A DNA stretch of 36,998 nucleotides, from the IMG/VR virus record IMGVR_UViG_3300043219_000029, positions 1 to 36,998 of that record. The stretch is one strand, 5' to 3'. Under the pieces are notes generated by a model. It made no database searches, was not told the DNA's origin, and was given only the letters and a program-made list of their open reading frames with translations. Positions 1 through 36,998 of the stretch are shown here, piece after piece. Origin of the DNA: a virus. Position 1 is the stretch's first letter. Every line of letters begins with the position of its first letter. The position numbers and the translations under genes were made by a program.

Positions 1-297
1 AATACCACTGAATATAATATCTGATAAAGTTGAGGTGTTAACTACTTCCGTTTTGTTTATGTTAAATATACTGTCTAATCCAAGTAAGCTAATCTTCTCC
101 AGGAACTCAGGAATAATTGATAAGTGAGCAGACTTCATTGTAAAACGAGTAAACAGTATCCTAAACCCTTTCGCCATTGTAAGCAAGGTTAGAAATACTG
201 TTACCGCGAATGACTTACCAGAACCACGACCTCCCGTGATTATAAAGTATCTACAATCGGCAGTAAAAAGGTTGTTATATTTAGAATTAAGATCCAG
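1..297 (-). CDS. Terminase large subunit, phage B allele (N-terminal part, cut by window edge)
   Basis: Packaging ATPase. Only the first 99 codons are present; the frame is still open at position 1. Residues 22-29 read GGRGSGKS, a Walker A motif, preceded by the hydrophobic strand YFIIT, as in the PBSX-type terminases. This is a different family member from the terminase at 33060-34460, whose Walker A is GGAAGGGKS. The frame has no ATG, GTG or TTG before Walker A. The best start is CTG at 297, giving (M)DLNSKYNNLF, an N-terminus that looks normal for the family, and it overlaps the end of the small-subunit gene by 11 nt. The start is uncertain; the identity is well supported by the P-loop and by the TerS-like gene just upstream. 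Confidence 0.8.
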   Translation of the reverse strand, partial: MDLNSKYNNLFTADCRYFIITGGRGSGKSFAVTVFLTLLTMAKGFRILFTRFTMKSAHLSIIPEFLEKISLLGLDSIFNINKTEVVNTSTLSDIIFSGI

Positions 298-553
298 ACT
301 TTACAAAATTTATAATTGGTATGTTTAAAGTTTCGCCTCCTGTAGTTACGTCCATTCTTTCCTTTGGTTTTCCGTATCTAAATTCCATAAACTTATTCCA
401 ATACTGATAATTACCTTCTTTGATTCCGTCCTCTAGGCATTTAAACGCCTTGTCGTCTAGTTGAGATAATTTTTGTATAAGTTTGTCCTCGTCTGCTTTT
501 GGCTTGCGTCCTGCGCCTTCTCTCTTGCCTCCGTTATCTTTTACACTTCCCAT
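287..553 (-). CDS. Terminase small subunit-like protein, phage B allele
   Basis: 88 aa. The N-terminus carries GGKREGAGRKPK, a basic signature seen at the start of many phage terminase small subunits, followed by a charged helical region and a short C-terminal tail. I chose the ATG at 553, which puts GGKREGAGRK near the N-terminus. An in-frame TTG at 577 would add eight residues but lies inside a palindrome. The gene overlaps the terminase large-subunit frame at its 3' end. It is unrelated in length and sequence to the small subunit at 34461-34910. TerS proteins bind the packaging site and deliver DNA to TerL. Confidence 0.65.
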   Translation of the reverse strand: MGSVKDNGGKREGAGRKPKADEDKLIQKLSQLDDKAFKCLEDGIKEGNYQYWNKFMEFRYGKPKERMDVTTGGETLNIPIINFVKSGS

Positions 554-563
554 GTTGATATAA

Positions 564-579
564 AGTTGAATATTCAACT
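564..579. promoter_or_regulatory. 16-bp perfect palindrome upstream of phage B TerS
   Basis: AGTTGAATATTCAACT reads the same on both strands and sits 11 bp before the ATG of the 287-553 gene. Its position suits an operator or a protein-binding site such as a packaging-recognition site. That role is inference; only the symmetry is seen. Confidence 0.4.
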
Positions 580-615
580 CATATTTAAAACGTTTAAAAT
601 TGTTCTATTGTTATT

Positions 616-716
616 TGGTCCGGTGACGGGAATCGAACCCGCTAGGTTGAGTTACCTCGAAATAACTTGTCCAACCACTAGTAACTAGCTCGTTTACCAA
701 TTCCGACACACCCGAC
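616..716 (-). tRNA. tRNA-Leu-like element with a collapsed anticodon arm
   Basis: On the minus strand the element begins GTCGGGTGTGTCGGAATTGG and ends with a T arm (GCGGG, loop TTCGATT, CCCGT), an acceptor strand and an encoded CCA. The D arm, T arm and acceptor resemble class II (leucine-type) tRNAs. A long variable arm can be drawn with GGTTG/CAACC and AGTTA/TAACT. The anticodon arm is abnormal: CTAGTTACTAG leaves one to three loop bases instead of seven, so no anticodon can be assigned. The acceptor has a G-G mismatch. It may be a decayed tRNA or a tRNA-like structure. It lies between a small membrane protein gene and TerS. Confidence 0.5.
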
Positions 717-724
717 ATTTATTT

Positions 725-898
725 TTAATCTTCTAAAAATAGAATAGTTTTCAAAAGCATATAATCACAGGTTGGATTAAGTATACCCTTACCTGTAAAA
801 ACCCATATAGGGAAACTTAAAAACATTGTTACTACTGCGATACTAAATAATATAGGGAAAACAATCACTACTATAATTCTTTTAATAATTTTTATCAT
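725..898 (-). CDS. Small membrane protein
   Basis: 57 aa. After a basic start (MIKIIKR), a hydrophobic stretch covers roughly residues 8-35 and forms one long or two short membrane segments; the C-terminal 20 residues are mixed polar. The start codon follows the stop of the sigma-like gene by 3 nt (TGA GTT ATG), so the two are probably translationally linked. No family is recognised. Being between a regulator and the packaging genes, it is probably transcribed with the late operon of the left arm. Confidence 0.5.
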   Translation of the reverse strand: MIKIIKRIIVVIVFPILFSIAVVTMFLSFPIWVFTGKGILNPTCDYMLLKTILFLED

Positions 899-901
899 AA
901 C

Positions 902-1390
902 TCATTTTTTAGGCTTTCTATATTTCAATCTCTTATTATTATACTTCTCAGCGTAATCAGATCCTAACACCTCCCTTCGTGCTTTATTTAACTCTCTATA
1001 AACAAATCCATAATTAGCATTATTCTCTCTGCCTATCTCTCTGATTGTTCTGTCGTAGCTATCTTCTAGGTATTCTTTTTGTACATACTTTTCTAGGTTA
1101 TTGGCTTTTTCTAGTATTCCTGCTTCATAATCATCTGGCTCGAATATCTTCTGCTTATCTTCAACGTAATATAAACTGTCTATATCAACTGTAGTACCTT
1201 TTTTACGACACATGTCAATCCAAAGGTTACGTATTATCAATATAATATAATAATCGTTTATAGGCTTTGTAATCGTGCTAACTTTTAAATACATGTCTTG
1301 TACTAAATCATCTGCTATAGTTTTATTTTTACAAATGAACGTTGCTGTTGTTCTCCAATACTTATCTTTTTTACAAATATCTTTTAGCAT
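902..1390 (-). CDS. ECF-like RNA polymerase sigma factor, putative late regulator
   Basis: 162 aa from the ATG at 1390. Residues about 11-60 look like sigma region 2: a helix with IADDLVQDMYLKV, followed by IIRNLWIDMCRKK. The C-terminal part (RTIREIGRENNANYGFVYREL) has the spacing of a region 4 helix-turn-helix. Small sigma-70-like proteins of this kind often sit just before the terminase genes in phages of Bacteroidota. An upstream in-frame TTG at 1450 would start inside the previous gene and translate through the promoter, so I reject it. The right-hand version of this locus has no counterpart. DNA binding and a role in late transcription are inferred. Confidence 0.6.
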   Translation of the reverse strand: MLKDICKKDKYWRTTATFICKNKTIADDLVQDMYLKVSTITKPINDYYIILIIRNLWIDMCRKKGTTVDIDSLYYVEDKQKIFEPDDYEAGILEKANNLEKYVQKEYLEDSYDRTIREIGRENNANYGFVYRELNKARREVLGSDYAEKYNNKRLKYRKPKK

Positions 1391-1443
1391 GTGTTTTGTT
1401 TTTCTATGTAAAGATAGTCTATTATTATTTAAGTGTTGTTTTA
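1383..1443 (-). promoter_or_regulatory. Late-type promoter, left copy
   Basis: The block AAAACAACACTTAAATAA, then 6-8 variable bases, then TATCTTTACATAG and AAAAACAAAACACAT is shared with 34963-35025. TATCTTTA (minus strand, about 1409-1416) fits a Bacteroidota -7 box (TAnnTTTG). There is no TTG at -33; the conserved AACAACACTT takes that place. It begins in the stop codon of the upstream gene and ends at the ATG of the sigma-like gene. Confidence 0.55.
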
Positions 1444-1635
1444 CTCCCAATCTTCTTTGTCTATTCCATTTTTAATTATAGTTTTTAATCTTTTTATTTC
1501 TTCTGTTTTTTGTTCTGTTATAGAATCAATAAGTAATATACATTCATCTAGTTTTTTATATCCGTCTGCTTGGTCTGTAAATCCAGCATTTCCTACTTGT
1601 AGTATTTTTAACGCTACTTCTCTTGGGTTTGTCAT
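1441..1635 (-). CDS. Hypothetical protein, helical
   Basis: 64 aa, starting MTNPREVALKILQVGNAG. The second half (TEQKTEEIKRLKTIIKNG) is charged and predicted helical, possibly a short coiled coil. No family is recognised. The stop codon TAA is the first part of the late-type promoter block. In the right-hand copy of this locus the equivalent place, between the same two conserved linkers, is taken by the SPFH-domain gene. It is therefore one of the exchanged accessory genes. Confidence 0.6.
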   Translation of the reverse strand: MTNPREVALKILQVGNAGFTDQADGYKKLDECILLIDSITEQKTEEIKRLKTIIKNGIDKEDWE

Positions 1636-1640
1636 ATCGT

Positions 1641-1973
1641 TTACTTTAAATTATTAAATTTTTCATTTGCCTTATGTATTGCTGATGTTCTTGCTTGGGG
1701 ACGGGTATCATGTACGTTCTTTTCGTCTATTCTGCATCCCCATTTATTTTTACCACTCAATACATATCTTTCAATCTCTATGTATATCCCTACATTATCA
1801 AACCAATCTACGTATACTCCGTATTTCATTGCCTCTGGTAAATGTTCAAAATAGTAGTTTACCCAAACCTCATAATTACCTCCGTGAGGACTAGGAAATG
1901 CATCTAGTAATATCTTGTAGTTTTCGTTTAGCCATTTCTCGAATGCTATTTCTGCCTTATCCGTTAGTTTCAT
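1641..1973 (-). CDS. Hypothetical phage protein
   Basis: 110 aa, beginning MKLTDKAEIAFEKWL, rich in aromatic residues (EVWVNYYFEHLPEAMKYG) and ending ARTSAIHKANEKFNNLK. It is soluble, with no membrane segment and no recognised domain. The start ATG at 1973 is clear. The last 20 codons and the stop are repeated at 35576-35640 as a fragment without the rest of the gene, which shows that an orthologue once stood in the right-hand arm. Upstream lies the conserved 57-nt hairpin region. Confidence 0.65.
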   Translation of the reverse strand: MKLTDKAEIAFEKWLNENYKILLDAFPSPHGGNYEVWVNYYFEHLPEAMKYGVYVDWFDNVGIYIEIERYVLSGKNKWGCRIDEKNVHDTRPQARTSAIHKANEKFNNLK

Positions 1974-2003
1974 ATCGTTTTGTTTTTATTGTCTCTACGC
2001 TGT

Positions 2004-2060
2004 GGGCAGTATGTTGCTATTTATTAGTTAATATACATGTTAATTAGCATTATATTGCCC
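2004..2060. promoter_or_regulatory. Conserved intergenic hairpin, left copy
   Basis: The stem is built from GGGCA/TGCCC, TAT/ATA, TGCTA/TAGCA and TTAA/TTAA around an 8-nt loop. It lies within about 120 nt (1974-2097) that is almost identical to 35814-35938, although the genes on both sides differ between the copies. No U-run follows, so it does not look like a terminator. A cis-acting RNA or protein-binding role is possible but unproven. Confidence 0.5.
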
Positions 2061-2089
2061 GTGGAGCATGTTGACTTAGTTGTTGATTG

Positions 2090-2422
2090 TTAGTTGTTTA
2101 TGGTTTTAGGTAGTTTATCGCATAAAGCAATCCACCGCCAAAAAGCATCATCATCATGTTTCCCTTCTTCGAAATCAAATGCAGAATTAAGGCACGCATA
2201 AGGATTTTTATTATTTACTGCTGGTCTAAGGAATTTTATATCATATTCAATATCAATCTCAAACTCAGGCAATTCAATATTCACCTGCTTAGCTCCTTTT
2301 AATATAATCTCTTTTGCTTTCTTTATTAGTTCTTTGTTTTCCATTTTGTTTAGTTTTATTTCTTCTCCGTGCTTATCGTATGCTTTTTCTCCTTCTGCAT
2401 CTGTTATTAGTATTACGTCCAT
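2090..2422 (-). CDS. Hypothetical protein with exchangeable body and shared 26-codon leader
   Basis: 110 aa. Residues 1-26 (MDVILITDAEGEKAYDKHGE, then EIKLNK) are nearly identical to the start of the 35944-36297 protein; from residue 27 the two are unrelated. A second ATG at 2344 (residue 27) is preceded by AAACTAAACAAA, the same A-rich leader that precedes the first ATG. Either start could be used, giving 110 or 84 aa. The body (MENKELIKKAKEIILKGAKQ) has no recognised domain. The 84-aa form may be the original gene, with the leader read in frame by chance or as a regulatory peptide. Confidence 0.6.
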   Translation of the reverse strand: MDVILITDAEGEKAYDKHGEEIKLNKMENKELIKKAKEIILKGAKQVNIELPEFEIDIEYDIKFLRPAVNNKNPYACLNSAFDFEEGKHDDDAFWRWIALCDKLPKTINN

Positions 2423-2490
2423 TTTGTTTTATTTAGTTTTAATCTTTTATACCTGATATACATACTTATAGTTTGTTAATTCGTTAGGAT
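2330..2490. repeat. Conserved linker (second copy at about 36210-36370)
   Basis: The stretch covers the start region of the 2090-2422 gene, its 5' leader and the intergenic DNA up to the previous gene's stop. It matches the right arm with a handful of substitutions while the genes on either side do not match. It behaves as a boundary for gene exchange. Confidence 0.75.
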
Positions 2491-2850
2491 TTAAACTATC
2501 TCTTTTTGTGTTAATGCGAATACAAAGTTTTGAAGTTGATGTACTGATGTTAGATTTATTGTTTTTACACCTCCTAGTAAGTAAACTTTAAATCCATTAG
2601 TTAAATCAATTTCAATATCTCCAAAAAAACACCAAGTAGCGTTTAGCGGTTTTTCGAAACCTAATTTAAGTAACCAATCTTCTGTTAGTGGTATTGGCTC
2701 TATCGCTTCATTAGAGCACCTTTGGTCTGACTCGTATTCACCTATTTCACACAACCATATTTCGCTATTAAATAAACCTTTTATTTGTTTATTCTTTTTT
2801 AAATAGTCGTTGTAGACATAATTTCCTATTCTTAATTCGTTTGCTTCCAT
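2491..2850 (-). CDS. Hypothetical protein of a common Bacteroidota phage family
   Basis: 119 aa. The N-terminus MEANELRIGNYVYND, the middle IEPIPLTEDWLLKLGFEKP and the C-terminal SVHQLQNFVFALT form a pattern found in many small proteins of Bacteroidota phages and prophages; no function is known to me. It is soluble and about full length for such proteins. It is read from a promoter at 2874-2881 (TATCTTTA). In the right arm the same slot, between the same linkers, holds a YopX-like gene. Confidence 0.7.
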   Translation of the reverse strand: MEANELRIGNYVYNDYLKKNKQIKGLFNSEIWLCEIGEYESDQRCSNEAIEPIPLTEDWLLKLGFEKPLNATWCFFGDIEIDLTNGFKVYLLGGVKTINLTSVHQLQNFVFALTQKEIV

Positions 2851-2959
2851 AATATTTTAGTTTTAATTCACAATAAAGATACAAAAAATAACCATAAAAC
2901 ACTAAGCTTTATACATATAACTATGTTATTTTATATAAAAGCATACAGATATATATATT

Positions 2960-2994
2960 AAAAAATCCCTGCTCGTTATGAATCAAGCAGGGAT
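2960..2994 (-). terminator. Intrinsic terminator, left copy
   Basis: ATCCCTGCT and AGCAGGGAT form a 9-bp stem with a 12-nt loop, followed by a run of T on the minus strand. It ends transcription from the methyltransferase end of the early region or from the promoter at 3046-3054. Confidence 0.8.
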
Positions 2995-3042
2995 ATAATC
3001 TAAAACTAAACATTATGAAACGCAAAACTTACTAACCTTTGC
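2960..3042 (-). ncRNA. Candidate short RNA (about 80 nt), left copy
   Basis: A TATCTTTAC -7-like box at 3046-3054 is followed about 80 nt later by the intrinsic terminator. No meaningful ORF lies between. The unit is perfectly conserved in the right arm (36883-36965). It could be a small RNA or simply a promoter-terminator insulator between modules. Confidence 0.35.
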
Positions 3043-3117
3043 TGTGTAAAGATAATGTTTTATTTTGATCTACTGCTGTTTATTTGGTTTATTTTTATTC
3101 TAGTTCGTTGCTTAGTG

Positions 3118-3303
3118 TTATTGTTCATCAATTACAAAAACGTCCACTTCTTTATAATCTCCATGTTCGTCTTTAAATTCTTCTAAATTTAAGCCTGATA
3201 CACCTGCTGTATTTACAGCACAATATTCATATTCTCCTGTATTTGATGTACAGAAAACATCTAGTTCTGGATTTGCGTCGTGTATAATCATTCTGTGTTT
3301 CAT
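3118..3303 (-). CDS. Hypothetical protein
   Basis: 61 aa, acidic, beginning MKHRMIIHDANPELDVF. The start overlaps the stop of the methyltransferase gene by 4 nt (ATGA), so the two are translationally coupled. No domain is recognised. It is the last gene of the early operon before the conserved linker and terminator. Confidence 0.6.
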   Translation of the reverse strand: MKHRMIIHDANPELDVFCTSNTGEYEYCAVNTAGVSGLNLEEFKDEHGDYKEVDVFVIDEQ

Positions 3304-4532
3304 GTTGTTTTTAATTTAAGTTTTGATATAATTGCAGATAGTACACCTACTGCGATTGAATTACCTGCTTGTTTATATGCTTGCGTATCGCTTACTGGCC
3401 ATGTAAAAGTATCTGGAAAGTCTTGTGCTCTGAAACATTCACGAGGCATTAATCGTCTTATTCTATTTCCTAATTTCCAAGTCTTAGGCGCTTTGTAATC
3501 TGTAGCTAATAGGCATGGCACAACATCTGTTTTAAATCCTTTGAATTCCATTTTTTTACTAAACGGATGTACAGAAACACCAATGGATTCATTCTCTTTT
3601 GAGATTAAAACCCCTTGATTGCAAGCGGTGTCTAAAGTTTGAACTACTCCTTTTCCTACACGTCCACGTCTTGTTTTACTTTCTGGAAACGTAAAGTTTA
3701 TTGAATCGTTTTCCGTTGCTATTTCGTAGCCTTTTTTTGTGTTTGAATTTACTTTAATGTATGGATCTGTTGCGCCCATCTTAAAATATCTAGCTGTTAA
3801 ACAAGGAATATGTTTTGCGTCTTCATCTAAAGGATTAAAAGGAAAATTAACTGCTTGAGGTCTATTCGTAAATGAATCAATCATCTTATCGCTCAAAAAA
3901 TACTTTTCATCAACATCACTTTCTAAAATATCACGCAAACATTTTACTAAAGGAACTTCAACGGGCCAGGTAAAAGTATTATCTATATCATCACGAATGC
4001 CAATAATAAAAATACGTTCTCTATTTTGTGGTATTCCGTATTTTTTAGCGTTTAAAACTCTATGATAAACATGATACGGTACAGAATCTTCGTGCGGAAA
4101 TATTACTGGGTTTCCATTTACAGACCTTCCGCCTAGACAGTCAATCCATTTTGCAAATGTTTTTCCTCCGTTATCTGAAAGTAATCCTTTTACGTTTTCA
4201 AATATAAAATACCTTGGATTGTTTACTTTTATGAATTCTAGTGAGTTGTAAAATAATACTCCATTGTCTGAGTCTTCCCCTTTTCGTTTTCCTGCTAAGC
4301 TGAATGATTGACAAGGAGGTGAGGTCATATAAAGGCTAAGTGGTTTTTCTGGAATCTCACGATCATAAACATTTTCTGGGTAATATTTAGGCTCTCCGTA
4401 ATTATGAATATATGTTTGGCGTGCGTATTTATCCATATCACAAGCAAAGATTTTGTTTTGTTTTATTCCAAGTCTCATAAGTGCTTGGTCAAATGCTCCT
4501 ACACCGCTAAAATCTGAACCGGTTGTTATCAT
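3300..4532 (-). CDS. DNA (cytosine-5) methyltransferase
   Basis: 410 aa, full length for a phage C5 methylase. Motif I (SDFSGVGAF, residues 6-14) binds S-adenosylmethionine. Motif IV (PPCQSF) has the catalytic Cys at about residue 74. ENV of motif VI is at 112-114 and QNRERIFIIG of motif VIII at about 169-178. RRLMPRECFRAQ and QAGNSIAVGV at the C-terminus are motifs IX and X. The target sequence cannot be deduced. No restriction enzyme gene is adjacent, so it is probably an orphan methylase protecting phage DNA from host restriction. It sits at the end of the replication gene cluster. Confidence 0.95.
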   Translation of the reverse strand: MITTGSDFSGVGAFDQALMRLGIKQNKIFACDMDKYARQTYIHNYGEPKYYPENVYDREIPEKPLSLYMTSPPCQSFSLAGKRKGEDSDNGVLFYNSLEFIKVNNPRYFIFENVKGLLSDNGGKTFAKWIDCLGGRSVNGNPVIFPHEDSVPYHVYHRVLNAKKYGIPQNRERIFIIGIRDDIDNTFTWPVEVPLVKCLRDILESDVDEKYFLSDKMIDSFTNRPQAVNFPFNPLDEDAKHIPCLTARYFKMGATDPYIKVNSNTKKGYEIATENDSINFTFPESKTRRGRVGKGVVQTLDTACNQGVLISKENESIGVSVHPFSKKMEFKGFKTDVVPCLLATDYKAPKTWKLGNRIRRLMPRECFRAQDFPDTFTWPVSDTQAYKQAGNSIAVGVLSAIISKLKLKTT

Positions 4533-4566
4533 AATATTATTTTTTAAATGATTTGTTTTCTATTTT

Positions 4567-5967
4567 CTAAAATGCTTCGTCTGTTGTTGGATTTGTTAAT
4601 TCTGTGTTTTCGCATGTCTGCCACTCTTCGGGTTCTAAATCTGAGAATAGAGTAAACTGACCTTCAAACCTCATTCTGTTTCTTACAAGTGCTCCTTTTC
4701 GATTCTTCGCTACAATATATTCGCATTCACCTTTTGTTGGTTCTCGGTTGTACTCTTCGTCCCATTCTGTTTGCCCGTAGTACTCTGGTCTATATTGAAA
4801 CATTACTACGTCTGCATCCTGTTCTATTGCTCCAGATTCTCTAAGGTCTGACAATAAAGGTCTTTTACTTCCTCCTCTTGTCTCAACTGCTCGTGATAAT
4901 TGAGATAAAGCCATGATAGGTATATTTAATTCCTTAGCTACCATCTTTAAACCTCGTGAAATCTTGCTTATTTCTTGCTCTCGATTAGTTCCTTTACCCT
5001 CACCGCTCATTAACTGCAAATAATCAACAACAATAAACCCAATATCATATTTGTTTTTTAGCCGCTTAGCCTTGACTTGAAACTGCGTAATAGTTAAACT
5101 TGCGCCATCATCAATATACAACGGCAATGCTTTTAATTCGTTTTGTACGGTGCTTATTTGTGCAACATCATGATCGTTTAAACCTCTAATATTAAACCTA
5201 TCACTTTCAACCCTAGCTTCCATTGATAAAATACGATCAGTTAATTGCTCCTTTGACATTTCCAACGAGAAAAACGCAGCAGGTATTCCGAGTTTAGCAG
5301 CTTCTAAAACACAACTAACGGCAAATGCAGTCTTACCCATTCCAGGACGTGCTGCCAATATAATTAATTCCGAATTCCTCCAACCTCCTGTTTTTTCTGT
5401 CAACTTATGGATTGGCGTAGGTATACCCGCTTTTACTTCTCCTGCAAAAATCATTTGCCCATGGTCAACTTGCGCATCTATTAAGTCAGCTAATGAAGCA
5501 TCTTGTGTTCTTACAGATTTCTCAGAAATACTATTTAAACCATTATAAGCCCTGCTTAATAACTCGTTTGCGTTTACCTCGTCATTGTAAGCGTTGTTAA
5601 TTGTTTCTGTAGATTTCTGTATTAATTGCCTTTGTACGTACTTATGTGTTAATATTTCTACATGTGACTCTATATGTGATGTCGTGGCTACATTTGTTAT
5701 TAAGTCCATGAGATACATATCACCGCCTACTAGCTTTAAATTTCCACTGGCGTTTAGTTTATCAGCAATAGTTAACAAGTCTATATTTGAACTTGTCGAA
5801 TGAAGTTCTGTTATCACATCGTAAATAAGCCTATTTGCGGGATAATAAAACATTTCCGATACAAGTATGTCACCTACTTCATTAATTGCTTCTTTATCCA
5901 CTAGGATTGCGCCTAGGATAGCTTGTTCTATCTCTATTGATTGTGGTTGTATTTTTCCTTTGTCCAT
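4567..5967 (-). CDS. dnaB: Replicative DNA helicase, DnaB family
   Basis: 466 aa. The N-terminal DnaB domain (residues about 8-110, IEQAILGAILVDKEAINEVG) is followed by a RecA-like ATPase. Walker A is AARPGMGKT at 205-213, SLEMS is at 234-238, Walker B is VVDYLQLM at 313-320, and LSQLSRAVE (354-362) is the conserved sensor region. Length and motif order are those of bacterial DnaB. It would unwind the phage fork, recruiting the host primase and polymerase, since neither is encoded here. The neighbouring 6122-6829 gene is the likely initiator and loader partner. Confidence 0.96.
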   Translation of the reverse strand: MDKGKIQPQSIEIEQAILGAILVDKEAINEVGDILVSEMFYYPANRLIYDVITELHSTSSNIDLLTIADKLNASGNLKLVGGDMYLMDLITNVATTSHIESHVEILTHKYVQRQLIQKSTETINNAYNDEVNANELLSRAYNGLNSISEKSVRTQDASLADLIDAQVDHGQMIFAGEVKAGIPTPIHKLTEKTGGWRNSELIILAARPGMGKTAFAVSCVLEAAKLGIPAAFFSLEMSKEQLTDRILSMEARVESDRFNIRGLNDHDVAQISTVQNELKALPLYIDDGASLTITQFQVKAKRLKNKYDIGFIVVDYLQLMSGEGKGTNREQEISKISRGLKMVAKELNIPIMALSQLSRAVETRGGSKRPLLSDLRESGAIEQDADVVMFQYRPEYYGQTEWDEEYNREPTKGECEYIVAKNRKGALVRNRMRFEGQFTLFSDLEPEEWQTCENTELTNPTTDEAF

Positions 5968-5982
5968 TGTGTTTATTTAGTA

Positions 5983-6117
5983 TTAAATATTTGAGGATAC
6001 AACAGCTGTAACTATCAATATAATTATATAAATCACTATAAATATTCCAACTCTTGTTTTAGCGTCTATACCATTTTGTTTTTCTAATTCTCTGTATTTC
6101 TTCTCCCAATGTTCCAT
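5983..6117 (-). CDS. Small tail-anchored membrane protein
   Basis: 44 aa. A charged helical N-terminus (MEHWEKKYRELEKQNG) is followed by one membrane segment, about residues 24-41 (VGIFIVIYIIILIVTAVV). It lies between the replication protein and dnaB with short gaps on both sides, so it is co-transcribed. No family is recognised. A role in attaching the replication complex to the membrane is a guess. Confidence 0.5.
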   Translation of the reverse strand: MEHWEKKYRELEKQNGIDAKTRVGIFIVIYIIILIVTAVVSSNI

Positions 6118-6121
6118 AATG

Positions 6122-6829
6122 TTATCCTATTTTTATAGTGCTTACTCGTTTATTTACTGCTGTTACTGCTTCGTCTTTATAGCTTTTACCAAAATCATTT
6201 TTAACCCAATTTCCTAATCTGTGTGGTATTGAGTAGCTAGTTTGTTTCTCAAATCGCATTTTCTTATCGTTCTCTCCGTGCTCAGTCCAATATTGATAAA
6301 AGTCATTTAATGTTTTCTTTCCATATTTAGATAAGTGAGGGAGTAAGGAATTTTTAAATTCCGCTTTTCGCTCCACTATACTTTTTTTAATATCTTTAAC
6401 TGTAACTGTATCTTTAACTGTTACTGTATCTTTAACAGCGATGTTTGCGATAGGTAGCGATTGGGTGCTATCGCTATTGTCGCTTAGCGATGATTTGCGA
6501 TCTTTTACTATTTCTTTTACTTCATTGATTGTTAACTCTTTAGAATTAACTTTGTCGTATAAATCAATATGCCACCTTTTTAAGTTACCTAAAAATCCAG
6601 CGTCGCTACGTTCTGATTTCGTGCCTTCCCATTTTTTTAAGTCTCTTTTTAAGTTCTGTTTGATAGGTTCGAATACAACATCGACCATCGCATCGTCTGT
6701 TTCTGGCTTTAAATCATTAATATATCTTAGATAATGTTTAAATAATTTTCCCGCAGTTTCGTTGTCTAGTTTCTCAACTGTGTGAATTAAATCACAATAC
6801 AACAAAACAGATTTCTTATCGGTAGCCAT
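6122..6829 (-). CDS. Phage replication initiation-type protein (DUF6291-like)
   Basis: 235 aa. The N-terminal 90 residues (SVLLYCDLIHTVEKLDNETAGKL, then a KHYLRYIND helix) match the domain found in small replication proteins upstream of DnaB in many Bacteroidota and Firmicutes phages; I recall it as DUF6291. The middle is a linker with the tandem peptide VKDTVT. The C-terminal part (SLLPHLSKYGKKTLNDFYQY) is helical and could bind helicase. The DNA of the linker carries iteron-like repeats (6392-6501). By position and architecture it is the lambda-O-like partner of dnaB; the assignment as initiator is inference. Confidence 0.65.
   Translation of the reverse strand: MATDKKSVLLYCDLIHTVEKLDNETAGKLFKHYLRYINDLKPETDDAMVDVVFEPIKQNLKRDLKKWEGTKSERSDAGFLGNLKRWHIDLYDKVNSKELTINEVKEIVKDRKSSLSDNSDSTQSLPIANIAVKDTVTVKDTVTVKDIKKSIVERKAEFKNSLLPHLSKYGKKTLNDFYQYWTEHGENDKKMRFEKQTSYSIPHRLGNWVKNDFGKSYKDEAVTAVNKRVSTIKIG
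6392..6501. repeat. Candidate replication origin: tandem and phased repeats inside the initiator gene
   Basis: 6392-6436 holds two and a half tandem copies of an 18-nt unit (ATCTTTAAC TGTAACTGT). Directly next to it, GCGAT occurs at 6438, 6447, 6457, 6487 and 6497, almost exactly on a 10-bp lattice, with an inverted ATCGC at 6470 and a related TCGC at 6480. Repeats in an initiator gene recall the lambda origin within gene O. The function is inferred. Confidence 0.5.
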
Positions 6830-6830
6830 A

Positions 6831-7130
6831 TTAATATTTTACTTTTAATACTTCGTAGTAATATTGGTTTTTAAGCGCAACTAACTCGCTTAATTTGGCT
6901 TCTGCTCGCTCTAAGGTGTTATGTGTCCACGCCCAAATTCCGAACGCTTTATTACTAGGATAGCTAATGCAGTCGTATTGTGTGTTTTTTTTGTGCTTAA
7001 ATACTTCATAGTGAATACCAGCACCTGTATTAACTTGATAAATATATCCTGCTTCGTTTTTTTTCAATTGGGTAAACAAAAACCCTCTTACTTGTCCTTT
7101 ACCTTGAAACTCTGTTTTTAATTCTTTCAT
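6831..7130 (-). CDS. Hypothetical protein
   Basis: 99 aa, beginning MKELKTEFQGKGQVRGFLFTQ, with the motif YIYQVNTGAGIHYEVFKHKKN and an aromatic patch (GIWAWTH). It looks like a compact beta-rich soluble protein. No family is recognised with confidence. It ends 1 nt before the start of the replication initiator-like gene, so it belongs to the same transcript. Confidence 0.65.
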   Translation of the reverse strand: MKELKTEFQGKGQVRGFLFTQLKKNEAGYIYQVNTGAGIHYEVFKHKKNTQYDCISYPSNKAFGIWAWTHNTLERAEAKLSELVALKNQYYYEVLKVKY

Positions 7131-7145
7131 TTTACTGATGTTTAC

Positions 7146-7295
7146 TTAATTAATAATTTTAAAATTTCTACTTACGTCCATTTTCCAATCTTTTCCTTTA
7201 CTGTTTGTTCCAAATTTCTCTTTAGCTTCTTCTATGTTTTTAGCTGCGACAAATACAAATTCATTTCCTATTATTCCTGTATATCCTCGTTTCAT
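7146..7295 (-). CDS. Small hypothetical protein
   Basis: 49 aa (MKRGYTGIIGNEFVFVAAKN, then IEEAKEKFG). The ATG at 7295 and the stop at 7146 leave 15 nt to the next gene, in the same operon spacing as its neighbours. It resembles short phage proteins with a beta hairpin and one helix. No function can be assigned. Confidence 0.45.
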   Translation of the reverse strand: MKRGYTGIIGNEFVFVAAKNIEEAKEKFGTNSKGKDWKMDVSRNFKIIN

Positions 7296-7305
7296 ATCTT
7301 TTTAT

Positions 7306-7488
7306 TTATTGTTGCATTTCAATAAGTGCAATGTAATTTAATATGCAATTAAGAATATTTATTTCTTTTTCTAACTCTTCCTTTTCTTCTGCGACCTTAA
7401 TACCTTGGTCTATTGCGAAATCACACATATTTACCCTATGCTCTATGTCTTCTATTTTTTCTGACAAGTAGTTTAGTTCTTCTTCCAT
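7306..7488 (-). CDS. Hypothetical coiled-coil protein
   Basis: 60 aa, beginning MEEELNYLSEKIEDIEHRVN. The heptad pattern runs through most of the length (KVAEEKEELEKEINILN), so it is probably a helical oligomer. No homologue is recognised. The short 10-nt gap to the next gene downstream suggests a shared transcript. Confidence 0.55.
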   Translation of the reverse strand: MEEELNYLSEKIEDIEHRVNMCDFAIDQGIKVAEEKEELEKEINILNCILNYIALIEMQQ

Positions 7489-7545
7489 AATTCAATAACA
7501 GTTTTACTAAACTGATAAAAGTTATTGTTGTTTATTATTAAGTGT

Positions 7546-7755
7546 TTATTTATCTAATGTTAAACCTACAAACCATCTAAGCTCAAACAATCCTATTTCT
7601 ATCGCATATTTAAAAGCATCTTTATTGTAAAAATAGTAAGCTGGTCTTTTAGTTCTTTCTGTGTAAGGTGTTATTTTTATCATTCTATTTCCAAACATAA
7701 TAATAATATAATACCAAGGATCATTTTTTTCTTTCGCTATACCTATGTATTTCAT
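7546..7755 (-). CDS. Small hypothetical protein
   Basis: 69 aa, beginning MKYIGIAKEKNDPWYYIIIM, rich in aromatic and basic residues (MIKITPYTERTKRPAYYFYN). Its start lies 20 nt downstream of a strong intrinsic terminator, so transcription must read through it or start within the 7760-7775 gap. No domain is recognised. Confidence 0.55.
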   Translation of the reverse strand: MKYIGIAKEKNDPWYYIIIMFGNRMIKITPYTERTKRPAYYFYNKDAFKYAIEIGLFELRWFVGLTLDK

Positions 7756-7774
7756 AATATCTAATTTTAGTGTA

Positions 7775-7821
7775 TAAAAAAACCTTTTGGTTCATCGGTT
7801 GCAGCGAATCCCCAAAAGGTT
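7775..7821 (-). terminator. Intrinsic terminator or attenuator
   Basis: AACCTTTTGG (7812-7821 side on the minus strand) and CCAAAAGGTT form a 10-bp stem with a 21-nt loop, followed by seven T. The loop contains GCTGCAAC, which is exactly complementary to GTTGCAGC located 40 nt upstream (7846-7853), allowing a pseudoknot. Confidence 0.8.
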
Positions 7822-7862
7822 GTATATGTTTTTGTATTAATAATGGCTGCAACACATCATTG
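7775..7862 (-). ncRNA. Candidate small RNA or leader with pseudoknot potential
   Basis: A -7-like box TATCTTAGC at 7867-7875 is followed by about 88 nt ending at the terminator. The RNA could pair GTTGCAGC (7846-7853) with the terminator loop (7798-7805). It also contains a seven-codon ORF, ATGATGTGT to TAA (7837-7860, MMCCSHY), that overlaps the upstream pairing arm. This could be a small RNA or an attenuator controlling 7546-7755 and genes beyond. Confidence 0.4.
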
Positions 7863-7866
7863 TTCG

Positions 7867-7875
7867 GCTAAGATA
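7867..7875 (-). promoter_or_regulatory. Putative -7 promoter box
   Basis: TATCTTAGC is close to the TANATTAGC boxes at 9348, 16078 and 16417. The expected -33 element reads GTG rather than TTG, so the promoter is weaker or controlled. Confidence 0.35.
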
Positions 7876-7893
7876 CAACTTATTATTTAATTA

Positions 7894-8112
7894 TCACGGT
7901 TCAATGTCTTTTATATTTGAATAACCCACCTTCCTACGGCTTAAATACTCATCTAATATTAAACTAACTGTATGCCATTTTAACTTTAGTTTTTTAGCGA
8001 TTACCGACGTTCTATTGTCGTGAGTGGTTAAGAATAGATCAACAACGCAGTCGTACTCATTTTCATCAATCAACCTGGCTTTACTTCCTCCTCCTGCTGT
8101 TGTTCTTATCAT
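7894..8112 (-). CDS. Putative helix-turn-helix protein
   Basis: 72 aa. After a short basic start (MIRTTAGGGSKARLID), residues about 33-55 (RTSVIAKKLKLKWHTVSLIL) have the spacing of a helix-turn-helix: helix, tight turn at KLKLK, recognition helix HTVSLILDEY. It is a candidate transcription regulator of the early region. The gene is followed by a small-RNA-like unit and terminator, so it ends a transcript. No specific family can be named. Confidence 0.55.
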   Translation of the reverse strand: MIRTTAGGGSKARLIDENEYDCVVDLFLTTHDNRTSVIAKKLKLKWHTVSLILDEYLSRRKVGYSNIKDIEP

Positions 8113-8123
8113 GGTTATTTAGA

Positions 8124-8360
8124 TTAAAAGTTTTTACTCTCTATATCTCTTAATTGAACATCATCGCTAAATGTATTATTATGTTTTTTAATTTCCATTT
8201 TAACCTTAGCTCTGTCTAGTTCATATTTCATAGCGTTGTTTACTTGCTTAGCTAAGTTTGATTGCTCTCTAGCTTTTGAAACGTCTATTGTATCGTTGTC
8301 TAATTTTTCCATTTGCCCAAATAAAAAGGCAATCATTGATTTGTTGTTTACTGGTGTCAT
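8124..8360 (-). CDS. Conserved small phage protein
   Basis: 78 aa, beginning MTPVNNKSMIAFLFGQMEKL, followed by VSKAREQSNLAKQVNNAMKY. The pattern of a phenylalanine-rich start followed by two amphipathic helices is shared by many short phage proteins in Bacteroidota. It has no known function and no membrane segment. It starts 4 nt after the stop of the 8365-8976 gene and so is part of the same operon. Confidence 0.65.
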   Translation of the reverse strand: MTPVNNKSMIAFLFGQMEKLDNDTIDVSKAREQSNLAKQVNNAMKYELDRAKVKMEIKKHNNTFSDDVQLRDIESKNF

Positions 8361-8364
8361 AGTT

Positions 8365-8976
8365 TTAAATGTATTTAGTTATTAATTCTTCGTTTTGTTC
8401 TTGAAATGCTTTTATTATCTCGTTTTTTATAGTGTCTTTTATTGATTTAGCTAATGGATTTGCGTCGGGGTAAACTCCAAATTTTCTACTAAGCAAGATG
8501 TGTTTTAAACATAGATCTTTTTCTAGTAGAAGTTTATTACATGCTTTTTTAAATTCATTTTTCATATTCCATTCTTCTTCATATAATCTATCCGTTTCAA
8601 TATCTGAGTCAATTATTTTTTTTCTGCAAGAGCAACATAGTGATTCTGCTTCATAAAATGATTCCCTACTATTAATATCAAAAATATAGTGTTCATTGCA
8701 AATAAAATCATAGAGATAATCTGAACTATCATCTCTCAATAAAGGCTTCACGAACCTAGTATTTATAATTGATTTTATAACTTTACTAAACCTTCCGATT
8801 TCTGTTTTAGTTGGATCAACAATAGTTAATTCAGTGTTATTTACTTCTTCTAATGCTTTTTCTGAACGTATAATTATATCGGTTAAAATAGATTTATCAT
8901 TATCAAAAACGACACTAATTAGATTTTTAGAGTTTTTAATTATTAGTTTATGTTTCTCTATTTCTATAATGTCCAT
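8365..8976 (-). CDS. Hypothetical protein with a cysteine motif
   Basis: 203 aa. The N-terminal half is a mix of strands and helices (MDIIEIEKHKLIIKNSKNLI). Near residue 113 CCSCRKK and a second acidic region (DLYEEEW-like) could bind a metal, but only a single CxxC-like cluster is visible (CCSC), so a zinc ribbon is not established. Preceded by the exact initiation leader CTAAATAATTATG. No family is recognised. Confidence 0.6.
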   Translation of the reverse strand: MDIIEIEKHKLIIKNSKNLISVVFDNDKSILTDIIIRSEKALEEVNNTELTIVDPTKTEIGRFSKVIKSIINTRFVKPLLRDDSSDYLYDFICNEHYIFDINSRESFYEAESLCCSCRKKIIDSDIETDRLYEEEWNMKNEFKKACNKLLLEKDLCLKHILLSRKFGVYPDANPLAKSIKDTIKNEIIKAFQEQNEELITKYI

Positions 8977-9074
8977 AATTATTTAGTTTTTAGATTAACC
9001 CATGCCGCAATCACTACTGGAAAATTCACAATACAATATTTAGTGTAGCGTCGCGGATTTTTTCGAGGGTTTAT

Positions 9075-9308
9075 TTAGTTTATTTTATTAAAGTAATTAG
9101 TTCCATATATTTTTGAGTGATTATAAGTTACGTAGTGGCTTATTCTTCTGTATGTAATTGCTATCTTGTTATTTGCAATATGTACAGGAGACGAATAACT
9201 ATCTACGTCCATTCCAAAACCTTTACAAAATGATTTTAAGCTATTGATGTTTTCGTTATTGCTTATCATTTCTTTTATGTAGTCGAAGCTTGTTTTATCT
9301 AGTGTCAT
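9075..9308 (-). CDS. Hypothetical protein
   Basis: 77 aa, beginning MTLDKTSFDYIKEMISNNEN; it looks soluble and helical at first, then beta-rich (NKIAITYRRISHYVTYNHS). It is the first gene after a well-formed promoter (9348-9379) and an inverted repeat (9323-9342), so its expression is probably regulated separately from the genes upstream. The function is unknown. Confidence 0.55.
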   Translation of the reverse strand: MTLDKTSFDYIKEMISNNENINSLKSFCKGFGMDVDSYSSPVHIANNKIAITYRRISHYVTYNHSKIYGTNYFNKIN

Positions 9309-9322
9309 AATCTTAGTTTTTA

Positions 9323-9342
9323 GTTAAGGCCAATTCCTTAAC
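9323..9342. promoter_or_regulatory. 20-bp inverted repeat just after a promoter
   Basis: GTTAAGG and CCTTAAC flank a 6-nt centre. The repeat covers the expected transcription start of the promoter at 9348-9379. It could be an operator, or a hairpin at the very 5' end of the mRNA. Confidence 0.45.
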
Positions 9343-9347
9343 ATGTT

Positions 9348-9379
9348 GCTAATCTACGAAACCTTTTTAGTTCTCACAA
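9348..9379 (-). promoter_or_regulatory. Early promoter
   Basis: TTG (9377-9379), 20 bp, then TAGATTAGC (9348-9356). A 21-bp block upstream and over the TTG (AATATTACTTTTATGTTGTG) is repeated at the promoter 16078-16126, so the two early promoters share a control region. Confidence 0.65.
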
Positions 9380-9392
9380 CATAAAAGTAATA

Positions 9393-9587
9393 TTATTTAT
9401 GTTTTTCTTTCATCGCGCAATATCCGAGCTTGTAGTTTTTGTAGTGCCATCCATTGCCTCTGTTAGCTTCTGCCTTTTCTAAAGCGTGACCAAATGTCAT
9501 GTTTTCAATATAGCACAAACTTCCTTTTAATGCTACTACGGTTATAATAGTATTAAAAGGTAATTGATATTTGTCTTGTTTAGCCAT
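9393..9587 (-). CDS. Small hypothetical protein
   Basis: 64 aa, beginning MAKQDKYQLPFNTIITVVAL, ending GWHYKNYKLGYCAMKEKHK. The ATG overlaps the stop of the phosphoesterase gene (TAATG), so translation is coupled. No domain is recognised. The last codons merge with the promoter block that precedes the next gene. Confidence 0.6.
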   Translation of the reverse strand: MAKQDKYQLPFNTIITVVALKGSLCYIENMTFGHALEKAEANRGNGWHYKNYKLGYCAMKEKHK

Positions 9588-10714
9588 TAAAATATATGAA
9601 CTAACTTCGCCACTTGACCAAGTGTCTTATGATGTATAAATCCTTCGACTGCTTTAGGCGCAAACTGAAAACCGTTTCTATGATGCCAACCATCCGTTCC
9701 GCTTGGACTTCTTAATATCTCAACACATACGCTGAATGCGTCTTTAACTACTTTATGATGTAGGTGATGTCCATAAAAGTATCTATGATTACAAGCGTGC
9801 CAATGTTCGCTTGCTTCTTCTGCCATTAAACTATGCATTTTATCAGCTTTTGCACTATCCATGTGAGTACTACCGATTAAATTGTTACCGTAAATAGTGT
9901 ATTTCCTATGTCGCATATCGTTATCAAACGTTACTTGATCGCAATTATGGAACCATGAACTAATACTATCTAATAACATAAACCCGTGCGTAAAATCGTG
10001 GTTAGATGGATTGTAAACCACCTCTACATCTGCAACGGTTAACAATGTTTCTATGATTTCAACTAGTAATTTCTTACCCATCATAAAATTATCGTACCAC
10101 ATTAAATCTGTGTCCTGAGATGTTCCGCTCGTGGTTGTGCTTTTTGCGTTATCAACATGTAAAATATCATTACCGGTGATAAAAATAACCTTATCAATAT
10201 TAAATCCTTTCGACTTGTTTATAATACCCGCCAAACCTTCTCTAACGCGTTGTACTGCTATTTGGCTGTTATATGTTTCGCCTGTTTCAAAAGAGCTGCA
10301 AATCTTACCTATGTGGATATCAGCTGCATCGAAGACTAAACAGTGTGGGTCTTTTATTTCTGATCGTTTGAATTTAGGATATTTAAAAGAATAGTTTTTA
10401 ATGTCTTCGATAAATTTATCGTGTAGTACTTTTACTTGGTCTATTTTTTCCTGTTCCTCCAGGTTTACGTACATTGGATTCTTAATAAAAATACTTGCGT
10501 CTTTAGTTTTTTTCCATAAATGTTTTGCAGTTGTGGGGTCTATTAATGATTCGTCACAACTTTCAATAACTCCTTCGTTTCTTAATTGCAATAGCTTTTC
10601 TAACTTATCTTCGTCTAGTCGATATTTTGGATTTCCATAATTACCTTTTGCTTTTTGTTTAATGTCTAATCCTAGCGCTTTGGCTTCTTGTGGATTTAAT
10701 CGTTTTTCTTTCAT
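9587..10714 (-). CDS. Calcineurin-like metallophosphoesterase (possible SbcD/Mre11-type nuclease)
   Basis: 375 aa. The N-terminal 120 residues are a helical, basic extension. The metallophosphoesterase core then shows D132-x-H134 (DADIHIG-like), GND at 181-183, NHD at 238-240, H284 in STHMD, and GHHLHH at 315-320. These are the five usual metal-ligand blocks. Family members cut DNA or phosphoesters. Its place beside NinB, an exonuclease and ERF suggests it processes DNA ends in recombination. The N-terminal part could be a DNA-binding domain. The substrate is not known. Confidence 0.8.
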   Translation of the reverse strand: MKEKRLNPQEAKALGLDIKQKAKGNYGNPKYRLDEDKLEKLLQLRNEGVIESCDESLIDPTTAKHLWKKTKDASIFIKNPMYVNLEEQEKIDQVKVLHDKFIEDIKNYSFKYPKFKRSEIKDPHCLVFDAADIHIGKICSSFETGETYNSQIAVQRVREGLAGIINKSKGFNIDKVIFITGNDILHVDNAKSTTTSGTSQDTDLMWYDNFMMGKKLLVEIIETLLTVADVEVVYNPSNHDFTHGFMLLDSISSWFHNCDQVTFDNDMRHRKYTIYGNNLIGSTHMDSAKADKMHSLMAEEASEHWHACNHRYFYGHHLHHKVVKDAFSVCVEILRSPSGTDGWHHRNGFQFAPKAVEGFIHHKTLGQVAKLVHIF

Positions 10715-10732
10715 ACTTGATAAATTTGTTGT

Positions 10733-11167
10733 TTAAAATATTATGTCCATTTGCGTATTTGGCAACGGTATTTCAATGTTAAACATTTCTAATGCTAAAT
10801 CTCTAGCTTGTTTACACATTAATTCTTGATCCGTTGTACTGTTTTCGGTAGTGCTTTTTGATACTCGTATTATTTCGCCTGTTTCCTTATTGATTTTTTC
10901 AACAAAATTACAGTTATATTTTAAGAATTCATGTGTTTGTGATTGGCTGTAAACTTCACCCCATTCGTCTAAGAATATTTGTTTCCAGAATGGAACTATC
11001 ACAGCCCAATAATAAGAGTTTTGGTTAGTACTGCGTTTCTTTTTACGCTTGGCAATAGTAACTGTTATGTTTATGCCTTCAAACGCTTTAAGAGCTTTTA
11101 AAATCAACGGTCTGTTTTGTGACATTCGACCGTTGATTACTTTTGTATCTATTTCAATTTTTTTCAT
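10733..11167 (-). CDS. ninB: NinB-like recombination protein
   Basis: 144 aa, typical of NinB/Orf proteins. The conserved centre RSTNQNSYYWAVIVPFWKQ is diagnostic, with an upstream basic KRKKK and a C-terminal helical part (DQELMCKQARDLALEMFNIE). NinB of lambda binds single-stranded DNA and assists the annealing protein in recombination. It lies 6 nt downstream of the exonuclease gene and close to ERF, which supports that role here. Confidence 0.85.
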   Translation of the reverse strand: MKKIEIDTKVINGRMSQNRPLILKALKAFEGINITVTIAKRKKKRSTNQNSYYWAVIVPFWKQIFLDEWGEVYSQSQTHEFLKYNCNFVEKINKETGEIIRVSKSTTENSTTDQELMCKQARDLALEMFNIEIPLPNTQMDIIF

Positions 11168-11172
11168 TGATG

Positions 11173-12111
11173 TTATTCATCTTCATTTAAAACATAACCT
11201 TTCGCCCATTTAGGTTTTGCAACTCTATAGCTTCTATTAAAGAATCCATAGGACTTATCAAAATTATCTTCTTCTATACATCTATTAAGCTCCTGTAAAA
11301 GGTATTTATATTTTCTTTCACCGTATTTTATGTAAGAATAATCAAGCTCTATTACTGAGTAGTTAAATGACTTGTCGTAAACAATAAAAGAGTACTTAGG
11401 ATTATCACAAATACCCATTTCTTTAAGTGCATAACAATACATTCCTGCTTGCAAGAAATAATCAAAATTAGCTATATCTCTTTCAAACTTTTCTGGATTA
11501 GAGTCTTTAGAGAATTTTAAATCTATTATATGATCCTCTAAATACATGTCCAAGAATCCAATAAAAGACCATCCTTCATCTTTCCATGAAACCTTTTTTT
11601 GTGACTCCTTCATTTTACTAAACAAGAATTCAATATCTTTATTTTTCATTAAGTTTTCGCAAACCTCTTTAGCTTCATAAAGTAATTCATGTGAAACTAA
11701 TTGCAACCCCTTAACTTTAGCAAAAATATACTCGCTAAGTTCGTTAAATGTTTTTTCTGCGCTTCCTCTTTTGTAATGGTTATCAAATATTGTAGATAAA
11801 ATTTCCTCTGACGGATCGCTTAAATCTTTGTCTTCTCTACTTTTTATGTAATCTACAACCTCGTTAGCGAATCCTATTTGCAACTCACTACTTGGTATTT
11901 TGTCAATCACTAAAAAATAATTATCAAAATCCTCAGGTGTTAATAATAACATGTCGCATAAACTACCAAATAACATACTAGGGTTTTGCGTGTATTTCTT
12001 TAGTTTGTAATTTACTATGTTTGTAGGTGATGTAAAGTTTTTTAATGTTGAATAGCTCAATCGCATTGATTTATCCATTAATTTGCTTATTACGTCTTCT
12101 CTTGTTTTCAT
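11173..12111 (-). CDS. PD-(D/E)XK exonuclease (RecE/DUF3799-like)
   Basis: 312 aa. The start RLSYSTLKNFTSPTNIVNYK and LFGSLCDMLLLTPEDFDNYF correspond to the N-terminal signature of the RecE/exonuclease VIII C-terminal family. The catalytic centre is visible as FLDMY (D188) followed by IIDLK (D197, K199), and FLQAGMYCYAL is the conserved tyrosine helix. It would resect double-stranded ends to feed the ERF protein. It starts 1 nt after the ERF stop codon, so the two are co-translated. Confidence 0.85.
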   Translation of the reverse strand: MKTREDVISKLMDKSMRLSYSTLKNFTSPTNIVNYKLKKYTQNPSMLFGSLCDMLLLTPEDFDNYFLVIDKIPSSELQIGFANEVVDYIKSREDKDLSDPSEEILSTIFDNHYKRGSAEKTFNELSEYIFAKVKGLQLVSHELLYEAKEVCENLMKNKDIEFLFSKMKESQKKVSWKDEGWSFIGFLDMYLEDHIIDLKFSKDSNPEKFERDIANFDYFLQAGMYCYALKEMGICDNPKYSFIVYDKSFNYSVIELDYSYIKYGERKYKYLLQELNRCIEEDNFDKSYGFFNRSYRVAKPKWAKGYVLNEDE

Positions 12112-12112
12112 A

Positions 12113-12640
12113 TTATTTACCGATTAAGATTAGTGTTTCTGTGAATATTTTGTTTTGAGGTGCAGTTAACTCATAATTTTTAAATTGTTCTTGTTTTACG
12201 GTTCCTTTTTTAAGTGCCACGATCGATTGATGAAACTGATTGTCGTCTAGTTTTTTCTTTTGAGGTTGCGATTGCTTCTTAACTTGCTTAGCTGCCTTAT
12301 TCCCGTCGTCGTCTTCGGCTTGTAAACTTAATAGTGATTGGATTGTATATCTACGAAAATAAGTAATAGCAGAACCTAGTTTTTGCGGGTCGTTTATTAT
12401 TGGTAATGTCATTTCGCTTTCTACTTTCTCACCACTCTCAGCGTCTATTATTTGAGTTATTACTTTACCTTCTTTAATTGGCTGTAAAACTAATAGACCG
12501 TTTTTTTCTAGTATTGGTTCAACTTCTGAAAGTATTTTATTAATATCAAAGTATGAGTTTTTAAAGAATGGATTTGTACTGTCTTTTGTAATTGCTCCTA
12601 TTTCTTTTTTAGCCTCGTGTAATTTCTTATAGATGCTCAT
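12113..12640 (-). CDS. erf: ERF-family single-strand annealing protein
   Basis: 175 aa. The ERF core is clear: LHEAKKEIGAITKDSTNPFF, then FDINKILSEVEPILEKNGL, then LGSAITYFRRYTIQSLLSL and DDDGN. The C-terminal third is lysine- and glutamine-rich (KQVKKQSQPQKKK), a flexible tail. These proteins anneal complementary single strands in phage recombination and genome concatemer formation. The adjacent exonuclease is its expected partner. Confidence 0.9.
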   Translation of the reverse strand: MSIYKKLHEAKKEIGAITKDSTNPFFKNSYFDINKILSEVEPILEKNGLLVLQPIKEGKVITQIIDAESGEKVESEMTLPIINDPQKLGSAITYFRRYTIQSLLSLQAEDDDGNKAAKQVKKQSQPQKKKLDDNQFHQSIVALKKGTVKQEQFKNYELTAPQNKIFTETLILIGK

Positions 12641-12642
12641 AA

Positions 12643-12864
12643 TTATAGTTTTATATTAAACAGTCCGTAAAATTCCTTTGCTCCTTCTATCTTGAATTCT
12701 GCGCATATTGGAGAATACATAGTCCAAGGTATATTTGATACAGTATGCGACATAAGCAAGTTTGCGTACAATTCTCCTATTGCACTTATATCTAGTATTC
12801 TTTGTTTGTTTTCGTCGCTTAATTGGCTCCATGCGTTAAGTGGTTTAAAGTTTATTAGTTTCAT
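12643..12864 (-). CDS. Small hypothetical protein
   Basis: 73 aa, beginning MKLINFKPLNAWSQLSDENK, all soluble. The stop is 2 nt before the ERF start, and its own start overlaps the preceding 59-aa gene by 4 nt (ATGA). It is therefore part of the recombination operon. No domain is recognised. Confidence 0.6.
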   Translation of the reverse strand: MKLINFKPLNAWSQLSDENKQRILDISAIGELYANLLMSHTVSNIPWTMYSPICAEFKIEGAKEFYGLFNIKL

Positions 12865-13040
12865 AGTATTATTTGTTTTAATTTTTTAAAATAATTAATA
12901 TTAGATACTGAGTATTCTTTTCCAAAATCATCAGCACTTAATATTTTGAATGTTGTTTGTTTATTATTCATTTCTATTATGCATCTAAAAGGAGGATTTC
13001 CTTTAAATAAAGAAACTTTTGCAGTGGTGAAATATGTCAT
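12861..13040 (-). CDS. Small hypothetical protein
   Basis: 59 aa (MTYFTTAKVSLFKGNPPFRC). It is preceded by the leader AAACTAAACATTATG and ends in an ATGA overlap with the next gene, both good signs of translation. It is probably a small beta-rich protein. The function is unknown. Confidence 0.5.
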   Translation of the reverse strand: MTYFTTAKVSLFKGNPPFRCIIEMNNKQTTFKILSADDFGKEYSVSNINYFKKLKQIIL

Positions 13041-13058
13041 AATGTTTAGTTTTTTAGA

Positions 13059-13232
13059 TTAATCTATCCTGTTTCCGTTGTCGTCAAATGTTCTATTTCC
13101 TCCAATACCACAGCTTACTGTAGATACTTTTCTATCATAATAACTGTCATAATGTTCACTGTGAGAACTTCTCCATTTTCCACAGTCCCAACAATCGGTT
13201 GCTGTTTTTCCGTCACATTTAATATTTGCCAT
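13059..13232 (-). CDS. Small cysteine-containing hypothetical protein
   Basis: 57 aa, MANIKCDGKTATDCWDCGKW, with cysteines at 6, 14, 17 and 41. The C-x7-C-x2-C start could bind one zinc ion together with C41. It is preceded by the exact leader CTAAATAATTATG. No family is recognised. Confidence 0.5.
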   Translation of the reverse strand: MANIKCDGKTATDCWDCGKWRSSHSEHYDSYYDRKVSTVSCGIGGNRTFDDNGNRID

Positions 13233-13238
13233 AATTAT

Positions 13239-13421
13239 TTAGTTTAATGCTTCTGATAATATTCTGTTTAATTCATTCTCGTTATCATCGTAGATTAACT
13301 CCATAAAGTCCTCTTGCGTTGTTGTGTGTATTAAGTTGTCTATTACTAAACCTCTTTCGATTTCGTTGTGGTAGTGAGCTTCTAATGTAAAGCCCATGAA
13401 TTGTATAATTTTAGATTTCAT
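13239..13421 (-). CDS. Small hypothetical protein
   Basis: 60 aa (MKSKIIQFMGFTLEAHYHNE), acidic C-terminus. Its start has the leader CTAAATAATTATG and its stop TAA is itself the first part of the leader of the next gene, so translation can pass from one gene to the next. The function is unknown. Confidence 0.5.
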   Translation of the reverse strand: MKSKIIQFMGFTLEAHYHNEIERGLVIDNLIHTTTQEDFMELIYDDNENELNRILSEALN

Positions 13422-13423
13422 AA

Positions 13424-13588
13424 TTATTTAGTTCTATAAGTTATTACGTAACACAAATTACCTCTCGTATTATCAAGGTGAGATATAACTGACATAATAT
13501 CGTATTTATCGTTGTTCTCTTGTAACCATTTATTAGCTAACGATTCGTTGTTGTTTGAAAATAATGAAAATTCTTTTATTTGTATCAT
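13424..13588 (-). CDS. Small hypothetical protein
   Basis: 54 aa (MIQIKEFSLFSNNNESLANK, ending CYVITYRTK). Its stop codon lies inside the motif ACTAAATAATTATG that starts the next gene. It is the first gene behind the putative promoter at 13608-13642. The function is unknown. Confidence 0.5.
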   Translation of the reverse strand: MIQIKEFSLFSNNNESLANKWLQENNDKYDIMSVISHLDNTRGNLCYVITYRTK

Positions 13589-13607
13589 AGTGTTTGTTTT
13601 AGATACT

Positions 13608-13642
13608 GCTAAAGTAATTCTTTTATACTTAATAACCTACAA
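13608..13642 (-). promoter_or_regulatory. Putative early promoter
   Basis: TACTTTAGC (13608-13616) matches the -7 consensus well. A TTG lies 23 bp upstream (13640-13642), at the long end of the allowed spacing. It would drive the 13588-to-3118 early operon. Confidence 0.45.
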
Positions 13643-13892
13643 AAATGTTATTATCTTTTAGTTTATTTTCCATCTCTAGCATTAAAGAGTCATAAATCTT
13701 AAAGTATGCGACTACTTTGTCGTACTGATACTGTCTTATTTTGCCGTGTGATGCTGCTGTTCTGTATGAATTGTTTTTTAAGCATAAGATTTGTGATATT
13801 CTACTAGATTTTAAATCTGTTCTTTTTAGTATCGCGTCAATTTTTGCTTTTAATTCGTTGCTTAGTTGTTGTGCTTCTGTTAATTTATTCAT
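13629..13892 (-). CDS. Hypothetical protein, possibly DNA-binding
   Basis: 87 aa, helical throughout. Residues about 26-45 (LKSSRISQILCLKNNSYRTA) could be a helix-turn-helix, and the overall layout resembles small phage regulators that start with a helix NKLTEAQQLSNELKAKI. It is the last gene before the promoter at 13608-13642, a suitable place for an autoregulator. The assignment is tentative. Confidence 0.5.
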   Translation of the reverse strand: MNKLTEAQQLSNELKAKIDAILKRTDLKSSRISQILCLKNNSYRTAASHGKIRQYQYDKVVAYFKIYDSLMLEMENKLKDNNIFVGY

Positions 13893-13896
13893 GTCG

Positions 13897-14223
13897 TTAT
13901 ATGTTTTCTATTTTAAATTCTATAAAATCGTCTCCTTTTTTTACGATTTCTTTTGTTTGTATTAGTTCAAATATTTGCCTGTCATCGAATAAGTATTTTT
14001 TAACCATGCAATCGAGTATCATTTTACAAGGGTTATCTATGTCGGATAGTTTACTGCTAAATCCATAATGTAAGGTAACTCTTAACGCTCCTTTTGGCTT
14101 ATCTTTTAGTTTAGGTAAACTATATAACATTAGTTTTTCAAACGCCTTATAGTCATCCGTTTTAAATCTTCTGCCTTTCCATGCTTTATTAACTGATAAC
14201 GGCTTGATGCTTAATTTAATCAT
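13897..14223 (-). CDS. rusA: RusA-like Holliday junction resolvase
   Basis: 108 aa. The start IKLSIKPLSVNKAWKGRRFK is the substrate-binding strand of RusA. The acidic site is DIDNPCKMILDCMV (first Asp residues near 60-62, third near 70) followed by LFDDRQIFEL. All catalytic aspartates appear to be in place. RusA cuts four-way junctions and would resolve recombination and packaging intermediates. It starts within an ATGA overlap with the preceding membrane protein gene. Confidence 0.9.
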   Translation of the reverse strand: MIKLSIKPLSVNKAWKGRRFKTDDYKAFEKLMLYSLPKLKDKPKGALRVTLHYGFSSKLSDIDNPCKMILDCMVKKYLFDDRQIFELIQTKEIVKKGDDFIEFKIENI

Positions 14224-14435
14224 GGGTTAAGTTTATTCATGAACGCTTCGTTGCCTCCTTTTAAACATTCTTCTAAAGCTGTGTGATCTAGTTTCGTACT
14301 CATATCCAGGAATTCTTTTTTTCTCTTTTCGTATTTCGCTTTTTGGGTTTTATATGCAGCCCAAATTATTACGGCTAAAAGACCCGCTATTGATAAAGCG
14401 TAAATTATGAATGATATTTTTGTTAGTGTTTCCAT
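14220..14435 (-). CDS. Small membrane protein
   Basis: 71 aa. A single membrane segment covers about residues 8-27 (SFIIYALSIAGLLAVIIWAA), followed by a basic cytoplasmic region KTQKAKYEKRKKEF. It overlaps the resolvase start by 4 nt. No family is recognised. It could be a superinfection or membrane-attachment factor, which is a guess. Confidence 0.6.
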   Translation of the reverse strand: METLTKISFIIYALSIAGLLAVIIWAAYKTQKAKYEKRKKEFLDMSTKLDHTALEECLKGGNEAFMNKLNP

Positions 14436-14441
14436 TGTTAT

Positions 14442-14891
14442 TTATTTAAAAGTGTTAATGTCTATTGCTAATTTTTCTTTAATTAGTCCGAATATATCGA
14501 AGTGTCCTTTTAATAATTCCTCTTGTATTGTTTGGAACACCTTAAAATCTATTTCTTTACTAGAGTCATACCCTTGACTTGTGTCACCCTCTATTACTAA
14601 CTCTAATTCACCAATGTATTGAGAAAACATTCCGTACTCAACTCCATATTCTGATTCAATAAGCAAGTTAATAGAATGCTCATTTATTATACCTTCTTCT
14701 CCGTAGTTTGCTAAATCTGATAATGGTCTTAGTATCGGTCTAATTCCATCTAAAAAACAATCAATATTTCTCTCTTCTCTCCCATTACTTGTTTGTACTG
14801 CCATAGTCACAACACAACCTTTAATGTCGTTATATTCCCCTTTAAGTTTATAAGGTAAATAAGGCGCTAAATGTTTTAATTCTAATTTCAT
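14442..14891 (-). CDS. Hypothetical protein
   Basis: 149 aa, starting MKLELKHLAPYLPYKLKGEY. This opening is common in small proteins of Bacteroidota phages. The rest is acidic and soluble (DIFGLIKEKLAIDINTF at the end). No function is known to me. It is followed 6 nt later by the membrane protein gene. Confidence 0.65.
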   Translation of the reverse strand: MKLELKHLAPYLPYKLKGEYNDIKGCVVTMAVQTSNGREERNIDCFLDGIRPILRPLSDLANYGEEGIINEHSINLLIESEYGVEYGMFSQYIGELELVIEGDTSQGYDSSKEIDFKVFQTIQEELLKGHFDIFGLIKEKLAIDINTFK

Positions 14892-14893
14892 AA

Positions 14894-15346
14894 CTAATAG
14901 TTTATTTGTTTAATTAATTTTCTTTTTATCTTCTCTAATTCTGGCTGTTGAATTTCTAACCATTCCGTGTCCGAAAATACGCGTATGTTTTCAATTTCTT
15001 TGCAGTCGTTTATGTATAGCGAAAAACGGATAGTGTGGTTTTTAGTATTAACCTCGTAGTTTTCATTGTCTAATACTCCATGTTCTCCGTCGAACTCTTG
15101 AAAGTCGATTTGTATTTCAGGGATGTTTGCTAGGATATTGCGTACTGTTTTCTTAATGTCGAATTGAATTAAAAACTCTCTGTATATCTTTGAGAAACAC
15201 GGTGTATCTGAAACGATATAATACATGTTGCTTTTGTATTTTACCGTTGTGTACGTTGTGGCGCTGTTTGTATTTTCAGTATCGCACAGTCGTTTAATTT
15301 CTAAGTGTCCTTTTATTTCGCTTGAAGTATAATATTTTAGTTTCAT
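14894..15346 (-). CDS. Hypothetical protein
   Basis: 150 aa, beginning MKLKYYTSSEIKGHLEIKRL. Beta-rich middle, charged helical C-terminus (LEIQQPELEKIKRKLIKQIN). No domain is recognised. It is tightly linked to its neighbours (2-nt gaps). Confidence 0.6.
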   Translation of the reverse strand: MKLKYYTSSEIKGHLEIKRLCDTENTNSATTYTTVKYKSNMYYIVSDTPCFSKIYREFLIQFDIKKTVRNILANIPEIQIDFQEFDGEHGVLDNENYEVNTKNHTIRFSLYINDCKEIENIRVFSDTEWLEIQQPELEKIKRKLIKQINY

Positions 15347-15348
15347 AG

Positions 15349-15477
15349 TTATTTTCTTAAATGTTTTACTGCTGCTTTAAATCCATCTATAAAACCAGAG
15401 CATTTATCTTGATTCTCTTTTAGATTTATGTATTTATTTAGTTCTATTGCTAATACTGCTTTGTCTTGTATATTCAT
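15349..15477 (-). CDS. Very small hypothetical protein
   Basis: 42 aa (MNIQDKAVLAIELNKYINLK). Preceded by the exact leader CTAAATAATTATG, and its stop is 2 nt before the next start. Helical. The function is unknown. Confidence 0.45.
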   Translation of the reverse strand: MNIQDKAVLAIELNKYINLKENQDKCSGFIDGFKAAVKHLRK

Positions 15478-15483
15478 AATTAT

Positions 15484-15609
15484 TTAGTTTATTTTATTGT
15501 TAAATACTTCTTGAATTTCCGCTGTGACTATTATGCGTCCGTTTGATTCGGTTGTTGTACATAGTGTTTTCGAGGCGGCGTTATGTTTATTGGATTTTAT
15601 TGTTGTCAT
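15484..15609 (-). CDS. Very small hypothetical protein
   Basis: 41 aa (MTTIKSNKHNAASKTLCTTT). Its stop TAA is the start of the leader for the 15349-15477 gene. The function is unknown; it is accepted mainly on spacing and leader context. Confidence 0.4.
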   Translation of the reverse strand: MTTIKSNKHNAASKTLCTTTESNGRIIVTAEIQEVFNNKIN

Positions 15610-15611
15610 GG

Positions 15612-15800
15612 TTATGGTTTATATGATCTTTCCTTTGCTTCGTCTATGTCGTAGTCGTCACAATCTACAGTGTTTAATTTCATAAGCGCAAAAAAGTATG
15701 GTTGTGGATATGGATTAGGAAAAGTGTTTTCAATTTCCCAACTATCTTTTACAAGTATATTTATTAGTTTTGTGTCTCCTTCTATTAATTCAAATCTCAT
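15612..15800 (-). CDS. Small hypothetical protein
   Basis: 62 aa (MRFELIEGDTKLINILVKDS), acidic. Preceded by the exact leader CTAAATAATTATG and ending 2 nt before the next gene. The function is unknown. Confidence 0.5.
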   Translation of the reverse strand: MRFELIEGDTKLINILVKDSWEIENTFPNPYPQPYFFALMKLNTVDCDDYDIDEAKERSYKP

Positions 15801-15838
15801 AATTATTTAGTTTATTTTATTGTTTGATATTATTGTCT

Positions 15839-16057
15839 TCATGATTTAGGGTTTATTTCACTAGTCAACTCACCTTCTGGCATCCACATAAAAGAGTCTT
15901 GTTCTCTATTTCCGTGTTTTAATTTCCATGTACCATTTTCTAAATCCCAACAATCAATAAAACCGAAAGTATTTTCGTCTCCGTATGAATATACTTTTTG
16001 ACCTCGTTTAAATAATTCACCGTTTGGCGAAGTTATTGTTTTTGCATTTTTTCTCAT
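15839..16057 (-). CDS. Small hypothetical protein
   Basis: 72 aa, beginning MRKNAKTITSPNGELFKRGQ, with the patch CWDLENGTWKLKHGNREQDS. It looks like a small beta-barrel fold. It is the first gene behind the promoter at 16078-16109 and so is probably among the earliest transcribed genes. The function is unknown. Confidence 0.6.
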   Translation of the reverse strand: MRKNAKTITSPNGELFKRGQKVYSYGDENTFGFIDCWDLENGTWKLKHGNREQDSFMWMPEGELTSEINPKS

Positions 16058-16077
16058 ATTATCTAGTTTAATTTAAT

Positions 16078-16109
16078 GCTAATGTACAATAAAATATCCA
16101 TTCCCACAA
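16078..16109 (-). promoter_or_regulatory. Early promoter
   Basis: TTG (16107-16109), 20 bp, then TACATTAGC (16078-16086). The upstream block over the TTG (16105-16126) is shared with the promoter at 9348-9379. It starts the early transcript that runs left. Confidence 0.65.
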
Positions 16110-16152
16110 CATAAAAGTAATATTAATTTCGTTTTATTTAAGTTTAGCGCAT

Positions 16153-16180
16153 AAAAAAAGCCACTCGTTTGAATGGCTTT
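16153..16180 (-). terminator. Intrinsic terminator of the noncoding RNA unit
   Basis: AAAGCCATTC and GAGTGGCTTT form a 10-bp stem (one G-U) with loop AAAC, followed by T-rich sequence. Confidence 0.85.
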
Positions 16181-16412
16181 AATCTCTTTATCCTAATTTC
16201 AGTTACGAACTTAAATTGTGATGAGTCCATCTTACTTAAAAGAAGTATACCACCTTTCTATCGTTTGTGTTGATACCAATTCAATCTATACAATAAACAC
16301 GACTGCTGATACAGACTAATAACGTTAGTATTAGGACTTTCACCTCGTGAGCACCCTTCTAATTGATATCATGTACCATGGCGTCTCCGTTATCGTTTAT
16401 CTTCAAGTAAAG
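16153..16412 (-). ncRNA. Candidate structured noncoding RNA (about 260 nt)
   Basis: This occupies the only gene-free stretch longer than 300 nt (16058-16507). It has its own promoter (16417-16447) and terminator, and no ORF longer than a few codons. Long-range pairing is visible: CTCTTT near the 5' end with AAAGAG just before the terminator; ACTTGAA with TTTAAGT inside that; and TGATATCAATT (16361-16371) with AATTGGTATCA (16269-16279), 11 bp with one G-U. Local hairpins include CTAATA-N7-TATTAG and TCAC-GAG-GTGA. I do not recognise a known class; it is not tmRNA, RNase P or a group I intron by the motifs I know. Confidence 0.65.
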
Positions 16413-16416
16413 AGTT

Positions 16417-16447
16417 GCTAATATATAAATACTTTTTCGATATACAA
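16417..16447 (-). promoter_or_regulatory. Promoter of the noncoding RNA
   Basis: TTG (16445-16447), 19 bp, then TATATTAGC (16417-16425), matching the boxes of the two early promoters. It lies directly behind the terminator of the lysis operon. Confidence 0.6.
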
Positions 16448-16448
16448 T

Positions 16449-16478
16449 AAAAAAAAGGATATAAAATAAATTATACCC
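16449..16478 (-). terminator. Intrinsic terminator of the late/lysis operon
   Basis: GGGTATAA and TTATATCC form an 8-bp stem (one G-U) with a 6-nt loop, followed by eight T. It closes the long late transcript just after the spanin-like gene. Confidence 0.85.
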
Positions 16479-16507
16479 TCTTTTAAACCCACCCAACTAA
16501 ATATCTT

Positions 16508-16879
16508 TTAAAATATCTTTTTTATCTGCCTACCAATCCAAGTCTTTTTCTTTGGTTTTTTCGGCACCTCGTTAATAGTATCGATACTTTGTTCATTATC
16601 TTTTACGGTGATTAGTTGCGCTTCTGTTTCTGGAACGAATACAAGTTTAGATCCTCGTTTAACTTTGGTTCCTGTGATCTGATTAGTTACGTTTAATTTC
16701 GGTACCTCAGCTATTTTAATGATAGACTTTTGCCATTGTTGCATAACTTCGTCTTGGTGGTCGATTCGTGCGCTTAAAGCTCTGTTTTCGCCTTTGACGT
16801 ACACGTAGCCTATTACTATTCCTGCTGTTAATAATAGTGCATATCTGAATAATCTGTTTTTAAATAATATTGCTATCAT
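16508..16879 (-). CDS. Spanin-like inner-membrane protein
   Basis: 123 aa. One N-terminal membrane segment (about residues 12-28, YALLLTAGIVIGYVYVK), a periplasmic helical part (LSARIDHQDEVMQQWQKSI), and a basic C-terminus (KKPKKKTWIGRQIKKIF). The topology and position after the endolysin fit an Rz-like i-spanin that disrupts the outer membrane. No partner o-spanin with a lipobox was found. The role is inferred from topology and context only. Confidence 0.5.
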   Translation of the reverse strand: MIAILFKNRLFRYALLLTAGIVIGYVYVKGENRALSARIDHQDEVMQQWQKSIIKIAEVPKLNVTNQITGTKVKRGSKLVFVPETEAQLITVKDNEQSIDTINEVPKKPKKKTWIGRQIKKIF

Positions 16880-16889
16880 AATTTAAGTT

Positions 16890-17243
16890 TTAATATAACC
16901 AAGTTACTTGTTTGTCTTTGTTTGGGTCGTTGTCTACGTGAATAAAAGTCTTTCCTATGCCTATACGAGTAAATCCAACCGCGATTAACGCATGTAATAT
17001 GATAAAACGTGTTCTACTATCCGTTGCCTTTAAATCGACCGCATAGCCTTTTAAATGACTTGAGCCGCTTTTGCCTCCTGCATCTTCGTTATGTTCTGTA
17101 GTTCTCCAACCTGAGTTAACTATAAACGGAACTCCTGCAATCTCTCGCGCGTCGTCTAACATGTTTAAAAAAGATCGTTTCATGTTCTTACCGCTTCCTT
17201 TTTGGTCGGGGCTGTCAAATTCTGAGTGGGTGAAATGTATCAT
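16890..17243 (-). CDS. Endolysin, peptidase M15 family
   Basis: 117 aa, length typical of the M15_3 (VanY/L-Ala-D-Glu) group. The zinc site is complete: SSHLKGYAVD gives H63 and D70, and IHVD gives H102, with D104 alongside. The SGWRTTEHN segment (44-52) is the conserved substrate-binding loop. It cleaves peptide cross-links in peptidoglycan at lysis. No signal peptide is present, so it needs a holin; holin candidates lie just upstream. Confidence 0.9.
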   Translation of the reverse strand: MIHFTHSEFDSPDQKGSGKNMKRSFLNMLDDAREIAGVPFIVNSGWRTTEHNEDAGGKSGSSHLKGYAVDLKATDSRTRFIILHALIAVGFTRIGIGKTFIHVDNDPNKDKQVTWLY

Positions 17244-17303
17244 TATATTATATTTAGTTGTTTATAGAAATGCCAATAAATAAGGTTTAGTGACGATAAT
17301 TAG

Positions 17304-17549
17304 TTATACTAATACTTTGGTTATAACTATTTTTAAAATCCATCCTATACCTCCACCGATTAAACCAAACACAGCACCTATCTTAAACGTCTGCATTTGC
17401 ATGTCTTTTATAGTGTCCTTGATTATTCCAACCTCTTCTACTATTCCTTTTTGATTTGTAGCTGGGTCGCTTTCTAAGTGAAAAAGAATCCTTGTTACCT
17501 TGTCGTTAAGGTCTTTTATGTCTTTTTCTCGTTTTTCTTCTGTGGTCAT
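17304..17549 (-). CDS. XhlA-like holin accessory membrane protein
   Basis: 81 aa. A charged coiled N-terminus (TTEEKREKDIKDLNDKVTRI) is followed by one C-terminal membrane segment (about residues 57-79, IGAVFGLIGGGIGWILKIVI). This layout resembles XhlA-type proteins that act with a holin and endolysin. The start overlaps the stop of the upstream membrane protein by 4 nt. The assignment rests on architecture. Confidence 0.5.
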   Translation of the reverse strand: MTTEEKREKDIKDLNDKVTRILFHLESDPATNQKGIVEEVGIIKDTIKDMQMQTFKIGAVFGLIGGGIGWILKIVITKVLV

Positions 17550-17905
17550 TTCTTGTAATATTTGGAGGTTTTATACCAATCGTAACCGCTTATTACAAGA
17601 GTTGCAATTATCATGTATATATCTGCTTGTGTAAATTCTAATACGTTAAAATATAATTTATCTATTACGTTTGATATTGTAAATCCAATTCCGACCGACA
17701 ATACAAATCTTAATAATCCTTTAGTTCCTATTTGAGCTGATAAAAACACCGTAGCGATTATAACAGCATAAATATTAGACTTCAACCTCCACCACCCTTT
17801 TGAGTCTAATATTCCATCTGTAAAATAAAAATGATCACATATAGCGTAGTTACTTACAAATAATGTAATTGCTATAATGATTAATATTATCTTAGCCTCT
17901 TTCAT
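17546..17905 (-). CDS. Multi-pass membrane protein, holin candidate
   Basis: 119 aa from the ATG at 17905, which overlaps the end of the previous gene. A TTG at 17929 gives eight more residues but is less likely. There are four hydrophobic segments (IILIIIAITLFVSNYAI, then IYAVIIATVFLSAQIG, then FVLSVGIGFTISNVI, then IYMIIATLVISGYDWY) and a basic end. It is in the lysis cluster and could be the holin. Confidence 0.55.
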   Translation of the reverse strand: MKEAKIILIIIAITLFVSNYAICDHFYFTDGILDSKGWWRLKSNIYAVIIATVFLSAQIGTKGLLRFVLSVGIGFTISNVIDKLYFNVLEFTQADIYMIIATLVISGYDWYKTSKYYKK

Positions 17906-18137
17906 CTGGTGTTTCTCTGTCGGGATCAACCGTCATACCTATAGAATGCGACTTATCACCGTCTTTAGCAAAAAGGTTTCCTACTATACTACCTATCCCT
18001 ATAACTAAAGGAATCCCTATCTGTAGCCCTGTAATATCTATCTTACCAAGATAGAACATAACTAATACAGATATACATAGTACTAATTGTGCTATAGCTA
18101 CCGATGTTGTTTTCCAACTCTTTAAAATGTTATTCAT
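17892..18137 (-). CDS. Small membrane protein, holin candidate
   Basis: 81 aa. Two membrane segments: about residues 11-30 (VAIAQLVLCISVLVMFYLG) and 37-55 (GLQIGIPLVIGIGSIVGNLF), then a charged tail (DPDRETPDERG). Two-segment small proteins next to an endolysin are often holins. The tail overlaps the start of the next gene. The choice between this and the following gene as the holin cannot be made from sequence. Confidence 0.55.
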   Translation of the reverse strand: MNNILKSWKTTSVAIAQLVLCISVLVMFYLGKIDITGLQIGIPLVIGIGSIVGNLFAKDGDKSHSIGMTVDPDRETPDERG

Positions 18138-18171
18138 TGTTATTTGTTTATGTAAAGTTACTGAATTTTAT

Positions 18172-19992
18172 TTAAAATGCGTTTCTTAAATTAATAACAG
18201 TAGAAATATATCTAGCCATTAATAAATACCCATCATCATTAGGATGTAGGTCGTCTCCTGTGTAAATCGAATCTTCCCATGTAATACCTGAGTTATTAAA
18301 CATGTCTATTATAGGAACCCCCATATAATTACAGAGTTCTATTTCTTTACTTATAAAAAGGTCTATTTCTGTTTTGAAATTAAGAGTACTTTTCATTGGT
18401 GTAAAAACGTAAATCAGAACACTCGGAAAGTTTCTTTTAACATCTTCAATAAATAATCTTAGGCTCTCCATTGATGTAGCCCCGCTTAATAAGTTAGCGT
18501 ATGGCTTAGCTAATACAGTAGCTACATCACCAAATAAAGACGTATTAACATCCCTTGCATCATTAGTTCCATAAAACATTGTTACTATTTTAGTTTCGCT
18601 TGTTATATCTAAATACGAAGTCATTAGTTGATTCCTTATTGTTTGCCCTGTGAAATTAGATTTAACAACAACTACATCAGTAAACATGTTTTCCATTATA
18701 TCTACATAACTTCTTAATCCTGTTGTAGAACCTACACCTGTAGTTATAGAATCGCCCATTGCAACCCATTCTACCGCGCCCCCTAGTAATTTGTTTAATT
18801 CATCGACTTTAGAAACTACTGTTGTTTTTTTAACTACAAAATCAAAAGTACTGGCTTGAAATAACTGAATAGTAAACCTTACGGTTTCGGTTCCGACAGG
18901 TAGTTCAATTAGTAATTCATCAATAACGCCTGTTGGTATACTTGATTTTTTAAGAACAGATATAACGCCTCCTAAATTATCGTAGAACACACAAAAGCCA
19001 TAAGTACCACCTGCGACATGCGCTGATATATAAATCTCATTTAACCCTATTACATCTATATAGCCAGACACACCCCAACTAGCGTCTGAAACTTCAGCAC
19101 CTGATTCATTCAGAAATATACCAGATGTATTCACGTTTAAAAGACTGTGATTCTCGAATATAAATTCGTTTTCTTCTTTATATTCATTTAACGTATCGCT
19201 TGTAAAGGCAGAAAATGCAAAACCTAAAGATAAATTTTTTGAAGGAACACCTGCGTCAATATTGAATCCATTAAACGCTTCTGTATTGTAGAAAAAACCA
19301 AAATTACCAGAAACACCTAAATATTCATCTGTTAAAAATGTTGTTTGTAGCGGTATTATTTGAGTAGTTCCGTCAGCAATCGCGGTATCTAAAAGAACCG
19401 AAGCTCCAGTATTTATATTTACCTTGTATATTGATAGTACAACTCCTCCAACTTCTGTTTTAATTTTTAAACCGTCCATTTTAGGAGTAAAAACTTCATT
19501 TCCCCATATTTTAGTGCCTGATATCAATAAAGGGTAATTATCGAATACACCTCCGTCTCTAATGTATTCATTAATTATAATAGTATCATCGTATTTATTA
19601 AAATCTCTGGAGTATTTAAATGAAGTACCTCCGCTTATAGGGTCGACATTTCCGTTTTCACTAACCCCGTTAGCTAAGTCTTCATCTCTGATATATATTG
19701 AGCCTGACCAATGATAATAACCATTCTTAGCGGTGTCAGGGTCTTTTGCTACTTTGTAAGATATACCTAAAACGCCAGTAGCAGGAAGGAACGGAAGACC
19801 ACCACCTTCATCTGCGAAAGTAGAAACGACCTCTATGCCTGTTATGTTTTTTTCTTCTACAACATCAAGTATATCTGCGTTGCTGTTTATAACGTCTTTT
19901 ATTTCGTTCATGTCTCTATCTTGGACTTGAATCTCTCTAGTCAAGTAAGGTATTACACCTACCTTATCGTTCCATGTTATCTTCTTTGTCAT
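18172..19992 (-). CDS. Tail fibre or receptor-binding protein with C-terminal SGNH hydrolase
   Basis: 606 aa. The first 45 residues (ITWNDKVGVIPYLTREIQV, then RDMNEIKDVINSNADI) match the start of the next gene upstream and are probably the virion anchor. The middle is beta-rich. The last 200 residues are an SGNH/GDSL esterase: GDS at 413-415, GTND at 475-478, and the catalytic D581 and H583 in DDLHPND. Such enzymes on phage tails remove acyl groups from surface polysaccharide. Its start overlaps the upstream stop (TAATG). Confidence 0.85.
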   Translation of the reverse strand: MTKKITWNDKVGVIPYLTREIQVQDRDMNEIKDVINSNADILDVVEEKNITGIEVVSTFADEGGGLPFLPATGVLGISYKVAKDPDTAKNGYYHWSGSIYIRDEDLANGVSENGNVDPISGGTSFKYSRDFNKYDDTIIINEYIRDGGVFDNYPLLISGTKIWGNEVFTPKMDGLKIKTEVGGVVLSIYKVNINTGASVLLDTAIADGTTQIIPLQTTFLTDEYLGVSGNFGFFYNTEAFNGFNIDAGVPSKNLSLGFAFSAFTSDTLNEYKEENEFIFENHSLLNVNTSGIFLNESGAEVSDASWGVSGYIDVIGLNEIYISAHVAGGTYGFCVFYDNLGGVISVLKKSSIPTGVIDELLIELPVGTETVRFTIQLFQASTFDFVVKKTTVVSKVDELNKLLGGAVEWVAMGDSITTGVGSTTGLRSYVDIMENMFTDVVVVKSNFTGQTIRNQLMTSYLDITSETKIVTMFYGTNDARDVNTSLFGDVATVLAKPYANLLSGATSMESLRLFIEDVKRNFPSVLIYVFTPMKSTLNFKTEIDLFISKEIELCNYMGVPIIDMFNNSGITWEDSIYTGDDLHPNDDGYLLMARYISTVINLRNAF

Positions 19993-20957
19993 TATGCGAA
20001 AATTATATTAGATGTTTCTTTTTGTGTTGCCCACACCTTCATCGTGAATGATGAAAAATATTGCTGATTGGTTGGGTCCAGGAATAAGTCAATAAATATA
20101 CCGTCTGTTGTGCCGTCTATAGCTTTATTTAAGTTTCCTTTTCGTTTCCTAAAGCTAGCATCTACAAACTCACCAGACGCATGATTTAGAGCTGCTACCA
20201 TTGTTATTACCACTGTACTACCTGTAACTATTACAGTATATAAATAAGTATCCATTTCGGAAGCTGAATTAGATATAATGTAATTTGCATCGAATGAATT
20301 TAACGTTATATCTGGAGTGTCATTAAATTGCTCGAATGATAGCTGAGCGAATCTAATCTCTGTTAGGTTTAAATCAGTAGTACTAAACGTTAGTGTACCT
20401 TTCCACCATTTAGAGCTTAAATAAGCGTTTGTATATCCATGTATAGTATTCCCGTTTGAATCTACAGAACTTGTATTTATAGTTAATCCATTTACACTTA
20501 AAACTTCTGTATCTGCAGGTGTTTCTACTCCTGTGTCTCTATCTATACTTATACCTGTTATTATTATATTTCCTACGAGGTCTGAGCCTGCTAAAACTAC
20601 CGCCATTACTTTAGATATTCCACCGTCTCCGATTATATCCTGACCGCTATTTAATACGATTCCATCCTCTGAATTGTTTATTAATAATGATCCGTGCAAA
20701 CTATTTAAGTCTGTTTTGTTGTTTAATGGGAAATCGAAAGGAATTAATACAGGGTGTGATGTTTCTACCGTAGCTGATAAACCTGCTAAAGCTGATTCGT
20801 TAGCTAATGACCTTGTTTCGTTGTCGTCTGTTATATCAGAATTAAAGTTATGCTTAGATTTTAACTCGTTCATATCATCATCCCAAACCTGATTTATATG
20901 AGTTTCTTTAGGTGTTACACCTACTTTATCACCGTATGTTATTTTTTGTGTTGGCAT
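19992..20957 (-). CDS. Tail fibre or appendage protein sharing the anchor domain
   Basis: 321 aa. The N-terminus (KITYGDKVGVTPKETHINQV, then DDMNELKSKHNFNSDI) is paralogous to that of the 18172-19992 protein; the remaining 270 residues are beta-rich and of unknown fold. It is probably attached at the same place on the tail. TAATG overlaps join it to the genes on both sides. Confidence 0.7.
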   Translation of the reverse strand: MPTQKITYGDKVGVTPKETHINQVWDDDMNELKSKHNFNSDITDDNETRSLANESALAGLSATVETSHPVLIPFDFPLNNKTDLNSLHGSLLINNSEDGIVLNSGQDIIGDGGISKVMAVVLAGSDLVGNIIITGISIDRDTGVETPADTEVLSVNGLTINTSSVDSNGNTIHGYTNAYLSSKWWKGTLTFSTTDLNLTEIRFAQLSFEQFNDTPDITLNSFDANYIISNSASEMDTYLYTVIVTGSTVVITMVAALNHASGEFVDASFRKRKGNLNKAIDGTTDGIFIDLFLDPTNQQYFSSFTMKVWATQKETSNIIFA

Positions 20958-21421
20958 TATATAGTTACGTTTAAAGTGTAATTAAGTGTTGCTTGTGTAT
21001 CTAATTGCGTTACAGGTTCTCCATATCCGATTATCTCAGCCGAGAAACTTATAAAACTGTCAATCTCTGCATTATTCGATAGTACGTTTATATATCCCAT
21101 TCCAAAATCTGAATAACCTACTTTCTCGCTGCTAGTCTTCCAATCTACTTTTATCTTGGTTCTTTTTAATGTTTGTAAGTCATCGTAAGAAACGATACTA
21201 CCGCTTTTATTAGTCTTAGATACAATTCCGTCAAATGATATATTAAAGCTCTGCAATGTAGGTATTGATGTTTTCCATCCTCCTGCATTTTGTCGAGTTG
21301 TAGTGCCTAGCATTTCCGATTCTTCGCTAAAACTGTTACTAGTTAAACAGCCAATTGGTACATAAACATTATCTATGTATAAAAAGAGTAATTTATCTGT
21401 ACCGTTCTTAAAATCGCTCAT
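20957..21421 (-). CDS. Tail tube-like protein (second paralogue)
   Basis: 154 aa. YVPIGCLTSNSFSEESEML corresponds to YRPIACLTSNSLSETQNII of the 25793-26230 protein, and the C-terminal strands also align (ISFSAEIIGYGEPVT against FSCTLAGSGAIVT). It is therefore a duplicated tail tube fold placed after the tail-tip gene, perhaps forming a ring at the tail tip or a fibre attachment collar. Overlaps join it to its neighbours. Confidence 0.7.
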   Translation of the reverse strand: MSDFKNGTDKLLFLYIDNVYVPIGCLTSNSFSEESEMLGTTTRQNAGGWKTSIPTLQSFNISFDGIVSKTNKSGSIVSYDDLQTLKRTKIKVDWKTSSEKVGYSDFGMGYINVLSNNAEIDSFISFSAEIIGYGEPVTQLDTQATLNYTLNVTI

Positions 21422-23280
21422 TATGTTATCGTTGGTTTTACTGTATTTCCATAGTCTATTGTCTTAATATAGCTTATGTCATTTAGTTCATTTCCGTATA
21501 TCTGTCTGAATTCTGCCGTAATTATGTTTTTCTTACTGTCATAACTGTATTTAATCGGCATAAATTGGAGGTTTAACCCCTCAATATCAATTACGCTAAG
21601 ATAGTTAAAAAAACCGTAAGTATCACCAGAAAATACCCTAGACGGTAAAGGAGACATTCTTAACGTCTCTTCTCCCATTATCTGGAGTATTGGCTTCTCT
21701 TCTGTTATGCCTTTTCTATTCCATGCTTCAGTCGGAGTAGATTGATCGTTTGTATATAAAGTTCCTTCGTAAATATCTGCCACATTGTCACCTGTCGCAA
21801 CCGTTTTAACGTCTTCTATATTTGAGCTAGGTTTTGTTGTTCTTTGTACTGTGTTAAATTCTCCTTTTTTGTTTCCTGCTGATGAACTTTCAGTTATTGA
21901 TAACCTAGCCTCTGTTAGTTTTATTGTTGTAGTTCCTGCTTGCATTATAGGGTTTTTTATCTGTAGATAAATAAAACCGTTTATAGGTGTTGCGGAAGAT
22001 TTAAGTATTATAGTGTTATTTCCTTGGTTAAATATAAAATCTATAGCTACTGTTGGATCAATCAACCAATTACCGTCTGCCGTAAGATAGTGATTAACTG
22101 CACCTGGTAAATCTATACCTATATCAGATACTACAACTTGATATGTAAATATCTTACCTGTTGATATGAAAGTAGGATCATTAAACTTAATTATCGTATC
22201 TAAAACAACTCCAGCGACTATATTAACAGCAACAGACCTTAAATTAATTATATCCAAAGGTTGTGACGCAACAAAGAAATCAACACCGCTCTCACCTGCT
22301 GCAGGCAAAGTCATATTAGTGTTATCTATAACATCCCATCCATCCATTACGATACCGTCCGAACTGAATAACATATTATTAATAAGTAAAGATTGCGCTA
22401 AACCATATTTATAATTTATCCTATAAGCTCCAATACTTGAAACGTTCCTTAGTGTTTGATTTTCGTTACAATGATGTACTGCAGATCCTTTCCAGTCACT
22501 ACCAATCACCTGAGATAAATCAAGCTCTATAGTTGGAGTTCCAAAAGGAACACCTAAATACGTATAAGTGTAAAATGTAGCCGTACTATTTAAGAATAAT
22601 TGGTTAGGCTTATAAATATACCATTCACCATTCAACGACGTTAAAACAGCTCCGAACGGCTCTAATATATCTCTTAATACTTCATCACATGACATAATAG
22701 TTTCTCCATCGTCTTTAACGTAACGTTCTGAATTAGCGTAAACATTTGCTAATATATCTACACTATTAGATAGTCCGGTATAATAAATATCAATATTCGT
22801 GTTAATCTTTAATTGTAATCCTGTACGAATTAATGCTAACGATATTAATTCTAAGTATGTTTTACGTCCTGTTATTAGTAATCCTGTCGCATCTTCGATA
22901 AACGACAAGTCTTTTAAGTAGCCTAAACCATCAATACAATCAAATGTAACTATCCAATTAGTATTTACATAAGACTCAAAGAACCCCTCAGGATTAAGCC
23001 ATCCATTAAATAAAGTTACATTATCTCTTTTATACTCAACTCGAAACGTCTTTTCGTCGTCGCTCCAAAGGTTATTAAATGTTAATTCTGTATTCGCTTC
23101 TAATTCTACTCTTAAACCTTGCCCTCTAATCGCTTCTAGCGGGTTGTCTGTCTCTGAATAAGTAAGAGTTACATTACCATCTACCTGCAACGCATCACCT
23201 ACAAAGTCGTCGTCGTAAATATCTAACCTATGTTCTATATCTATTACATCAAAGTATCGTAAAAAGTATCTTAATGCCAT
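21421..23280 (-). CDS. Tail-tip / minor tail protein
   Basis: 619 aa, following the tape measure directly (TAATG overlap). The N-terminal part (RYFLRYFDVIDIEHRLDIYD, NPLEAIRGQGLRVELEA, LFNGWLNPEGFFESYVN) has the pattern of the large beta-rich tail protein found at this position in Bacteroidota siphophages, a hub or tail-tip component. A DxD-rich start and many short strands are visible. No enzymatic motif is seen. Confidence 0.7.
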   Translation of the reverse strand: MALRYFLRYFDVIDIEHRLDIYDDDFVGDALQVDGNVTLTYSETDNPLEAIRGQGLRVELEANTELTFNNLWSDDEKTFRVEYKRDNVTLFNGWLNPEGFFESYVNTNWIVTFDCIDGLGYLKDLSFIEDATGLLITGRKTYLELISLALIRTGLQLKINTNIDIYYTGLSNSVDILANVYANSERYVKDDGETIMSCDEVLRDILEPFGAVLTSLNGEWYIYKPNQLFLNSTATFYTYTYLGVPFGTPTIELDLSQVIGSDWKGSAVHHCNENQTLRNVSSIGAYRINYKYGLAQSLLINNMLFSSDGIVMDGWDVIDNTNMTLPAAGESGVDFFVASQPLDIINLRSVAVNIVAGVVLDTIIKFNDPTFISTGKIFTYQVVVSDIGIDLPGAVNHYLTADGNWLIDPTVAIDFIFNQGNNTIILKSSATPINGFIYLQIKNPIMQAGTTTIKLTEARLSITESSSAGNKKGEFNTVQRTTKPSSNIEDVKTVATGDNVADIYEGTLYTNDQSTPTEAWNRKGITEEKPILQIMGEETLRMSPLPSRVFSGDTYGFFNYLSVIDIEGLNLQFMPIKYSYDSKKNIITAEFRQIYGNELNDISYIKTIDYGNTVKPTIT

Positions 23281-25085
23281 TATCCAAATAATAAATTATC
23301 AGACCCGCCAAGAGCCTTGTTTCTATCTAATGTGTTTTTTAACACTCCTATTAATTTTGTTCCTGCAATCTCAAATACAAATGTACCTCCTGATTGACCA
23401 CCGCTGCTAACTCTTGAACTACCACCGCTAAAGCTAGAGCGTCCTGAGAAATCAGAGCCTCCGCTTCCTGCGCTCGAACCGCCTCCGCTTCCAATACCAG
23501 AACCTATACTTTTAGATTTAGAGCTAAAGAATGAACCTAAAGCAATTAACGCAATACCGCCCGCAATCGCTAAATATGGATTTAATGAGTTTAACGCTAA
23601 CTGAACAGCTAAAAGCCCTACACCTATTGTTATAGCCATACCTCCTAATTCTGTTAGTATTCCGCCAAGCGCGCCTAATAAAGCACCTCCAGCCGATTCT
23701 AATATATTACCGCCTGACGCTAAACCCTCACCTATAGCTTGTCCAATACCTGCGAATGTATTAACTATTCCATCCTGTATTATTGCTGATGCATTTCTAT
23801 TGAATTGGACTAACGCGGCTTCCATCTCGCCGAAATTGATTTTCATATTTTCGGGCACTATATCTAAAATAGCACCGTACTTAATCTCTAACCTCTTTTC
23901 TGCTTCTAATTGGTCTCTTATCTTCTTATTTATCTTTTCTGCTTGTAATGCTGTTGCTTGCTCTAATTCGCTAAATCCAATAGTTAAACCTTGTATTTCA
24001 TTGTCTATAAGCTTGCGTATTCCTCCTCCTGCGCTTCCTTTTGTCCCTGCTGTAAGTAATGGAATTATACCGCCTTGTTCTTCTACTTCTTTAGATAACG
24101 CTGTAATATTACCGTGTAATGTAATTATGCTCTTAGCTGTAGCCTTAACTACTTTTAATTGCTTCTCATATCTTTGCTGTGTTCTTATCGCTGCTTCTGC
24201 TGTAGCTGAGTCAATTAAAGCACCTGATTTCTTTAATGTGTTATTTGCGTTATTGTTAGCAATAGCTTTTTTACCTAATTTCTCTGATTCTCCTTTTAGT
24301 TTAAGTTCTAAAGTTAATATCTTTTGGAAGTTCTGACTAATTAGTCTAGCTGCTGCCTGTGCCTTAGCCGTTTTTAGTATTGCTGTTGATAGTTCGTTGT
24401 ATTTATCATCTAATCCACCTACTAAAGCATCCTCCTTTGTTACGTCACTTAAATAAGCAGGATACTTTTTCTTTAGTTCATCAAACGCCTTTAACCTCTC
24501 CATGTTAGAAAGGTTGTTATTGTCTAATTGTGATTTAAGTAATTTAAGATTAGTAAGTTCTCTTGCTGAGCTTTTAGCACCTTTTAATTGTGCTGCGTCT
24601 ACGGCTTTTAGCTCTCCTACGAACTTCTCTAAGCTCTTTACTAATTCCTCTTGTTTCTTCTTTAGTTTCTCGGCTTTATTAGCTGTAAAGTTTAATTTAC
24701 TACCAAAACTAACCATTAATGAAGTAACAACCGATACGGCTAATAATATACCTGCTGGACCCGCTAATGTTTTTAGCATACCTGATAACGCTGCTCTCGC
24801 TCCTCCTGTTTTAGTGCTAAGTTGCCCGAACTGCATTGTAAGCTGAGTAATGTTATTTGCTACACCTTGGATACCAAATGGCGCATCTTGTATAACTTGA
24901 CTAAAAGAAGTCATTGCAGGAACCGCATTACTTTTAACAGACTTAGCCATTTTATTGGTCTTAGTCGTCATTTTATCAGTCTTAGTACTAAAACTCTTTA
25001 AGCTGTTTTCTGCTTTGTTTAATCCTTTGGTAAGACCTGCGACGTCGGCTTGAATGTCAACATGTAAAGTATTAGTATCTGCCAT
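23280..25085 (-). CDS. Tail tape measure protein
   Basis: 601 aa. Helical and lysine-rich start (ADVAGLTKGLNKAENSLKSF), hydrophobic segments at about 105-130 (LAGPAGILLAVSVVTSLMV) and 465-520 (GGALLGALGGILTELGGMAI), a coiled-coil core, and a glycine-serine-rich C-terminus. This is standard for tape measures. At about 0.15 nm per residue it predicts a tail near 90 nm. It lies just after the tail-assembly chaperone pair, as expected. Confidence 0.9.
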   Translation of the reverse strand: MADTNTLHVDIQADVAGLTKGLNKAENSLKSFSTKTDKMTTKTNKMAKSVKSNAVPAMTSFSQVIQDAPFGIQGVANNITQLTMQFGQLSTKTGGARAALSGMLKTLAGPAGILLAVSVVTSLMVSFGSKLNFTANKAEKLKKKQEELVKSLEKFVGELKAVDAAQLKGAKSSARELTNLKLLKSQLDNNNLSNMERLKAFDELKKKYPAYLSDVTKEDALVGGLDDKYNELSTAILKTAKAQAAARLISQNFQKILTLELKLKGESEKLGKKAIANNNANNTLKKSGALIDSATAEAAIRTQQRYEKQLKVVKATAKSIITLHGNITALSKEVEEQGGIIPLLTAGTKGSAGGGIRKLIDNEIQGLTIGFSELEQATALQAEKINKKIRDQLEAEKRLEIKYGAILDIVPENMKINFGEMEAALVQFNRNASAIIQDGIVNTFAGIGQAIGEGLASGGNILESAGGALLGALGGILTELGGMAITIGVGLLAVQLALNSLNPYLAIAGGIALIALGSFFSSKSKSIGSGIGSGGGSSAGSGGSDFSGRSSFSGGSSRVSSGGQSGGTFVFEIAGTKLIGVLKNTLDRNKALGGSDNLLFG

Positions 25086-25333
25086 TATTTTGCTTCTTTT
25101 ACGTCTATTTTATATTGTTCTTGTGCTTTCTTAATCCGTTCTGCCATAGAATCGGTTAAGCCTGGTCTTTTATTTCCTATCTTCCAAAAACTCTGTCTAT
25201 TCTTAGGTAATTTCTTAGGGTCTGCATGGAATCCTATTAATGAATTCCAAGCTACCTCCCTGAATCGTATATCTTCTCTCTCTTGTATTCTAGTATAAGC
25301 ATAAGCTCGTATTTGGAACTCAGCCCAAGTCAT
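25085..25333 (-). CDS. Tail assembly chaperone, downstream (T) frame
   Basis: 82 aa as an independent ORF (MTWAEFQIRAYAYTRIQERE). The same frame stays open upstream for 25 further codons (IDWGADVISFALGELKCPSL) as far as the A10 run at 25408-25417 in the preceding gene. This is the arrangement of lambda G/T: a -1 shift on AAAAAAAAAA joins it to the 25405-25770 product, giving a fusion of about 228 aa. The TWAEF and REVAWNSL motifs resemble those of chaperone C-terminal parts. Confidence 0.75.
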   Translation of the reverse strand: MTWAEFQIRAYAYTRIQEREDIRFREVAWNSLIGFHADPKKLPKNRQSFWKIGNKRPGLTDSMAERIKKAQEQYKIDVKEAK

Positions 25334-25404
25334 TGAATATACATACTCAAGACTCGGACATTTGAGTTCTCCTAAAGCAAAAGAAATAACATCAGCTCCC
25401 CAAT

Positions 25405-25770
25405 CTATTTTTTTTTTGGAGTGCTTTGTTTTTTCGGTGTACCTTCTTGCTTAGGTACGTTCTTGTTTAACGAGTCCATAAATCCATGTAAGAAACTAGC
25501 CATTAATTCCTCGGCATCTTCTGTGCTTTTCTTATATAGTAACTTATCAAGCTCTAATTTTGTAAATTTAGGCTCTACACCATCTAAATAGCATTGATAC
25601 TTATGGCTTTCATGCATAAGTATAGGAATCCATTTAAACGTGTTTCTGTCTAATTTCGCTCCTATCTCTTGTACCGATAAGTCTAAATTCTCTACACATT
25701 CACCAATAAAACCTAACCCAAAAGGAAAGGTTAATTTAACTTTGTCTATCTTTAATTTTATTTCTTTCAT
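25405..25770 (-). CDS. Tail assembly chaperone, upstream (G) frame
   Basis: 121 aa from the ATG at 25770 (a TTG at 25809 overlaps the tube gene and is less likely). Domain: LKIDKVKLTFPFGLGFIGEC, then LDRNTFKWIPILMHESH. The end is lysine-rich (TPKKQSTPKKK), encoded by CCA followed by ten A, and then TAG. This is a slippery site for a -1 shift into the 25085-25333 frame. It lies between the tube protein and tape measure, the usual place for these chaperones. Confidence 0.75.
   Translation of the reverse strand: MKEIKLKIDKVKLTFPFGLGFIGECVENLDLSVQEIGAKLDRNTFKWIPILMHESHKYQCYLDGVEPKFTKLELDKLLYKKSTEDAEELMASFLHGFMDSLNKNVPKQEGTPKKQSTPKKK
25408..25417 (-). other. Probable programmed -1 frameshift site (A10)
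   Basis: CC followed by ten A immediately before the TAG of the upstream chaperone frame. After a -1 slip the reading frame runs without a stop through 25 codons into the 82-aa ORF. Confidence 0.75.
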
Positions 25771-25792
25771 TTCTATTTGCTTTAGGTTACTA

Positions 25793-26230
25793 TTATACTT
25801 CTGGATCAACAGTTACGATTGCTCCACTACCTGCTAATGTACAACTAAACGTGCTTAACTCGTCTCCTGCACCTGCATCTAATGATAAATCACCTATAAT
25901 AGCAGTTCCGTAGTATGCTACCGTGTCGGTTAGTCCCGTGTCCATTTTCCAAGTCTTTGAAGTACCCATAATTGTATGAAGGTAATCATGTGATGCTTTT
26001 GTTATTTCCGCGGTTGCTGATGTGGTATCAATATATTGACCCTCTGCGCTGATCTCATAAGACTTTGTACCGGCATCTTTAATAACTAATCCAGGATCGC
26101 ACTTTGTTTGACTCTCGATAATGTTTTGTGTTTCGCTTAAACTATTTGAAGTTAAGCAAGCAATAGGTCTATACACTGTACCGTCGTGCACGTATAAAAC
26201 TAGGTCTTCACCTTTGATAAAATTACTCAT
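25793..26230 (-). CDS. Major tail tube protein
   Basis: 145 aa. Layout typical of tube proteins: short start (SNFIKGEDLVLYVHDGTVY), conserved CLTSNSLSETQN, beta strands (YEISAEGQYIDTTSATAEI) and a glycine-rich end. It precedes the chaperones and tape measure and follows the tail terminator, the standard order. A diverged paralogue is at 20957-21421. Confidence 0.85.
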   Translation of the reverse strand: MSNFIKGEDLVLYVHDGTVYRPIACLTSNSLSETQNIIESQTKCDPGLVIKDAGTKSYEISAEGQYIDTTSATAEITKASHDYLHTIMGTSKTWKMDTGLTDTVAYYGTAIIGDLSLDAGAGDELSTFSCTLAGSGAIVTVDPEV

Positions 26231-26241
26231 TGTTACTGTAT

Positions 26242-26673
26242 TTAATTAATTAAAAACTCTATTCTTATAAATTTACGAAACACTATTTTAGTGCCTGTAG
26301 TTGTATCTAAATCGTTAGGGAATGATTGTGTTTGTGTTTGGATAGTTAAACCGCTTGCAACGTCTAATGTTAAATCATCCGTTAACTCTCGCACTTTATC
26401 TAATATATTATCAGATAGTAAACGGCTCCCTGTATTACCGCTTAAATTATATGAGGTGAATATCTCTAGTAATATTTGAGACTCCCACATATCAGCACAT
26501 TTATTTGTTTTATCAACTATGCTAGATTGACCCTGCATTAACACGTAGTTGCTCTTATTAGCTCCTGTTACACGCATATCGAAACACGGTATAGTTTTAG
26601 TATCTACAACTATATTATTGATAGCGTCGAATACTGCTTTACGTATGTATTTATCAGGTAATGCCTTAATCAT
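26242..26673 (-). CDS. Tail terminator / tail completion protein
   Basis: 143 aa (MIKALPDKYIRKAVFDAINN, RVTGANKSNYVLMQGQSS, ILLEIFTSYNLSGNTGSR). The order, length and the central conserved strands fit the gpU/DUF3168-type terminator that caps the tail tube. It overlaps the upstream gene by 4 nt (ATGA). Confidence 0.7.
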   Translation of the reverse strand: MIKALPDKYIRKAVFDAINNIVVDTKTIPCFDMRVTGANKSNYVLMQGQSSIVDKTNKCADMWESQILLEIFTSYNLSGNTGSRLLSDNILDKVRELTDDLTLDVASGLTIQTQTQSFPNDLDTTTGTKIVFRKFIRIEFLIN

Positions 26674-27107
26674 TGGTTAAACTTTTTAGCTAATATTTTA
26701 AACTCTTCTCTTAACTCTCTATTATAGTTTTTACGTCCTATTACAAATGCTGGATACATAAACGGTCTAGGTCTTATATTAACCTCTCTTATTCCTTTAC
26801 TTTTAAACCTCATTGCCATTGTGCCCCAATCTCCGTTTATCTTTACTTTCCCACCTGTTCCAAATTCCATATAAGCCGAATAAGGCATGTAAGATGTAAC
26901 CCTATAATGCAACTTTGTCTTTTGTTGTTCGTTTCTTATATTTTGATGCAAATCACCATCTCTTTTAGGTGCTAAGCTCTTTGCTTTTAATTCTATTTCT
27001 TGACCTGTGATCTTAGTAATCTTTCCAACCATATTAATAGCTTCCTCTTCATACTTACCGAATGAAGCCATTACTTTCTTAGTGTTAGAAACATTTATTT
27101 TTATCAT
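26670..27107 (-). CDS. HK97 gp10-like head-tail protein
   Basis: 145 aa. ELKAKSLAPKRDGDLHQNIR and YSAYMEFGTGGKV are the hallmark of HK97 gp10-like proteins. A basic C-terminus follows (RPRPFMYPAFVIGRKNYNRE). It forms part of the head-tail connection or tail completion. Overlaps of 4 nt on both sides show co-translation. Confidence 0.85.
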   Translation of the reverse strand: MIKINVSNTKKVMASFGKYEEEAINMVGKITKITGQEIELKAKSLAPKRDGDLHQNIRNEQQKTKLHYRVTSYMPYSAYMEFGTGGKVKINGDWGTMAMRFKSKGIREVNIRPRPFMYPAFVIGRKNYNRELREEFKILAKKFNQ

Positions 27108-27457
27108 GTCAAATCTATCTCCTTGGTTGCTACAAATTTAATCAAATTATCCTTAAAATTGACGTTTACAGCGGCAGTATTTATAATATACTTGTCTCCT
27201 CTGTATTTTATGTAGTTGTTTTTAGTGTCTATTGTTAAATCTTCTCTTTTCCTTAGTGTTATGTTGATGGCGTTGTTTAGGTCAATTAATCCGAAATCAG
27301 TTGCATTTCCTCCTCTTTTGCTTACTGTGAATGTCTCTAACTTCGCCCATGAGGTTGTTATCAATGTGTCGTTACTCGCTAAATTACCCCCAAACCCATT
27401 AGGAACAGAAGTAGTACCCCAAATCTCAATTCTCTTATTAAACGCTCTTGCTCTCAT
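27104..27457 (-). CDS. Head closure / head-tail joining protein
   Basis: 117 aa (FNKRIEIWGTTSVPNGFGGN, TSWAKLETFTVSKRGGN, YIKYRGDKYIINTA). It has the beta-barrel pattern of the SPP1 gp16 / HK97 gp7-type head-tail joining family, at the usual place between the gp6-like and gp10-like genes. Confidence 0.8.
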   Translation of the reverse strand: MRARAFNKRIEIWGTTSVPNGFGGNLASNDTLITTSWAKLETFTVSKRGGNATDFGLIDLNNAINITLRKREDLTIDTKNNYIKYRGDKYIINTAAVNVNFKDNLIKFVATKEIDLT

Positions 27458-27918
27458 TACATTATAAATCTTTTGTACTGGTTCAGCATATCTCTACTTA
27501 ATGGACTTATATTAGCCATTGTTTTGCCGCTTTCTTTTCCGTAGTAGTAAATATCTATTATCTCATAAGCCACCTCGATAAGTTCTTGCGGTACGTCTGC
27601 GGGTAACGCATAACCTACGTTTAACTCGATTAGGTCGTTGGTAGTTCCTAGTTCGTAGTTAGTGTGTAATGTTTTATTCTCTACTATTAAATCGTCTGTA
27701 ACTTCACTATTAATTGGATGGTCGTAAACTCGTACACATCCGTCAATTAGCCGGTACTCTTTATTTTGTGCAAATAGTACGTGGTTTGTGTATTTCTCGA
27801 CATAAGATAACGCAGCGTTAATCATTCTAGTAATCTGCGCGTTGTCCTCTGTAAGAGTGTCGTCTATTCTTAGATATATTTTAGCATCTGCTAGTGGTAT
27901 TATGTCGATATAACTCAT
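27457..27918 (-). CDS. Head-tail connector, gp6-like
   Basis: 153 aa. DIIPLADAKIYLRIDDTLTE, DNAQITRMINAALSYVEKYT and VPQELIEVAYEIIDIYYYG form the helical pattern of HK97 gp6 / SPP1 gp15 connectors. It attaches below the portal. It ends in a TAATG overlap with the next gene. Confidence 0.85.
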   Translation of the reverse strand: MSYIDIIPLADAKIYLRIDDTLTEDNAQITRMINAALSYVEKYTNHVLFAQNKEYRLIDGCVRVYDHPINSEVTDDLIVENKTLHTNYELGTTNDLIELNVGYALPADVPQELIEVAYEIIDIYYYGKESGKTMANISPLSRDMLNQYKRFIM

Positions 27919-27921
27919 TAT

Positions 27922-28095
27922 CTATATTTTGTCTCCGTAGAGGTTAAATCCTTGTTTACATAATTCTTTTAAGTGATGGCTGTAAGTTCTTCCGCAATCT
28001 TTACTCCAGACTATCCATCCATATTCGCAAAGTATCTTATGTAGCCACCATTTAAACGGTTTGCTATGTGTTTTACTTACTTTTGACCAAGACAT
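27922..28095 (-). CDS. Small hypothetical protein
   Basis: 57 aa (MSWSKVSKTHSKPFKWWLHK), tryptophan- and basic-rich. It stops 1 nt before the connector start codon region (TAGATAATG). It has two cysteines but no clear zinc motif. The function is unknown; the tight spacing supports a real gene. Confidence 0.5.
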   Translation of the reverse strand: MSWSKVSKTHSKPFKWWLHKILCEYGWIVWSKDCGRTYSHHLKELCKQGFNLYGDKI

Positions 28096-28110
28096 TTGTT
28101 TGCTTTAAAT

Positions 28111-28137
28111 AAGCCTACCATGTTAATAAGTAGGCTT
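28111..28137 (-). terminator. Hairpin, weak terminator candidate
   Basis: AAGCCTAC and GTAGGCTT form a perfect 8-bp stem, followed on the minus strand only by ATTTAAAG. It could slow or partly stop late transcription. Confidence 0.3.
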
Positions 28138-28143
28138 GTTTGT

Positions 28144-28278
28144 TTAATCTTCTTTCTTTTCTTCCTTAAACCCTTCCATAAGGTGCTTTAAATCTGTTCT
28201 TTTACCTTTGTACTCTTTTCCTGCTTTATAGGATTTCTTTTCCTTAGTGCAATAGAATGGAATCTTTACTTTTGCCAT
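28144..28278 (-). CDS. Very small basic protein
   Basis: 44 aa (MAKVKIPFYCTKEKKSYKAG), very rich in lysine, ending in EEKKED. It lies just after the major capsid gene and its hairpin terminator. Short proteins of this type are common after phage capsid genes; it could be a head decoration or fibre, but no evidence fixes this. Confidence 0.5.
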   Translation of the reverse strand: MAKVKIPFYCTKEKKSYKAGKEYKGKRTDLKHLMEGFKEEKKED

Positions 28279-28303
28279 GATATTTATTGTTTATTTATTG
28301 GTT

Positions 28304-28327
28304 AAAACCTCCCACCGAAGCAGGAGG
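28304..28327 (-). terminator. UUCG-capped hairpin after the major capsid gene
   Basis: CCTCCTGC, loop TTCG, GTGGGAGG, then TTTT. The 8-bp stem (two G-U) with a UUCG tetraloop is very stable. It sits 15 nt behind the capsid stop codon, so it is a likely partial terminator or mRNA stabiliser. Confidence 0.65.
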
Positions 28328-28342
28328 AATGTAATTAATTTA

Positions 28343-29488
28343 TTATACTGCGGTGAAATCACCTAATACAATACTTAGTTTGTCCTCAACAGCTAAAGCA
28401 ACTTGCGCCTCAATTCTCGCTGTAACTTGATTCTTAACGAAGTTAGTTCCTTCCTCTTCTGAGAAGTCTAAGGATAATCCTTCAGTAGTAATCTTGTTAA
28501 TTCTTGACCAGTCAGCAACAAAGTACTTATCAGTAGTTACCCAAGTAGCTTTTAATAACGGAATTCCGTTAATTCTAAGTACTCCACCGTCTAAAGTTAC
28601 AACTCCAGGAAGTCCATATCCTGCGCCTGTTGACTTTTCAGTAAGTAAGATGTCCCAATAATCAGCAGGAGTCATTACAATAGCGTTAACGTCTCTATCT
28701 AAACCGTCTAATGTAGCGATTTCATTTATTAACATTTCGATCTTGTTCTTACCTGTAATTATTTGAGTTGATGCCGTAGCTTGTGCAACTAATACAGTAT
28801 TAAATGAAGCGTTTTCAGCTTTCATATAATCTCTTCTTAATACTCTAGGAATGAAACTTTCCAAGTAAGGAAGGTTGTTTTTCATCTTTTTAGAGTAACG
28901 TGCAAAACCTGCTAAGAAGTCTGTTGATACATCTACGTTCAAGAAATCGTAATCAATCTGAGACTTACTAGATCCTTCTGTTTGAGTACTAATAGATCCT
29001 TCTCCTACCACTTCTCTGGTAAAGGTGTAAGTACCACCGCTAATCATTACGTTACCTACTAAATCAGATACATTTGCTTTCTGATTAGGGAACATAACAA
29101 CATCGAAATTATAATCTCTTGGTTCGTCACCTGTAAGATTACCGGTTCCCATGTCTCCAACAACTTTAACCTCTACGGAAGCTCCTTTTTTAACAGACTT
29201 GATCTTGTCTATATTTTCAGTAATAGCAGCCTTAACAAAGTCTCCTTTAGCTTTATCTAGCTTACCTTTAGCTTGTAATTTAATATCTAGCTTGTCAATG
29301 TGAGCTTGAGCCTCTTTTAGCTGAGTCTCGAAAACCTCTTTAACAGCATCTACAGCCGCTTTTATCTCTAAGGTCATTGCTTCCTTATTTGATGTCTCGA
29401 ATGCTTTAATCGCAGTCTCAATCTCTTGTTTAGATTTACCCTCTAACTTAATAGCTAAATCTTTTAATCCTTGTTCTAATCCTTCCAT
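28343..29488 (-). CDS. Major capsid protein, HK97 fold
   Basis: 381 aa. The first 100 residues are a charged coiled coil (LEQGLKDLAIKLEGKSKQEI), the delta (scaffold) domain removed by the protease. The rest has the HK97 pattern: DEPRDYNFDVVMFPN, GGTYTFTREVVGEGSIST, FLAGFARYSKKMKNNLPYLE, and LINEIATLDGLDRDVNAIVM. It lies directly after the protease gene. Confidence 0.93.
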   Translation of the reverse strand: MEGLEQGLKDLAIKLEGKSKQEIETAIKAFETSNKEAMTLEIKAAVDAVKEVFETQLKEAQAHIDKLDIKLQAKGKLDKAKGDFVKAAITENIDKIKSVKKGASVEVKVVGDMGTGNLTGDEPRDYNFDVVMFPNQKANVSDLVGNVMISGGTYTFTREVVGEGSISTQTEGSSKSQIDYDFLNVDVSTDFLAGFARYSKKMKNNLPYLESFIPRVLRRDYMKAENASFNTVLVAQATASTQIITGKNKIEMLINEIATLDGLDRDVNAIVMTPADYWDILLTEKSTGAGYGLPGVVTLDGGVLRINGIPLLKATWVTTDKYFVADWSRINKITTEGLSLDFSEEEGTNFVKNQVTARIEAQVALAVEDKLSIVLGDFTAV

Positions 29489-29489
29489 C

Positions 29490-30146
29490 TTATAGTGTTT
29501 TAATGAAATTTGTAATTGTTTTTAACTGTTCGTCTAGCGGCTTATCTATAAGAGTGTCTTTTAACGGCTCATTACTTGACAGTGCTTTTAATATTATCTC
29601 TATTTGTTTTAATCTTGGGTCTGAGTAGTCTAAATTGTAAGACTTCTCTAATAACTCCATAATACCATAATGGCTCTTAACTCCTTTTATTCCTTGTACG
29701 GTTGCTAACTCATTAGCCGCCCAACTAGAAAGGAATGAATACTCCATTAGTTTATATTCCTTAATTATGGATTTATCGTTCTTATCACGTTGTAATACTT
29801 GATACCCAATAGATAATTCAGCGTTTAGGTTATTATCATGCATTAACTTCACATCTGTAAACATGTCTTTACCTAATGGCTTATTCATGTTAAACTGTGT
29901 AGTAGTTAATAAGCCATAAGAGTCCTTTGAGTCTATAACTAAAGGTACTCCTACCATTTCTCTTGGGTTATGGTCTTTCAATACTCGAATACGTTTAAAG
30001 TTCTCTTGTACTGTCTTATCAAAGCTACCTTTTGCGCTTATATCTCCGTCGCTGTCCTTATTACCGTAAGCGTTAGCATAAGCAATGATTATTCCTTTGC
30101 TTTCGTCTAACTCTTTAAGGTCGTAACTTAACTGTTTAAATTCCAT
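29490..30146 (-). CDS. Prohead protease, HK97 family (S78)
   Basis: 218 aa. The catalytic residues are visible: KDHNP with H59 and ELSIGY with S112. IIAYANAYGNKDSDGDISAK is the conserved N-terminal strand. It cuts the delta domain from the capsid protein during head maturation. It ends 1 nt before the capsid gene. Confidence 0.93.
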   Translation of the reverse strand: MEFKQLSYDLKELDESKGIIIAYANAYGNKDSDGDISAKGSFDKTVQENFKRIRVLKDHNPREMVGVPLVIDSKDSYGLLTTTQFNMNKPLGKDMFTDVKLMHDNNLNAELSIGYQVLQRDKNDKSIIKEYKLMEYSFLSSWAANELATVQGIKGVKSHYGIMELLEKSYNLDYSDPRLKQIEIILKALSSNEPLKDTLIDKPLDEQLKTITNFIKTL

Positions 30147-30157
30147 GATTTACTGTA

Positions 30158-30352
30158 TTATATAAAACTATCTATCTTCTTTTTTAATTCACCTGCTAAA
30201 TCTGTTCCTTTTATCTCAAATTTCAGTTTATCATGCTTAGCTATAAAATTAGCGCAGTGTTTAAAGCATATTATTGCATCTATAACGCTTATATTTCTTG
30301 TTTCAGCGAATAATTCAGCCTCTTTTGTTATTTCTTGCCAACTTGGTTTCAT
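30158..30352 (-). CDS. Small hypothetical protein
   Basis: 64 aa, helical (WQEITKEAELFAETRNISV, CFKHCANFIAKHDKLKFEIK). It lies between the morphogenesis and protease genes. No family is recognised. Confidence 0.6.
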   Translation of the reverse strand: MKPSWQEITKEAELFAETRNISVIDAIICFKHCANFIAKHDKLKFEIKGTDLAGELKKKIDSFI

Positions 30353-30363
30353 ATTGCTTTAGT

Positions 30364-31179
30364 TTATATCCTTATTAATCTTCCGTTCTTATCTCTTTTC
30401 GGTACTACTGCAACCGAACATCTGCAATTTATCGTATTTCCTGCTCTTCCTTTTGGATCTCCAGGGAATCCTAACGAGTCAGCGTTTAATGTTTTAGGGT
30501 TAAACTCAAAGTCTTCCTTTAATCCAACTCGTTTACCGTTCATTTCTCTATGGTCGAAGTCACTCGGTGGTGTTCTTCTCGTTCTTACATCTAATGCGCT
30601 TATCCACTGCTTAACCATTATAAAACCGCTTACATCACCTGCTTTGACTGCTGCATAATTAGCGGCTGTTGTCGTTTCAGTTCTTGCTATCCTCTCGGCT
30701 TGCCATCTGTAAAACCGTGGAGACTTCATTATCTCGAATATCTCTTTAGTCGTTTCTACTAACGTTTTACCGTCTTTTAATCGTTGGTCGAACATACTAA
30801 ATATTAAATCTAAATATGTCGTATTAACTTGCTGTATTCGTGTTATTAGCTCATTTCTAAGGAACGTAGGCAAGTCAAGCTCAAATATACGCATAAAATC
30901 CATCAATGTGAACTCTTTTAACCCTAAATTAATGAACTTACCAACTCTAGTACCGTGTTTTACGCCAATATTGAAGTAAATAGTGTTATAAGTCGTAAAC
31001 ATGTCCTCAAACTGTATTAACGTAAATAACTCTTGTTTTACGTTATTTTCCGTAAACTCAGCGTTAATAATCTGATTATTCCACTTTCTAAACGTCTTTA
31101 GAAGCTCTTTTGTAGCTCCTTTCTCGTACGTTTTTAAGTACCTTTCGTAATTCCTTCGATATGTTCTTATACTTGCCAA
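30364..31179 (-). CDS. Phage head morphogenesis protein (Mu gpF / SPP1 gp7-like)
   Basis: 271 aa. The C-terminal domain shows the hallmarks: IARTETTTAANYAAVKAG, then ISALDVRTRRTPPSDFDHRE, and NTINCRCSVAVVPKR with the CRC motif. The N-terminal part is helical. It is a minor head protein bound near the portal. The start is TTG at 31179, directly following the stop of the previous ORF (TAA TTG); no ATG exists before the conserved region. Confidence 0.88.
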   Translation of the reverse strand: MASIRTYRRNYERYLKTYEKGATKELLKTFRKWNNQIINAEFTENNVKQELFTLIQFEDMFTTYNTIYFNIGVKHGTRVGKFINLGLKEFTLMDFMRIFELDLPTFLRNELITRIQQVNTTYLDLIFSMFDQRLKDGKTLVETTKEIFEIMKSPRFYRWQAERIARTETTTAANYAAVKAGDVSGFIMVKQWISALDVRTRRTPPSDFDHREMNGKRVGLKEDFEFNPKTLNADSLGFPGDPKGRAGNTINCRCSVAVVPKRDKNGRLIRI

Positions 31180-31332
31180 TTATTCGTCTTCTGTTACCAT
31201 TATAGCAACGTCTGTATTATGTAAATCTTCTAATGCTTTTTTAACGTCATTAACAGATTTTTCTAGGCTCTCTATTTTACTTTTATACTCTTTTGATAAT
31301 TTAAGAGTTATTGTTTTAGGTAGTTTTGCCAT
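31180..31332 (-). CDS. Small hypothetical protein
   Basis: 50 aa (MAKLPKTITLKLSKEYKSKI), a strand followed by a coiled-coil helix (LEKSVNDVKKALEDLHNTD). Its stop directly abuts the start of the head morphogenesis gene. The function is unknown. Confidence 0.5.
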   Translation of the reverse strand: MAKLPKTITLKLSKEYKSKIESLEKSVNDVKKALEDLHNTDVAIMVTEDE

Positions 31333-31333
31333 A

Positions 31334-31528
31334 TTACTTGCGTGTTATTATGCCTTTTGATATTCTGCCTTTCAATATCTTAATCTCTATCTCGTCAATA
31401 TCTTCCGAAGGATCAATAATACTATCAAGGTCAGCTACAGCATGCTCCATGTCGTAAGCTAATGAAGTGTCAAATCCTTCTTCTATTACTTCTCCTTTTG
31501 ATAGTGTTTTATAGCTAATTACGTACAT
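31334..31528 (-). CDS. Small hypothetical protein
   Basis: 64 aa (MYVISYKTLSKGEVIEEGFD), acidic middle (DLDSIIDPSEDIDEIEIKIL). It stops 1 nt before the next start. The function is unknown. Confidence 0.55.
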   Translation of the reverse strand: MYVISYKTLSKGEVIEEGFDTSLAYDMEHAVADLDSIIDPSEDIDEIEIKILKGRISKGIITRK

Positions 31529-31540
31529 ATAATATTAGTT

Positions 31541-31627
31541 TTAGTTTATAAATATCCTATGATACATTACCGTAAACCCATCCATACTCATAAACGGAAC
31601 CTCGATGTATATTTGTTTCTTTGCCAT
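31541..31627 (-). CDS. Possible 28-aa peptide
   Basis: MAKKQIYIEVPFMSMDGFTV and 8 more residues. It is preceded by the leader AAACTAAATAACATG, which is the only support besides its position between the portal and the next gene. Confidence 0.3.
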   Translation of the reverse strand: MAKKQIYIEVPFMSMDGFTVMYHRIFIN

Positions 31628-31638
31628 GTTATTTAGTT

Positions 31639-33057
31639 TTAGTTATTGTTATTGTTATTATCTATACTGAAATTATCCTCTAATGACTCGCTTAGTTTAA
31701 TCGGGTTGTCAATTACTGTATATTCGTCCATATCGTCATTATCTACCTTAGCGAACGTTAATATATCTCTTACTTCATTACGTGTTAACGCTCCTTTATC
31801 TAGCAATGATACCGCCCATGTTGCCATTTCTTTGATGTCTTGTTGCATTTCTGGCAACTCACTAATATCAAATACTAACTCAGTGTTCTCCCACCCTTTA
31901 AACAAAGGTAAGAATTTTTTATTTAATGCATCTTGTAATAGTAATAAATCAGGGTGTATGTTATCGGTAATCACACGTTTACGCTCGTTGTCTATGTTGT
32001 TCATAGTTGCCGCACCGTCGTTGTTCAATAGCTTATCTGACCATCCTAATACGTTGGCTATTTGCTTTTGGTCGAAGTTTAAGTACTCGAATGGTTGTAA
32101 TTCTGCGCTTGTTAACGATAGCCTTGTAAATCCTATCTCTGCGCTAATCCCTGCAATCTTAGCTAAATCCTCTGGATTGCTGTTCATTTCTTTTAAGCGT
32201 TCCTTTATCTCCTTGGCTTGGTCCTCTTGCAATGGTGATCCTTTAGCATGTATAAACCCAAATGCGCCTCCAGATTGAAGCGTTTTAATGTTTAGGTCTA
32301 AGCCTTTATTTGAACTCTGTATATTCCTTAGTGCTGCTCTTAACCTTGATTGACCGTATAAATGAGATCCGTTCATATCAAAGTTAGGATTACTCGTTTT
32401 GATATGTATTACTTTATCAGCAGGAAACTCGATAAATCCATTACCTTGAATCAACATGTAACTATGAATAGGTGAATCAGTGCCTAACATATCTGCATCA
32501 GCTTTAAGTATTATCTGAATATCTTGACTAGGTAGTACATAAAATGATATTGGAGTACCTGCATTAATACCATCGTTAGGACTTAACATGAATAGATAAA
32601 CGTTTCCGTTAGCCGCTAAGAATGTCTTATATAAGGCTAGAAACTCAGTCCAAGTCTGTAACGCGTTAGGTTGTTCTAACGGCATATTAAGTAATTCGTC
32701 TGAATACGCTTTATTCTCTAGTATTAGTTTTTTTACTTGTTGCTGAGGTGTTAAATCATTCTTAGTTACTTTCAACAACGCTTCTAACTTTCTCTTACTT
32801 GATTTATCCTCTATTCTACGTATAGAATACGGTATAGAGGCTGTTTTACGTGCTTGTTGGTCAATTATAGAGTAGACGAACGGATTAATATTATACCCCT
32901 TATCAAGATACACATGCCCTTTATTATCGTAGTTAGTGAATCCACCTCCTACAAACTTATAGAACGCTTCATTAAATCTGTTTCTTATTATCGAATTAGG
33001 GTCTATTAATCCCGCTAATGACGATCTAAAGTTACTAAATGTATGTTTTAATTTCAT
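31639..33057 (-). CDS. Portal protein
   Basis: 472 aa from the ATG at 33057, two bases after the terminase stop. An in-frame ATG at 33120 would overlap the terminase by 60 nt and adds an unlikely sequence. Motifs: NPFVYSIIDQQARKTASIPY, WTEFLALYKTFLAANGNVYL, HIKTSNPNFDMNGSHLYGQS, YLNFDQKQIANVLGWSDKLL. This is the HK97/SPP1-type portal, the dodecameric channel for DNA. The C-terminus is a run of asparagines encoded by AAT/AAC repeats. Confidence 0.9.
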   Translation of the reverse strand: MKLKHTFSNFRSSLAGLIDPNSIIRNRFNEAFYKFVGGGFTNYDNKGHVYLDKGYNINPFVYSIIDQQARKTASIPYSIRRIEDKSSKRKLEALLKVTKNDLTPQQQVKKLILENKAYSDELLNMPLEQPNALQTWTEFLALYKTFLAANGNVYLFMLSPNDGINAGTPISFYVLPSQDIQIILKADADMLGTDSPIHSYMLIQGNGFIEFPADKVIHIKTSNPNFDMNGSHLYGQSRLRAALRNIQSSNKGLDLNIKTLQSGGAFGFIHAKGSPLQEDQAKEIKERLKEMNSNPEDLAKIAGISAEIGFTRLSLTSAELQPFEYLNFDQKQIANVLGWSDKLLNNDGAATMNNIDNERKRVITDNIHPDLLLLQDALNKKFLPLFKGWENTELVFDISELPEMQQDIKEMATWAVSLLDKGALTRNEVRDILTFAKVDNDDMDEYTVIDNPIKLSESLEDNFSIDNNNNNN

Positions 33058-33059
33058 GC

Positions 33060-34460
33060 TTAAAATGTAAATACTTTCGGTGTTAATTCGAACCAGTAAC
33101 GCATCATGATTGAATCCCATTCATCAGGAGAACGTCCTATATTCTGTTTTACTATATCCTTAGACACTAACGCAACTTTTCCATCCTTGTCTATGTCTTT
33201 TTGTTTTACTTGCTCCATTTCCTCGCTTGTAATCTCTACCACTTGCGAATCTGTCACTATCTCTCCAACTTCTCTACTAACTATCTTCTGCGCCATCTTA
33301 TAGCCACATTGAGACTTTAGATTGTTAAAGTTCTGTTTCTCTCCGTAATAGTCCAATGGACGCGAAGCATTAACAAACCCTTTACACCTTAAAAAGTCTA
33401 CTACTCCACCTCCTACACCATCCTCATCAGCAATCACATGAGACAAAGGTACGTTAAATTTTCTTTGTAACTCTTGTGCTTTATGTACAACTACATCCAA
33501 CGTACTAACGTCTATTGCATAACGGTGAATACATTTCCAACCATGCCAGACTCTAAATACTGTATTATCCTTTCCTTTACGCGCAACATCAATAGTCATA
33601 AACATGTCACCCTCTGCCTTTACATGGTCAGCTCCCCAATAATCGGTTATACTATCCATGTCTATTAACGTACTCGGATCATCATCATACTCCCAATTCC
33701 CATAGTATAAACGCTCTTTACTGTTCTTGTCTAAACTCAACAACGACTCTAAATAAGACTTTGGCAAGTGTGGGTTATCTGTTGGTAACGCTTGTATAAA
33801 CTTTCTATGCGATGGCAATGTTCCGTCTCTGCTAGGTTTATAAAACTGTTTATATACCCAATTCTTTGACGGGTTACATGTTCCAACTAACTTAGGAATT
33901 AGCCCTTCTGTTTCCTCTCCTCTTGAATTCCTCCATAGTATTGCGATACCTTCATCATTTACCTTTAGAATCTCCATTGTATCAGTACGTTCTCCGTGTA
34001 TATCCCACTCTTTAAGCTTGTATCTACACCTTGATAATACTATTTGCCATGCTTTTAATACTATTTGGTTACACTCATCTACAAATGCTCCTGTTATCTC
34101 TAATGAACCCAGACTATCAAAATTAGGATCAGCAGGATATAAGAATAAATCTTTTAGTAATATCTCGCTTCCGTTGGTCCATGTTATTACGTTAGTTTGT
34201 GCGTTATAGACAAATTGGTCTGTTATACCTAGTAACGATGTTATCTCAAAGAACGTATTTAATGTTGTCTCTTTTAATGACTTTAATTTAGCCCTACCTA
34301 AGAGCCATCTACTACCTGGATATAATTGACAGTTCTCTATTAGTTTAAACACCTCTAAAGCTGACTTGCCACCTCCTGCGGCACCTCCGTAGACTAATTC
34401 CTTAGTCTCATTGTCTTTTAGGTAATATACAGCATGTTCCTGCTTTGGGAGTAGCTTCAT
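33060..34460 (-). CDS. Terminase large subunit (phage A)
   Basis: 466 aa, complete. The ATPase domain has Walker A GGAAGGGKS at 25-33 and Walker B AFVDE at 125-129. The C-terminal nuclease has D291 (MTIDVARKGKDN), D345 (HVIADEDGVGGGVVD) and a late Asp in PDEWDSIMMRYW. Packages DNA into proheads through the portal and cuts the concatemer. The start follows the TerS stop without a gap (TAA ATG). It differs in family from the truncated terminase at 1-297. Confidence 0.95.
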   Translation of the reverse strand: MKLLPKQEHAVYYLKDNETKELVYGGAAGGGKSALEVFKLIENCQLYPGSRWLLGRAKLKSLKETTLNTFFEITSLLGITDQFVYNAQTNVITWTNGSEILLKDLFLYPADPNFDSLGSLEITGAFVDECNQIVLKAWQIVLSRCRYKLKEWDIHGERTDTMEILKVNDEGIAILWRNSRGEETEGLIPKLVGTCNPSKNWVYKQFYKPSRDGTLPSHRKFIQALPTDNPHLPKSYLESLLSLDKNSKERLYYGNWEYDDDPSTLIDMDSITDYWGADHVKAEGDMFMTIDVARKGKDNTVFRVWHGWKCIHRYAIDVSTLDVVVHKAQELQRKFNVPLSHVIADEDGVGGGVVDFLRCKGFVNASRPLDYYGEKQNFNNLKSQCGYKMAQKIVSREVGEIVTDSQVVEITSEEMEQVKQKDIDKDGKVALVSKDIVKQNIGRSPDEWDSIMMRYWFELTPKVFTF

Positions 34461-34910
34461 TTATTTAGGTTCTACTCCGCTACCTAGACTTATAACTGTT
34501 GTAACGATTGGTTTATTCTTATCTCCTCCCTCTAGTATATGTTTAGAAACGTCTCCGTATTTCTTTGGATTAAGTTTACTTAGCATCCATTTACGGCTAT
34601 CTATCCTTAACCTAGACCTTGTAACTACGTTGTGGTTTGTTTGCTCGTTACCTTCTTTATCCTTGTAAACATCCCCCTCTTGATCGTCTGCTATCACTAG
34701 AATATCCTCAAACATTTTATCTGATCGTTCCGCACAAGCTCGCGCGTATTGTTTCGATTTATCTTCGTCTGCGTCCATCCATCTATAGAAGGTTTCACTC
34801 CTCGGCATACCGTCTAATTTCAGTATATTACGCAAAGCTAAGCCTTCACTAGCTATCTTTTCACAAATAGTAGTAAAGGCTTCGTTTTTCTCTTTATCTG
34901 AATATGCCAT
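34461..34910 (-). CDS. Terminase small subunit (phage A)
   Basis: 149 aa. ICEKIASEGLALRNILKLDG, then MPRSETFYRWMDADEDKSKQ, forms a helix-turn-helix typical of terminase small subunits that bind the packaging site. AERSDKMFEDILVIADDQEG and the DSRKWMLSKLNPKKYGD region are standard for this family. First gene of the late operon, 60 bp or more behind the promoter at 34963-35025. Confidence 0.9.
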   Translation of the reverse strand: MAYSDKEKNEAFTTICEKIASEGLALRNILKLDGMPRSETFYRWMDADEDKSKQYARACAERSDKMFEDILVIADDQEGDVYKDKEGNEQTNHNVVTRSRLRIDSRKWMLSKLNPKKYGDVSKHILEGGDKNKPIVTTVISLGSGVEPK

Positions 34911-34962
34911 TAACTAGATTTTAATATACAAATGTAAGAATTATTTTTTACATAGGGTTATT

Positions 34963-35025
34963 TAGTATGTGTTTTGTTTTTCTATGTAAAGATACGAATT
35001 ATTTATTTAAGTGTTGTTTTACTCT
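34963..35025 (-). promoter_or_regulatory. Late promoter, right copy
   Basis: AAAACAACACTTAAATAA, then TATCTTTACATAG, then AAAAACAAAACACAT. TATCTTTAC is at 34986-34994. It lies in the gap between the SPFH gene and TerS and is conserved at 1383-1443 where different genes follow, so the promoter is under selection independent of its target. It drives the head, tail and lysis genes down to the terminator at 16449-16478. Confidence 0.6.
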
Positions 35026-35568
35026 CTACTTAGATTCATTCATACTTAGTCCTTCATGATAGAAATTTTGGTCTTGAATCAATCTAAATGTTTTTACTAC
35101 TGCAAAATTAGTCACTTTAAAATATGTGAATTCTAATCCGTAATCTAGTTCTTTTAATCCGTTTAAAATAGACTCCTCTAATTCATTATGTGATATATCT
35201 TTATAGTCTTTAGAACATATAAAAGTAGATACCTCAGACATTACCATGTTACTTATAGTTGTCTCTGGATGGTATAAATTATCATATAACTTATTTATAT
35301 CTGTTACAGAATAACCGACCGCACCATTTAATGTAATTGTTTTACCGTCTAAAGTCGTAATTGTTTGAGTTGCTAAACTTATAACTCTTAATCTTGATTC
35401 TTGAATATAGACGCTATCAAAATAAGGTAGTCTAAAGTAAATCCCTTTACTTAGGTTTTTAACTTTCTTTCCGTACCTAATTCTTAATCCGGTCTCCCAT
35501 GGCATTACAATAACCCATATCTTAACTGCATTAAAAAAATATTCGAAAAGTTGTTGTACTTGGTTCAT
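35026..35568 (-). CDS. SPFH / band-7 domain protein
   Basis: 180 aa. A short N-terminal hydrophobic stretch (AVKIWVIVMPWETGLRIRYG) leads into an SPFH core: GKKVKNLSKGIYFRLPYFDS, then ESRLRVISLATQTITTLDGK and ITLNGAVGYSVTDINKLYDN. Members form membrane-bound rings or scaffolds (prohibitin, stomatin, HflK/C). It is unusual in phages. It could protect against or exploit host membrane proteases. It lies just before the late promoter and is replaced by another gene in the left arm. Confidence 0.8.
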   Translation of the reverse strand: MNQVQQLFEYFFNAVKIWVIVMPWETGLRIRYGKKVKNLSKGIYFRLPYFDSVYIQESRLRVISLATQTITTLDGKTITLNGAVGYSVTDINKLYDNLYHPETTISNMVMSEVSTFICSKDYKDISHNELEESILNGLKELDYGLEFTYFKVTNFAVVKTFRLIQDQNFYHEGLSMNESK

Positions 35569-35575
35569 ATCTCGT

Positions 35576-35640
35576 TTACTTTAAATTATTAAATTTTTCA
35601 TTTGCCTTATGTACTGCTGCTGTTCTTGCTTTGGGGCGGG
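35576..35640 (-). pseudogene. Remnant of the 1641-1973 gene
   Basis: About 20 codons (RPKARTAAVHKANEKFNNLK and stop) match the C-terminus of the 1641-1973 protein. Upstream the similarity stops exactly where a different gene ends (35641), and the frame meets a stop codon within a few codons. It is the scar of a gene replacement. Confidence 0.8.
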
Positions 35641-35814
35641 TTAACTTATTAAAACTACCTCTTCTAAGTTAATAATATATTCGGAATGGTCCGAGCCTTC
35701 TTTATGAAAGCACTGAAACTTTTGTGCTCCGTTTATAATTCTGTTATGTATAGTGCTTGCATCTTCATCTGTAATTATAAATGTTGCGTTGTTTTTAAAT
35801 AATACTGTTTTCAT
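35641..35814 (-). CDS. Small hypothetical protein
   Basis: 57 aa (MKTVLFKNNATFIITDEDAS). It occupies the place of the gene at 1641-1973, between the conserved hairpin region and the remnant of that gene. Mixed strand and helix content, with no recognised family. Confidence 0.55.
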   Translation of the reverse strand: MKTVLFKNNATFIITDEDASTIHNRIINGAQKFQCFHKEGSDHSEYIINLEEVVLIS

Positions 35815-35844
35815 ATCGTTGTGTTTTTATTGTCTCTACGCTGT

Positions 35845-35901
35845 GGGCAGTATGTTGCTATTTATTAGTTAATATACATGTTAATTAGCATTATATTGCC
35901 C
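35845..35901. promoter_or_regulatory. Conserved intergenic hairpin, right copy
   Basis: Identical 57-nt hairpin sequence to 2004-2060 (GGGCA/TGCCC outer stem, TGCTA/TAGCA inner stem). The surrounding 120 nt differ by only a few substitutions. Confidence 0.5.
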
Positions 35902-35943
35902 GTGGAGCATGTTGACTTAATTGTTGATTGTTAGGTGTTTAGT

Positions 35944-36297
35944 TTATAGTGATAAATTGAATTTTACTTTAAAACAACTTAATAAAGTGAATAGTTCTGG
36001 TTTTGAAGTAATATCTAAATGGATATAATTCGACTTACTACCAATAACTGTTTTATGATACCATGCGTAAACTTCTTTATTTGGATTAAAGTAGAAGCAT
36101 CCGTTTATGGTTGGTATTTTAAAGAACTCTTTTGATGGATTCATTTTATTAGATTTTGATATGCGCTTTTTAAACCCTATTTCTAATAGTTCATTTTCTG
36201 TTAATTGTAATTGTTTCATTTTGTTTAGTTTTATTTCTTCTCCGTACTTATCGTATGCTCTTTCTCCTTCTGCATCTGTTATTAGTATTACTTCCAT
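35944..36297 (-). CDS. Hypothetical protein with shared 26-codon leader
   Basis: 117 aa. Residues 1-26 (MEVILITDAEGERAYDKYGE, then EIKLNK) match the start of the 2090-2422 protein with three substitutions, while the body (MKQLQLTENELLEIGFKKRI and on) is unrelated to it. A second ATG at 36219 has the same AAACTAAACAAA leader and would give a 91-aa product. The body ends with LDITSKPELFTLLSCFKVKF, similar in style to small Bacteroidota phage proteins of unknown function. Confidence 0.6.
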   Translation of the reverse strand: MEVILITDAEGERAYDKYGEEIKLNKMKQLQLTENELLEIGFKKRISKSNKMNPSKEFFKIPTINGCFYFNPNKEVYAWYHKTVIGSKSNYIHLDITSKPELFTLLSCFKVKFNLSL

Positions 36298-36393
36298 TTT
36301 GTTTTATTTAGTTTTAATCTTTTATACCTGATATACATACTTATAGTTTGTTAATTCGTTAGAATCTAAACTATTAGTGTTTTTATAGTTTAT

Positions 36394-36777
36394 TTAGTTG
36401 GTGGTTTTGGTGTTTACATGTATATTTCCTATTATTTCTATCTTAAAAGTAGTCATAAATAATATGCTTGTGTGTATTTTTCTATTAGATACATCTTTTT
36501 TCGTCCATTCATCCCATACCTTAGAAGCAACAAAACTGTTATCATGCCAAATTGTTATATATTTATCGTTAGTATCTGTTCTTTTAAATATATCACCTTC
36601 GTAAATATAAGTTCCATTTTCGTCTTTGCATCCTGTATATTGCCTAATATACATAATTGGCAATATACCCCAAACATCACACTTTTCAGCTATATTTGGA
36701 ATTTCTGATAAATAATATGTTTTTTTAACAATACCATTAACGCTTTTAAATCCATATTCAAATTTTAGTTGTCTCAT
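36394..36777 (-). CDS. YopX-family protein
   Basis: 127 aa. MYIRQYTGCKDENGTYIYEG (residues 43-62) is the YopX signature (RQYTGxKDxNGxxIYEGD), followed by WHDNSFVAS and a C-terminal IEIIGNIHVN. YopX proteins are common in phages and prophages and have unknown function. It is the first gene behind a promoter at 36799-36806. In the left arm the slot is held by the 2491-2850 gene. Confidence 0.85.
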   Translation of the reverse strand: MRQLKFEYGFKSVNGIVKKTYYLSEIPNIAEKCDVWGILPIMYIRQYTGCKDENGTYIYEGDIFKRTDTNDKYITIWHDNSFVASKVWDEWTKKDVSNRKIHTSILFMTTFKIEIIGNIHVNTKTTN

Positions 36778-36998
36778 AATATTAGTTTTAATTTACAATA
36801 AAGATACATTAATAATTCGTAAAACACTAAGCTTTATACATATAACTATGTTATTCTATGTAAAAGCATACAGATATATATTAAAAAATCCCTGCTCGTT
36901 ATGAATCAAGCAGGGATATAATCTAAAACTAAACATTATGAAACGCAAAACTTACTAACCTTTGCTGTGTAAAGATAATGTTTTATTTTGATCTACTG
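36778..36998. repeat. Conserved linker, right copy (continues past the window)
   Basis: It matches 2851-3075 along its full length. 36874-36998 is identical to 2951-3075, and the match is still running at the last base. It contains the promoter boxes (36799-36806, 36969-36977), the terminator (36883-36917) and the same short RNA unit. Confidence 0.85.
36883..36917 (-). terminator. Intrinsic terminator, right copy
   Basis: Same 9-bp stem ATCCCTGCT/AGCAGGGAT and T-run as at 2960-2994. Confidence 0.8.

Follow-up and report, generated by a model that had tools for sequence, protein, structure and literature searches.

A candidate small-RNA gene forming a presence/absence cassette between the lysis and early operons of a Flavobacteria-type phage, with an antisense match to a lysis gene

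The analyzed stretch of DNA (hereafter, the window), a virus record from IMG/VR, was 36,998 bases long, with nearly all genes encoded on the minus strand. Its terminase was 65% identical to that of Cellulophaga phage phi10:1 and 55% identical to that of Flavobacterium phage 11b; therefore, the window represents a Flavobacteria-type tailed phage. An RNA unit was located between the lysis cluster and an operon of small early-type genes beginning at 16057 (Table 1), and its sequence was recovered on the minus strand exactly where the initial annotation had placed it. We infer that the product of the last gene of the lysis cluster, for which no family match was obtained, is i-spanin-like. At the two ends of the record (1383-3075 and 34961-36998), five mostly intergenic blocks of 65-228 nt with 91-98% identity were present in the same order; the gene content between these blocks mostly differed, and genes 2090-2422 and 35944-36297 had only the N-terminus in common. 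These ends look as if cassettes of small genes had been exchanged between homologous borders.

Table 1. Features of the lysis/early junction and its surroundings (positions in the window)
Feature	Position	Strand	Remarks
Early-operon promoter region (TTAATATTACTTTTATGTTGTG ... TACATTAG), downstream of the RNA unit	16079-16126	-	Conserved in relatives L017 and L018
Intrinsic terminator T2 of the RNA unit	16153-16180	-	10-bp hairpin (16180-16157) and T-run
Predicted small RNA, about 261 nt	16153-16413	-	Start from -7 box spacing, +/-2 nt
RNA segment antisense to the start region of 16508-16879	16208-16241	-	By alignment; energy test weaker
Predicted promoter of the RNA, TTG-N19-TATATTAGCA, also written TTG-N19-TATATTAG(CA)	16416-16447	-	Pattern match; Bacteroidetes sigma-A type
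Intrinsic terminator T1, closing the late/lysis operon	16449-16480	-	10-bp stem, U8 tail
Last lysis-cluster gene, 123 aa; candidate target	16508-16879	-	N-terminal transmembrane segment
Complementary site on the lysis-gene mRNA	16858-16889	-	Covers start codon 16879-16877
Endolysin, Peptidase_M15_3	16890-17243	-	Pfam 2.2e-14; PHROG 894 endolysin
Small membrane proteins of the lysis cluster	17304-18137

The RNA unit begins directly 3' of T1, the separate terminator of the lysis operon. The hairpins of both terminators were stable (-9.6 kcal/mol for T1 and -12.6 kcal/mol for T2), and none of 200 shuffled sequences reached the stability of either. The pattern TTG-N18-21-TAnnTTnGCA had four matches on the minus strand and none on the plus strand of the window, and a reversed-pattern control gave no matches. 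The -7 box of the RNA promoter (TAnATTAGCA) was common to the early promoters of the window at 9379 and 16109, which are two of the other pattern matches. Both of these are located in gaps upstream of genes and carry the upstream element (A/T)TAATATTACTTTTATGTTGTG; the RNA promoter lacks this element and has the -7 box alone in common with them. Since the Bacteroidetes -7 consensus, TAnnTTTG, lies at positions -12 to -5 (PMC9723704), the RNA start was placed near 16413. Thus, the unit has the promoter and terminator of its own that had been claimed for it, and the promoter-RNA-terminator unit is real as a sequence. The RNA as a leader of the early operon was rejected because the early promoter (16109) is situated downstream of T2. 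An extended promoter element of 35 nt, TTAATATTACTTTTATGTTGTG...TTG-N20-TAnATTAGCA, was found twice in the window (9371-9405 and 16101-16135) and also at the corresponding position of L017 and L018; it probably represents a phage-specific early promoter class.

No ORF of at least 50 aa was found in the RNA unit. Its frames included only one of 28 codons with an ATG start (16230-16144), which runs through T2, and one of 20 codons with a GTG start (16343-16281, minus strand, MKVLILTLLVCISSRVYCID), so that the absence of a convincing ORF agrees with the initial annotation. The 20-codon frame is hydrophobic and resembles a small membrane peptide, which would suit a unit serving as the mRNA of a short micropeptide encoded by one of these two frames. 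However, the GTG start lies deep within the RNA, the 28-codon frame extends across T2, neither frame matched a family, and frames of such sizes are expected by chance alone; a micropeptide mRNA is therefore highly unlikely, and the hydrophobic frame itself is likely due to chance.

We analyzed the same site in two close relatives, the lysis proteins of which were 88% (L017) and 82% (L018) identical to that of the window. In both, the flank that follows the lysis gene (ATATTTAGTTGGGT...) and the one preceding the early promoter (ATGCGCTAAA...TTAATATTACTTTTATGTTGTGG) were conserved and joined by a single terminator, while the window contained T1, the promoter, the RNA, and T2, i.e., about 300 bp more. 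No other copy of the RNA was found in the whole records of these two phages. Hence the unit, judged from its sequence, represents a cassette of about 300 bp that is either present or absent and has a moron-like layout: it has its own promoter and terminator and is absent at the same site with the flanks kept, gain and loss being indistinguishable with two relatives. This layout, typical of morons, together with the absence from both relatives and with the few stops in minus-strand frame 2 of the unit, could also have resulted from the decay of a protein-coding accessory (moron) gene, which retained its promoter and terminator and has no product. Against such a decayed gene, nothing protein-like was detected in the frames: the longest frame pieces of the unit matched no Pfam family, and frame 2 with its stops read through had no encoded relative in IMG/VR. 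The promoter and terminator are, moreover, intact. We consider this explanation improbable.

Known RNA classes were sought with the covariance models of Rfam 15 (4227 families), which gave no matches in the window at the gathering score; thus, no known class was matched. The best sub-threshold matches were leader models driven by the terminator; accordingly, a Phe/Trp leader was rejected, its match being below the gathering score and driven by the terminator hairpin. RNase P, group I and group II introns, and 6S RNA, parts of several of which GAGGUGAAAGUCC resembles, were also rejected, as no Rfam match was obtained even with lax filters. Blastn searches yielded only chance matches of 27-35 nt among phages and no homologue among plasmids. 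Pattern scans of IMG/VR, which detect near-identical sequence only, returned five unrelated matches for the exact pattern CACGAGGTGAAAGTCC, none for GTGAAAGTCC-N-GGACTCATCAC, and eight unrelated ones for ATAACGGAGACGCCAT; the pattern of the conserved flank retrieved only L017 and L018, and six back-translated segments taken from along the RNA gave no confirmed match. Only short chance-level matches were present in 399 Flavobacteriaceae genomes, the longest of them (in L044) resembling coding sequence. No homologue was found in 396 genomes at the order level (the order of a Flavobacteriaceae genome), in the whole records of 27 terminase-sharing phage relatives, or by nhmmer over all collected loci, although records very close to the window may have been outside the searched set. 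The earlier description of the unit as an orphan non-coding one between the lysis and early operons is thus supported: it has a promoter and a terminator and lacks a convincing ORF, an Rfam match, and homologues in the records searched. In a related phage with an early protein 52% identical to that of the window, a region of 536 bases (L160:4894-5430) had no ORF of at least 45 aa on the coding strand; it was not similar to the RNA of the window and matched nothing in Rfam.

The initial annotation had described a structured RNA with three nested long-range helices, unlikely to arise by chance. All three helices could be drawn within the 16414-16184 span (16414-16408/16190-16184, 16408-16402/16215-16209, and 16371-16361/16281-16271), the end helix and the second helix overlapping by one base, A16408. 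The folding energy of the whole interval was at the level of shuffled sequences (MFE z = -0.51), and the same was true of the RNA core without the terminator (z = +0.3) and of the full unit (z = -1.2); the higher fold stability relative to shuffles that is expected of a conserved structured RNA was thus not observed (z = -0.51; core, z = +0.3). Taken singly, each helix had an energy inside the shuffle range. According to post hoc figures, the three-helix nest appeared in 2.05% of 2000 shuffles, the two inner helices in 21%, and the 7-bp end helix in 9%. The MFE fold contained the two outer helices and lacked the 11-bp one; forcing all three costs 3.6 kcal/mol (-53.4 versus -57.0 kcal/mol). The claimed special folding is therefore indistinguishable from chance, and with a single sequence available, the structured-RNA claim is weak and not supported.

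An orphan structured RNA that functions via its long-range fold, in the manner of a riboswitch, ribozyme, or scaffold, would be consistent with the pairing of the 5' and 3' ends beside the promoter start and the terminator, with the rarity of the nest (only about 2% of shuffles), and with an extra crossing pairing, GUGA(A)AGUCC/GGACU(CA)UCAC, which can be drawn by eye. The core z value, the shuffle-level energies of the single helices, the loss of the 11-bp helix from the MFE fold, and the lack of an Rfam match and of homologues all speak against it, and we regard such an RNA as rather improbable. In its most far-reaching form, the RNA would be the founding member of an undescribed phage RNA class whose long-range fold, possibly pseudoknotted, is functional, and it would be carried by a mobile promoter-RNA-terminator cassette located where the lysis and early regions of Bacteroidetes phages meet; this form is very improbable. 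Of the earlier suggestion of an undescribed phage RNA, there remains the fact that no relative was found; the unit is better explained as an ordinary small RNA acting by base pairing than as a new structural class.

When the RNA was compared with the rest of the window, its best match was antisense to 16889-16858, a segment that spans the start codon of the last lysis gene. The predicted pairing consists of 10 bp including one G-U, a loop, 4 bp, a mismatch, and another 10 bp. The pairing score at the 16879 start was 45.5, compared with 23.3 +/- 3.8 for 625 real minus-strand stretches; it was reached at this site by none of these 625 stretches, none of 1324 related-phage stretches, and none of 500 shuffled RNAs. 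Among 60 start regions, that of 16879 ranked first, with a score reached by 1 of 300 shuffled RNAs; when any of the 60 start regions was allowed, 10 of the 625 real stretches attained the same alignment score. The duplex energy at the site was -18.6 kcal/mol, a value as good being found for 6 of 605 real stretches, and better energies were calculated for the start regions 25809, 17929, and 33120. The site was intact in L019 (record G004; M15 endolysin 85% identical), with a duplex energy of -18.4 kcal/mol. The pairing of 16241-16208 with 16889-16858 is AU-rich, the match was found post hoc, and the predicted fold already pairs part of the RNA segment involved. Complementarity to an initiation region, a mark of base-pairing small RNAs, was thus strong by alignment score and moderate by energy, and the antisense match to the start of 16508-16879 appears to be a real but moderate lead. 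Translation initiation in Flavobacterium johnsoniae needs adenines at -3, -6, -12, and -13 and an unstructured start region (PMC6847099); the predicted pairing would mask such a region.

The same promoter and terminator are also compatible with a small RNA that acts on host RNAs, by target repression or as a sponge, and not on the phage lysis gene. Phage small RNAs of this kind include PreS, acting on host dnaN, and the anti-sRNAs AgvB and AsxR (PMC12197685), and the AgvB/AsxR group is encoded beside moron insertion sites (PMC4104026). The existence of a candidate target in the phage itself counts against action on host RNAs, which we consider unlikely.

Quite probably, judging from the features described above, the unit is a real small-RNA gene. 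Our proposal, put forward tentatively and with somewhat less than even confidence, is that the cassette is an accessory phage small-RNA gene, the product of which pairs with mRNA and perhaps delays lysis. The housekeeping-type (early) promoter at 16447-16416 would start a transcript of about 260 nt ending at T2, and the RNA would most likely act on mRNA through imperfect base pairing. Its foremost candidate target is the adjacent spanin-like gene at its start region, where RNA positions 16241-16208, if paired in vivo with mRNA positions 16889-16858, would mask both the start codon and the A-rich Bacteroidetes initiation region. The lysis protein would then be held back or trimmed until the late mRNA exceeds the RNA. 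Action on this particular gene (16508-16879) is possible, yet we regard it as doubtful. Silencing of the last lysis gene alone might have little effect on lysis timing, which counts against the proposal.

If transcribed, the unit would offer a clean case of an accessory RNA gene, with two relatives naturally lacking the RNA to compare it with, and the antisense timing of lysis could be tested in bacteria whose translation does without Shine-Dalgarno sequences. No description of a small RNA of a Flavobacterium-type phage was found in the open-access literature searched.

Known small phage RNAs that pair with the mRNA of a regulatory gene of the phage are sar of P22, c4 of P1 and P7, and OOP of lambda. 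The pairing of sar and c4 blocks translation initiation, and the three RNAs act on an antirepressor or on cII in the lysis/lysogeny decision. The RNA of the window resembles them in being a predicted small phage RNA with a candidate pairing to a phage mRNA; it differs in that its candidate target belongs to the late lysis genes, and in that the phage is a Bacteroidetes one without Shine-Dalgarno initiation.

Antisense RNAs directed at late and lysis genes of other phages provide precedents for our proposal. PAK_P4as15 of Pseudomonas phage PAK_P4 is an antisense RNA at the endolysin gene, absent from the related phage PAK_P3 and proposed to repress translation and delay lysis (PMC12197685); in PAK_P3, early antisense RNAs extend across late genes (PMC4933390). 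Like PAK_P4as15, the predicted RNA of the window would be a phage RNA tied to a lysis gene, and it is absent from close relatives. Unlike PAK_P4as15, which lies at the endolysin gene, it is located on the same strand at a distance of about 0.6 kb downstream, and would pair imperfectly with a spanin-like candidate target. The small RNAs of lambdoid moron sites (the EcOnc group, AgvB, and AsxR) are likewise accessory RNA genes located in or beside a moron site; these RNAs differ from ours in being 51-60 nt long, Hfq-bound, and antagonistic to host small RNAs (PMC4104026).
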